Positions 1 to 47,117 of a DNA stretch of 47,117 bases are shown here, one piece after another. A model generated the notes under the pieces. The model saw only the letters and a list, made by a program, of their open reading frames with translations, did no database searches and had not been told where the DNA came from. The stretch comes from Pirellulales bacterium. GTDB lineage: Bacteria > Planctomycetota > Planctomycetia > Pirellulales > JADZDJ01. The stretch lies in the NCBI GenBank assembly GCA_035656635.1, contig DASRSD010000024.1:1-47117 (forward strand), given 5' to 3'. Position 1 is the stretch's first letter; each line of letters opens with the position of its first letter. The translations under genes and the position numbers were made by a program.

Positions 1-1668
1 CAACAGCGGATCCGCAAAATCGCCAGCGCGCTGGAACCGTGGTGTCGAGCCGGCTCGCTGGTGTTTGAACGCACCATGACCAGCTCGGTCACCACCGCCT
101 GGGGCGTGGACTGGGACGAAACGCTGATTGCCCGCGACCTGATGCAGAATTTCTTCGACGCCAATCGGGAGCGCTTGGAGGAAGTGGTCGTGCAGCATGA
201 CGCTTCGACCGTCGCGGTCACGGCGCCGACGCGCTGCGTGCTGGAAAGACTGTTCTTTCTGGGCAGTGAAAAGGGAGAGCAAGACATTGGCCAATATGGA
301 GAGGGTTTCAAAGCCGCCACCACCTGTCTGTTGCGCGATCATCGCACGACGCCGATTGTCGCCTCGGGCAACCGCGTGGTTTGCCTGCGGGTCGCGACCG
401 AGGCGGTCGCCGACAGCCGACTCATGTTTCCCGTGGAATATGATTTTTACCGCACGAAGTCAGAAATTCCCGGAACCGTGCTGGTGCTGGATGGTGCCTC
501 ACGAGACTTGATCGCCGCCATGCGGGTCGGCCTGCAACATTTTTTGCACGACCAGAACCCGCTGTTGGGCGCGCTGCGCTGGGAGCATCATTCGGGAAAC
601 TTTTCCCTGTACGATTCCACGGATAAAGACGGCCATATCTTCTACCGCCGCTTGAAGCGCGGCCAGATTGAGGGAGTTCCGGTCATTTTGGTGATTAACC
701 GGGAATACGCGGAAATCGAGCGTAAAACTCGTCAGGATCGTGACCGCAAAGCCTTTGGAGAGGAATTGATGCAGAAGTTCTATGACGTGTTTTCCAAACA
801 CGGTTCCAGTAGCGCGCGGATCGCCCAGCACGTGATCGTCGAAGCGGCCCGTCCGTTCTGGGAAAAAGGGCACCCGCTGCTGCGCGCCGTGGCCAGTGGT
901 GCTCACTACTATGCGGCGTGGCCGGCCGAGTTAGTCGCGGAAGTGTTCGGCAACCGTTACTATGCCCGCAGTCAGCGCAGTCACGATCAGGCCCAGCAGT
1001 TGCAGTTCGAGACGATTGAGAGGTCGTGGCAATCGCAAGGCTGGCTGGGGTTGCCGTCTTATTTTCGCCAGTTTGGCGTGCCCTCAGCCGACGAGGAGGT
1101 CAAGAAGGCCAAGGACGAGGCGGATCGTGAAGCCCGTCAGCAAGGAAGTCGTGGTCCCACCGTAGCGGAGCAAGAGTGTCTCCGGCTGTTGAACCAGGTC
1201 CTGCACGATTTGAATCCGGCCACCGCCCAGGTCTTTGAGCGCGGCACGACAAAATATACGGTCGCCAAAACGGACGTGCTGCTTGGACAACTGCGCACCG
1301 CCCGCAGCTATCATTCCCATGAAGTATTTTTTGCGGAATCGGTGTTTGTCGGCGACTTCTCACACGCCCTGGCGGTCCACCTGCACGAGCACAGTCATAT
1401 TTTCGGCTACGATGGCAGTCGCGGGTTCACCGACGCGCTGACGGAACTGATTGAAGCTGCCGTGGCGCATCGGGGCGATTTTGACGACTATGAGGCGCGT
1501 TGGAATCGGACTCGTGATGCGGTGCGATCGGAACGCGAACAACAAGGGATAGCCAGCCCAGAGGACGCCGTGGCTGCGCGACTCGCGAAGCTGAGCAAGG
1601 CGCAATTGCGCGAACTCGTCGGTCGAGTCCCGCAGGGCATTCTCAAGAAACTTTTCGATGATCACTAA
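1..1668 (+). CDS. GHKL-type ATPase fused to HExxH metallopeptidase-like region (5' end possibly outside window)
   Basis: ATP-binding protein of the GHKL (Hsp90/histidine kinase/MutL) fold joined to a possible zinc peptidase; the cellular role is unknown. The frame is open to base 1, so the gene may begin upstream; GTG 61 and ATG 76 are the first internal starts and neither has a clear ribosome site. Counting from 61, DLMQNFFDA (residues 26-34) matches the N-box ELxxNxxDA with Asn30, and GQYGEGFK (77-84) resembles the G1 box. HEHSH (442-446) fits HExxH and is followed by an acidic helix, TDALTELIEA, that could give the third ligand. A charged helical stretch around residues 355-365 separates the two halves. 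It stands just upstream of a toxin-antitoxin pair, so a defence or stress role is possible but inferred only. The GHKL call is fairly safe; the peptidase call rests on one motif. Confidence 0.72.
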   Translation, partial: QQRIRKIASALEPWCRAGSLVFERTMTSSVTTAWGVDWDETLIARDLMQNFFDANRERLEEVVVQHDASTVAVTAPTRCVLERLFFLGSEKGEQDIGQYGEGFKAATTCLLRDHRTTPIVASGNRVVCLRVATEAVADSRLMFPVEYDFYRTKSEIPGTVLVLDGASRDLIAAMRVGLQHFLHDQNPLLGALRWEHHSGNFSLYDSTDKDGHIFYRRLKRGQIEGVPVILVINREYAEIERKTRQDRDRKAFGEELMQKFYDVFSKHGSSSARIAQHVIVEAARPFWEKGHPLLRAVASGAHYYAAWPAELVAEVFGNRYYARSQRSHDQAQQLQFETIERSWQSQGWLGLPSYFRQFGVPSADEEVKKAKDEADREARQQGSRGPTVAEQECLRLLNQVLHDLNPATAQVFERGTTKYTVAKTDVLLGQLRTARSYHSHEVFFAESVFVGDFSHALAVHLHEHSHIFGYDGSRGFTDALTELIEAAVAHRGDFDDYEARWNRTRDAVRSEREQQGIASPEDAVAARLAKLSKAQLRELVGRVPQGILKKLFDDH

Positions 1669-1781
1669 AAGCACTGGCGCCCAATTGGCATCGAAGAACC
1701 CTTGCCGTTGGATGTCGCGCCGACCGATTGTTCGTGCAACTTTCCGGCGATTGTGGTAGAATCACTGGTGGAGGCAGATCA

Positions 1782-2030
1782 ATGAATTTGATATTAACTT
1801 TACCCCCGGAAACCGAAGCCAAGCTCAAAGAGCAAGCTCGCACGCTGGGCAAGGCGCCCGAAGTGGTCGCTCTGGAAGCGCTCAATGATCGCTTGGCGAA
1901 CGACGTTGAACAGCAGCCAACGCTCCCGCCCGACCAGTGGCGGCGGCAATTCAATGCTTGGCTGGGAAGTCTCAAGTCCCGAAACCCCAACGTGGATGAT
2001 TCCCGAGACAGCATCTATCCGGACCGATAG
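1782..2030 (+). CDS. Antitoxin of a VapBC-like pair
   Basis: Small 82-aa protein directly upstream of a PIN-domain toxin, with two bases between its stop and the toxin start; this is the usual layout for an antitoxin. The start ATG 1782 was chosen over an earlier in-frame start because GGTGGAGGC lies 7-10 bases before it. The N-terminal stretch MNLILTLPPETEAKLKEQA resembles the short strand-helix opening of antitoxins that regulate their own promoter, and the acidic, proline-containing C-terminal half could wrap the toxin. The family is not clear from the sequence (AbrB, RHH and Phd types all differ somewhat), so the role rests mostly on position. It probably represses the operon promoter in the 1669-1770 gap. 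Confidence 0.7.
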   Translation: MNLILTLPPETEAKLKEQARTLGKAPEVVALEALNDRLANDVEQQPTLPPDQWRRQFNAWLGSLKSRNPNVDDSRDSIYPDR

Positions 2031-2032
2031 CC

Positions 2033-2485
2033 ATGTTGATTTTGGTGGACACCAGCGTCCTGGTCCGGACGGTTGAGCCGGGACATGCCCGGCATCTTGA
2101 CGCCACCGCCTCGCTGCTCAAGTTGAGCGATGACGGCCACGCGCTGTGCGCGGTCCCCCAGGTCTATTATGAGTTTTGGGTCGTGGCGACGCGGCCCATT
2201 GCGAACAACGGATTGGGCATGACGGCGGACGAAGCAAAAGCCTCGCTCGAAAACCTTGGCCCGCCGCTATTTCGTTTCCTGCGCGATGAGCGGGCGATCT
2301 ACGAACCGTGGTACGAACTGGTGTCGAGGTACCAGGTTCTCGGGAAGCCGGCTCATGACGCGCGCCTGGTGGCCGCCATGCTGCGGCATGGCCTGACGCA
2401 CGTGTTGACATTCAATGGCAGGGATTTTACGCGGTACAATGAGATCGCTGTTCTGGAGCCCGCCGCGGTCATTGCAACATCATGA
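2033..2485 (+). CDS. vapC: VapC-like PIN-domain ribonuclease toxin
   Basis: PIN-domain endoribonuclease of 150 aa, the usual length for VapC toxins, which typically cut tRNA or rRNA when freed from the antitoxin. Acidic residues in the expected order are Asp6 (VDTS), Glu47 (YYEFW), Asp109 (AHDAR) and Asp131 (NGRDF), which would bind the catalytic metal. The start ATG 2033 follows the antitoxin stop by two bases, so the genes are translationally coupled. The pair probably stabilizes the mobile element by killing or arresting cells that lose it. The target RNA cannot be told from the sequence. All four key residues are present, so the toxin should be active. Confidence 0.88.
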   Translation: MLILVDTSVLVRTVEPGHARHLDATASLLKLSDDGHALCAVPQVYYEFWVVATRPIANNGLGMTADEAKASLENLGPPLFRFLRDERAIYEPWYELVSRYQVLGKPAHDARLVAAMLRHGLTHVLTFNGRDFTRYNEIAVLEPAAVIATS

Positions 2486-2511
2486 TCGTTCGTTGCCCTT
2501 TAGGATTTGGC

Positions 2512-3132
2512 TCAAGCAGCCCGCTGAATCTGGGATTGCTGGTGTTTTGTCAACGCGCGGTACAGTCCAATCGTCGCCATCACATCGGCCAGGGCCTCGT
2601 GGGCGCTGGCGGCATGGAACGGCACTCCGAAATACTGGCACAGCGTGGCCAGCTTAAAATCTTTTGGCGGCACGCAATCCACTTCGCTGAAATACCACAT
2701 CGCCCGCTGGAGTGTGCAAAGCACTTGCTTGCGAGCCGGCAAATAAATCCCCAATCGCTTGTACCAAGCTTGCAAGAACTCGCCGTCGAAACTGGCGTTG
2801 TGGGCGACCAGCTGGGCGACTTGGTATGCACTGCCGCTGGCGCCGATCATGGGAACGGTCGCGTGGCGGCGCAGGAATTCGGCGAATGACCGGGCCACAT
2901 CTTCCGGTTCCCTTCCCTCTTTGGCCCAAATGCCCGGATGGTAGTGATTCTTTCGTAGGCTGTTTTTATTGGCTCGTCGCTCGTCGAAGCGGAGCTTGGC
3001 TTCAAAGGCTTCCAGCGGTTCTAGCGTTTCATCCACCGCCACGGCCGCAATTTGAATGATGGCATGGCGCTTGGGGTCCACGCCGGCGGTTTCTAAATCG
3101 AACGCGATCAGTTTGCGCGCACCTGCTTCCAT
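2512..3132 (-). CDS. DEDDh-family 3'-5' exonuclease
   Basis: Exonuclease of the DnaQ/RNase T superfamily, 206 aa, removing nucleotides from 3' ends of DNA or RNA with two metal ions. The motifs are in order: ExoI FDLET with Asp12 and Glu14, ExoII HNASFDGEF with Asp116, and ExoIII HEALADV with His178 and Asp183, which makes it the DEDDh class. No polymerase or other domain is attached. It is convergent with the toxin gene, with only 26 bases between them, and may be a single-gene unit. Possible roles include repair, proofreading or degradation of foreign nucleic acid; the substrate cannot be inferred. The start is ATG at 3132. Confidence 0.85.
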   Translation of the reverse strand: MEAGARKLIAFDLETAGVDPKRHAIIQIAAVAVDETLEPLEAFEAKLRFDERRANKNSLRKNHYHPGIWAKEGREPEDVARSFAEFLRRHATVPMIGASGSAYQVAQLVAHNASFDGEFLQAWYKRLGIYLPARKQVLCTLQRAMWYFSEVDCVPPKDFKLATLCQYFGVPFHAASAHEALADVMATIGLYRALTKHQQSQIQRAA

Positions 3133-3247
3133 GCGCCGATGGTCTCACAGTTTTTGGTGCTACTCAAATCGGGTTCACAAATATTTTTGAGTAAGGATCG
3201 GTGTTGTGGCATGATGCGTTTTGTCAACCTGTTTTCAAGGAGGAAGT

Positions 3248-3568
3248 ATGGAAACGACGACGGAGAAACCAACCAACGCGAAGCACAGCCCGAAGCTAAT
3301 TAAAAAACCCAAACCCAATGAGCCACATCAGGTGCTCTCTGCCGGCAATATCGAGATCGCTTTGTGGCTCAGCCAGACGCCCACCGGCATCACCTATCCG
3401 CAGTTTACTTTGAGCCGTACGTTCACCAGCCAAAGTACCGGCCGGCAAGCGGCCTCCAGATACTACGACGACACGAATGAAGCCGAACTTTTGGAAGCCA
3501 TTCGCCAAGGCGTCGCCGCCACGCGGGCGCTCAGGGAGCGTTTAGCCGCCACTCGCAAGGCTGCCTAA
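3248..3568 (+). CDS. Small conserved hypothetical protein (PC4-like strand pattern)
   Basis: A 106-aa protein of unknown role. The start ATG 3248 is preceded by AAGGAGGA at 3237-3243, an excellent ribosome site, and is preferred to an upstream TTG in the same frame. After a basic, proline- and lysine-rich N-terminal tail (about residues 1-30), the core AGNIEIALWLSQ...YPQFTLSRTFTS followed by a long helix has the same arrangement as the product of the gene at 18985-19248: a strand with a Trp, a strand ending in SR, then a helix. That pattern resembles compact single-strand-binding folds such as PC4, but the similarity is by eye. It sits between the exonuclease and another small gene and may share a transcript with the latter. 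Confidence 0.7.
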   Translation: METTTEKPTNAKHSPKLIKKPKPNEPHQVLSAGNIEIALWLSQTPTGITYPQFTLSRTFTSQSTGRQAASRYYDDTNEAELLEAIRQGVAATRALRERLAATRKAA

Positions 3569-3599
3569 TGAAGCTGCCAAGCATGCTTGATGGAGGATC

Positions 3600-3782
3600 A
3601 TGACCGGACCTGACGTAGAACAAAAAAACTCAATTCAACAGCCGGCGAGCGAGACTGCGCAATCGTCACTCACAGCGCAGCAGCAAACCGATCTCAATGA
3701 TCCACAAACGCAGGCCCGCTACTGGGAAGAATTCAATGCTCAGATGCGAAAGCTGTATTGTCCCGGCTGCGGAGAAGGTTAG
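3600..3782 (+). CDS. Small protein with C-terminal CPxCG knuckle
   Basis: A 60-aa protein, mostly glutamine-, serine- and threonine-rich and probably unfolded, ending in KLYCPGCGEG. The CPxCG is a single zinc-knuckle half-site, so metal binding would need a partner or a dimer. GGAGG at 3592-3596 lies four bases before ATG 3600, which supports real translation. It follows the 3248 gene by 31 bases and is probably on the same transcript. No family is recognized. The small size and low complexity keep confidence moderate. Confidence 0.55.
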   Translation: MTGPDVEQKNSIQQPASETAQSSLTAQQQTDLNDPQTQARYWEEFNAQMRKLYCPGCGEG

Positions 3783-3943
3783 CCGCGGCTGCATTTACCG
3801 AATACATGCTGCGTCGCCGATGCGCATCTTCGGGGCCCCTTCACATCACAATGGCTTGCCGTTTCGCACATCGCCGTGCTAACTCTGGAAGCACTGCTTC
3901 GGGCTGTTAGGCCGAACTGTCGGACCGAAAATTTACGGAAGAC

Positions 3944-4495
3944 ATGAATGACGTTTCGCGCGCGAACTTTGGCCTAGTGATCGCTTTTGTGATCCCAGGC
4001 TTCATTGCTTTGTGGGGACTGGGCAACTACGAGCCGGCCCTCGGCGATTGGCTGGGTAGCGCCTCGGTTAAATCCACTTCGGTTGGAGGATTTTTGTACG
4101 TGATGCTGGCGGCCATCGCGGCGGGATTGACGATCAGCACCTTCCGCTGGCTTACCATTGACCGGCTGCATCATATGACAGGCGTTCGTCCGCCAGTGTC
4201 GGACTTTTCCCGGCTCGGCGAGCGCGTGGAGGCGTTTCAAGTGTTGCTCGACGGCCATTACAGGTTCTATCAATTCTACAGCAACGGTCTGACAGCACTG
4301 GTGTTCACTTACCTCTCATGGCGCATGACGCACGCGGTTACGCGAACCGGCGACCTGTGGCTGGACGCCGGCTGCTTGGCAGTGGCAATAGTGTTTTTCC
4401 TGGGTTCGCGCGACACGCTGAAAAAATACTACCAGCGCGTCGAAGGGCTGTTGAATTCAGGGCCTAGCGGTCGCTACGGCCAGGATGATAACTAG
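3944..4495 (+). CDS. Four-helix membrane protein, unknown function
   Basis: A 183-aa integral membrane protein. Hydrophobic segments lie near residues 8-27, 46-66, 108-126 and 136-153, with a cytoplasm-like loop (about 70-105) containing basic and aromatic residues and a short charged tail. No catalytic motif is visible and no family is recognized. ATG 3944 is preceded by a weak GGAA site. It is followed convergently, 22 bases on, by an XRE regulator gene. A 160-base gap before it holds no other gene. It could be an effector, an exclusion protein or a membrane sensor of the element; none of these can be shown. Confidence 0.7.
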   Translation: MNDVSRANFGLVIAFVIPGFIALWGLGNYEPALGDWLGSASVKSTSVGGFLYVMLAAIAAGLTISTFRWLTIDRLHHMTGVRPPVSDFSRLGERVEAFQVLLDGHYRFYQFYSNGLTALVFTYLSWRMTHAVTRTGDLWLDAGCLAVAIVFFLGSRDTLKKYYQRVEGLLNSGPSGRYGQDDN

Positions 4496-4517
4496 CTTCG
4501 ATCCCCGCTTTCCGCCG

Positions 4518-4754
4518 TCACTCCAGCCCAGCCTGTCTTAAAAAGGTACTGAGGCGAATCCCGTACAGCCGGCAGAAATCCGCCAATTCCACCACATCCA
4601 ATCGCCGTTCCCCCGACTCGATCTTGGAGACGAACGAGGCGTGGGCATCAAATTGCTTGGCGACCTGGACTTGCGTCAATCGGGCCGATTTGCGGGCCGC
4701 GCGCAGTGCCACCAGCATCTGGTCATAGCGGGTCGTATAGCGGGATTTGGACAT
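4518..4754 (-). CDS. XRE-family helix-turn-helix regulator
   Basis: A 78-aa DNA-binding protein consisting of little more than one Cro/C1-type HTH domain. The HTH spans about residues 24-50 ([20 protein letters not shown], then ESGER), the classical XRE signature. The start chosen at 4754 gives [10 protein letters not shown] and avoids a long low-quality extension upstream in the same frame. Immediately upstream, between this gene and the divergent small gene at 4891, is an inverted repeat (4800-4834) that is a likely operator, so it probably controls itself and the rightward genes. It may act as a maintenance or immunity repressor of the element. Its small size is normal for plasmid regulators. 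Confidence 0.85.
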
Positions 4755-4799
4755 GGACGCTGGCCGTGAGTGTTGCCAAAGCCTAGACGCGCCGCTAGA

Positions 4800-4834
4800 A
4801 TTTCCCAAAATAGGAAATCCCGATGTTGGGAAAT
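4800..4834. promoter_or_regulatory. Candidate operator of the XRE regulator
   Basis: Inverted repeat ATTTCCCAA (4800-4808) / TTGGGAAAT (4826-4834), nine perfect pairs whose centres are 26 bases apart, with additional GGAAATC copies at 4813 and inside the right arm and ATTTCC at 4838. It lies in the divergent gap between the XRE gene and the plus-strand gene at 4891. Position and symmetry suggest a binding site for the XRE dimer; this is inferred. Confidence 0.5.
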
Positions 4835-4890
4835 CGTATTTCCAGCGTCGCCGATCAGTTCCCTTTCCCCTTTTGCCTGGAGAACGTGAC

Positions 4891-5016
4891 ATGACCAACG
4901 GCATCGGCCATCCCCCGGCTAACCCCAAGAAATCCGCCATCACGAAAACTCGGGCCCAAAACGCGGGCACCAAGAAAGCCAGCCAGACGAAATCTGCCGC
5001 CCCCAAGGAAAAATAA
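4891..5016 (+). CDS. Very small basic protein
   Basis: A possible 41-aa protein rich in lysine, alanine and threonine (pI clearly basic), similar in composition to histone-tail-like or nucleoid-associated tails. CTGGAGAA at 4877-4884 precedes ATG 4891 at a workable distance. It is divergent from the XRE regulator and lies just upstream of the predicted sRNA promoter. No domain is recognized. Such lysine/alanine-rich short frames can be spurious, so the call is tentative. Confidence 0.4.
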
Positions 5017-5034
5017 GCCGTTTGCGACCGCTCC

Positions 5035-5062
5035 TTGACAGGCTGCCGCCCAGTGGCACAAT
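5035..5062 (+). promoter_or_regulatory. Sigma70-like promoter for the 5069-5128 sRNA
   Basis: Perfect -35 TTGACA at 5035-5040, a 16-base spacer and -10 CACAAT at 5057-5062 (four of six matches). The predicted start near 5069 falls exactly at the foot of the first hairpin of the sRNA. Confidence 0.55.
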
Positions 5063-5068
5063 GAATTG

Positions 5069-5128
5069 TCGTTTGCTTCGGCGAACGATCTGGCCCGTGG
5101 AGTACCTGCCCCACTTCACGGGCTTTTT
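5069..5128 (+). ncRNA. Predicted ~60-nt sRNA with UUCG hairpin and intrinsic terminator
   Basis: The stretch between the promoter at 5035-5062 and a terminator holds two hairpins and no gene. Hairpin 1 pairs CGTTTGC (5070-5076) with GCGAACG (5081-5087) around a UUCG tetraloop. Hairpin 2 pairs 5093-5103 with 5113-5123 (11 bp, one G-U) around a nine-base loop, ACCTGCCCC, and is followed by five T (5124-5128), a standard intrinsic terminator. Promoter, two hairpins and U-tract within 95 bases are the layout of plasmid regulatory sRNAs. The target is unknown. Hairpin 2 could instead simply end transcription of the 4891 gene. Confidence 0.55.
5093..5128 (+). terminator. Intrinsic terminator of the small RNA
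   Basis: Eleven-bp stem (5093-5103 with 5113-5123), nine-base loop, then TTTTT. It would stop rightward transcription before it runs into the 3' end of the opposing 5358-6056 gene. Confidence 0.7.
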
Positions 5129-5352
5129 CGTGCGCGCGCAAGAGGCGCTAGCGGAAAAATTTCAGCGCCATCTTGGCAAGCAGAAGCGAGCGGAACACAA
5201 TGCGGCAAACTCCTTTGCGGTATTGCCTCGCAGGCACTCCGTGGAAGCTGGTCTGCCAAGTCCAGGGATGAATTTGGCGGATCGTTTTGCAATCGCTTGG
5301 AACACATGAAAACTGTTGGTGGCTCCCCGGTTCTCGCGCATGTTTGCACGAT

Positions 5353-5375
5353 CAGCGTCAGGCCGCCTGACGCTG
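5353..5375. repeat. Perfect inverted repeat spanning the stop codon of the 232-aa gene
   Basis: CAGCGTCAGG (5353-5362) and CCTGACGCTG (5366-5375) form a perfect 10-bp hairpin with a three-base loop. The minus-strand stop codon of the 5358-6056 gene (5358-5360) is inside the stem. There is no T-run after it, so it is probably an mRNA 3'-end stabilizer rather than a terminator. Confidence 0.6.
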
Positions 5376-6056
5376 TGTCCCCTCTTCCACCGGCTCAAAC
5401 ACCTTGACGATGTCCCTGCGATAGCGGAATACGTCAGCCGGAACTCGGTTGTAGCCCGCGGTCCTTCGCTTCTGGTTAATCAAAAACAAGAGTTTTAATA
5501 ATTGCTTGCGGACCGGTGCGTAGGGTTCGTAGGGGATCAAGCGCAGCTCGGCAGAAAGCCTCTCGACCGACCAGTTCCAGCGCTCCGCGAGGAAATATGC
5601 TCTCAAATCCCGATACGCTTCGCGGCTGATCAGCACCCGCACCCGATACTTGCCGTCGGGTGTCGCCACATCGTCGCCGGAGCCGCGCTTGAGGAAATTG
5701 CCACGTTTGACCCACTGCGAGTAGCCGACCGCTTGGATCGGGTGCTCACGCACGTCGCGAATGTTCTTCGCTTCTTCAACTTTGAAGAGATGGTCGCCGT
5801 GCGTCGCCAGTAAAATCCACCGTCGCTCGAATCGCAAATAATGAACGTTTGCAAGTCCCGAGAGCTTGCGCCGGGCTCTTTGACTCCGCGAGATTTCGAC
5901 CCCGTACTTGGTCATGAGCTTCTTGTCGATCTCGCGCGGGTCTTTTCCTTCCGGCACGTAGCCCTGTACATAGAAGTAATACCCGTGCGTTAAAATGTTC
6001 GTCGCAAGTTGCTGGACGAACCCCTTTTCACTTGTTGCCTCGTACCTGTACTGCAT
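5358..6056 (-). CDS. Conserved-looking 232-aa protein encoded directly after the large RNA
   Basis: Soluble basic protein of unknown function. The start at 6056 (MQYRYEATSEKGFVQQLA) is fixed by AAAGGAGGTG, whose AGGAGG is at 6065-6070, eight bases upstream; the same frame extends further but without a ribosome site. The sequence is rich in Arg, Lys, Tyr and Phe (HGYYFYVQGYVPEGKD, RRKLSGLANVHYLRFERR, RVRVLISREAYRDLRAYF, PYEPYAPVRKQLLKLL), which suggests nucleic-acid binding. From memory, similar proteins recur as conserved hypotheticals in planctomycetes, but I cannot name a family. Its gene begins about 50 bases after the terminator of the 1.4-kb RNA on the same strand, so it may be made by read-through and may bind that RNA. 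No nuclease, transposase or reverse-transcriptase motif is visible. Confidence 0.82.
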   Translation of the reverse strand: MQYRYEATSEKGFVQQLATNILTHGYYFYVQGYVPEGKDPREIDKKLMTKYGVEISRSQRARRKLSGLANVHYLRFERRWILLATHGDHLFKVEEAKNIRDVREHPIQAVGYSQWVKRGNFLKRGSGDDVATPDGKYRVRVLISREAYRDLRAYFLAERWNWSVERLSAELRLIPYEPYAPVRKQLLKLLFLINQKRRTAGYNRVPADVFRYRRDIVKVFEPVEEGTQRQAA

Positions 6057-6104
6057 ACGCTGCACCTCCTTTTGAAGAGCCAGCGAACCATTTCGCAGAC
6101 TCTT

Positions 6105-6133
6105 AAAAAGGGGGAAGCCATCGGCTTTCCCCC
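6105..6133 (-). terminator. Intrinsic terminator of the 1.4-kb structured RNA
   Basis: On the minus strand a stem of GGGGG, AA and GCC (6133 to 6123, one bulged base) pairs with GGC, TT and CCCCC (6119 to 6110) around a three-base loop and runs into TTTTT (6109-6105). This is a textbook Rho-independent terminator placed between the structured RNA and the start of the 232-aa gene. Leaky termination would let the gene be expressed. Confidence 0.75.
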
Positions 6134-7515
6134 AGCGCAAATCCTTGGCTCGAAGCTTTTTCCATAGCGCTGCCGAGTCGTTCGACAGACGCTTTCGATT
6201 ACGTCAAAAGCTCCCAGAAACCTCCACGAAAACCAAACCGTAGACGTTCTGGAACACCTCTTTTGAATGCCAACGCCGCACGGTGGCGGCGTGCCTGCTA
6301 GTTTCCTAGCAGCACGCCGCCCGATTCCATACGTGTTGCATCCTAAAAACCGCGAGATGAACGCCATCCGTGCAAAGGCACACGTGTGGCGTCCACCTCA
6401 ACTCGCCGCCAAAGGACTGTTCCTCGCCAGAGGAACACTCGTTTGACCACTCTGCTTCCAACCAAGGAATGCCCAAGGCAGCGGCGGCCCAAAGCCACCG
6501 TGCCCTGCGCACCGAATCTTCTGACTGGCTCTAGGCCAGTCCCCGCTTTCGTCGGCTTAGGTATCGGGTTACCGGCCCGATACAGCACGATCCGTGAGTG
6601 CCTTCCCACGACAATCGCCAAGTGCATCACCATGCTTCCGCATGACAGCGCACTTGCTTTCTACTTGCGGGCCACTCCCAGACTGCTGCGTTTGAATTAC
6701 CTGGTTGATACCAGGCGCCGATTACCAATCGGTAGCAACAGTCCTTCCTGCGTTAGCCATTCTCGTTATCTGCATGATCTCGTGGCTAGTCGGTGTGACC
6801 CGACGAGGCCAATCGCTCTATGCGGAGCCGCCAGGCTCCCATACTTTCCGCCATGTGAAATTTTGCACACGGCGATTTCAAAGTGCCGAAACTAGAAGCG
6901 CACTTTTACCAAATGAGCATTGGCCGTTCACCGTGTCGTGCAATCTATTGGCTGCACGACACCATTTCGGCGTCGACTTCATGCAAACTGACCGGTAAGC
7001 GCTTTCGCGCCTTTCCACGTTGAGCTATTTGCTGCCCAAGACTTGCTTGGGACACCGGAGATCTCACTCTCCGGCACGGCACATTGCTATGCGCATGACT
7101 CCCGTGACCGGCGCGCGTTAAACGGCCCACTATGTGGGACCGAATCCCGCGGGTGGATTTGAACTGCTAAATGAATGGCAGCTCTCACCAACTTCGAGGA
7201 TGACGGGTCGCCGGCTGGCGACTATGTCCGCATCGCCCTGATTCAACAACAACCAAGGTGAGAACCTATCGGATAGAATCGTGAGATTACTCGTCTGGGC
7301 TACAAAGCCAGCCGGATTACTTCACGAAGCCTCCATCGAGCACGAGCAAGCATGTCTCCATGCACTCGGCTCTACCGGCAGAAAGCGTGACGGTTGGTAA
7401 ATCTCCGTCCCCTTAGCGTGGTTGGTAGCCACGTTTACCGGGTGCTGTCCCCAATCAGAAGACCGTTTCAAAGCTCTACGAACATTGAAAGTCGAAGGGT
7501 ATCCGACCCCTTCTG
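6105..7515 (-). ncRNA. Predicted ~1.4-kb highly structured noncoding RNA
   Basis: About 1.4 kb without a credible gene on either strand, but packed with hairpins. On the minus strand it opens with a stem (7494-7499/7508-7513) right at the predicted start and closes with an intrinsic terminator. Stems seen between (plus coordinates): 7417-7433 inside 7396-7439; 7350-7363 (loop GAGA on the RNA); 7207-7222; 7123-7142; 7055-7074; 7035-7051; 6999-7010 (GAAA); 6933-6962 (10 bp); 6824-6839; 6789-6804; 6700-6715; 6631-6644 (GGAA) inside 6620-6655; 6561-6583 (8 bp); 6524-6540; and 6285-6321 (16 bp with one bulge, GAAA). GNRA loops appear on the minus strand only, which sets the direction. It does not look like RNase P RNA, tmRNA, rRNA or a group II intron (no domain V). 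Large ornate RNAs such as GOLLD, ROOL or HEARO are comparable in style but, as I know them, shorter. Confidence 0.7.
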
Positions 7516-7521
7516 TGCCCG

Positions 7522-7550
7522 AATATAGCGCAGCCCCGTAAGTTACTCAA
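7522..7550 (-). promoter_or_regulatory. Sigma70-like promoter of the large RNA
   Basis: On the minus strand: -35 TTGAGT (7550-7545, four of six), exactly 17 bases, -10 TATATT (7527-7522, five of six). The expected start near 7515 is just before the first hairpin of the structured RNA. Confidence 0.65.
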
Positions 7551-7588
7551 ATTTTTGCGTAGCAATCGCAGCCGCGCTATGCTCCGAC

Positions 7589-7720
7589 ATGGACCACAAA
7601 ATCATGCTCGGCTATTTGAAAGCCCGCCGCCGCGCACGTTGGACCGCGAGTGAATGGCCCTTTCGTCTGGCTGTCGTCATTGTTGCCGCAGCGATGTTGA
7701 TGCGGATCGTTTGGCGTTAG
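7589..7720 (+). CDS. Possible small single-span membrane protein
   Basis: A 43-aa frame starting at ATG 7589 (MDHKIMLGYLKARRRARW) with a basic N-terminal half and one hydrophobic segment, LAVVIVAAAMLMRIVW, near residues 28-43. This is the inside-positive pattern of a tiny membrane protein. It is divergent from the large RNA promoter. No ribosome site is evident and no family is recognized, so the frame may be chance. Confidence 0.3.
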   Translation: MDHKIMLGYLKARRRARWTASEWPFRLAVVIVAAAMLMRIVWR

Positions 7721-7771
7721 CCTTTAGCACCGGGCGCGGAGTGCAACTCGATGGGCGGTCCAATGCGGTCC

Positions 7772-7945
7772 CTAATTCAACCACAGCAGCCAGCAGCACT
7801 CGCCAGCCAGCAGCACAATTCCGGTCAGCAGGATGCCCAAGAAGGCCAGGATGAAAAATAGGTTTTCTTGATAGCGTTGCCACCAGGAGCCATGCTCATC
7901 CGGTTGGATCGACCGCACGCTGCGTTTGGCAATCCAGTCGTTCAT
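7772..7945 (-). CDS. Small membrane protein downstream of rep
   Basis: A 57-aa protein, MNDWIAKRSVRSIQPDEHGS then WWQRYQENLF, followed by a strongly hydrophobic segment (about residues 29-55, FFILAFLGILLTGIVLLAG, ending CCWLLWLN) that is long enough for one membrane span. AGGAAG lies 4-5 bases before ATG 7945. It is the last gene of the leftward rep operon and overlaps the preceding frame by 50 bases, the kind of compaction common in plasmid operons. The function is unknown; membrane anchoring of replication or an incompatibility role would be guesses. Confidence 0.55.
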   Translation of the reverse strand: MNDWIAKRSVRSIQPDEHGSWWQRYQENLFFILAFLGILLTGIVLLAGECCWLLWLN

Positions 7946-8279
7946 GTTCTTCCTGCTGCGCCGCCTTCAACGGATTCGCAGACTCTGAATTCACTACTTG
8001 CTGCCGTCGAAGATATGCTTGGATCAATCCCAGCCGCAACGCCTCATATGCCGGTCCACCGGTCGATTGCAGATGCCGATAGCGCTGTTGCGCAAACGGT
8101 GCAGCCGCGGCGACGGCGGCGTGTTCCAGCTCGCCGCACCGCTCGCCAGGCAGATGGGCTAGATATTCGCGCAGCTTTTGGAATTCATGGTTCAATGCGT
8201 CGGCGGATTCAACCTGGGCTGGGGCGCGATGACGCACCAACGTTGGCGATTCGTTGATTTCCGCTCGCTCGCTCAACAA
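7896..8279 (-). CDS. Helical hypothetical protein overlapping the rep 3' end
   Basis: A 127-aa frame starting at TTG 8279 (or TTG 8276), overlapping the last 70 bases of rep in another frame. It looks like a genuine protein: mostly helical and charged, with FQKLREYLAHLPGERCGELE and AQQRYRHLQSTGGPAYEALRLGLIQAYLRRQQ. No domain is recognized. Two readings are possible: a translationally coupled small gene after rep, or the real C-terminal part of Rep separated by a frameshift, because the last residues of Rep in its own frame (SSRPSPG) look low-complexity. Ribosome-site support for the TTG start is weak. Confidence 0.5.
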   Translation of the reverse strand: MLSERAEINESPTLVRHRAPAQVESADALNHEFQKLREYLAHLPGERCGELEHAAVAAAAPFAQQRYRHLQSTGGPAYEALRLGLIQAYLRRQQVVNSESANPLKAAQQEEHERLDCQTQRAVDPTG

Positions 8280-9381
8280 ACCGCTTGGCCACCACGTAAT
8301 TCTTGCGAATCGCATTGACCAAAAACCCCGGCGCGTTGCGGCTGATCCGTTGGTCGGCGCGCCGCACCAGCCAATCGAACCAGGCGAGTTTTTCGCGGAT
8401 TTGTGTTTCTGGACAAGAAGCGACGAGATTATGAGCGGTTTGCGAATGGACGCCGCGCTGGACCAATTCGTCAACCAATGGATTGGATTGCTCGGGTTGT
8501 ACGGCACCGTTTGCCACAGCAGTTTTTTCGGCAATTTCAATCGACCAGGCGCCGGGCGCTTGTTTGCTATAGCGTGGCGAGTGGATTACGCCGACCGTTT
8601 GTAGTTCGTCGAGCGCCGGCTTGAGCCGAGCTTTGAGTTGGCCGGTGTCATAGTTCCGCGACAGGCCAATCTTCTCGAAGGCGAACGTTTTGAGGTCAAA
8701 CGTCCAAACAGGCCGGTGGTAAAACCGCTTGGTCAAAAACCGGTAGGCCCGCTTGGCGGCTGGCCGCTTGAGCGACCGATACACGCCGAAATCGAGCCGG
8801 TTCAAATAACCACTCTGGAAGCTCTGAAAGAAGGCTTCGTTCCACATGAAGTAACTTTCGTCACTGTCATCACCGGTGGCCTTGCGCCGGCCGTCTCGAA
8901 CGCGGAAGTAATCGATCACCCCCAGGGCTTCGCGATCGGTGAACACTTTTTTGGCGTTGTCCCACCAACCGCTGGTGTAGTAAATCGAGACGCCCTTCCA
9001 GCGGCACAGCGATTCTTCCAATCGCTCATAAGCCCAACTGCGGTTCTTCCAGCCCAGGATTTGAATCAACTGGTGCCGAGTGAAGGAAACTTTGGACTGC
9101 GTGAAGTTGTTGTGCTGGGCCGTGCGCTGAATCAGGCCAAACAGCACCTCATCGTCGATGGCGGTGGGCAAGCCAAACTTGTCGCTGCCGCTGACGGTCA
9201 CTTTGCGATGGATGATCTGGCCGGTGCGCCAGTCCTCAATCGTGTCCTCGAATTCGATTGTCTTGACGCCAGAGGGCGCCTTGTCGCTGAGTAGTGAAAC
9301 CGGGAATTCCGCGAGGTTCCCGTTATCAATCGCCGCCTCGAATTCTTTGGGATGGCGATTTACCGATGAATTGCTTTTCAT
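8209..9381 (-). CDS. Replication initiator protein A (RPA-type, plasmid Rep)
   Basis: Initiator of plasmid-type replication, 390 aa, binding iterons to open the origin. The region about residues 70-300 (FGLPTAIDDEVLFGLIQRTA, FTRHQLIQILGW, RLEESLCRWKGVSIYY, RRSLKRPAAKRAYRFL-like stretch, WTFDLKTFAFEKIGL) matches the winged-helix replication initiator A family as I know it. The start ATG 9381 follows GGGGG at close range. Six iterons lie upstream at 9493-9647, and the parA region is divergent beyond them, giving a compact replicon. The C-terminus runs into an overlapping frame (see 7896-8279). A rep gene inside a tRNA-integrated element means it can probably also replicate as a plasmid. Confidence 0.85.
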   Translation of the reverse strand: MKSNSSVNRHPKEFEAAIDNGNLAEFPVSLLSDKAPSGVKTIEFEDTIEDWRTGQIIHRKVTVSGSDKFGLPTAIDDEVLFGLIQRTAQHNNFTQSKVSFTRHQLIQILGWKNRSWAYERLEESLCRWKGVSIYYTSGWWDNAKKVFTDREALGVIDYFRVRDGRRKATGDDSDESYFMWNEAFFQSFQSGYLNRLDFGVYRSLKRPAAKRAYRFLTKRFYHRPVWTFDLKTFAFEKIGLSRNYDTGQLKARLKPALDELQTVGVIHSPRYSKQAPGAWSIEIAEKTAVANGAVQPEQSNPLVDELVQRGVHSQTAHNLVASCPETQIREKLAWFDWLVRRADQRISRNAPGFLVNAIRKNYVVAKRFVERASGNQRIANVGASSRPSPG

Positions 9382-9492
9382 GCCCCCTTTTCAAAAATCC
9401 CAACAACCGCCTGTTGTTGTTTTTTATTTACAGTTTGAACATAGATTACGGACGGGATTCGCCTGTCGTTTCGCTGACTTGCGGCCGAAAGG

Positions 9493-9647
9493 CTCGCCTG
9501 AATGCCGCGTATGGCGACAAATCTCTCGCCCGAATGTCCAATTGCCTCGCCCGAATGCTGTATCGTTTCTCGCCGCAATGTCGTACTCCCTGTCAAAAAA
9601 CTCGCCGCAATCATGTATGTCTTTCGGTTAAAAAACTCGCTCCAATC
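9493..9647. repeat. Iteron array: candidate replication origin
   Basis: Six 12-base direct repeats of consensus CTCGCC(C/G)(G/C)AAT(G/C), starting at 9493, 9525, 9546, 9569, 9601 and 9636. Spacings of 32, 21, 23, 32 and 35 put most copies on the same DNA face (two or three helical turns). They lie upstream of the rep gene next to an A/T-rich patch (9409-9430), as expected for an iteron-controlled plasmid origin. Confidence 0.7.
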
Positions 9648-9669
9648 GCACATGAACATTTCCCAAAAA

Positions 9670-9686
9670 CTTCAAACGGTTTGAAG
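9670..9686. promoter_or_regulatory. Palindrome near origin
   Basis: CTTCAAAC, one base, GTTTGAAG: eight perfect pairs between the iterons and the partition region. Its symmetry suggests a dimer-binding operator for Rep or a partition protein; no direct evidence ties it to either. Confidence 0.4.
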
Positions 9687-9769
9687 CAGTTTCGGCAACG
9701 CTAACGCGCGGCTAGCGGCTGGCGCAAGATGTTTTTTGAAGGCTCTAAATGAATGTCGGCTAGCCGGTT

Positions 9770-9931
9770 AACTTGCCAGCCAGCCGGCAAGCTTGCTGAC
9801 AAGCTGACATGAATGCCTGCCGGAAATCTTGCTTGCCATGTGGACTGCCTGATTGCTTGTCGGCTGGCATTCCAGGCAGTCTGCTGAAAAACATGCTTGC
9901 CAGATTGCCGGCAGGCTGGTATTTGCCAGAT
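9770..9931. repeat. Repeat-rich centromere-like region upstream of parA
   Basis: The 160 bases before parA repeat TTGCC(A/G)G in both directions (for example 9773-9779, 9784-9791 inverted, 9832-9838, 9896-9903, 9905-9911, 9922-9928), plus an inverted pair GACTGCCTG (9843-9851) / CAGGCAGTC (9873-9881). Such arrays next to parA usually form the partition site and the operator of the par operon. Confidence 0.5.
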
Positions 9932-10621
9932 ATGATGATTTCGGTGACGAATTTTAAGGGCGGGGTCGGCAAGACGACGGTTGCCGTCCATTGTGCCATG
10001 TGGTGTGCCAGCCAAGGGATCACAGTCGGTTTCATTGACGGCGATACACAGGCCTCCAGCAGCCAGTGGCTCGCCGAAGCGCAACCCGATTTGCCGTGCC
10101 GACTGGTGACGACGCCCGAAGAATGTTTGGCCGCCGCGCGAGAATTGTCCGACCAGTGTGATGTGATCGTCGGTGATGGCCCGGCAGGATTAGGAGAAAT
10201 CAGCCGCACGCTGTTAATCCTTTCGGAAATCGCGATCATTCCCGTCACTCCCAGCGCGCTGGACATCCGCAGCGTCCAGCAGGCGATTTCGGTCCTCAAA
10301 TTCGCGAAAGAATTAAATCTGGGCCGGCCTGAAGGCTGGCTGGTTCTGAACCGGATGCGAAAGCGAGACACCATTAGTCGCGAGCTGATCGCCACCGCGC
10401 CGCAACTTGGTCTCCGCGTTGGTAATACATCGATCCGCGATCTGCAAGCCTACCGCGACGCCGTACAACAGGGGACAGTCGTGATGCGAATGGGGCTACG
10501 GGCCGCTGGAGCGGCACGGGATATGGAGCAGCTTTTTCAAGAGATTCTTAGCGAGCGGTTGCGCGGAATTGTCGGCAATCGGAATCAATCCATGAACTTC
10601 AAGAGGGCTCAAAATGGCTGA
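9932..10621 (+). CDS. parA: ParA-family partition ATPase
   Basis: ATPase that positions plasmid copies before division, 229 aa. It starts MMISVTNFKGGVGKTT; the deviant Walker A KGGVGKT covers residues 9-15 with the signature lysine at 9, and the Walker B-type VGDGPAG follows near residue 82. The start ATG 9932 is preferred; the longer upstream frame runs through the repeat region and is not protein-like. It is a short ParA without an N-terminal HTH (type Ib), which usually depends on a small partner for DNA binding. That partner is encoded by the next gene, whose start overlaps this stop by eight bases. Expression is probably autoregulated through the repeats upstream. Confidence 0.92.
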   Translation: MMISVTNFKGGVGKTTVAVHCAMWCASQGITVGFIDGDTQASSSQWLAEAQPDLPCRLVTTPEECLAAARELSDQCDVIVGDGPAGLGEISRTLLILSEIAIIPVTPSALDIRSVQQAISVLKFAKELNLGRPEGWLVLNRMRKRDTISRELIATAPQLGLRVGNTSIRDLQAYRDAVQQGTVVMRMGLRAAGAARDMEQLFQEILSERLRGIVGNRNQSMNFKRAQNG

Positions 10622-11015
10622 CCGGCGTTCTTTGGCACAAGCGATCGAATTGACGCCCAGCACCTTGGCGTTTATCCAGGGTGGAGCGGCGGCAGAGCCC
10701 AGCGAAAATCAGTCCGCTATTGTGTCAAAGCCACTAGTAACCAAGCAACGCGGCACTAAACCGCGGAAAACGCCACTGGCCGGATCGGCTGGAACCAGCA
10801 ATGGGCAATCCAGCCAGCCTCACAGTGAAATCGCCCCCGAAACGCCCGCTGTCGAAACGATCTTAGCGTCGCTGACGACCCGCATCCGCCCATCCACCGC
10901 CGAGGCTTTGCGACGTTTTTGTCTGGAAAACAAACTCCGTCGGCAAAAGCCGGACAGTGTCCAAGAAATCGTCCAGAATTCGCTGGATGGATGGCTCAAA
11001 GCGCATGCGTCGTGA
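10614..11015 (+). CDS. Partition partner / centromere-binding protein (RHH-like C-terminus)
   Basis: A 133-aa protein overlapping parA by eight bases, so the two are translationally coupled. The N-terminal two thirds are Ser/Pro/Thr/Lys-rich and probably flexible (possible ParA-stimulating tail). The C-terminal ASLTTRIRPSTAEALRRFCL ... VQEIVQNSLDGWLKAH has the strand-helix-helix pattern of ribbon-helix-helix DNA-binding proteins. By position it should bind the repeats before parA and act as the ParB-like partner. It is not a true ParB/Spo0J (no CTPase motif). It is convergent with the 525-aa gene, 47 bases away. Confidence 0.72.
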   Translation: MADRRSLAQAIELTPSTLAFIQGGAAAEPSENQSAIVSKPLVTKQRGTKPRKTPLAGSAGTSNGQSSQPHSEIAPETPAVETILASLTTRIRPSTAEALRRFCLENKLRRQKPDSVQEIVQNSLDGWLKAHAS

Positions 11016-11062
11016 CGAGTTTTTGCGACTGACAAACCATCGGCTAATCCGGCGACGTTTCA

Positions 11063-12640
11063 CTAGCTGTAGTGATCCCAAATTCTTCGGGCTAGGCTTG
11101 CGAAGCCGCCATGTCCGTCGAACCGAGGCGTCGCAGTCCGTAGGGCCGCCTCCACGGCAACCGTGTGGCCGTCGAAGGTCCAACCAGTCCGATCCAGCAA
11201 AACCGATTCACTTCGTGAGCGGGTCTTGACGGCGCGCCGCAGTGCTGCCCGGTAGTGACTGGGAAGTTGATGGCCTGTCAGGTGGTGGTAACTGGGGTCG
11301 ATCGCCGTGACAAGAGTGCGCGCAATCAGTTTGGAAATCCGCGGATGCTTTGAATCTGCCCGCACCGCAAGATATGTCGAGCCGTCGATGCCGTGGGGTA
11401 GGGACAATAACCTCAGCCGCCGCACGGTTTGCTCGTCATCGTCCTCCAGACGGGCAATTCCCACATGGGACAGGAAACCAATTGTCCAAGCGGCCGCGCC
11501 TTGGGCTACCATATGGACTGCTTGAATGGGATCAAGTGAAAAGGGATCGACGATCGATAGCTCTCGCACCAAATCGGCGGTACTGCGCAGCGAAGCTTCC
11601 GTCTCAAGTGTTGTGGCTCCCTGCAATCTGGCCATTTGTATCGCCAGCGCGGCCAACGCATGAGGGTGATTGGCTGAAAACGCCGGACGCAGGGCAGGAG
11701 TTTTCCGCGCCGAAACCAGGCGCTGAAACGCATCCATCGGCCATTGAGACGCAGCTTCTTCCCCCGCAATATCAACGAGCCGCTCGGGCTGCTGTGGATT
11801 GATGACTAAGACGGTTGAGTTGCTGGAAAAAGGCAGTGGCTCACCGAGGGATGGACTGTACAGAGGCGAATTCAAGTACTCCGGCAGCCACGGCTGGTCC
11901 AATAGGATGATGTCAAATTTTACCTTACCCGATAAGAACTGTTCGTGGGCATCCAGATACCGGATCTCGGCAATTTCGATTTCAATTTCCCGCCGCATGG
12001 CCAGTGCCGCGCTGCGAATCAGGGAAATCGCTCGGCGAAAATAATTCGACCATTCCCGGCGATACGAATGGGTCAGTCCCAGCCTGAGCTTGACCAGGGC
12101 TGTGCTTCGCGGCCAGTGATGAATGCCCGCGACCAGCGGAATCGCCACGCGCGACAGATCGGCAATCTCTCGACGCCCGATGAGGCCGTCCAGAAAATCG
12201 CGAACCAATTTGCCGTATCCGGCTTGGCCATCGAACCAGGCAGTTTTGCCTGGATTGCCGAGTTCGCGAATCAACCGCTCCACAATCGGAACGTGTGGAT
12301 GGCTAGCCGATGGCAGCAGGTGTTCCAATTCCCTGCGCACGCTGGCCACATGGCGGCCTGGATGCGAGGCGGTCGTGCCAAATGCCGCCATTCCCAGCGC
12401 CGCGAAGGCGACCTGTTTCGCGTGCCGTCCGAGAAGATCCCGCGGTGGAGTGCCTCGACTATCGATCGACAGCCCACCCAGTAGATCCGATAGCACTTCG
12501 ATGGAATCGTCCTCATCCGGTTCCTGCTCGATCTCCGGGGCGTCGATCCGAGCGATGATATTCTTGGCGGCGTCATCGAACCGGATTCTGGCATCAGGCT
12601 TGATCAACCTCGACTGACCTTGAAAACGTGCTCTACGCAT
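11063..12640 (-). CDS. Orphan 525-aa protein of unknown function
   Basis: Soluble protein with no motif I recognize. The first 75 residues are charged and probably disordered (acidic run EIEQEPDEDDSIEVL near 36-50). A mixed alpha/beta middle follows, including KVKFDIILLDQPWLPEYLNS, which looks like a strand ending in an acidic loop, then a helical C-terminal half with many Ala and Leu and an end rich in Gly/His (RFDGHGGFASLARRIW). It is divergent from the methyltransferase-like/tubulin-like/vWA genes and separated from them by a hairpin-rich 624-base gap, so it may belong to the same system. No transmembrane span, nuclease or NTPase signature is evident. The frame is clean over its full length, and the coding assignment is secure though the role is not. 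Confidence 0.7.
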   Translation of the reverse strand: MRRARFQGQSRLIKPDARIRFDDAAKNIIARIDAPEIEQEPDEDDSIEVLSDLLGGLSIDSRGTPPRDLLGRHAKQVAFAALGMAAFGTTASHPGRHVASVRRELEHLLPSASHPHVPIVERLIRELGNPGKTAWFDGQAGYGKLVRDFLDGLIGRREIADLSRVAIPLVAGIHHWPRSTALVKLRLGLTHSYRREWSNYFRRAISLIRSAALAMRREIEIEIAEIRYLDAHEQFLSGKVKFDIILLDQPWLPEYLNSPLYSPSLGEPLPFSSNSTVLVINPQQPERLVDIAGEEAASQWPMDAFQRLVSARKTPALRPAFSANHPHALAALAIQMARLQGATTLETEASLRSTADLVRELSIVDPFSLDPIQAVHMVAQGAAAWTIGFLSHVGIARLEDDDEQTVRRLRLLSLPHGIDGSTYLAVRADSKHPRISKLIARTLVTAIDPSYHHLTGHQLPSHYRAALRRAVKTRSRSESVLLDRTGWTFDGHTVAVEAALRTATPRFDGHGGFASLARRIWDHYS

Positions 12641-13264
12641 GGAATTCTCGCTGGTTCTGATTCCACCGACGGCTGCGCGCCGGCGACGTGCCTGGGCGGA
12701 TCATTCCTTTCATCATTTCGCAATCGCTACGTGCGGGCAAATCCTGCGGCGGCAATTACTTCAGGCGAGCGGTGAAAATTGTTTTTCGAAAAGTACACCG
12801 CGGCCACATGTAGTAGGGGCCTGTTGCTTGCCTCATTCGCCGGGAAGGCGAGTGTTCGCTGGTAACACGGCCAGGAAAATGCTGCGTGCAAGGCAGCGCT
12901 ATCTTGGCAAACAACCTCCCCAGTGACGGCGGCTGCAAGATCAGTCGCAAATCACTCGCCAGCACCACTCCGCGAAACCGTCGCGGTTAACGTCGCTATC
13001 CAACTCCCCAATGAAGAGGGTGAGTCGGCGGCAACGCTCCGCAGATGCCGCGCCCGTGCCGGAGGCACGGGAAGAACGTTGCCGTCCGCCGCGAGCGGAC
13101 CAGTAAAACCGAACACGAACACTCGCTGTGGAACGATGGCACAACAGGGTGGAAAACACAAGCTGATGCTAGAGGAAATGGAACCGCTCCGAGCCATGCG
13201 TTTTGATCGAACCACATCGAAAATCGCCGTCAATCAACGGATGCACTGCTAAAGCAGTCAATAT
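12641..13264. other. Hairpin-rich 624-base intergenic region
   Basis: No credible gene. Perfect stems: 12970-12975/12981-12986 (CCGCGA), 13029-13036/13077-13084 (CGGCAACG, enclosing the next), 13053-13060/13064-13071 (CCCGTGCC, three-base loop), 13084-13089/13095-13100 (GTCCGC), plus short ones near 12840 and 13245. The density suggests a second structured RNA or a regulatory leader between the divergent genes. The strand cannot be decided, and no clean promoter or U-tract was found. Confidence 0.45.
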
Positions 13265-14455
13265 ATGAACCAGGTCAAATTCAATTTTGGAAATGATTCA
13301 GGATCAGACGCTCCTGCGAACGGAAGACCTCCCGGTCTGACAGCGGACGAGCAGCCACCGGGACAAAGCCAGGAACCGAGCCTCGATGGAGTGATCCGAC
13401 TCCAGTCACCGGTCAGCTACGCGGCCCCTGCAATCGGCGAGATCGCGCGCGGCACAAGTGAAATCGCCGAACCTCGATCCGCATGGGTTTTGGCCGATGG
13501 TCTGCCAAAACAGCTTTCGGTAAGCGAGCTGGGGCAACTCTCGGTCAATCGGCGCCGGGAGCTCTTGTTGCGGCACCACAGAGACTTCATCCGTGGCTCG
13601 TTTTTAATGTTGCTCAGCGCGCGAGCCGCAGGCGACGTTTTGCTGTTTGAGAAGAACGAAGCTGGGCATGGCAATTGGCTGACATCAAGCTTCCTGCGCG
13701 GGTCGGGATTAGATGGGCGGACCGCCCAGCGGTACATGCAAATCGCTGGGTACTGGGAGCCGCTGCTGGCGCTGCTGGCCAAGGAACGAGGGTGGGCAAA
13801 AACGACATGCGTGTCGGATTTGGAGATTTTGGTGGAGTTATTGCAGGACGTGAGCTTGAACCGAGCTCTGTCGCTCATTCTCAAGTATCGCATCAAAATC
13901 GGCGATCTCTCGCGCAGAAAGACTAGCTCAGCGTCGCGCGGCCCCGCCGATGAGCAGTGGCTAACGCCATCGCCGACTGTGAAGGCCGTCCAAGCATTTC
14001 ATGGCACGATCGACCTGGACCCTTGCGCCGAAGAAACCGAGCGGCCCCACATCCCAGCTCGGTTCCGATACACACGTGCCAATGACGCGCTGCCAACATC
14101 GAGTCCGTGGAATGGCAAAGTATTCGCCAATCCCGGCAGTGATCGCCATGCCAGCCTGTGGATTGGCCGCGCTTGTTATGAATTCGCCGAGAAGCGGACG
14201 GTCTCCGAGGCCACCTTACTCCTGCCGGCGACATCCGATGCCAAGTGGCTACAGTACGTGGCTCGGTTTCCACGCGCGTTCATTCGTCAGCGGCAATCGG
14301 TAGTGTTTCTAACCAGCAAATCTCGCCGGCGGCGCCGACTTCCCTTTGCCTTGATGGTGATTCTCTTGGCCCCGCACGAGCGCTGGGATGCTTTCGCCGC
14401 GATATTTTCACCCATTGCCGATGTTTTTCTACCGTGGAACCAACCCAATTCCTAA
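13265..14455 (+). CDS. Dam-like methyltransferase homologue lacking NPPY, with DUF3102-like N-terminus
   Basis: A 396-aa two-part protein. Residues about 105-215 (FIRGSFLMLLSARAAGDVLL ... GNWLTSSFLRGSGLDGRTAQRYMQIAGYW) resemble the DUF3102-type region found in phage and plasmid proteins. The C-terminal part begins DEQWLTPSPTVKAVQAF and contains IDLDPCAEETERPHIPARF, the hallmark opening of phage N6-adenine methyltransferases (compare 18411-18842). Where the catalytic NPPYGR should be, it reads NPGSDR, so methylation activity is doubtful and a DNA- or SAM-binding structural role is likelier. The gene is 15 bases before the tubulin-like gene and probably leads that operon. No good ribosome site precedes ATG 13265; a short hairpin (ACTGC/GCAGT) sits just upstream. 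Confidence 0.75.
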   Translation: MNQVKFNFGNDSGSDAPANGRPPGLTADEQPPGQSQEPSLDGVIRLQSPVSYAAPAIGEIARGTSEIAEPRSAWVLADGLPKQLSVSELGQLSVNRRRELLLRHHRDFIRGSFLMLLSARAAGDVLLFEKNEAGHGNWLTSSFLRGSGLDGRTAQRYMQIAGYWEPLLALLAKERGWAKTTCVSDLEILVELLQDVSLNRALSLILKYRIKIGDLSRRKTSSASRGPADEQWLTPSPTVKAVQAFHGTIDLDPCAEETERPHIPARFRYTRANDALPTSSPWNGKVFANPGSDRHASLWIGRACYEFAEKRTVSEATLLLPATSDAKWLQYVARFPRAFIRQRQSVVFLTSKSRRRRRLPFALMVILLAPHERWDAFAAIFSPIADVFLPWNQPNS

Positions 14456-14470
14456 TGATGAGGCGAGTAT

Positions 14471-16606
14471 ATGTTGCACCCAAACGAGATCAAACGGCTC
14501 AAACGCCTGCGTGACGGCGTCGTCCGCATAGGAATTGTTACTGGTGGCGCATTCGCCGCCTGCGCCGAGCGACCCGAATTGCTCAACGTGGACGTGCTGT
14601 TGATTTTCGATGCGGTCAATGAATTGCGGATGCGCGTGCGCGGGGACTCGCGCGTCCGCACATTTGCATTTCCATTGGGCGCTCGCCATACCTCCCGCAC
14701 GCTGGCTCGCCAGGCCACCAAAGCAGTCCGAGTGGCCCTGAATCGCTGTGGCCGGATGGATGCGTCCACCGGCTGCGGTCAGATTCGGGAAATCGGCGGC
14801 TTAGCGATGGACGATGTGATTCAGTCTCCTAAATTCGACCAGTTTTTGTCCGAGTTGATCGCCGTGATTGTCACCATTGCTGGCGGTGCCCTCAATAAAG
14901 TCGTGCTGGTGTCGTTGCGCGGCGCGTCGGGCGGAACTGGTTCCAAAGCGGGGCAAGTCGTCGCGGCGGCCATTGGCGAGGCGATCGTTCAGGCGACCGA
15001 CAGCGTGGTGATCAACGACGATTTCTTGCTGCATTCGCTCACGAGTATTGGCCTGGGTCCGCGCGTCTTGACCAATAGCGCGGCCGCCACCGTGGAATCC
15101 GTAGCACAACTCATTTCGCCGGCGCTGAATGATCGCATCGTGCCACAACTCAGCCTACTGGAAATTACTCCCGTATTGCGCGACCGCCAGCTACGCGATT
15201 CGCTGGTTTCCCAAGCGCTGGAAGCTCGAAATTGTCAGGACGTCGAGGCATTTTGCGCCACGGTTGCCTCGAACGAGGCCGGCAACGGCCCACTGAGTAA
15301 CGCAGCGCTGTTAAAGGCGGACTTTTTCCGACAACTCGATCCACAATTGATCGTCCGCCCGGCAGTCGCCCGCGCTTGGGCCGCGGAATTAGTGTCGGCC
15401 GAACAGGCCGCCAACGCCCATCAGCAGCACCTTAAGCTCTCGACCAAGGAGGAAATTACACCCTTCCAGCGGCCCTCGATCGCCGCCATTCTGGAATCGG
15501 CCCAAGACGAACCCGACCAGGATGACATTATCGATCAAATCGTCATGCCGGGGGCGGATCTGCGCTGCGCCGTCGAGGCGATCTTATCCACCGGGGCCAA
15601 GCTGGACGCCACGAATGCCAGCAGCACGTTTGCCCAAAGTCCAAACGACCTCGCGGAAACGTATCAACGGTTCTGCATCCAGCGCGCGATCGATCGCGTC
15701 GCGCGCGAAAAGTTAGCCGAGTTGGATGAACAGCGGTATACGCTCGACGACGAAGTTCAGCGGACAATGTCGTTGGCCAAACGTCTGCTGCGGGCAGTGC
15801 AAGGCCGTGGCTGGACACATCTGCTCATGGGATCATTTTCCAGCGACGCTAGCACACACCAGCGGCTGTTTGATTCGGCGCGACGCCTACGCGCGGTCTC
15901 TGACGACCTGCGTCTGGTCGAGGCGCGAATTGCGGCTCTGGAATATGCGGTGGCGCGGGTCGCGGAACAGGAAGAGGTCTTGGTCGATTGGGTGGGCGCC
16001 ACCGTGGCGGCGTTGAACCGAGTCGCCGGGGAATACCCGTGTGATGAAGCTCACCCGCTGATCCAGCCCTGCGCGGTGGACGACCGCTGGCAGGAAGTGT
16101 GGCTGTTGCAAAATCTTCCCTTGGCCGAGCAGCAGAAAATTGTCGATTCGGGCGTGAAAGAGGTGACGGAGTTGGGTTTGGCGAGAATTGTTTCGGCGAC
16201 TCCCAGCCGGCTGGAAATCGCCGCGCACAAAATTGTGGAAGGCGATTTTGTGCATCGCGGTCCGCCGTACGGAGGCGCCCCGCGCAGCGATCGCGGAGTC
16301 GTGGTGCATGTCTTGCCGCCGATGCCACTGCACGCGCGGGCGCAGTTGAAAGAGATGATCAAACGTCTCGACCCGGCAAGCGATGTCGCCTTCGCGGAAA
16401 ACGGCGCTGGCCGGTGCCACATTGGTTCGCCTAACCTTTCACCGCGTTTCGGACGTCGCCGAGCTGTTTCCGGGAATGCTGCGGCGAGAGTTGGACAAGT
16501 TGCTTTCCGCGCCCAACCGGCACCTGTTTCTGAGCGATCCGGAAGGTTCGACCGGCGCCATTGGAATCAGCCGCAACGGCGAATTGACGTTCGGTCCGAT
16601 TCCTGA
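14471..16606 (+). CDS. Tubulin/FtsZ-superfamily GTPase-like protein
   Basis: Large FtsZ-like protein (711 codons in this frame), predicted to bind GTP and polymerize. VVRIGIVTGG near residues 17-26 fits the first strand, and GASGGTGS at 151-158 is the tubulin signature GGGTG(S/T)G with SGGTGS, the phosphate-binding loop; an NDD and NSAAAT follow near residues 185-205. It matches the Tubulin_2/FtsZl-1 type described by Makarova and Koonin rather than cell-division FtsZ: it is much longer, with helical coiled stretches around residues 400-520. The ORF changes character after about residue 648: the plausible C-terminus continues in the +1 frame (see 16383-16625), so the last about 65 codons here are probably not native. 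It is followed by a vWA membrane protein, its usual companion. Confidence 0.83.
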   Translation: MLHPNEIKRLKRLRDGVVRIGIVTGGAFAACAERPELLNVDVLLIFDAVNELRMRVRGDSRVRTFAFPLGARHTSRTLARQATKAVRVALNRCGRMDASTGCGQIREIGGLAMDDVIQSPKFDQFLSELIAVIVTIAGGALNKVVLVSLRGASGGTGSKAGQVVAAAIGEAIVQATDSVVINDDFLLHSLTSIGLGPRVLTNSAAATVESVAQLISPALNDRIVPQLSLLEITPVLRDRQLRDSLVSQALEARNCQDVEAFCATVASNEAGNGPLSNAALLKADFFRQLDPQLIVRPAVARAWAAELVSAEQAANAHQQHLKLSTKEEITPFQRPSIAAILESAQDEPDQDDIIDQIVMPGADLRCAVEAILSTGAKLDATNASSTFAQSPNDLAETYQRFCIQRAIDRVAREKLAELDEQRYTLDDEVQRTMSLAKRLLRAVQGRGWTHLLMGSFSSDASTHQRLFDSARRLRAVSDDLRLVEARIAALEYAVARVAEQEEVLVDWVGATVAALNRVAGEYPCDEAHPLIQPCAVDDRWQEVWLLQNLPLAEQQKIVDSGVKEVTELGLARIVSATPSRLEIAAHKIVEGDFVHRGPPYGGAPRSDRGVVVHVLPPMPLHARAQLKEMIKRLDPASDVAFAENGAGRCHIGSPNLSPRFGRRRAVSGNAAARVGQVAFRAQPAPVSERSGRFDRRHWNQPQRRIDVRSDS

Positions 16607-16625
16607 ACCCGTGGAGGAGGAATAG
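16383..16625 (+). CDS. C-terminal continuation of the tubulin-like protein in the +1 frame, or a small overlapping gene
   Basis: An 80-aa frame with protein-like sequence (LVRLTFHRVSDVAELFPGM, RRELDKLLSAPNRHLFLSD, GAIGISRNGELTFGPIPEP, then VEEE), ending two bases before the vWA start. The overlapping tubulin-like frame is arginine/proline-rich and unlike protein here. Dropping one base near 16412-16418 (GCTGGCCGGTGCC) would join ENGAG to GATLVRL. It could be a sequencing error, a true frameshift mutation, a programmed +1 shift, or a separate gene from ATG 16383, which has no ribosome site. I favour it being the native C-terminus of the tubulin-like protein. Confidence 0.55.
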   Translation: MSPSRKTALAGATLVRLTFHRVSDVAELFPGMLRRELDKLLSAPNRHLFLSDPEGSTGAIGISRNGELTFGPIPEPVEEE

Positions 16626-16627
16626 TC

Positions 16628-18376
16628 ATGCACGCCTTCATACGCTGGCTGGCACGTCTGGCGCTCATTGTTAGCGGCACGGTCTGGCTTACCGATTTCG
16701 ACTCACTCCGCTTCGCAATTGCCGGGTGCATCCTGCTGCTCATGGCGGTCGTGGAATTTCGCGTGGCGCGGCAAACTCAACCTGCTATCCGCCGGCGCCT
16801 CCGACTTCGATTAGGCAGGCTGGAACCGTTGCGCGAGTTCATTGCGGGAACGGTTCACGGAGTGGCGATCCTGGGCATTGTTCTCGCCGCCGGTGCGACC
16901 GCCGAACGCATTCCGGGATTGACCGAGGGTTGGTATGACCGTGACCGAGGGCAATTACAAAGTGTGCTTGACGCGCTCGATCGCACGGGCCAGTTCGAGG
17001 AAGTTTCACGAGTCATCGAGAAGCGACTGCCCGAACGCATGTCGAATCAGATGCGAGTTAACCTCATAGAGCAACTTTATCGTGCAGACGTCCATGTTGT
17101 TTGGTCTAGCAACGGTGACAAACAAGTCGCTTGGATTGAAAAAACCGAAGCGCTAGGCCGTCAACTCGGACACGATCCGACGGCGATCGACGTGCTGAAG
17201 AACAGCCTGTCAGACCGTATTGCAGTCCAGCAACTCACTGAACAGCAACAGCGTACCAGCCTGCAAGCGACTGAAGATTACGAGCAAGCCGAGCAGCAAT
17301 TGCAGAAATCGTCGAAACAAAACGAGCAGTTGATGGTGCAGCAACACAAAACAGCCAGCCAAATCATCAATCAATTGCAAGCCTGGACGGAACAGGTCCA
17401 ATGGCCCTTGTCCCAGCGCCGTGAGATCGGTCAGTTCGCGCTTCAATTTGCCGCGCAGCAATCTCTCGATTCGAGCCACATAAAGGCGTTGCTGGCGGCG
17501 ATAGACAAAGCCCTAGCGGATCGACAGCCGCGCGATTTGCCGACCGGCGCGTTGGCGCGCCTGGTCAGCGTGAATAACCAACTCACACCGGCTGCGGTAG
17601 CGCTGGACGTCGAAATCCTGGATGCAGCCGGAAAACCGATTCATGGCCTAATGAGGAAAGATTTTCGGGTGCGACGAGGTGAAACGCTCAGCGAAGGATT
17701 ATTGGCCACCGAGGCCCAAACCGCGCCGGACGACTGGAATGTTGTCCTGTTATTTGACCACTCCGGGTCCATGAAAGGCGCCGCGATGGATGCCGCGAAA
17801 TCCGCGGCGTGTGACTTCCTGTTATCACTGCCAAGGGGTAGCCGTAAGTGCAGTTTTGCCTTTGCCAGCGATGTCGTGTCGCTCGGTGATTGGTCAACGA
17901 GCACGGCAACGCAGATCGCTCGCATTAGCCAATTGCAAGCCGCTGGAGGTACGGCCCTCTATCGCGCTGTCGCTGCCGCGTTGGACGCGCTTCGCAGTGC
18001 CCAAGGCCATCGTGCCATTGTCCTGTTTACCGACGGCGCCGACAACGTCGGCGGCGTTGAGCTCGAAACGTTGATTGGCCAGTGCCAGGGAGTCCCGGTG
18101 TTCGGTGTCGGCTTGAAGACGAACGAGTTGCGAGAAGACGTCCTGACGCATCTGGCGTCGGCCACCGGCGGCGTCTATCTGACTGCCGAAAACATCAGCA
18201 CGATCAATACGCGGTTTGCACAGATTTCCAAGGAATTTCGCAAGGACGTTTACCGTCTTTTAATTCCCGTGGAATCAAATAACGAATCGTTCTCAATCCG
18301 CATCGGCCGCGCCAATTTTGTGGAAGTCGAGTATCGACCGACGAAAGAACAATTGGCCGCAACCACAATGCGATAG
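16628..18376 (+). CDS. Membrane-anchored coiled-coil von Willebrand factor A protein
   Basis: A 582-aa protein likely to act as membrane partner of the tubulin-like protein. Two or three N-terminal membrane segments (about residues 5-20, 28-45 and 75-92), then a Gln/Glu-rich coiled coil (about 195-265), a small strand-rich region (310-365) and a C-terminal vWA domain (about 370-545). The MIDAS is complete: DHSGSM at 377-382, the Thr of GGTALY near 442 and the Asp of FTDGAD near 469, so metal-dependent ligand binding is expected. GTGGAGGAGGAATAGTC gives a strong ribosome site (GGAGGAGG) before ATG 16628, only two bases after the preceding stop. Coupling FtsZl-1 with vWA proteins is a known neighbourhood pattern that was proposed to remodel membranes. 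Confidence 0.86.
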   Translation: MHAFIRWLARLALIVSGTVWLTDFDSLRFAIAGCILLLMAVVEFRVARQTQPAIRRRLRLRLGRLEPLREFIAGTVHGVAILGIVLAAGATAERIPGLTEGWYDRDRGQLQSVLDALDRTGQFEEVSRVIEKRLPERMSNQMRVNLIEQLYRADVHVVWSSNGDKQVAWIEKTEALGRQLGHDPTAIDVLKNSLSDRIAVQQLTEQQQRTSLQATEDYEQAEQQLQKSSKQNEQLMVQQHKTASQIINQLQAWTEQVQWPLSQRREIGQFALQFAAQQSLDSSHIKALLAAIDKALADRQPRDLPTGALARLVSVNNQLTPAAVALDVEILDAAGKPIHGLMRKDFRVRRGETLSEGLLATEAQTAPDDWNVVLLFDHSGSMKGAAMDAAKSAACDFLLSLPRGSRKCSFAFASDVVSLGDWSTSTATQIARISQLQAAGGTALYRAVAAALDALRSAQGHRAIVLFTDGADNVGGVELETLIGQCQGVPVFGVGLKTNELREDVLTHLASATGGVYLTAENISTINTRFAQISKEFRKDVYRLLIPVESNNESFSIRIGRANFVEVEYRPTKEQLAATTMR

Positions 18377-18410
18377 CTAAGTGCGAACCACAGTCAACCG
18401 ATTTGCGACC

Positions 18411-18842
18411 ATGAATCCCAGCTTATTTTCATCTGCGAGCGGCAATTGGTCGACGCCACAAGATTTTTTCGACCGGCTCGATGTCGAGTTTCAACCCGAA
18501 ATCGATGTCTGCGCATTGCCATGCAACGCCAAATGCAAGAGATTTTTCACGCCGGAACAAGACGGTCTTGCTCAAACTTGGACAGGTGTCTGTTGGATGA
18601 ATCCTCCCTACGGGCGTGAAATCGGCAAATGGGTGAAGAAGGCGTTTGAATCATCTCAAACAGGTGCGACCGTCATTTGCCTTTTGCCGGCGCGAACCGA
18701 CACCGCCTGGTGGCAGGACTACGCTGCCAAAGGCGAGATTCGATTTGTGCGAAAGAGATTGCGATTTGGCAACGCCAAAAGTGCGGCGCCGTTTCCCTCG
18801 GCGATCGTGATTTTTCGAGACCGTTGGTGGGAGCACCGATAG
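18411..18842 (+). CDS. Phage-type DNA N6-adenine methyltransferase (Dam family)
   Basis: Methylates adenine in DNA with SAM; 143 aa, a normal length for the phage Dam family. WSTPQDFFDRLDVEF opens the domain, followed by IDVCALPCNAKCKRFFTPE, then the catalytic MNPPYGREIGKWV with NPPY intact, and PFPSAIVIFR near the end. ATG 18411 is chosen because related proteins begin with a short Met-Asn leader before SSASGNW; a GTG at 18381 is also in frame. It follows the vWA gene by 35 bases and may belong to the same transcript. It probably protects the element from restriction or marks its DNA. It is the intact counterpart of the degenerate 13265 gene. Confidence 0.88.
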   Translation: MNPSLFSSASGNWSTPQDFFDRLDVEFQPEIDVCALPCNAKCKRFFTPEQDGLAQTWTGVCWMNPPYGREIGKWVKKAFESSQTGATVICLLPARTDTAWWQDYAAKGEIRFVRKRLRFGNAKSAAPFPSAIVIFRDRWWEHR

Positions 18843-18984
18843 AAAACAATAAATCGTGAAAAACAAATCAGTCACACCGTGGCACTGTGGGTGCATGTGG
18901 GTTGATGATTGTGGCTGCGTACTTAGCCACGAAAGTCAACGCGATGAAGCAGTGAACTGTTAATGATGAATAAGGATGGAAACC

Positions 18985-19248
18985 ATGAACAAGAAAGAAA
19001 AAGAAACCGCCGACCGCCCGATCCATGAAAGGCGCCTGGGGCATATTCGCGTCACGTGCTGGCAGAATTTTGCCGAAGGGGGACGCAAATGGTACACGAT
19101 CGTGCCATCTCGGAGATACCGCGATGGCGATCAGTGGAAGGAAGCGTTTTCGTTTAACGGACTGGCGGATATGGCCATCTTGATGGAAGCGATCCGCCTC
19201 GTCGCCGATTGGCTCGCACAACATGAGGACGAAACGGCCAACGATTAG
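18985..19248 (+). CDS. Small conserved hypothetical protein (same fold pattern as 3248-3568)
   Basis: An 87-aa basic protein: a charged tail (MNKKEKETADRPIHERRL), then GHIRVTCWQNFAEGGRKWYT, VPSRRYRDGDQWKEAFSFN and a helix LADMAILMEAIRLVADWL. The order strand with Trp, strand ending SRRY, strand, long helix is that of small proteins often seen in planctomycete mobile elements and recalls PC4-type single-strand DNA-binding domains, though I cannot verify this. ATG 18985 is preferred to ATG 18976 because AAGGA (18970-18974) then sits at normal distance. It lies at the head of a run of small accessory genes. Confidence 0.72.
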   Translation: MNKKEKETADRPIHERRLGHIRVTCWQNFAEGGRKWYTIVPSRRYRDGDQWKEAFSFNGLADMAILMEAIRLVADWLAQHEDETAND

Positions 19249-19328
19249 CTGCTGTAACACCGCCGGTCTCGCCGGAGACATTTTGCGAATTGTCAGAACG
19301 CGAGGCCGGCATTTAGGCGTAAGGCCAG

Positions 19329-19682
19329 ATGAATGAGCAGGATACAAAATATCAAGGCTGGACGAATTACGAAACGTGGTGCGTGGCACTTCATTTGGAC
19401 AACACACGTGAAAGTTACCAGCGGTCGAGGAACGACGCCCAAGCAGCATTCGAGCGGGCGCCAAGCACGAAACGAGTCACGGAATGCGGCTGGACGGTTC
19501 GGGAAGCAGCACAATCGGAGCTTGCCACGCTGCTTTGTGATGCGGTCGAGTCGGAACAGCCAACCCTTAACGGCATGTTTCACGATTTATTGAATGGAGC
19601 TCTCTCGCAAGTGAATTGGTCGGAAATCGCAGCGAGTATCCTGAGCGAAATCGAAAGCGACCGTAGCGGAGACACGCGATGA
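19329..19682 (+). CDS. Phage/plasmid-type hypothetical protein with GWTNYETW motif
   Basis: A 117-aa protein whose start YQGWTNYETWCVALHLDNTRES and end FHDLLNGALSQVNWSEIAASIL match, from memory, a family of small hypothetical proteins common in phages and plasmids (DUF7249-like): GWTNYETW...LDN near the N-terminus and a helix with VNWxEIA near the C-terminus. The biochemical role is unknown. The stop overlaps the start of the next gene by four bases (ATGA), so the two are coupled. There is no membrane segment. The aromatic motif may form a binding surface; this is a guess. Confidence 0.75.
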   Translation: MNEQDTKYQGWTNYETWCVALHLDNTRESYQRSRNDAQAAFERAPSTKRVTECGWTVREAAQSELATLLCDAVESEQPTLNGMFHDLLNGALSQVNWSEIAASILSEIESDRSGDTR

Positions 19683-19939
19683 GAAAACGCAAGGAGATTG
19701 ACGTCGACGAAGTGTTGGCGCGGCGTCGGCAGGTGGCCATCATCTGGAGCGTCGAGGATGTACTGGAAATACGCCCGGATCTAAACAAGGAGCAAGCTTG
19801 GGAGGTGTTACAGAGGTGCCAGCATCAACATGACTGCGAAATGGGGTTTACTTGGACGTTCATCGAGTGCATCGCTGACGACTTATTTCCAGCCGATGCC
19901 ACCAGAGAAGAAGATGATGATGAATCAGAAAACGAGTGA
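19679..19939 (+). CDS. Small acidic hypothetical protein, accessory gene
   Basis: An 86-aa protein translated with the preceding gene through an ATGA overlap. WSVEDVLEIRPDLNKEQAWE, QHQHDCEMGFTWTFIECIAD and DLFP are motifs I associate with conserved small proteins of phages and integrative elements, where they sit beside the GWTNYETW gene; the function is unknown. The C-terminal tail is an acidic run (EEDDDESENE), as in DNA-mimic or chaperone-bound proteins, but nothing more can be claimed. It has no cysteine pairs or membrane span. Confidence 0.7.
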   Translation: MRKRKEIDVDEVLARRRQVAIIWSVEDVLEIRPDLNKEQAWEVLQRCQHQHDCEMGFTWTFIECIADDLFPADATREEDDDESENE

Positions 19940-19986
19940 TGGTGCAGCCGTGCAGACGAATCAGAGAGGCGGAGGGAGAACACAGT

Positions 19987-20364
19987 ATGAGCGATTTGGA
20001 TCATTATGAAACGGTCGCGTCAGCGGTCGCCGACGGAGTGCTGATCGATGTCTCGAAAACCGCAAACCAAGCCGGAATCCAAGTTCCGGTTTTTGTATCG
20101 CACTGGGTCTGGACTGTTTGCCTTGCAGCCGCTGGAGGCGAAACAGAATCTGCCGAAGAAAGGCGTCTACGGATGATCTTGAACCGATTGCCGCTGTCGG
20201 TGATTGAAGGAAAACTCTACGACGTGGCCCCATTCGAAGTCCCGATCACGATCGGTAACGACCCGCCTGTGTTGGCTGAGCTGCAGGCCTGCCGCAACCA
20301 CGACGATGCCGGCCAACCGATCATTACGGTCATCCTCCGACGCAAGGAATCATGGGAGGAATGA
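19987..20364 (+). CDS. DUF6573-like protein, copy 1
   Basis: A 125-aa protein, MSDLDHYETVASAVADGVLI followed by DVSKTANQAGIQVPVFVSHW. The phrase ADGVLIDVS...AGxxxPVxxTxxVW is the mark of the DUF6573 family of mobile elements, whose function is unknown. GGAGG near 19972 supports ATG 19987 over an upstream in-frame start. A close paralogue follows four bases after this stop (20369-20737). The domain ends in a strand-rich part (ACRNHDDAGQPIITVILRR). Tandem duplication suggests the two copies form a heterodimer or diverged in specificity; this is inferred. Confidence 0.75.
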   Translation: MSDLDHYETVASAVADGVLIDVSKTANQAGIQVPVFVSHWVWTVCLAAAGGETESAEERRLRMILNRLPLSVIEGKLYDVAPFEVPITIGNDPPVLAELQACRNHDDAGQPIITVILRRKESWEE

Positions 20365-20368
20365 AAGA

Positions 20369-20737
20369 ATGAACGACATCCTATTTAGCTACTCCCGTGA
20401 AGCGGCAATTGCCGACGGAGTTTTGATTGATGTTTCAGCGCTGGCCGAGGAAGCCGGGGTCAAATATCCCACGGCGATGACAGCCGCGGTCTTTGCGGAA
20501 TGCGTTCGCGTGCCCGATGGTGTCGAGGGACAAGATGAAGACGGGCGGCTCTGGAATGTGCTGACGATGTTCAGACTGGCGGCTCGTGCGAGCAAATCAA
20601 GTAGCACAATCAGATTCTCGGTATTGGTGCGGAATGCCAATAACCGAGCGCCACAGCCAGTCGAGCTTAAGGCGGTATGTGGCCCAGGGGACGACGTTTC
20701 CCCCGTCATCACCATCATGCTGCCGAATGAGGACTAG
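20369..20737 (+). CDS. DUF6573-like protein, copy 2
   Basis: A 122-aa paralogue of the preceding gene: REAAIADGVLIDVSALAEEA then GVKYPTAMTAAVFAECVRVP, GRLWNVLTMFRLAARAS in the middle and PVITIMLPNED at the end. It agrees better with the usual family pattern (D/E-GRLWxVLxM) than copy 1, which has lost that segment's Trp. GGAGGA at 20355-20360 is eight bases before ATG 20369. No enzyme motif is visible. It is the fifth gene in a close run of small accessory genes read in one direction. Confidence 0.77.
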   Translation: MNDILFSYSREAAIADGVLIDVSALAEEAGVKYPTAMTAAVFAECVRVPDGVEGQDEDGRLWNVLTMFRLAARASKSSSTIRFSVLVRNANNRAPQPVELKAVCGPGDDVSPVITIMLPNED

Positions 20738-20749
20738 AAGAGGCACCGT

Positions 20750-21007
20750 ATGAAATTTCGAGAACAAGAAGAATTCTTCGAGTTGCTGGGATCTGTCGTC
20801 CATGCCCAAAGTGGCTTGCGGAAATTGCTGGCGTGGCCGCCGATGCGACTACTCTCGAAATTCATGCCGGACTATGTCCGCAGTGGTATTCATTGTTTTG
20901 AAGGCAGCCTTGAGCGGGCTCAAGAAATTCTGATGCAATGGGACACCGACGATTGTGGGCCGCTGGAGCACGGCGAATGCCGCCACGAGAAAAAGTGGTT
21001 GATGTGA
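20750..21007 (+). CDS. Small hypothetical protein
   Basis: An 85-aa, mostly helical protein (MKFREQEEFFELLGSVVHAQ, then SGLRKLLAWPPMRLLSKFMP) with an acidic/histidine-rich tail containing two cysteines (DDCGPLEHGECRHEKKW) that could bind a metal together with the histidines. It starts 12 bases after the DUF6573 pair, and AGAGGCACC gives a modest ribosome site. No family is recognized. It is the last gene before the 460-base gap in front of the mobilization genes. Confidence 0.6.
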   Translation: MKFREQEEFFELLGSVVHAQSGLRKLLAWPPMRLLSKFMPDYVRSGIHCFEGSLERAQEILMQWDTDDCGPLEHGECRHEKKWLM

Positions 21008-21469
21008 ACACGAATAAGATCAATACCCGTCCCGACCGCCTTACGGCTTCCGCCCGGCGACGTTCGGAGGCAGTGCAGTTCGTTCGCTTGAGAAGGGAAA
21101 ATTATTAACCCTTGATAGGTAGCGTCGCCTGATTGGTGCGTAGCCGGTTTGCGGCCGGTTTGGAAATGTTGGCGAACCTGCTCGACAAATGGGCTTGGTG
21201 CTGATTTGACGGGCATTGGTTGGATTGATTGAGACTGCGTTTTGATTTGCCGAGGAAAGGAACCAGTCGACCAAACCACCTGAACTTCAATTTACCAGCC
21301 GGTTGTATTTTACATTTCATAAAACATTTTCATGACCGATTTTTTGTTGTTGACAATTCCTACACACCGTGTCACCCGCGCTTGCGCGAGTGAGTTTTTT
21401 TGATTAGCAAGCTCAGACAAGTACACGGCTTAGCGCCGATTACAGATTGTAAGCCCGCGAATACATGCC
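21008..21469. other. Gap before the mobilization genes; candidate oriT region
   Basis: No credible gene in 462 bases. It contains a direct repeat GCCGGTTTG around 21142-21163, an A/T-rich stretch (21300-21360) and a near-perfect inverted repeat with T-tract at 21373-21401. The position directly upstream of an RHH protein and MobF relaxase is where an origin of transfer is expected; no known nic consensus was recognized. Confidence 0.4.
21373..21401 (+). terminator. GC-rich hairpin with T-tract (terminator or oriT stem)
   Basis: CACCCGCGC / GCGCGAGTG around TT: eight of nine pairs, followed after two bases by seven T (21395-21401). On the plus strand this fits an intrinsic terminator closing the accessory operon, but inverted repeats of this sort also flank nic sites. 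Both are possible. Confidence 0.5.
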
Positions 21470-21793
21470 ATGCGACAAAGAACGGAAGTCATTTCGATTC
21501 GAGTTAAGCCGGAAGTGGCCGGCGCCATCGACAAGCTTCGCGAGCGCTATGGGAAGATTTCGCGCGGGGAATGGGTGCGGCATCTAATTGCCTCAAGTAT
21601 CTATTCCGAGGAGCGCGAAAACCTGGCAGGCCAGTTGGCGGAGTTGCGTGAACTCACGGAAAAGCAACAAACATCGCTGGCCGAGCTGCGCATTTTAGGC
21701 TTGCGATCGATTCACTTGTTGTTGGCGACGACCGCCGACATGGACACCAAGGAGGCAAAACAACTCATTCGCCGGCGCATTCTGCGGAAGTAG
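21470..21793 (+). CDS. Ribbon-helix-helix relaxosome accessory protein
   Basis: A 107-aa protein with an N-terminal RHH DNA-binding fold (TEVISIRVKPEVAGAIDKLR, then a helix SRGEWVRHLIAS to about residue 42) followed by a coiled-coil helix (about 48-75). Small RHH proteins directly upstream of MobF relaxases, such as TrwA and TraY, bind oriT and assist nicking, and this one ends seven bases before the relaxase. It probably also represses its own operon. A general CopG-like regulator is the alternative. Confidence 0.78.
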   Translation: MRQRTEVISIRVKPEVAGAIDKLRERYGKISRGEWVRHLIASSIYSEERENLAGQLAELRELTEKQQTSLAELRILGLRSIHLLLATTADMDTKEAKQLIRRRILRK

Positions 21794-21800
21794 GTGATCT

Positions 21801-24554
21801 GTGGTCGCATTGAATTTACTTCTCGGCGCAAGCGTTTCAACGCTGTGGGCGGCCATTGCCAGCGTGTGGCTTGCTGTGGCGTCTTATTCGGTTCTTGGCG
21901 CCAAGGGAAAAGGGGGCGCGGGCACCGTCGATGGCAGTTATTACGTCAGTCTTACCTCGGAATCCTATTACACCGATGGCGGGGAGCCGCCAGGCAAATG
22001 GTTCGGCCAGGCCGCCCGCGCACTGGGACTCGTCGGCACGGTCGATCGAGATCCGCTGCGAAATCTGCTGGCCGGCATGAGCCTCGATGGCAAGACCGAG
22101 CTGGTGAAGATTCAGCACTCCAAAACTGAAAAGCGGCGCAGCCGAGCACCGGGCTTCGATGTGACGTTCAGTGTCCCAAAATCGGTCTCCGTGGCGTTCG
22201 CGCTCTCAGGCGAAAACACACGCAAGATCATTCGCGCGGCAATTGATCGTGCAACGCTTGATGTGCTTTCGTTCGCGGAATCAACGTTACCGCTGGCACG
22301 GCGCGGCAAATGCGGAACACAGCAAGAAGCAGGCAAGCTGGTTTGTGCGCTGTTTGACCATTCAACTTCCAGGGCCGGTGATCCCCAATTGCATCGACAC
22401 TGCGTGATCGTCAATCTCTGCCAGCGGCAGGATGGTACCTGGAGGACGATCAATTCCAAATTGCTGGCAAGCTGGGTAAGGACTCTCGGGCCTGCCTTCC
22501 GCCTGGCACTCGCCAAGGAATTACGAGAAAAGCTGGGCTACGAGCTATATCGACCGCTGCTGAAGAGCGGCAAGCGTTCAACCAGTTTTGAAATTCGCGG
22601 AATTTCCAAACGGGTTTGCCAGCATTGGTCGAGCCGCCGCGGGCAATTGCTCGATGTCGCCAGTGGCAAAGAGTTTGAAATCCTGGGCGGCGTGACCAGC
22701 GCTAAGGCACGCGAGCGCGCGAATCTGCTATCGCGTCAAAGTAAAGCAAAAGTTCTGCCGCTGGCCGTATTGCTGGAAGGTTGGCGTAACACCGCCCTCA
22801 GGCTTGGCATCAATCTCGATGAGATCACCAAGCTAGTCCGGCCGTTCAAAGCGCAGAATGTCGAAGCAGCTTATCGCAAGGCCTGGACTCGCGCGCTCCG
22901 GGAGCTAACTGAGCAGCATGCACACTTTAGCAACCGTGAACTGATTCAAAAGATGTGTGAGGCGCTGCAGACGACAGCCATCGGCTTGGATCAGTTATTG
23001 GCGTGGGTCGACCGAGATCTTGCGCACCACAAAGACATCGTTCAACTCAAGCAATTCGAGAACGAAGATCACTATACGACGCGTGAGATGTGGCAGCTCG
23101 AAGAAAAACTGCTCGCCGCAGCAGAACGTCTCACAAAGGCAACTGGTCCAGTGCTGGATTCCAGCTCAATTGATCTCGTGATTCGTCGCCGCAAAACTAT
23201 TTCACCGGATCAGGAGAAAGCCGTTCGCGAGCTACTTGGATCTTCATCGCGATTGCGGATTCTGGCCGGCGTCGCGGGATCGGGCAAATCATTTACACTT
23301 GACGCCATGCGCTCGGGATTGCAGCTTGCCAATTATACAGTGATCGGTGGCGCCTTGGCCGGCACGGCCGCTGAAGAGCTGCAGAAAGCCTCCAAAATAA
23401 AATCACGTACGGTGGCCAGTTATCTCTGGCATCTTGATAAATCGACTCTGACCAAAGTGCGCGACCGAGTCATCCATGATGCGAAGCAACTCATTCGCGC
23501 CGCTTTCGGCAGGCCAACGGCCAAATTTAACGGAGTGAAGGTCGGTTCCAACACGGCCCTGGTCGTGGACGAAGCCGGGATGCTGGACACAAGAACGCTG
23601 TATCGCCTTATTCGCATCGCCGAACGTAAGGGATCGACTTTGATTCTCGCTGGAGACGACAAACAGCTCGCGCCGATTGAAGCCGGCGCGCCGTTTGGTT
23701 ACTTGCTGAAAAAACATGGGCACTCGTTTCTTGCCGAAAACCGACGCCAGCAAGATGCCGCTGATCGCAAAGCAGTCGCCATGCTTCGCGCAGGCAAGGG
23801 GATCGAAAAAATGTTGCAAGGTTATGCCGAACGGGGCTGTCTAACAGTGGCCAAGGATAAATCATCGGCCGTCAACCAACTTGTCAAAACGTGGGCAGCC
23901 AACGGCGGAAAAAAGCGTCCCCAGGAACATGTCATCTTTACGGAGACTCGGGCTGAGGCCGAAGTGGTGAATCGCCTTTGCCAGCGCGAGCGGCTCAAAT
24001 CGCTGAAAATCATGCCGTTGGTGCGTGTGCGAATCAACGGACAATCATTCCACCTCGGGGATCGAGTGAAATTCAACGAGCCCTTGGGAAAATACTCCAT
24101 CCGCAACGGGTATCGCGGGAAAGTCGTGCGCATCAATCCGACCATCGGATTCTTGGGCACGATCACGATCAAGCTGGACAAACCGTTGCCGAAGCGCACC
24201 ATCTTCTCCAAAACCATCGACATCGTGACGATCCCAGTCCACAAGCTGCGTGGGGGCAAAATCAGCTTGGGCTATGCGTCATCCACACACACTGGGCAAG
24301 GGCAGACCGTGAAAAACAGTTATCTGCTCTTGGGTGGCGCCATGACCTCGCGCGAAATCGCCTACGTCCAAGCGACCCGCGCCAAACATAAAACGCAGAT
24401 CTTCACCGACGAATTGCACGCCGGCAAAGACCTGAAAGATCTTGCGCGCGCCGTCGAGAAATCAAAAGCCAAGAACTTGGCCCGCGACGTGGGCTTAAAG
24501 AACTCCGATCACCAGTTGGTTCAACGCCTGGAGATTGAACGCGGCCGCTCCTGA
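21801..24554 (+). CDS. MobF (TrwC/TraI) relaxase-helicase
   Basis: Nicks oriT, stays covalently attached to the DNA and unwinds it for transfer; 917 aa. Relaxase domain about residues 45-330: paired tyrosines Y47-Y48 and Y56-Y57 (SYYVSLTSESYYTDGGE) are nucleophile candidates, PGFDVTFSVPKSVS follows, and the metal-binding histidines are in FDHSTSRAGDPQLHRH, ending at His198 and His200. Helicase domain from about 475: Walker A GVAGSGKS at 490-497, Walker B VVDEAGM, GDDKQLAPIEAGAPF and THTGQGQTV. An unusual hydrophobic N-terminus (about residues 2-33) precedes the tyrosines, where other MobF proteins start almost directly with the catalytic region. The start is GTG 21801, with AGGTGA just upstream. 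Confidence 0.92.
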   Translation: MVALNLLLGASVSTLWAAIASVWLAVASYSVLGAKGKGGAGTVDGSYYVSLTSESYYTDGGEPPGKWFGQAARALGLVGTVDRDPLRNLLAGMSLDGKTELVKIQHSKTEKRRSRAPGFDVTFSVPKSVSVAFALSGENTRKIIRAAIDRATLDVLSFAESTLPLARRGKCGTQQEAGKLVCALFDHSTSRAGDPQLHRHCVIVNLCQRQDGTWRTINSKLLASWVRTLGPAFRLALAKELREKLGYELYRPLLKSGKRSTSFEIRGISKRVCQHWSSRRGQLLDVASGKEFEILGGVTSAKARERANLLSRQSKAKVLPLAVLLEGWRNTALRLGINLDEITKLVRPFKAQNVEAAYRKAWTRALRELTEQHAHFSNRELIQKMCEALQTTAIGLDQLLAWVDRDLAHHKDIVQLKQFENEDHYTTREMWQLEEKLLAAAERLTKATGPVLDSSSIDLVIRRRKTISPDQEKAVRELLGSSSRLRILAGVAGSGKSFTLDAMRSGLQLANYTVIGGALAGTAAEELQKASKIKSRTVASYLWHLDKSTLTKVRDRVIHDAKQLIRAAFGRPTAKFNGVKVGSNTALVVDEAGMLDTRTLYRLIRIAERKGSTLILAGDDKQLAPIEAGAPFGYLLKKHGHSFLAENRRQQDAADRKAVAMLRAGKGIEKMLQGYAERGCLTVAKDKSSAVNQLVKTWAANGGKKRPQEHVIFTETRAEAEVVNRLCQRERLKSLKIMPLVRVRINGQSFHLGDRVKFNEPLGKYSIRNGYRGKVVRINPTIGFLGTITIKLDKPLPKRTIFSKTIDIVTIPVHKLRGGKISLGYASSTHTGQGQTVKNSYLLLGGAMTSREIAYVQATRAKHKTQIFTDELHAGKDLKDLARAVEKSKAKNLARDVGLKNSDHQLVQRLEIERGRS

Positions 24555-24579
24555 GCTCTCGGCTGAACGCCCCGCTTAT

Positions 24580-24834
24580 ATGCATTTTATGAATAACTTC
24601 TTACGCGACCTCGGCATCTCCGCTTCGGATTTAGTGCAAATGTCGACATTCCTCAATTTCGCGGCGGGCGTCGTAATTTTACTGTTCGCCTGGGGCTTTT
24701 GGCACTGGTCGCAAGACAGCAGCCGAGCACCGCCTCCCGTGCGTGGGCGCAGGTTGCAATCCACCGACGAGGCGCGGGCTGTCGCCCAACGCCGCTTAAA
24801 GCGGCACCAAACCGAGGAAGAGGAACAATCATGA
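24580..24834 (+). CDS. Small single-span membrane protein (transfer region)
   Basis: An 84-aa protein with one clear membrane segment (about residues 21-42, FLNFAAGVVILLFAWGFWHW) and a basic, Arg-rich cytoplasmic tail rich in acidic residues at the very end. ATG 24580 is used; ATG 24589 is also possible. It starts 26 bases after the relaxase stop and overlaps the next gene by ATGA. Lying between relaxase and coupling protein, it may anchor or recruit one of them. No family is recognized. Confidence 0.6.
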   Translation: MHFMNNFLRDLGISASDLVQMSTFLNFAAGVVILLFAWGFWHWSQDSSRAPPPVRGRRLQSTDEARAVAQRRLKRHQTEEEEQS

Positions 24835-25211
24835 CCAGTGCTTTGAATATCGTCCGCTTACTCGTGATCGCCCTGGCGACGCTCTTCATGATCACCGCCA
24901 TTCGTCTGTTGTTGCTGACGCACTTCGTCCAATACGCAGTGCTAGTAGTACCCATCGTACTGTGGAAAGTATCGCTGTATTTCGGCCGTGTGCTGTTGGG
25001 AAATAATCCAGACGACACCGGGGCGCAACTTTGGATCGGAGTGATGTTTATCGTGGTAGCGGTCGTGGCTCTGAATGCGGTCGGCTTTGTGCCACCTGCA
25101 TTGCGCTGGCCTCGACTACCAACCATGAAAATGACCAAGCGCCGTAAGTACACTCCGACTCGGCGATCGGCGCCGCCGGTTCGGTCACGTTTCCGCGCCA
25201 CCAGGAGATAA
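24831..25211 (+). CDS. Multi-span small membrane protein (possible coupling-protein anchor)
   Basis: A 126-aa protein with about three membrane segments (residues 6-28, 32-52 and 66-88) and a strongly basic C-terminal tail (MKMTKRRKYTPTRRSAPPVR). It is translationally coupled to the preceding gene (ATGA) and ends four bases before the coupling ATPase. The latter lacks the N-terminal membrane domain usual in TraD/TrwB/VirD4, so this protein may supply it as a separate subunit. That idea is inferred from size, topology and position only. Confidence 0.62.
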   Translation: MTSALNIVRLLVIALATLFMITAIRLLLLTHFVQYAVLVVPIVLWKVSLYFGRVLLGNNPDDTGAQLWIGVMFIVVAVVALNAVGFVPPALRWPRLPTMKMTKRRKYTPTRRSAPPVRSRFRATRR

Positions 25212-25215
25212 TTCG

Positions 25216-26760
25216 ATGTTTCAACGAAAGCGGCAACCCGTGAGTCAGCCTGCCGGAGACGAACCGTGCCAACTTGATGGCGATCCACTGATCCAGTGGG
25301 GTGAAGTGCCGTTGCCCGCCAGCGACGCGACTGCGGGATTCGTGGCGTTCGGCGCCCCCGGCAGTGGAAAATCCATCATGCTACAGTTGCTGGAGCAAAG
25401 CGTGCTGCCACGCATCCCGGCTGGGAACGACATGCGGGCGCTGGTTTACGATGCCAAGGGAGATGCAACTTCACGGTTGGCGGCCGTTTGTCCGCACGTC
25501 GAACGACGAAACTCCAATCCGTTTGACCAGCGCGGCTGGGCGTGGAACATGTGCGCCGATATCCGCGAGCCGCGCGTCGCCGTCGAGATTGGCTTCACAT
25601 TGATTCCCGAAACGCACGAATCGCAACCGTTTTTTAGCGACGCCGCGCGCGCTTGGCTGATCGGCGTGATGTTGAGTTTTATGTTGACTGGCGCCGATTG
25701 GACATTCGGTGATTTGGTGCGCGTGCTTAAGTCAGAACGGCGGATCAAGGCCGTCTTGAAACGTCATCCCCAAACCCGCGATATCATCGAGCAATATTTT
25801 AGTCGACACGATCAGCGGCTTGTCGCCAATATTATGTCGACCGTGGCGACGAAGTTACTGCGTTTTGAACCAGTCGCCGCGGCCTGGGACACGGCCACGA
25901 ATCGGTTCTCGCTCGAAGACTGGATCAAGGAAAATTGGATTCTGATTTTGGGCAACAGTGAAGCGAGCCGCATTCCGATTGACGCGATCAATCGTTGTAT
26001 GTTTCGGCGCAGCGTTGATCTGCTCTTGGGTCAGTCGGAGAGTTTCACCCGGCAGACGTGGTATTTCTTGGACGAAGTGACCGAGATTGGAGGGCGGCTC
26101 CCGAATCTCGTTTCGTTGATGAAAAAAGGAAGGTCGAAAGGCGGCTGCGTGGCTATGGCAATGCAGTCAATTAGCGCCTTACGTGACCAATCGAATTACG
26201 GCCAGTATTTTGCTTCAGAAATCCTTGGCCAGATCGCGAATCGCTGGATTGGTCGCTTGGAGTGCGTCGATACCGCTGAGTTTCTGTCGCGACTGATCGG
26301 CGATCAGGAACGGACCGTCGTTCACGAGAGTTTTACCAGCGGTAAAAACGGCAATTCAACAACGACCTCCAAGCATTTGGAAACCCGGCGACTGGTGATG
26401 CCCAGCGAACTGATGTCGATCGACGAGTGCAACTACGAAAACGGCATCTCTGGGTACCACGTGATGCGCTCGATTGGCACCTTTAAGGCCAACATCCCCA
26501 GCGACCAGCTTTTCGACGAACTGCTCATACCCCGCGATGCATCGGTGCCCGACTTCGTGCCACGGCCAAGCGAAGCGCAATTCCTGCGTCCATGGACCAA
26601 AGATGACACGCGACGTTTCATCGGCCGGCGTATTCCAAAGTGTCCTAGCCGCGATCGTGACGAAGAACGACGCGACCGCCGGCGCCGTCGTCCGAAGCAC
26701 AAACGCGACCGCGATACCCGAGACGATGAAAAGAAGCGTGACAATGACCGTCAAGCATGA
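25216..26760 (+). CDS. Type IV coupling protein (TraD/TrwB-like ATPase)
   Basis: Ring ATPase that hands the relaxase-DNA complex to a secretion channel, 514 aa. Walker A GAPGSGKS at residues 46-53, DAKGD shortly after (as in TrwB), Walker B WYFLDEVTEIGG with Asp286-Glu287, and the sensor-like GCVAMAMQSISALRDQ. There are no membrane helices: the ATPase core begins near residue 30, whereas VirD4-type proteins carry an N-terminal membrane domain. The last 50 residues are almost purely charged (RDRDEERRDRRRRRPKHKRD), a possible DNA- or relaxase-binding tail. GGAGATAATTCG precedes ATG 25216. Confidence 0.9.
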   Translation: MFQRKRQPVSQPAGDEPCQLDGDPLIQWGEVPLPASDATAGFVAFGAPGSGKSIMLQLLEQSVLPRIPAGNDMRALVYDAKGDATSRLAAVCPHVERRNSNPFDQRGWAWNMCADIREPRVAVEIGFTLIPETHESQPFFSDAARAWLIGVMLSFMLTGADWTFGDLVRVLKSERRIKAVLKRHPQTRDIIEQYFSRHDQRLVANIMSTVATKLLRFEPVAAAWDTATNRFSLEDWIKENWILILGNSEASRIPIDAINRCMFRRSVDLLLGQSESFTRQTWYFLDEVTEIGGRLPNLVSLMKKGRSKGGCVAMAMQSISALRDQSNYGQYFASEILGQIANRWIGRLECVDTAEFLSRLIGDQERTVVHESFTSGKNGNSTTTSKHLETRRLVMPSELMSIDECNYENGISGYHVMRSIGTFKANIPSDQLFDELLIPRDASVPDFVPRPSEAQFLRPWTKDDTRRFIGRRIPKCPSRDRDEERRDRRRRRPKHKRDRDTRDDEKKRDNDRQA

Positions 26761-26805
26761 CCAACCAGTGACAGCTGGCGATCAAAACAATCGGGAGCGC
26801 CTGCG

Positions 26806-27063
26806 ATGAAATCTCGATCATCCATCGAAACAATTTCGGCCAGTTCCGCTGCCAGTTCAGTATCGCTCATTTCCGCCGACGAGCTAGCTACAATTTTGAG
26901 CGTTTCCAAACGCACGATTTGGCGATTGCTCAGCGGTAAGAGGCTGCCTGAACCGTTGCGGATCGGCGGCAGCGTTCGCTGGCGGCGTGAGCAAATCGAC
27001 CGCTGGATCGAACAAGGTTGCCCATCGGCCGCTAGTAGCGGTCCATATCACAATTTGCCCTGA
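26806..27063 (+). CDS. Helix-turn-helix excisionase-type DNA-binding protein
   Basis: An 85-aa protein with a Ser-rich N-terminus and a MerR/excisionase-like winged HTH (about residues 23-65: SLISADELATILSVSKRTIW, then RLLSGKRLPEPLRIGGSVRW). Proteins of this type bind bent sites and act as recombination directionality factors or regulators. It is one of two such genes close to the integrase, the other being at 27984. Which one is the excisionase cannot be decided; the gene nearer the integrase is the better candidate, and this one may regulate the transfer operon that precedes it. Confidence 0.8.
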   Translation: MKSRSSIETISASSAASSVSLISADELATILSVSKRTIWRLLSGKRLPEPLRIGGSVRWRREQIDRWIEQGCPSAASSGPYHNLP

Positions 27064-27118
27064 ATTACGAGCAAGCGGTTGTTTATGGAAACCAATCACA
27101 ATTCCGTTGGAGAAAATT

Positions 27119-27934
27119 ATGAGCGCTAATTCTCAAATCGAATGGACCGATGCAACTTGGAATCCGGTGCGTGGCTGCACAAACATCAGCCCGGGTTGCA
27201 AGCACTGTTACGCAGCAACCTTTGCCGAACGTTTTCGGGGAGTTCCAGGCCATCCCTACGAGCAGGGATTCGACCTTCGCCTGGTTCCCGAAAAACTCGC
27301 TGAGCCACTCAAATGGTCCAAAGCCAAAATGGTTTTCGTCAATTCGATGAGCGATTTGTTTCAGCAGGGTGTGCCGGACAGCTACATCCGGCAGGTCGCG
27401 GTGATAATGCAGATGGCCGATTGGCATACGTACCAGGTGTTGACTAAACGCGCCCAAAAAATGCGAGAGATGCTGCAAACGCAGCTTGGGTACGTTGCCG
27501 GACTCGACCATATCTGGTGGGGTGTCAGCGTCGAAGATCGCAAATACGGTCTGCCGAGGATCGAAGTTCTTCGCCAATCCCCGGCGGCAGTCCGATTTCT
27601 TTCCATCGAGCCACTATTGGAAGACCTGGGAACAATCGATCTGACCGGCATTCATTGGGTCATTGTCGGCGGCGAGAGCGGTCATGGTGCTCGGCCCATG
27701 GAAAAGTCCTGGGTCGTAAGCATTCAAGAGCAGTGCTGCGCCGCCGGTATTCCGTTCTTCTTCAAGCAGTGGGGCGGAGTGCATAAATCAAAAACTGGCA
27801 GATTGCTGGACGGTCAAACATTCAACGAGATGCCGGCACGAACATGCAAAAGTGCGCCGGATCGCACACAACGTGCTGTTCTACTGCGCGAAGTTGGCGG
27901 CTGGAATTTCCAGGAACATTTACCCGTGGCTTGA
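27119..27934 (+). CDS. Phage Gp37/Gp68-family (DUF5131) cysteine-motif protein
   Basis: A 271-aa protein, opening with QIEWTDATWNPVRGCTNISP followed by GCKHCYA: Cys20, Cys27 and Cys30 (C-x6-C-x2-C) could bind an iron-sulfur cluster or zinc, and the TIM-barrel-like body (VLTKRAQKMREML, WWGVSVEDRKYG, RFLSIEPLLED, WVIVGGESGHGARPM) is typical of this family, which is related in layout to radical-SAM enzymes. The exact reaction is unknown. GGAG at 27109-27112 precedes ATG 27119. The three-Cys partner gene often paired with the family is not here. It sits between two excisionase-like genes, presumably as cargo. Confidence 0.88.
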   Translation: MSANSQIEWTDATWNPVRGCTNISPGCKHCYAATFAERFRGVPGHPYEQGFDLRLVPEKLAEPLKWSKAKMVFVNSMSDLFQQGVPDSYIRQVAVIMQMADWHTYQVLTKRAQKMREMLQTQLGYVAGLDHIWWGVSVEDRKYGLPRIEVLRQSPAAVRFLSIEPLLEDLGTIDLTGIHWVIVGGESGHGARPMEKSWVVSIQEQCCAAGIPFFFKQWGGVHKSKTGRLLDGQTFNEMPARTCKSAPDRTQRAVLLREVGGWNFQEHLPVA

Positions 27935-27983
27935 AAGAGGGAAGGCATTTTCTCATTGGTCGGCTTCTAGCGGGAATTCAATC

Positions 27984-28214
27984 ATGAACGGCGAACAACG
28001 TCTAGGTGAACCACAATTGCCTTTGCTGTTGTCCATTAAACAAGCCGCTCGAACGCTGAATCTGTCGGAGCGTACTGTTTGGACACTGGTTCATACTCAG
28101 CAACTACCGCATTTGCGCATCGGTCGCCGACTGCTATTTAGCCGATCGGCTTTGGAAGCATGGATTACACGTCAACAAACTGGGGGCGATCCCAATGCAC
28201 GCGCAATTGGATAG
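27984..28214 (+). CDS. xis: Excisionase-like HTH protein next to integrase
   Basis: A 76-aa protein with a single winged HTH (about residues 18-65: LLSIKQAARTLNLSERTVWT, then LVHTQQLPHLRIGRRLLFSR) of the excisionase/HTH_17 type. It ends 73 bases before the integrase gene on the same strand, the usual place for a recombination directionality factor. It probably bends DNA at the attachment sites and favours excision. ATG 27984 is chosen because the upstream extension overlaps the end of the previous gene and is not protein-like. Related in sequence to the 26806 gene, but not identical. Confidence 0.8.
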   Translation: MNGEQRLGEPQLPLLLSIKQAARTLNLSERTVWTLVHTQQLPHLRIGRRLLFSRSALEAWITRQQTGGDPNARAIG

Positions 28215-28287
28215 AATGATCCAGTCGCCACAGCTTATACAATCCGCTTTTCTTTCGACGAATCCATAACGAAAGGCAAAAAGGACA

Positions 28288-29676
<1,389 letters not shown>

Positions 29677-29744
29677 CGAAGTTCGCCGAGCCGCCCCGGC
29701 AAAGTTGCCAAACTCTCCGGACGGCGAATAATGCTGTACATGCC

Positions 29745-30419
29745 ATGAACTATTTCGCCCACGGTTATCGCTTTATCGAAGACCCTTATTTGCTGGCCGG
29801 CACGGCCGTGCCCGATTGGCTGAGCGTGGCCGATCGGCGTGTGCGAACTCGCCCCAGCCAAGCGGCGGAATTTGCCACTGCCAGCGATCCGCAGGTGGCG
29901 GCCGTGGCGCGGGGCATCGCTCAGCATCATCACGACGACGCCTGGTTTCACAATACCGAAGCCTTCAATCAGCTTTCCTGGAAATTGGCCGTTCTCTGCC
30001 GCGATGCGCTTCCCACGGAAGAAGGCGTGCGGCCTAGCGTCTTGGGGCACATTTTGTTGGAACTGCTGCTCGATGCCGCCCTGATCGAGCGCAATCCGGC
30101 CCTGTTAGACAAATATTATGCCGCGATGGAAACGGTCGACCCTACGCTTATCGAGCGCACCGTCAATGCCTTGGCGCGAAACACCACCGACCGGCTGGCA
30201 TGGTTTATCGACCGGTTTCGACAAGTCCGCTTCTTGTACGATTACGCCGACGATGCGAAACTACTGTTCCGATTGAACCAGGTGCTGTTTCGCGTGCAAC
30301 TGCCCCCGTTGCAGGAAGCGTTTGTTGGCGTGATTGCTGCTGCCCGGCAGCAAATCAACGCCCAGGCCGCGGAGCTGCTCCTGGAGAACAACCCGGAGCA
30401 AAAGCGGCTGGCCGGCTGA
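29745..30419 (+). CDS. Conserved hypothetical protein with HHHDD motif
   Basis: A 224-aa soluble helical protein: MNYFAHGYRFIEDPYLLAGT then AVPDWLSV, QHHHDDAWF near residue 65, GHILLELLLDAALI and FLYDYADDAKLLFRLNQV. The His/Asp clusters look metal-binding, and the opening MNYFAH..DPYLLAG recalls the acyl-carrier-protein phosphodiesterase (AcpH/HD-type) family, but the likeness is too weak for a name. ATG 29745 starts right after the element junction; the longer frame upstream runs back into the tRNA. It is the first fully chromosomal gene and appears as a single unit. Similar proteins are, as far as I recall, common in planctomycetes. Confidence 0.72.
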   Translation: MNYFAHGYRFIEDPYLLAGTAVPDWLSVADRRVRTRPSQAAEFATASDPQVAAVARGIAQHHHDDAWFHNTEAFNQLSWKLAVLCRDALPTEEGVRPSVLGHILLELLLDAALIERNPALLDKYYAAMETVDPTLIERTVNALARNTTDRLAWFIDRFRQVRFLYDYADDAKLLFRLNQVLFRVQLPPLQEAFVGVIAAARQQINAQAAELLLENNPEQKRLAG

Positions 30420-30531
30420 GCGGACTGGGGCTAGTTGTTTTGTGATTTCAGTTCTGGGATTTAAGCACACCAGGCTGGGGACAGCCCGGCTCGGACATCG
30501 CTTCTCATCACCCCAACTCCTCACCGTCGCC

Positions 30532-31371
30532 ATGCCCTTTGGCATCAACCTGCTGTTGTGGACCGATCGGCTGCACGAAGGCCTGCTGCCGGTGTTGGAG
30601 ATGTTGAAGCAGCAGGGCTGGGACGGCGTGGAAGTGCCCATTCACGATCTGAGTGTGGATTATCGTGCCTGGGCGCGGCACTTAGATAATCTCGATTTGC
30701 GGCGCACCGCTTCCACGGTTCGCACTGCGGCCGATAACCCCATTAGTGCCGATCCTAAAATTCGCGCCGCCGGCGTAGATGCTACCCGGCGCACGCTTGA
30801 TTGCTGCCAGGCTTTGGAAGCCGAAATTCTGATGGGTCCCTTTCACTCGGCGCTGGGAGAGTTCACCGGCTGCGGCCGGACGGAAGACGAATGGCGCTGG
30901 GGTGTCGAAAGCATGCGGCAAGTGGCCCAACATGCCGACGAAGTGGGCGTAACACTGGCGTTGGAATTCTTAAACCGCTTCGAGTGTTATTTTCTGAACC
31001 ATACGGCCGACATGATTCAATTTGTGCAGGCCGTCAATCATCCGCGCTGCCGAATGGTGTTCGACACGTTCCATGCCCATGTTGAAGAGAAAAATTCTGC
31101 CGCGGCCCTGCGGGCGTCTGCACCGTATTTGGAAATGGTGCACGTTTCGGAAAACGACCGCGGGACGCCGGGCCAGGGGCAAATCGCCTGGCCGGAAGTT
31201 TTCGACGCACTTCGAGAAATGGATTTCGACGGCTGGCTCGTGGTCGAGGCATTTGGCATGGCGCTGCCGGCAGTGCAAGCGGCCACCAAAATTTGGCGCC
31301 GCATGTTCGAATCGGAAGAACAGTTGGCGCACGATGCCCTGGCGCATCTGAAAGTCGGCATGCGGATTTGA
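30532..31371 (+). CDS. Xylose-isomerase-like TIM-barrel sugar epimerase/isomerase
   Basis: A 279-aa TIM-barrel enzyme of the AP-endonuclease-2/xylose-isomerase-like family, probably interconverting keto sugars (D-tagatose or D-psicose 3-epimerase type). MPFGINLLLWTDRL begins the barrel; WDGVEVPIHD, LGPFHSALGEFTG, VTLALEFLNRFECYF, MVFDTFHAHVEE and MVHVSENDRGTPGQGQIAW carry the metal-binding Glu, Asp, His and Glu expected for these epimerases, in order. ATG 30532 is chosen; a longer in-frame extension upstream is not protein-like. No substrate-specific residues can be read by eye. It stands alone in this direction, ahead of scpB. Confidence 0.85.
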   Translation: MPFGINLLLWTDRLHEGLLPVLEMLKQQGWDGVEVPIHDLSVDYRAWARHLDNLDLRRTASTVRTAADNPISADPKIRAAGVDATRRTLDCCQALEAEILMGPFHSALGEFTGCGRTEDEWRWGVESMRQVAQHADEVGVTLALEFLNRFECYFLNHTADMIQFVQAVNHPRCRMVFDTFHAHVEEKNSAAALRASAPYLEMVHVSENDRGTPGQGQIAWPEVFDALREMDFDGWLVVEAFGMALPAVQAATKIWRRMFESEEQLAHDALAHLKVGMRI

Positions 31372-31409
31372 AATTCAACGATTTCAAATATTTGGATAAT
31401 TTACACATA

Positions 31410-31430
31410 GCCCGACTGTGTCAGTCGGGC
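31410..31430. repeat. Palindromic repeat, copy 1
   Basis: GCCCGACTG, TGT, CAGTCGGGC: nine-bp perfect hairpin in the 136-base gap between the epimerase and scpB. The same palindrome is at 33605-33625 and, inverted, at 34811-34831; copies 1 and 2 are preceded by (A/T)TA. It behaves like a REP-type intergenic repeat. Confidence 0.8.
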
Positions 31431-31507
31431 GATTCGGCCATACTCAAATTGTCCGACTATCCGATTTCATCTTGTCCCGCCCAGACGGCGAGCGCTATAG
31501 TTCTATC

Positions 31508-32269
31508 ATGGCTAACTCAACCGACAAGTCGCAGCCGGCGGCGCAGGGCGAATCGTCCGGCATGTCGCTGGATCAACTCAGCCAGGCGTTTGCGGCCATG
31601 CTGGGGCCGTCCAGCCAATCGTCCGGTACGCCCCTGGTTGTCGCCGGCGATCCGGTTCTGGCGGCAGACACCAACGAAGTCGCGCAGAACCGCGCCCAGC
31701 CCGATTCGCCGGTCCCCGCGGAGGCCACGCCCGACGATGCCTTTCCCATCACCCCCCGCGCAATTTTGGAAGCCATGCTGTTTGTCGGCCGGCCCGACAA
31801 TCTGCCGCTCACCAGCGAGCAAATGGCCGGGCTGATGCGCGGCGTAACTGCGGAAGAAATCGATGCCTTAATTTGCGATTTGAATGCCCAGTACTTGGCC
31901 AACGGCGCCCCCTACACCATCGCTTCTCAAGGCGCCGGCTATCGTTTGGTGCTAGAGCGCGAATTCGGCCCCGTTCAGGAACGAATGCTGGGGCGAACTC
32001 GGGCGACTCGGCTCTCGCCCGTGGCCATCGAGGTGCTGGCCATGGTCGCCTACAACGAGCCGCTGACCGCGGCGGAAGTGAATCGCCTGCGGGGGGCGCC
32101 CAGCGGGCATGTTCTGCGGCATTTGGTCCGCCGCCGGCTTCTGCGGCTAGAGCGCGGAGAAGGCAAACCAAGCCAGGCGAAATACTTCACCACCCCGCGA
32201 TTTTTGGAAGTGTTCCGGCTCCAAAGCCTGGCGGATCTTCCCCGCAGCGACGATTTGGCCAAACACTAA
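31508..32269 (+). CDS. scpB: ScpB-like chromosome segregation and condensation protein
   Basis: Winged-helix subunit of the SMC-ScpAB complex, 253 aa. After a long Ala/Ser/Gln-rich leader (about residues 1-75), the core contains ILEAMLFVGRPDNLPLTSEQ, ALICDLNAQYLANGAPYTIA, GYRLVLEREF, RLSPVAIEVLAMVAYNEPLT and YFTTPRFLEVFRL, the double winged-helix pattern of ScpB. ATG 31508 is chosen as the first start after the palindromic repeat. ScpA is not next to it, which is common in this group of bacteria. It would bind the ScpA linker at the SMC heads and help chromosome compaction. The long low-complexity leader is unusual for the family. Confidence 0.85.
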   Translation: MANSTDKSQPAAQGESSGMSLDQLSQAFAAMLGPSSQSSGTPLVVAGDPVLAADTNEVAQNRAQPDSPVPAEATPDDAFPITPRAILEAMLFVGRPDNLPLTSEQMAGLMRGVTAEEIDALICDLNAQYLANGAPYTIASQGAGYRLVLEREFGPVQERMLGRTRATRLSPVAIEVLAMVAYNEPLTAAEVNRLRGAPSGHVLRHLVRRRLLRLERGEGKPSQAKYFTTPRFLEVFRLQSLADLPRSDDLAKH

Positions 32270-32796
32270 AGCCGTGCCCCCTAGATGGCGTGCGGGCGGC
32301 AAAATACATCCTTTGAGGGGTATTTGACTGATCGCAATCCAATTGCCTGAAATCAACTCACCAACACTTAAATTCTTTCACCGCATTGCTTTATGGAAAA
32401 TCGCGATTGGTCCGCATGGCTCGGTTCAAAAAAAGCTGCTACAATCAAGTTTACGGCCGGAGCCTTTGCAGGACAGTGGGAATCAGTTCGGCCGACACGG
32501 TCAGCATGTTTTGACCGCCAAAATCGGGAGTGCAAACACTTACTATAAAGTCGTCCTCCGGCTGCCCAAGGTGGGCAGTTGTCTGACGACGCGGCACTTC
32601 CATCCCTCTTCCATCACTTTCGTGATAGCAGCCTTTGTGGTCGCGCATTGCGATTGGCAGATGCTTGATTCATGCGGGACACGTTCCCGAACCGTCCATG
32701 CCAGGGGCACGGTATCAATCTTCGTTGGTTTATTGCCGTCCCATACGCCGCGGATGTTCCGCGGCTGCCGGATGGTTGTAAATTCACACCTCCTAT
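32270..32796. other. 527-base intergenic stretch
   Basis: No convincing gene: short frames here have no recognizable composition or ribosome site. Nothing structured or repeated stands out apart from A-rich TCAAAAAAAGC near 32425. Probably promoter and spacer for the next gene. Confidence 0.5.
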
Positions 32797-33528
32797 ATGG
32801 CCCAATTAATACTGGTTCGACCCGGTAAAACCGATTTCGACTTTCAGGCGCGAATTCAAGGCATCCTCAACATTCCATTGAGCGATGCCGGTCGAGAAGA
32901 AGCCGCTCAAACCGCCGAGAAGCTGCAGCCTCTGCAGGCCAAAGCGTTGTATTGCGCCCCGTCGCAAGCCGCCGAGGAAACCGCCGCCATTATCGGCCAA
33001 CGCCTGGAATTAAAGCCAAAATCCATCGACCGCCTGCAGAATGTGAACATGGGGCGTTGGCAGGGAATGCTGGTCGAGGAAGTTCGTTTGAAGCAGCCCA
33101 AGGTTTATAAGCAGTGGCAGGAGCGACCCGAAACCATCCAGCCTCCCGACGGAGAAATGCTGGCCGCGGCCATCGAACGGGCTACCGAGGCCCTGGTAAA
33201 GTTGGCTCGCAAACACCGCACCGGCACCATCGCGCTGGTCATTCCGGAACCGCTGGCCAGCTTAATTCAGCACCGCATTCAAGGCACGCCCTGGAGCGAT
33301 TTATGGCAGGTATCGAACGGCGGTAGCCGGATCGAGATTATGAACTTGGATAAAGACGCGCCCCCCCAACCCGCCCCGGCAATCAATGGCACTGCGGTGA
33401 ACGGAAAGCCGACAAATGCCGCCGCCGGGACCGTGGAAAAAAATCGCGTGGATGCGCCCGCTCCGCCGGCCAAGCAAGCCCATGCCCCCGTGCTGGTCTA
33501 CCGTGGGGCAAAGTTCACGCCGCAATAA
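32797..33528 (+). CDS. Histidine-phosphatase superfamily homologue without catalytic histidines
   Basis: A 243-aa protein with the phosphoglycerate-mutase-like fold (MAQLILVRPGKTDFDFQARI opens it, IPLSDAGREEA and YCAPSQAAEETAAII follow). In active members the first motif is RHGxT; here it reads RPGKT with Pro9 in place of the phospho-accepting His, and the second histidine motif is IPEPLAS, also without His. It should therefore not be a phosphatase by the usual mechanism and may be a regulatory or binding protein. The C-terminal 65 residues are a Pro/Ala-rich tail. From memory, this Pro variant is conserved among planctomycetes; the change is not a random lesion because the frame is otherwise intact. 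Confidence 0.8.
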   Translation: MAQLILVRPGKTDFDFQARIQGILNIPLSDAGREEAAQTAEKLQPLQAKALYCAPSQAAEETAAIIGQRLELKPKSIDRLQNVNMGRWQGMLVEEVRLKQPKVYKQWQERPETIQPPDGEMLAAAIERATEALVKLARKHRTGTIALVIPEPLASLIQHRIQGTPWSDLWQVSNGGSRIEIMNLDKDAPPQPAPAINGTAVNGKPTNAAAGTVEKNRVDAPAPPAKQAHAPVLVYRGAKFTPQ

Positions 33529-33550
33529 CTCCCGTGCAGCGGCTTGTACA

Positions 33551-33625
33551 TAGCCCGACTGTGTTATTTACATAGCGCGTTATTTACATAGCGTTATTTA
33601 TATAGCCCGACTGTGTCAGTCGGGT
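33551..33625. repeat. Palindromic repeat copy 2 with tandem TTATTTACATAGCG units
   Basis: A half palindrome TAGCCCGACTGTGT at 33551-33564 is followed by three imperfect tandem copies of TTATTTACATAGCG (about 33564-33604) and a full palindrome at 33605-33625 (GCCCGACTG, TGT, CAGTCGGGT; last pair G-T). It looks like local duplication of a repeat half-arm in the gap before accD. Confidence 0.75.
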
Positions 33626-33868
33626 GGCTTCGGCCAGATAATACCCGATCGACGCACCCCCCAGAAATCTGCCCGCAGCGGCTGTCACCCCGGCCAATTT
33701 CCGCAAAAACCATGTGACGCTGGCCGGAATTGGGCACTCTAATTCCAATAAACGCCGCAAATTCCCAGCGACATGCGGTTAAAAACCGGTTAAACTTGGC
33801 TTGTTCCGCTGATCGGAACCTATCTGCGGACCGAGTGCGGCCGAGCACCTAGAATACAGCCGAGGATT

Positions 33869-34750
33869 TTGCGTCCAGGGAAAGCGAGCCAATTCGTGGC
33901 CACAGGCGAAATTGAATCCGCAGCCGGGGAGCCTCCAGCCCCCCGTCGTCCCAAGCGCGGGGTGCCCGAGGGGCTCTGGGTACCATGCCCCGGTTGTCAG
34001 GCCACGCTCTACAAAAAAGAGGTTGCGCGGCGGCTGAACGTCTGCCCGGAATGCAATTATCACTTGTACGTGTCGGCCCAGGAGCGCATTGGGCAAGTGC
34101 TGGACGAGGGCACCTTCGAGGAATGGTTTGAGGAATTGTTGCCCACCGATCCGCTGGGCTTCACCGATAAAAAGCCGTATGCCGAGCGTCTGAAGGCCGA
34201 GCAAAAACGGACCGGCTTGAGCGATGCCGCCCTGACCGGCACCGGCATGATTCGCGCCCGCCGCGTGGCTTTTGGCGCGACCGATTCCGCGTTCATCATG
34301 GGAAGCATGGGCTCGGTCGTAGGCGAAAAGCTCACCCGCCTGACCGAACGCGCCACCGAGGAAAAACTGCCGCTCATCATCATCAGCGGGTCGGGCGGCG
34401 GCGCCCGAATGCACGAAGGCATTTTATCGCTGATGCAAATGGCAAAAGTTTCCGCCGCCTTGGCCCGCTACCATAAGTCTGGCGGATTGTTTATTTCCGT
34501 CCTTACGAATCCGACGATGGGGGGCGTGGCCGCCAGCTTTGCCTCGCTGGGAGATTTAGTTTTTGCCGAGCCGAAAGCCCTGATCGGCTTTGCCGGGCCG
34601 CGCACCATCAAGGCCACCATTCGCATTGAGCTGCCCAAGGGCTTCCAAACTAGCGAATTTCTGCTGGAGCACGGTTTCGTCGATCGCATTGTGGCCCGCC
34701 CCGATTTGAAAACCGAAATCGCCCGCGCCATCGACTACTGCGGCAAGTAG
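33869..34750 (+). CDS. accD: Acetyl-CoA carboxylase carboxyltransferase subunit beta
   Basis: Transfers the carboxyl group from carboxybiotin to acetyl-CoA, the first step of fatty acid synthesis, as the beta half of the carboxyltransferase. The zinc ribbon is complete: Cys40-x2-Cys43 and Cys59-x2-Cys62 ([19 protein letters not shown]). Crotonase-type core motifs follow: [52 protein letters not shown] and [17 protein letters not shown]. Length 293 aa is normal. The start is uncertain: TTG 33869 is the longest reading and GTG 33896 is an alternative. No other acc gene is close by. It is certain to be functional by motif content. Confidence 0.95.
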
Positions 34751-34810
34751 TTTGGTGCAATCTGCGGGCCCTAAAGCCGGGCATGTTATGCCCCAGCGGG
34801 TGACCGAACT

Positions 34811-34831
34811 GCCCGACTGACACAGTCGGGC
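34811..34831. repeat. Palindromic repeat, copy 3 (inverted)
   Basis: GCCCGACTG, ACA, CAGTCGGGC between accD and the propeller gene; it is the reverse complement of copy 1 and is followed by TATGGGC. With 31410 and 33605 it is a third copy within 3.4 kb. Confidence 0.8.
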
Positions 34832-34894
34832 TATGGGCAAAAAAATCTTGGGAAAATTGGGCCACTCGTTTGGTAAAATGCGCGAACACAGGAC

Positions 34895-35085
34895 AGTGGC
34901 TAGTGGCTAGAGCTGAGGAACCAGAGCCGAGGGCTTGTGGCTGAAGTTGTGCAATGCACTTCCTCACCGCCTCACCTCTTTACCCGATCACCTGCTCACC
35001 CACTCACCCCATCACGCTGTCACACACTAGCCACTAATCACTAGCCCCTAGCCACTAGTCCTAACCACTAGCCCCTAGTCACTTC
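34895..35085. repeat. Low-complexity CTAGCCACTAG-rich spacer
   Basis: CTAGTGGCTAG-type words at the left (near 34900) face CACTAGCC/CTAGCCACTAG words at the right (35027-35075), giving an imperfect inverted arrangement around a CTCACC-rich core. No gene and no clear regulatory signal. Confidence 0.45.
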
Positions 35086-35381
35086 CCTCGCCCAACAATC
35101 AACCGAAAATGCACAATTCCGTACGCAAACTCGATGCGTTCTGTCACTGGCAAGCGGACGACCATCCGCGGATTTGCCGCACCGGCGAGATTGCGCACCA
35201 GGCAAACGAGCGCGGTTTTGGCGCGAAAATAAAAATTCGGGATAAAAGTGCCCATGGTAGCCCATCCGGTAGTGCACCGCGGCGATTTTCGCTCTCGCAA
35301 GTAAGCCTGATGGAAAGCGCCCGGAGGTGCGAAGCGCTGGCCGCGGATGCAACAGGCGGCCCCGTTCGATATACTCAAGCC

Positions 35382-36692
35382 ATGCTGTTCACTTTCACGT
35401 TGCCTGTCGCTGCGGATGGTAATCGTCGGCCTGTTTGGCAGGCGATGGCGCTGGTTTGTCTTGGGCTCTTGGCATGGTCGGCCGGGCGAATTTCCGCGGC
35501 AGGCGAGAATTGGCCGCAGTTTCGCGGACCGGCCGGCGACGGCATGTCGGATGCCACGGGCTTGCCGACCACCTTCGGCGAAACGGAAAACGTGCGCTGG
35601 AAAACCCCCATTCACGGCAAAGGCTGGAGCAGCCCGGTGGTGTGGGGCAATCAGATTTGGCTCACCACGGCTCCGGAAGATGGCAAGCAAATGTTTGCCA
35701 TGTGCGTCGATTTGAAAAGCGGCGAAATTTTGCGCGACATTAAGCTCTGGGACATCGCCGAGCCGCAATTCTGTCATCCATACAACAGTTATGCTTCGCC
35801 CACCCCGGCGATTGAAGCGGGCCGGGTGTACGTGCACTTTGGGGCGCACGGCACGGCCGCCATTGACACCGCCAGCGGAGAAAAAGTGTGGAGCCGGCAG
35901 GATTTGCCGTGCAACCATTTCCGCGGGCCGGGTTCCTCGCCGATCATTGTCGACGATTTGTTGATCCTCACCTTCGACGGATTCGATTACAACTACTTGG
36001 TCGGTCTGAACAAACACACCGGCGAAACCGTGTGGCGGCGCGATCGGAATATCGATTACGGCACCGACAACGGCGATTACCACAAAGCATTTAGCACGCC
36101 GCAAGTGATCGAATCCGACGGCCGGCGACAGTTGATTAGCCCCAGCGCCGGGGCAACCATTGCCTACGATCCGGCTACCGGCGATGAACTATGGCGCATT
36201 CGCTCCGGCGGCATGAATGCCGCGGCCCGGCCGCTCTACAGCAACGGTTTGGCCTATTGCATTGCTCCAGCCGGCGGCTTTGGTTTGTTCGCGTTCAAGC
36301 CCAACGGGTCCGGCGATATCACCAAGCAAGTGGTTTGGAAAGCCAAAGCGGGCCGAAGCATTCCCTCGCGCGGGTCGCCGATTTTGCTGGACGGATTGCT
36401 GTACATTTCGAACGACACGGGCATTATGTCGGCCATTGACGCCCTTACCGGCGAGAGCATATGGACGCAACGTCACGGCGGAAACATTAGCGCTTCGCCC
36501 GTGTATGCTGACGGGAAAATTTACTTTTTCGACGAAGACGGCACCGCGCCGGTGTTAAAGCCCGGTCGAAAATACGAGCTGCTGGCGGAAAATCATTTGG
36601 ATGCCGGGTGCATGGCATCGCCGGCGGTTGTGGGGCATTCGTTGATTGTACGCACGAAGAAAGAGCTATATCGAATTGAAAATGCAAATTGA
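35382..36692 (+). CDS. Secreted PQQ-like beta-propeller protein
   Basis: A 436-aa exported or membrane-anchored protein. Residues 1-40 form a signal peptide or signal anchor with a basic start and hydrophobic core (about 19-35), then WPQFRGPAGDGMSDATGLP, a typical opening for planctomycete PQQ-binding-like propellers. Repeats with D-x-x-(S/T)-G-E-x-(I/V)-W follow: DTASGEKVW, NKHTGETVW, DPATGDELW and DALTGESIW, about five to eight blades. No PQQ dehydrogenase catalytic residues are evident, so it is likely a protein-binding or structural propeller similar to BamB. ATG 35382 is preferred because the longer frame upstream lacks protein character and is separated by a basic low-complexity stretch. 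Confidence 0.85.
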   Translation: MLFTFTLPVAADGNRRPVWQAMALVCLGLLAWSAGRISAAGENWPQFRGPAGDGMSDATGLPTTFGETENVRWKTPIHGKGWSSPVVWGNQIWLTTAPEDGKQMFAMCVDLKSGEILRDIKLWDIAEPQFCHPYNSYASPTPAIEAGRVYVHFGAHGTAAIDTASGEKVWSRQDLPCNHFRGPGSSPIIVDDLLILTFDGFDYNYLVGLNKHTGETVWRRDRNIDYGTDNGDYHKAFSTPQVIESDGRRQLISPSAGATIAYDPATGDELWRIRSGGMNAAARPLYSNGLAYCIAPAGGFGLFAFKPNGSGDITKQVVWKAKAGRSIPSRGSPILLDGLLYISNDTGIMSAIDALTGESIWTQRHGGNISASPVYADGKIYFFDEDGTAPVLKPGRKYELLAENHLDAGCMASPAVVGHSLIVRTKKELYRIENAN

Positions 36693-36800
36693 CGATGCTG
36701 GGTAGCCCCGATAGGAAACACAAAAGGACGATTGGAAATGTTCAAAGTTGGCAATCATAATGAAAGTTCCAAACCAACTTGAACTTCAGCGAGCTGCACC

Positions 36801-37283
36801 ATGAATTCCCCAACTACCGATTTGCCTGCAATGTCCGATGACGCTGGTTACCTGCGAAGTATTCGTGCGGTTGTGTTGGGAGCCGCCGCCATAGTAAGTG
36901 GATCGCTGGCGATGACGACCATCTTGGGCGTGGCCGCAATTGCAGGAATGCTTGTCCGCGGCAGTGGGGCGGAAACCATCGTGGCACAATTACCCAGTTC
37001 GCTGTTGTTCGCAATTTTTTGCGCAGCCGGCGGGTTAATCATGTGCGTCATTGGAGGGTATTCAGCCGCTATGATCGCGGGTTGCAATCCAATTCGCCAC
37101 GCCTTGTGCGCCGGGGCGCTGGCCACACCGTTGAGCTTAGCGGTGCTGGCGATTTTGGGTGATTCCGGGCCAGTTTGGCTGACCGCGCTGGCCACGGCGC
37201 TGATGATTCCTTGCGCCACAGTCGGCGGATGGTTCGCGACCCCCGTTGCAATCACCCTGGCCGCTCCTGTGCACCAGCGGTAG
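36801..37283 (+). CDS. Small integral membrane protein
   Basis: A 160-aa membrane protein with about four hydrophobic segments (residues 22-48, 64-90, 102-120 and 125-155), rich in Ala, Gly and Ile. Cytoplasmic N-terminus with acidic residues. No catalytic motif and no family is recognized. ATG 36801 is the first start after the 108-base gap, and its stop is three bases before the methyltransferase start, so the two are probably co-transcribed. A transport or membrane-organizing function is possible but cannot be shown. Confidence 0.65.
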   Translation: MNSPTTDLPAMSDDAGYLRSIRAVVLGAAAIVSGSLAMTTILGVAAIAGMLVRGSGAETIVAQLPSSLLFAIFCAAGGLIMCVIGGYSAAMIAGCNPIRHALCAGALATPLSLAVLAILGDSGPVWLTALATALMIPCATVGGWFATPVAITLAAPVHQR

Positions 37284-37286
37284 CAC

Positions 37287-38165
37287 ATGTTCACAGCTCA
37301 CGAATACGAGCTCCTCGATTTCGGCCACGGTCGGAAGCTGGAGCGTTTCGGAACTGTTGTACTAGATCGGCCTTGTCCTGTGGCCGATGGGGTTAAATTT
37401 GCTCGACCGGAATTATGGAACGAGGCGGGGGCGCGATTCGAGATTTCTTGCGGCAAGAGTTCTCGAGCCGAGCGATTCAAATCCGAACGCGGTCGCTGGA
37501 TTATTTCGAGCGAGATGGCGGCCACATGGATGATTCGCCATCACAAAATCCGGCTTGAACTTAAACTCACGCCGTTCGGCCACGTGGGCGTATTTCCCGA
37601 ACAGGCCGAAAATTGGGATTGGATTGGAGCACAAACGAGTGGAATGCGGTTGCGAGTTCTGAATTTATTCGCTTACACCGGGGGGAGCACGCTGTCGGCG
37701 GCGGCTCAAGGGGCAGAAGTTACTCACGTCGATGCCGCTAGAAACGTCGTAACCTGGGCTCGCCGCAACGCAACGCTTTCTGGCTTGTCGCCTGCCCCAA
37801 TTCGCTGGATTGCGGACGATGCATTCAAATTTGCCCGTCGAGAGCTCAAACGTGGGCAACAATACGATGCCGTAATTCTCGATCCGCCCAGTTACGGCCA
37901 CGGTTCCAGAGGTGAGCCGTGGAAACTTGACAATCACTTACCAGAAATACTGAGCATGTGCCGCGAATTGACTGGTTCGCAGCCACGCTTCCTGCTGCTC
38001 ACTTGCCATGCACCAAGCTACCATTCGCGCCGTTTAGCCGAGTGCCTGATCACCGCTGGCTTTGCCCAGCGCGTCGGGCAAGTTGAGATGGGAAAATTAT
38101 CGCTCTGTGCGGTCGGCGGCCGCCGATTAAACGCCGGGGTGTTTGCACGAATGTCAGTGAATTGA
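37287..38165 (+). CDS. Class I SAM-dependent methyltransferase (RlmI/RlmK-like)
   Basis: A 292-aa methyltransferase of the group that modifies 23S rRNA bases. MRLRVLNLFAYTGGSTLSAA (about residues 112-131) is motif I with the glycine-rich SAM loop, VTHVDAARNVVTWARRNA carries the acidic ribose-binding residue, and VILDPPSYGHG (about residues 192-205) is the catalytic DPPSY motif. The N-terminal 95 residues replace the PUA-like domain of RlmI with an unrelated stretch. It starts three bases after the membrane gene's stop and converges with the SDR gene on the right. Substrate (rRNA or tRNA) cannot be fixed from the motifs. Confidence 0.86.
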   Translation: MFTAHEYELLDFGHGRKLERFGTVVLDRPCPVADGVKFARPELWNEAGARFEISCGKSSRAERFKSERGRWIISSEMAATWMIRHHKIRLELKLTPFGHVGVFPEQAENWDWIGAQTSGMRLRVLNLFAYTGGSTLSAAAQGAEVTHVDAARNVVTWARRNATLSGLSPAPIRWIADDAFKFARRELKRGQQYDAVILDPPSYGHGSRGEPWKLDNHLPEILSMCRELTGSQPRFLLLTCHAPSYHSRRLAECLITAGFAQRVGQVEMGKLSLCAVGGRRLNAGVFARMSVN

Positions 38166-38183
38166 ACACTACACTGCAGCGCA

Positions 38184-38951
38184 TCAGTTCGCTTGCATCC
38201 GCACAGCTCCATCCAGTCGAATGACGGTGCCGTTGAGGTAGGTATTTTCGATGATCGATTGCACCAATTGGGCGAATTCCTCCGGTTTGCCGAAGCGCGG
38301 TGGAAAGAGAATTTGCTCGCTGAGCGACTTTCGCAATTCATTGGTCGTGGCGGCCATCATGGCAGTTTCGAAAATGCCCGGTGCAATTGCCAACACGCGA
38401 ATACCAAACCGCGCCAGTTCCCGGGCCGCGGGCAGGGTGAGGCTGGCGACCGCACCTTTGCTGGCGGCATAAGCAGCCTGTCCGATTTGCCCTTCGAATG
38501 CAGCCACAGAGGAGGTGTTGACAATGACGCCACGCTCGCCGTTGCTATGGGGCGTGTTGGTTGACATTGTTGCTGCCGCCAACCGCAGCATGTTGAAGGT
38601 GCCAATTAAGTTTACTCGGATCACGCGCTCAAACAGTGCCATATCGTGTGGACCGTGTTTACCGACAAGCCGCGCTGCTCCCAAAATTCCTGCGCATTGT
38701 ACCAAGCCTTGAAGCGGACCAAATTCGCGTTGCACCGTCTCAATTACTACCTTTGCGTCGTGTTCGCTGGTTACGTCAGTATGAACAAACCGTGCGGCCC
38801 GGCCCAATTCCACTGCGAATGCTTGGCCGATCGCTTCGTTCAAATCAGCTATCACCACTTGTCCCCCGGCTGCAACTAGTCGTCGAGCACAAGCCATGCC
38901 CAATCCGCTGGCTCCCCCGGTGATGAGGAAAGTATTATCTTTGATTTGCAT
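38184..38951 (-). CDS. Short-chain dehydrogenase (3-hydroxyacyl-CoA dehydrogenase-like)
   Basis: NAD(H)-dependent SDR, 255 aa. NTFLITGGASGLGMA (residues 6-20) is the TGxxxGxG cofactor loop, CAGILGA is the NAG-type motif, NTSSVAAFEGQIGQAAYAAS carries the catalytic Ser and Tyr with the YxxxK (YAASK), and IAPGIFETAM follows. The Asp at the end of the second strand (IADLNE) favours NAD. The overall pattern fits the HSD10/type-II 3-hydroxyacyl-CoA dehydrogenase subgroup, which acts in beta-oxidation, but other SDRs look alike. The start at 38951 (MQIKDNTFLIT) is preferred; an upstream extension is not SDR-like. Confidence 0.9.
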   Translation of the reverse strand: MQIKDNTFLITGGASGLGMACARRLVAAGGQVVIADLNEAIGQAFAVELGRAARFVHTDVTSEHDAKVVIETVQREFGPLQGLVQCAGILGAARLVGKHGPHDMALFERVIRVNLIGTFNMLRLAAATMSTNTPHSNGERGVIVNTSSVAAFEGQIGQAAYAASKGAVASLTLPAARELARFGIRVLAIAPGIFETAMMAATTNELRKSLSEQILFPPRFGKPEEFAQLVQSIIENTYLNGTVIRLDGAVRMQAN

Positions 38952-39045
38952 GGTTGGAGGCTGGGCCCAATTGTCGCTTGGTGTCTGAATGTTTAACGGC
39001 GTACTCTTGAATGTTTGACACCGGGGGCGTCGAAATCTTTGTTCG

Positions 39046-40434
39046 TCAATCGCCGTCCTGTAGTTGGTTGTTGGTCCCACGATCGCGCAAAATAGGCTTC
39101 ACTCGCGTGCCGTCTTTCAACCCGCTTTCAGGAGCCAGGACAACCAATTCGCCGGGCTGCAGGCCATGGGTGATTTCCGCCATTTCGTCGTTCATTAAAC
39201 CGGTTTCGATCGGTTGCAGTCGGGCGTGACCCTCGCGAATGGCAAACACTAACCACTTACCGTCACCACCGCGAAAAAGTGCAGAGCGAGGCACCGTCAG
39301 CGCATTGTCATTTTGTGCAGTAAATACCCGAACTCGAACGCGATAGTCGATTCCCAAATAGCGGTCTTTTCGCAAGCGCGCCAAATCGTCCGGATTGAAC
39401 GCCATGATCACTTTCACACGTTGTTGTTCGACTCCAAGGGAACTAACTTTGGTAAAACCTGCGGGATAAATTCGCTTTACCAGGCCACGCGCCGATGTGG
39501 CGCCAATGGCTGGACCGGTGACTTCTACTGGGTCCCCTTCTTTCACGTTGACAACGTCTTGACTAAGAATATCGGCTTCTAATTCTAAATTTTCCAACCG
39601 GCCAATTTTCAAGAGGACGGTGCCGGCAGCGACTTGACGTTCATCGCTAATGTCGCGTTCCAACACCACGCCATCGACTGGAGAACGGAGTTCACCGCGG
39701 TTACGATCCCGGTCCATTTCCTTCAACCGCACATTAGCTTCCTCGAGCTGCATTTTTAGCACGTCATGGGTAAGTCCTTTGCGGTCGATATATTGTCGCA
39801 CGCCTGTGGGCAGCAGTGCGGTGGCCGCTTGCAAGGCCTCAATAGCACGTTCAACCAGCAAATCTTGCTGATATTCGACGCCGGCCTGCACTTGCTGCAA
39901 TTGGACCTGCTCGTACTCGTCCTGTGTGGCAGTCTTGGTTTGGTACATTTTGCGGACTCGATCAGTATTATTATTGGCGTAATCGAGTTTTGCCCGGCCG
40001 GATTCCACTTGGGCCTTGGCAGCTTCCACGGTGCGGTCGATCGAGTCAACGTAACTAAGCGATTGCTTTAATCCGGTAGTTTCCACGCTGACATCGTCTT
40101 TTTCACGTATCGAAGCTTTCAGACGCTCGACGGCAGCAGTCGCCGCCTCGACCGCCAAATCTAAATCAGAAGTGATAATGTGGGCCACGATCTGGCCTTG
40201 ATGCACTGGCGTTCCTTCGACCAAATCGATAGCGGAAATGCGACCGTCCTGCGGCATCGTAATATTGTAAGTTTGCGGCAACCGGGTTTTACCCCGCTCC
40301 TCGACAAACTCCTGAATCTTGCCGCGGACCACGGCCGCGACTTCCACCGGCAATCCTCCATTGAGCGCGCTGGCAACGATTGCCACCAGTATGATGGCAA
40401 CCGCGGCGAGGGCAGCAATCATCCAAGTACGCAT
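39046..40434 (-). CDS. HlyD/MFP-type periplasmic adaptor of an ABC exporter
   Basis: A 462-aa adaptor protein with an N-terminal membrane anchor (about residues 5-24), a barrel-sandwich/lipoyl start (IQEFVEERGKTRLPQTYNIT; GRISAIDLVEGTPV), a long helical hairpin (about 100-230, with coiled-coil heptads) and the second lipoyl half GELRSPVDGVVLERDISDER followed by beta-barrel and membrane-proximal parts. It would bridge the inner-membrane ABC complex to an outer factor. It is the last gene of the leftward operon (ATPase 42913, permease 40535, this), 100 bases downstream of the permease. Arrangement and sizes match DevB in DevBCA exporters. Substrate unknown. Confidence 0.88.
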   Translation of the reverse strand: MRTWMIAALAAVAIILVAIVASALNGGLPVEVAAVVRGKIQEFVEERGKTRLPQTYNITMPQDGRISAIDLVEGTPVHQGQIVAHIITSDLDLAVEAATAAVERLKASIREKDDVSVETTGLKQSLSYVDSIDRTVEAAKAQVESGRAKLDYANNNTDRVRKMYQTKTATQDEYEQVQLQQVQAGVEYQQDLLVERAIEALQAATALLPTGVRQYIDRKGLTHDVLKMQLEEANVRLKEMDRDRNRGELRSPVDGVVLERDISDERQVAAGTVLLKIGRLENLELEADILSQDVVNVKEGDPVEVTGPAIGATSARGLVKRIYPAGFTKVSSLGVEQQRVKVIMAFNPDDLARLRKDRYLGIDYRVRVRVFTAQNDNALTVPRSALFRGGDGKWLVFAIREGHARLQPIETGLMNDEMAEITHGLQPGELVVLAPESGLKDGTRVKPILRDRGTNNQLQDGD

Positions 40435-40534
40435 AGGCGGGTTCAGGACTCAGGACTTTGTACGACTCTTGAAATTGTACGTTATTCGAATACCGGACAA
40501 ATGCCGCCAAATGTCAATTTCTGCGGTTGGCAGA

Positions 40535-42916
40535 TCACTCCTTCACATTTAAGGCCTCGCGCCAATCCATGCGGTTAATTGCTGCCTGGACGAAAAAATG
40601 TGCGGCCAAGCAAAAGACAATTGCTAAGCCAATCACCAACAACCACACTGCCGGCCGCGTGACCAACGGAAAGCGAAACATTTCGGTATCGAACCGCACC
40701 TTCGTTAGCCACAACGTTAAAGCATATCCTGTAGGCAAGCCCAACAGTGTGCCGAGTAAGTTCACCAACATGCTTTCGCGCAAGAAATAGCCACCGATTT
40801 GAAAGCTGGTATAACCTACGACCCGCAGGGTCGCCACTTCTCGTCGTCGCTCTGCCAAACCAATCAGCGATGTGTTAAGCAGACTGCAGAAAAAAATAAT
40901 GCCCGCAAACAGCGACAGCAGCACGATGAAAATCATCTGAGTTTTCAGAGCGGTTTCCACCAAATTGTGAATGGCGTCTGCTTTAGCCGAATAATTCTGC
41001 AATGCCGGCAATTCTTTGATCTCCTTCAGCATTTCGCTTAATTTGGTTGCGCGCGGATCGGTCTGAATTTCAACGCCCGTAAGGGCCAATTCTTCGCCGA
41101 TCAGCCGACTCAGATACTCGATGTTGGCATATACTGCCAGACCCACGTAACTGTCGGAAATGTTCGCGATGGGCACTTCACAAGTTCGCCGTAAGCCTTT
41201 GATGGGTTGCATCAGCACGGTGTCGCCGCGGGTGACTTGTAATAAATCGGCAAGTTTGCGACTCATGGTCAATCCAACAGGCTCGATGGTCACGATGCGG
41301 CCTGCTTGATCGTGCGGAACAAGCAGCCGCCCTGCCGAGACTAAGCCTGTGACATTCCCTTTATGACGATTCGAACCATGAAAAAATTCGCATGCTACGT
41401 CCAAAGTGGGTTCGGCATAATCAACGCCCGACAAATTTCGAACTTCCTGTAGTGCATCCCAGCCATGTTCGTCCTTGAAGCCCAAATCGACATCACTGTG
41501 CATTACTTTTTCGAATTGGAAATCGATGATGTATTCGATGCCGAATCGAAGCATGAAACCGGTAGTTAAAATCGCTGCTCCCATACAGGCCGCGAAAATT
41601 CCCACAGCCGTGCGTGCTTTGTGTCGAATGACATTCCGCAGCACCATTCGCCAACCGAAACTTAGCCGCTGCCAAAAGTGAGTGAATTGCTCCAGCCAAA
41701 TGCGCCCACCGGCGACCGGCGGCTTGGGACGCATGGCTTCCGCCGGACTCAGCCTCAAAGCTCCGCGAGTTCCCTGCCATGAACCGACGAGTGAACATCC
41801 CAGGCTGATGGCCAAGCCGGTCATATACAAGTCGGGATATACCACATTCTGCAGATGCGGAAATTCGAAAAAATTGCGCAGCACCGACGTGACAAACGTC
41901 GCCATGCCATAACCAAGCGGCAATCCTAGCACGCCGCCGCACAAGCCAACCGCGCCGCCAAACTTTAAAAAGTGCCAAAATATCTGTGAGTTGGAATAGC
42001 CTAAGGCTTTCAGTGTGCCCACTACGTTTCGTTGCTGGTCGATTAAGCGAACCATGAGCATGTTCAAAACTAGTGCGGCCACGGCAAGAAAAATTGCCGG
42101 CATAAATTGGGCGAACACTCCCAGCCCGCGAATTTCGTCGCTCAAAAACCGATTTGAAGGTTGATCTTTGCGGGCTGTGGTGGAAAAGACACCATAATCG
42201 TTTAACAAATACTCCGCGCGGCGCAAGATTTCGTCGGATCGATCGCGCCACTCTGCGTCCAGCACGCCAACTACTTGATTGGCCGCTCCGTCCATGTCGA
42301 ATACTTCTTCCGCATAGGTTTGCTTCACATAAAACACGCCAAAATGTTCCCGGTCGGGGGCCAAGCTGCCAGGATTCATCAAGTACACAAATTCGCTGGA
42401 AATCGCTGTGCCGGCAATGAATAACTGTTCGCGGCGATTGTTCAGCAAAAGATGAATCCATTGGCCTGGATGTAAGCCGTGGAGCCGGGCAAACGTGTCG
42501 TTAATAATCACTTCATTCCGATGCTGTTCGGTGAAATAGCTGCCGCGAGTGAGAACAATGTCGTTGATGATCGACTGCTGCACGTCAGGCAATGACAGCA
42601 CCAACGCGTTGATTGGCTCGACAACATTTGGCAAGTCTACCGTGGCATAGGACTGGATGCGGGGACGAATTTCGCTGACGCCGGGCAACTGTGCGAGCAT
42701 ATCGAGTTCAGCCAGCGGCACTTTTTTCAGGTCGATCCAAAAATCAGCCATCCGGCACTGTTGGTAGTATTCTTGCTTGGCTTGATCTAAATTGTTGCAG
42801 GCCGATCGCATGTAAATAAAACACATAACGCCTACAGCAATCAGACTAGTAATGGCCAAGAGCAAGCCCCGAGAAACCACCAGTTCGCGCAGAACTTTGC
42901 GATTGAGAACTTTCAC
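40535..42916 (-). CDS. FtsX/MacB-like ABC transporter permease
   Basis: A 793-aa permease with two FtsX-type membrane units. N-terminal membrane helix (LVVSRGLLLAITSLIAVGVM, about residues 11-32), a large periplasmic domain (to about 260), then three helices with the conserved AAVLVLNMLMVRLIDQQRNVV and ALGYSNSQI motif, a second long periplasmic domain and a second set of three helices near the C-terminus (LLSLFAGIIFFCSLLNTSLI, LRVVGYTSFQI). This two-unit layout belongs to DevC/MacB-type mechanotransmission exporters. The start overlaps the ATPase stop by four bases (ATGA). The partner outer-membrane channel is not in this window. Confidence 0.9.
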   Translation of the reverse strand: MKVLNRKVLRELVVSRGLLLAITSLIAVGVMCFIYMRSACNNLDQAKQEYYQQCRMADFWIDLKKVPLAELDMLAQLPGVSEIRPRIQSYATVDLPNVVEPINALVLSLPDVQQSIINDIVLTRGSYFTEQHRNEVIINDTFARLHGLHPGQWIHLLLNNRREQLFIAGTAISSEFVYLMNPGSLAPDREHFGVFYVKQTYAEEVFDMDGAANQVVGVLDAEWRDRSDEILRRAEYLLNDYGVFSTTARKDQPSNRFLSDEIRGLGVFAQFMPAIFLAVAALVLNMLMVRLIDQQRNVVGTLKALGYSNSQIFWHFLKFGGAVGLCGGVLGLPLGYGMATFVTSVLRNFFEFPHLQNVVYPDLYMTGLAISLGCSLVGSWQGTRGALRLSPAEAMRPKPPVAGGRIWLEQFTHFWQRLSFGWRMVLRNVIRHKARTAVGIFAACMGAAILTTGFMLRFGIEYIIDFQFEKVMHSDVDLGFKDEHGWDALQEVRNLSGVDYAEPTLDVACEFFHGSNRHKGNVTGLVSAGRLLVPHDQAGRIVTIEPVGLTMSRKLADLLQVTRGDTVLMQPIKGLRRTCEVPIANISDSYVGLAVYANIEYLSRLIGEELALTGVEIQTDPRATKLSEMLKEIKELPALQNYSAKADAIHNLVETALKTQMIFIVLLSLFAGIIFFCSLLNTSLIGLAERRREVATLRVVGYTSFQIGGYFLRESMLVNLLGTLLGLPTGYALTLWLTKVRFDTEMFRFPLVTRPAVWLLVIGLAIVFCLAAHFFVQAAINRMDWREALNVKE

Positions 42917-43659
42917 CAGACGATTTCCTCCGGCGGTTTGGGCATCGGGTTGTCGTGAATTTCGACGATTTGTCCGCTGCGCAACCGAACCACACGATTG
43001 GCTGTATCAGCCAATGCGCCGTTATGGGTGATGATCATAATGGTTTTGCCCAGGCGGTTTTTCAAATCGACCAACAGCCTCAGGACATTTTTCCCGGTTT
43101 CAAAATCAAGTGCTCCGGTGGGTTCGTCGCACAACAATAATCCTGGGTTTTTTGCCAAGGCACGGGCAATAGCCACACGCTGCTGCTCGCCGCCCGACAT
43201 TTGCGCTGGAAAATGATCGGCCCGATCGGTTAGTCCGACCAGTTCCAGCACCTCGTCGACATCCATCGGTCGAGTACTAATTTCTGTGCTTATCAACACA
43301 TTTTCGCGTGCAGTAAGATTGGGCACCAAATTGTAAAACTGAAAGACAAAGCCAATTGTTTCGCGGCGGTATCTTGTCAGTTCGCGTGGCGTAGCACCGG
43401 AAATGTCGCGCTCTTGATACCACACTTGGCCGACCGTGGGTGTATCGAGCCCACCGATCAGATTCAAAAGTGTAGTTTTTCCCGATCCGCTTGGCCCCAC
43501 CAGCACCAGCAACTCTCCGCTAAAGATTTGCAAATCAATGTGCTTAAGCACTTCGACCGAGACTTCGCCCATCCGATAAGTTTTGCCAATGTTATCCAAA
43601 TGCAGCAACACTTGCTGAGGGGGCACTAACGTCGGGGCAAGCGAAGCGAATGAATTCAT
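42913..43659 (-). CDS. ABC transporter ATP-binding protein (MacB/LolD/DevA type)
   Basis: A 248-aa ATPase that powers the FtsX-type permease downstream. Walker A GPSGSGKT at residues 55-62, Q-loop FVFQFYNLVPNLTA, signature MSGGEQQRVA at 154-163, Walker B LLLCDEPTGALD at 174-185, and H-loop IITHNG. The sequence GLDTPTVGQVWYQERDISG is typical of the MacB/LolD subgroup. ATG 43659 is used; GTG 43710 is an alternative that adds 17 residues with no family support. The stop overlaps the permease start by ATGA, giving coupled translation. Substrate cannot be inferred; related exporters move lipids, peptides or glycolipids. Confidence 0.93.
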   Translation of the reverse strand: MNSFASLAPTLVPPQQVLLHLDNIGKTYRMGEVSVEVLKHIDLQIFSGELLVLVGPSGSGKTTLLNLIGGLDTPTVGQVWYQERDISGATPRELTRYRRETIGFVFQFYNLVPNLTARENVLISTEISTRPMDVDEVLELVGLTDRADHFPAQMSGGEQQRVAIARALAKNPGLLLCDEPTGALDFETGKNVLRLLVDLKNRLGKTIMIITHNGALADTANRVVRLRSGQIVEIHDNPMPKPPEEIVW

Positions 43660-43858
43660 GGAAGGCTGCCCCTGATATTTCAACCTGGAAAAAATTGCGT
43701 ATTGATGCACTTTCCTTCAATTTTACCTAGAATTTGTCTTTGCCGAAGCACTTCCTTAGGCCGCCAAAACGCAGCGAGAAATTATGTGCGCAAAAGAGAC
43801 AGCCCGTCGGTTAAGAAGTTGGCGGGGCTGGATAAAAGCCAAGAAAACCGCGTGCGGC

Positions 43859-46579
43859 TTAGCGAATAGGGATAACGCCGGAGTCCGCAGATGCTGCAAT
43901 CGGCTCGCCGGTAACAACCGGAGCCAACACCGGGGCCGTGGCCAACGCTTCTGGCAATGTCACTTCTCGAGCGGTTTGATTGGTGGCCAAGTAGCGACGG
44001 ACATAATCCACCGTTTCGTCGACGGTGTCAGCTTGCAGCAGTAGCAAGTCGCCGGGCTGCAACACGGATAAAGCTGCTTCAATCGCTTTTATGGCCCCGA
44101 AGACTTCTTCAATGTGCTCGACTCTTTGGGCGCGAGACAGACCTTCGCGGAAACGGGTCATGATCTCGCCGGGAGTGCGGCCGCGCACATAATGATCTTC
44201 ATACAAAATCACACGATCGAATGCCTCGCCGAGCAATTCGCCTTGGCGAACCATGTCGACGTCACGCCGATCGCCCGCAGCAGTATATACGGCAATTCGA
44301 TTCTGGTGCGGAAAAACTTTTAGCACATCGAGGATGGCCATCAGCGATGATGGATTGTGGCCATAGTCCACCACAACTGCCGCGCCGTTAACTTCCAACA
44401 GATTGAACCGACCAGGTACGTACTCCAAACCAGCGGCAAACGTTTCCAACCCGGCACGTATAATCTCGCGGGTAAATCCTAAGCTCCAGGCAGCACCAAC
44501 CGCCGCCAACGTATTTTCCACTTGGAAGCCGGCGCGACCACCGTGCGTGAGCGGCACTCGATCAATGGGCATTAGTGGTATTTCATGGTTGCCTTCCGTC
44601 AAGACGATGATTCCATCGTGCACTGAAACGGCACGGCCACCAGCGGCACAATGCTGCAACAGGACAGGATGCTGAGGATCAATCGCAAAAAATAGCACAC
44701 TGCCAGGACAGGATTTTGCCATTTCTGCTGTCAGCGGATCGGCCGCATTGAGTACTGCAGTCCCACCTTTGGAAACTGCTTCCACTGGAACCCGTTTGAC
44801 GCGGGCCAGTTTATCGAGTGTTTCGATGTCGTTCAGTCCGAGATGATCTCCCTCTCCGATGTTCGTGACTACTGCGACGTCGCAGCGATCGAACGCCAAG
44901 CCGGCACGGAGGATACCACCACGAGCGGTCTCTAGCACTACGGCATCGACACCGGGATTCATCAACAACTTCTGTGCGCTTTGCGGGCCACTACAGTCGC
45001 CCGTTTCCAATCGACGATCGTCTAGGAAAATGCCTTCGGTGCACGTCATGCCCACCTTGCGACCGGTTTGTCGCACAATGTGAGCTATAAACCGCGTCGT
45101 CGTTGTCTTGCCATTCACCCCGGTAACCGCGACCACCGGAATGCGACCGTTGTGTCCCTCGGGGAACATTGTAGAAATGATGGTTTCGCCGACGGACTGT
45201 GGTTGGCCTTTGGACGGCTGCAAGTGCATACGCAAACCCGGAGCGGCATTAACTTCGACAATCACGCCGCTTTGTTGTTCCAAGGGACGGCCAATGTTTT
45301 CACAAACCACGTCGACGCCGGCCACATCAAGCCCAACCATGCGGGCTGCTTCAATGGCGCGGGCGGCAATTTCGGGGTGAACAAAATCGGTGACATCAGC
45401 CGCTGTGCCGCCGGTGCTCAAATTCGCATTGCGGCGGATCAGCACTTGTTGTCCAGCGGCCGGAATGGAATCGAGCGTGTAGCCTTGTTCGGCAAGCACT
45501 TGCAGGGATACAGCATCTAAGGGAATTTTACTCAGGCACGTAGCGTGATCTTCACCGCGGCGCGGATCGCTGTTGACTTCATCGACCAAGGCTTGAATAG
45601 TGTGCTGGCCGTCGCCGGTCACCTGAGCGGGCTGTCGTTGAGCCGCAGCAACCAATTTGTCTCCGACAATTAACAGCCGGAAATCGCCTCCAGTGGCATG
45701 CTTTTCAACGATAATGTTTCGGCTTTCTTCTCGAGCGGCAGCATACGCAGCGGTCACTTGCTCTTGAGTCCGCAAATTCGTGGCGACGCCACGGCCTTGA
45801 TTTCCATAGCGCGGCTTCACGACGACGGGCAGGCCAATTTCAGCAGCGGCTTCCCAAGCATCGGCTGCATTTTCGACAGGTCGGCCTTCTGGCACCGGCA
45901 CTGCGATGGAATGGAGGAGTGATCGCGTCAACTCTTTATCTTGAGCAATGGTCTCGGCCATGGCCGTCGTGCGATCGGTTTCTGATGCTAAAATGCGCCG
46001 TTGTTTGGAGCCCCAACCGAGTTGAACTAAGCTGCCATCATTGAGCCGCCGCACGGGAATGCCACGCTGAAGAGCAGCATTCACAATTGCATCTGTGCTT
46101 GGGCCTAGGCGTGTGTTCTCGTACAACGAACGAAGCCGCTTGATGGTGCTGTCGACATCAAACTGCTGGTCGTCCACAGCCGCCAGACACAATTCGCGGC
46201 CGGCCTCCAAAGCAGCTCGGCACAGCGTTTCTTCTTGATACTCAATGGCAACTTTATATACACCGTCTTCATTCGACTCCCGAGTGCGGCCGAATCCGCA
46301 ATCACTGCCGGCCAGAGTTTGCAATTCCAACACCACATGTTCCAAGATATGCGCTAAATATGTGCCGCGGCGCAGCCGTTCGAAGAAGCCCCCGCGCTCA
46401 CCAACACTGCATCGATGTTCGATCAAGGACGGCAAAAATGCTTTTAGCCGTTCATTAAAACCAGACAATTCGTCAGAGGCGCAGTCTTTTAGCGCGCCTA
46501 GGTCAACCCATGCTTCCAAAACAGGGAAGTTCGCCCATATATTCGGTCCACGCAACGTCTGCACTTTCCGAATTTGCAT
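43859..46579 (-). CDS. cphA: Cyanophycin synthetase
   Basis: Builds the storage polymer multi-L-arginyl-poly-L-aspartate (cyanophycin) by adding Asp to the backbone and Arg to the side chain with ATP; 906 aa, full family length. Order: N-terminal domain to about residue 160, ATP-grasp domain (about 200-470, with VVVKPRYGNQGRGVATNL and VIVEVNAAPGLRMHLQPSKG), then a Mur-ligase-type domain (VAVTGVNGKTTTTRFIAHI near 485-503; FDRCDVAVVTNIGEGDHLG). The Pro/Ala-rich tail (about 870-906) is short. No cyanophycinase lies downstream; 148 bases separate it from the ABC operon. The polymer stores nitrogen and would be used when growth is limited. Confidence 0.95.
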   Translation of the reverse strand: MQIRKVQTLRGPNIWANFPVLEAWVDLGALKDCASDELSGFNERLKAFLPSLIEHRCSVGERGGFFERLRRGTYLAHILEHVVLELQTLAGSDCGFGRTRESNEDGVYKVAIEYQEETLCRAALEAGRELCLAAVDDQQFDVDSTIKRLRSLYENTRLGPSTDAIVNAALQRGIPVRRLNDGSLVQLGWGSKQRRILASETDRTTAMAETIAQDKELTRSLLHSIAVPVPEGRPVENAADAWEAAAEIGLPVVVKPRYGNQGRGVATNLRTQEQVTAAYAAAREESRNIIVEKHATGGDFRLLIVGDKLVAAAQRQPAQVTGDGQHTIQALVDEVNSDPRRGEDHATCLSKIPLDAVSLQVLAEQGYTLDSIPAAGQQVLIRRNANLSTGGTAADVTDFVHPEIAARAIEAARMVGLDVAGVDVVCENIGRPLEQQSGVIVEVNAAPGLRMHLQPSKGQPQSVGETIISTMFPEGHNGRIPVVAVTGVNGKTTTTRFIAHIVRQTGRKVGMTCTEGIFLDDRRLETGDCSGPQSAQKLLMNPGVDAVVLETARGGILRAGLAFDRCDVAVVTNIGEGDHLGLNDIETLDKLARVKRVPVEAVSKGGTAVLNAADPLTAEMAKSCPGSVLFFAIDPQHPVLLQHCAAGGRAVSVHDGIIVLTEGNHEIPLMPIDRVPLTHGGRAGFQVENTLAAVGAAWSLGFTREIIRAGLETFAAGLEYVPGRFNLLEVNGAAVVVDYGHNPSSLMAILDVLKVFPHQNRIAVYTAAGDRRDVDMVRQGELLGEAFDRVILYEDHYVRGRTPGEIMTRFREGLSRAQRVEHIEEVFGAIKAIEAALSVLQPGDLLLLQADTVDETVDYVRRYLATNQTAREVTLPEALATAPVLAPVVTGEPIAASADSGVIPIR

Positions 46580-47117
46580 AAATCATCAATTCATTCTCTG
46601 CACATTTATTGGCAGCTAATAGCCTGGGTGGGTAGAAGCAAACCGCCGTCAGCCCCGGGCAGCATGAACTAACGGTTCTATGAATTATTATTGCTAGAAC
46701 TGTAAACGTGTAATGTATTCAGGCATGCTCAAGCGCGTGTGAGTTGTGAAAATCGGGCGAAGAAATTCGTTTTGAAATTCACGTCCATGCAACCATGCCA
46801 ACTCCATCGCGCTCTCGAATTGGGGGGAGGAATCTCTCCGATTCCTAACAAAGAACGCTAACCGGCAGGTAAATCAATTTGGGAGTCGATCATCGTTGGA
46901 CTATCTCAACTTCAACTTCCTGCAAAAACTTATGCACTACTGAAATGTGTTGTATTTCCTACTGCGCTGCGCCATCATCTTTGCAGCGCGGTTGTTTTTC
47001 CTAAAACTGAGTATATTCGAAGCGTCACATTCTGGCCTCAAAGTACTGTACCTATTATAGTTGGGACAAATGTCGCCCTGTCTTACCTATCTCCCGCCAT
47101 CGCTACCATTAACCATG
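46580..47117. other. Upstream region of cphA, no gene seen
   Basis: 538 bases to the window edge without a credible gene on either strand. It must hold the cphA promoter, but no clear -35/-10 pair was recognized; the stretch is A/T-richer than the chromosomal genes around it. Confidence 0.5.

Follow-up and report, generated by a model that had tools for sequence, protein, structure and literature searches.

Circularly permuted (CP) group II ribozymes were described as a class in 2021 by Roth et al. (PMC8637638). Their hallmark is a D5-D6 segment placed at the 5' end, and the published members are ~900 nt in size, with a linker of 15-86 nt and GGGCG at the 5' splice site (PMC8637638). The RNA on the Polaromonas plasmid pPNAP05 is active in vitro and releases a circle of 32 nt; in P. 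naphthalenivorans itself, expression was seen and processing was not seen (PMC8637638). The protein associated with CP RNAs, AcpG, was reported to have no homology to any protein class (PMC8637638). Here we examined a 1.4-kb region on the minus strand of contig DASRSD010000024.1 from a Pirellulales bacterium, the whole 47,117-nucleotide stretch being referred to as the window. The RNA at 7515-6105 is very probably a CP group II ribozyme, encoded together with its partner AcpG beside the replication and partition genes of an integrated mobilizable element.

A structured RNA with permuted group II domains

The predicted transcript (7515-6105, minus strand) is supported by its fold, covariation, relatives and a second copy. 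An earlier note on this DNA had proposed that the minus strand encodes one large structured RNA, and this was borne out. The minimum free energy of 7525-6100 on the minus strand was -660 kcal/mol, lower than that of all 21 segments of equal length spaced evenly along the contig. Against 25 dinucleotide shuffles the minus strand gave a z of -10.2, versus -8.1 for the plus strand, and over 32 relatives the minus strand folded at -600.6 kcal/mol versus -493.2 kcal/mol for its complement. Compensatory changes in homologues, which the note had named as a check, were present on a massive scale, with double changes in 206 of the 256 consensus pairs (those present in 80% or more of the 32 relatives). 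A second full-length copy with 83% identity is found elsewhere in the genome, on a different contig. The RNA is common in the order, collinear matches being found in 36 of 396 genomes. As the note had also described, 7515-6105 holds no credible gene, and every stem, loop, promoter and terminator element that it listed is present.

Concerning transcription signals, a sigma-70-like promoter (TTGAGT-17-TATATT, 7550-7522, minus strand) and an intrinsic terminator (hairpin plus U-tract, 6133-6105, minus strand) do lie where the note had placed them, although consensus scans of the region detected such sites no more often than chance. One promoter-like site was found in the region versus 0.8 expected, so that the promoter alone is not above chance. 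Terminators were likewise at chance level in a simple scan, in which the real stem, GGGGGAAAGCC-GAU-GGCUUCCCCC-UUUUU, is longer than the scan counts.

We then consider the class of the RNA. The note had regarded it as not matching a known class, a claim that fails on both Rfam and homology evidence. The Rfam search that it had proposed returned a group II match, an outcome that it had itself named as contrary to its reading. The only match within the RNA was a weak one to Intron_gpII (D5-D6) at 7374-7268, with 32.4 bits, below threshold. Five relatives pass the threshold with 42.8-44.8 bits (cut-off 40), and the plasmids of K2D and Leptolyngbya also exceed it. A covariance model, R1, was constructed from the D5-D6-linker of 26 Planctomycetota sequences, in which 21 of 29 D5-D6 pairs show double changes. 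R1 retrieved the published active RNA on pPNAP05 with an E-value of 4.8e-12, and our boundary rule, when applied to that RNA, gave a circle of exactly 32 nt, identical to the published length. On pPNAP05 the RNA is located apart from trfA rather than behind it. Plasmids of Planctomycetes K2D, Calothrix, Leptolyngbya and Planococcus also gave R1 matches upstream of acpG, whereas the Thermus RNA on pTT8, which is highly diverged, was missed. On the Calothrix plasmid (L083:1634-1769 and 3785-3911), two tandem CP group II RNAs ~2.1 kb apart are followed by one acpG.

The domains are read in the order D5-D6-linker-D1-D2 on the minus strand. D5 (7375-7336) was recognized by the Rfam Intron_gpII alignment and compensatory changes; it carries the AGC triad at 7371-7369 and a GAGA tetraloop at 7358-7355, the loop that the note had already pointed out. 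The Rfam search detected no other D5 in the region. D6 (7335-7268) contains the bulged branch-point A at 7274 and the 3' splice site AU at 7269-7268, as indicated by the invariant A104, A109 and T110 of alignment A3 and by covarying stem pairs. It is followed by a 29-nt linker (7267-7239), the predicted RNA circle according to the rule that yields the 32-nt Polaromonas circle, and then by the 5' splice site GGGCG at the start of D1 (7238-7234), which is invariant in alignment A3. Both splice sites are thus present in reversed order. EBS1 (AGUUUC, 6893-6888, minus strand), located by its covariation with IBS1, and a D2-like hairpin with the loop CCGGUAA (6583-6560, minus strand) lie downstream of D5-D6. 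Upstream of D5, a P2-like stem-loop (7433-7416, minus strand) exposes the loop CUACCAA. In a column-pairing test of the P2 loop against every downstream column, the D2-like loop was best, with a mean of 5.2 Watson-Crick pairs out of 8, making it the likely pseudoknot partner. Within D1, the segment 7157-7170 (UUCAAAUCC) forms a T-loop-like motif, whose AAAUCC recurs in many relatives.

IBS1, the last six bases of the linker (GAAUCA, 7244-7239), varies among relatives and covaries with the EBS1 site in a D1 loop of consensus CUUCU-NNNUUC. With kinship among the sequences only partly controlled in either statistic, EBS1/IBS1 Watson-Crick pairs exceeded shuffled assignments with z = 10 (76 distinct pairs), and the P2-D2 fit was moderate, with z 4.7 against shuffled loops (62 of 96 sequences). 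The EBS1-IBS1 signal occurred in the expected register only, and none was seen in shifted registers. Because this pairing covaries throughout the family, back-splicing itself, and not the fold alone, appears from the sequences to be under selection. The window copy forms 4 of the 6 pairs, and the copy with 83% identity carries the same EBS1 and IBS1. The linker has a median of 24 nt in the family and ranges from 12 to 103 nt. Taking into account this variable length and the little sequence shared outside IBS1, we rejected a conserved function for the circle sequence and found no conserved message in it.

Like the published CP group II ribozymes, the RNA has the order D5-D6-D1-D2, GGGCG and NU splice sites reversed around a short linker, EBS1-IBS1 and P2-D2 loop pairing, no internal ORF, an association with plasmids and an adjoining acpG. 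It differs in its size (about 1.4 kb versus ~900 nt), in often lying behind an RPA-type repA, and in the orientation of acpG, which is downstream on the same strand here and divergent in Thermus and Polaromonas. The hosts here are Planctomycetota, along with Cyanobacteria, whereas Deinococcus-Thermus, Firmicutes and Proteobacteria are the groups given in the paper's text. The RNA adds to a known class a new representative of larger size, from phyla that this text does not mention. A canonical group II intron shares the D5, D6 and D1 elements and the branch-point chemistry, and was ruled out by the domain order with D5-D6 at the 5' end; here the order is permuted, the splice sites are internal and there is no intron-encoded protein. 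No match to the TIGR04416 reverse transcriptase (RT) was present in the window's own genome.

The AcpG protein

Based on homology, co-occurrence and predicted structure, the gene at 6056-5358 (minus strand) is assigned as acpG. It encodes a protein of 232 aa with a pI of 10.0 (family range 9.7-11.2). AcpG has no Pfam match, and no family in Pfam, NCBIfam or PHROG names it. A profile-profile comparison by hhalign with the Thermus TTHC007 family plus the Polaromonas protein gave an E-value of 7e-11, a match that rests on the family profile rather than on a single sequence. The homology is collinear over 172 columns and both families are genetically linked to CP group II RNA, whereas identity is only ~20% and an RT palm-thumb fold is proposed here. 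Known AcpG proteins mostly outscored 1000 shuffled decoys and unrelated ORFs.

Linkage to the RNA is strong. A member of the acpG family lies next to the RNA at 35 of 44 loci. In named genomes, among loci found by the protein alone, 67 of 70 testable ones had the RNA ~1.2-1.4 kb upstream on the same strand, ten further loci being cut off too near to judge. Among 296 genomes of the order, the RNA was present in 48, acpG in 49 and both in 38 (Fisher P 1e-28). The acpG match consists of two separate pieces in three cases (G114, G165 and G185); for G114 and G185 both pieces lie in one longer open frame of 332-333 aa, with an insertion near residues 106-120. Relatives of acpG were also found in bins of Calditrichota (L091), Acidobacteriota (L097), Opitutaceae (L110), Bdellovibrionales (L116), Hydrogenedentes (L131), Omnitrophota (L138) and Thermoleophilia (L161), with the RNA alongside in all except L138. 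These seven may reflect a wide host range or misbinned plasmid contigs.

AlphaFold models were obtained for the window AcpG (pLDDT 94.5) and for a distant Phycisphaerae member (pLDDT 90.7), the latter from an alignment without the window protein and its nearest relatives, whose Phycisphaerae rows overlap the first alignment. For both models, the best Foldseek matches were RTs of group II introns, G2L4 and retrons, with E-values of 1e-3 to 2e-1, which do not pass 1e-3 and are weak on their own. With VIA-align, 8h2h_D ranked first for both (Z 9.7), aligning over 211 residues at 4.8 A for the window AcpG and 195 at 4.2 A for the Phycisphaerae protein. It was followed by 8fli, 8t2r, 6me0 and the GsI-IIC RT, and then by Prp8 (Z about 8) and DRT proteins. 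In these alignments of predicted models, the match comprises the palm and thumb (about RT residues 105-425), with the fingers outside. A viral-structure search with the AcpG model gave nothing convincing.

The models suggest how the RT motifs may correspond (residues are numbered from Gln2). Strand 27-32 would stand for the RT3 strand, with the invariant Gly31 in place of the catalytic Asp. The hairpin 70-75/78-83, with the pattern Y-x-R-x-x-x-x-F-V-L-L-A, would stand for RYADD; at this position, as assigned from the models, a DD was present in 0 of 72 AcpG members. F-x-G-Y-S-I would stand for the F-L-G-Y of RT7. An AcpG-RT profile comparison scored 21.9 versus a null of 14.2 (sd 2.5), which 2 of 150 shuffled nulls reached, and placed the RT7-thumb part in the predicted register with marginal significance.

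The modelled structures make it likely that AcpG is a maturase-like, polymerase-dead protein. Taking into account that RTs lead the palm-thumb matches of both models and that the catalytic Asp is absent, AcpG is probably a finger-less, catalytically dead maturase. This interpretation is new, in that the literature searched did not report it. As in group II intron RT/maturases (8h2h_D, 8t2r_D and 6ar1_A), the order is palm-thumb, and the protein is basic and linked to a group II-type RNA; unlike them, AcpG has no fingers, no DNA-binding or endonuclease domain and no catalytic Asp, and is encoded outside the RNA. Prp8 resembles it as an RT-like maturase core without polymerase activity that partners a group II-like active site, but is much larger and eukaryotic, and direct ancestry is not implied. 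If the maturase identity is true, it supplies the expected missing protein cofactor of CP group II RNA and gives a direct biochemical test. AcpG would then show, as a natural example independent of Prp8, how an intron RT can give up polymerisation and persist as a splicing scaffold, and together with its RNA it would be a bacterial parallel to Prp8 and the snRNAs.

Genomic setting

An RPA/TrfA-type repA (9381-8209, minus strand; Pfam match) lies upstream of the RNA on the same strand, with parA and parB-like partition genes (9809-11015, plus strand) divergent from it. The 390-aa repA frame stops at 8209, and the homologous C-terminus runs on in another frame to 7896; on the contig of the second RNA copy, repA is one frame of 477 aa. 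The apparent frameshift (8209-8540), near the 3' end, is either real decay or an assembly error. The rep linkage was seen in 28 of 44 loci among the nearest relatives, but it is not universal: in a wider set, restricted to loci whose upstream sequence extends for 2 kb or more, 19 of 50 showed it.

The region 21801-29676 encodes a TrwC relaxase, a TrwB coupling protein and a tyrosine integrase that overlaps a tRNA-Arg (29551-29625), beyond which chromosomal-type genes such as ScpB are found. This region is the right end of an integrated mobilizable MOBF-type element. Together with the rep and par genes, the relaxase, coupling protein and integrase support the earlier proposal that a mobile element carries the RNA. 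The relative in K2D exists as a free plasmid, circular and of MOBF type. Cultured carriers include Tautonia sociabilis, Aeoliella straminimaris and the K2D strain with its plasmid pK2D_1. Plasmid homologues, which the note had suggested looking for, were found by protein search, and a DNA search of plasmids gave no match. A phage origin was rejected, since phage records contained no matching DNA and viral contigs yielded no relative of AcpG.

Proposed reaction and alternative readings

If the RNA reacts as published for its class, the adenosine at 7274 in D6 would attack the 5' splice site (7239/7238), and the 3' end so freed would then attack the 3' splice site (7268/7267), with a 29-nt RNA circle and a 2'-5' branched ribozyme as the products. 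AcpG, modelled as a group II RT of which palm and thumb remain and whose fingers and catalytic aspartates are lost, would be kept as a maturase, most likely binding, folding or stabilising the CP RNA in trans. Since EBS1 of the branched RNP would be free after release of the circle, one may speculate that the RNP could react in reverse with RNA or DNA that carries an IBS1-like sequence. Such a reaction would be in line with the suggested role of these RNAs in the disruption of nucleic acids by or against mobile elements (PMC8637638). Tentatively, and with somewhat less than even confidence, we propose that the finger-less dead AcpG and the CP group II RNA form a stable two-part RNP, a bacterial parallel to Prp8 and the spliceosomal RNAs, kept on plasmids and integrated elements because the replicon is served by back-splicing or by the branched RNA reacting in reverse with other nucleic acid. 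There is presumably a benefit to the plasmid or element, and this is the least certain part.

The size of the RNA, its lack of an ORF and its mobile element would also suit a new class of large ornate RNA, and the note had seen kinship with GOLLD, ROOL and HEARO. None of the three matched in Rfam 15 at E-values up to 5, while group II D5-D6, splice sites and EBS1-IBS1 are present, and homology to the published CP RNA already refutes this reading, which retains practically no probability. A function of the stretch at the DNA level instead of as RNA, whether as a folded structure or within a replication origin, is very improbable. The stretch is flanked by repA and acpG in a replication module, which would fit such a role, but the strand asymmetry of folding and the group II active-site features argue against it, and linkage to rep is not universal while that to acpG is nearly so. 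For pTT8, a deletion without effect on replication has been reported (PMC8637638). A CP group II ribozyme whose window copy is decaying and has lost back-splicing could account for the incomplete IBS1/EBS1 pairing here and for the seemingly frameshifted repA nearby. With the catalytic landmarks all intact, EBS1 and IBS1 shared with the second copy and acpG itself intact, we consider decay improbable.

As for the protein, AcpG could resemble the RT palm merely through a common RRM-like palm arrangement, with no maturase kin. Unrelated folds can reach a Z near 8, and sequence support is weak, as 2 of 150 nulls attained the observed score. We nevertheless regard this as unlikely and favour the maturase: RTs and Prp8 top the results for both models with palm and thumb in order, the RNA partner of AcpG is a group II ribozyme, which is the ligand of those RTs, and the R74 hairpin and GYSI occur where RT5 and RT7 are expected.
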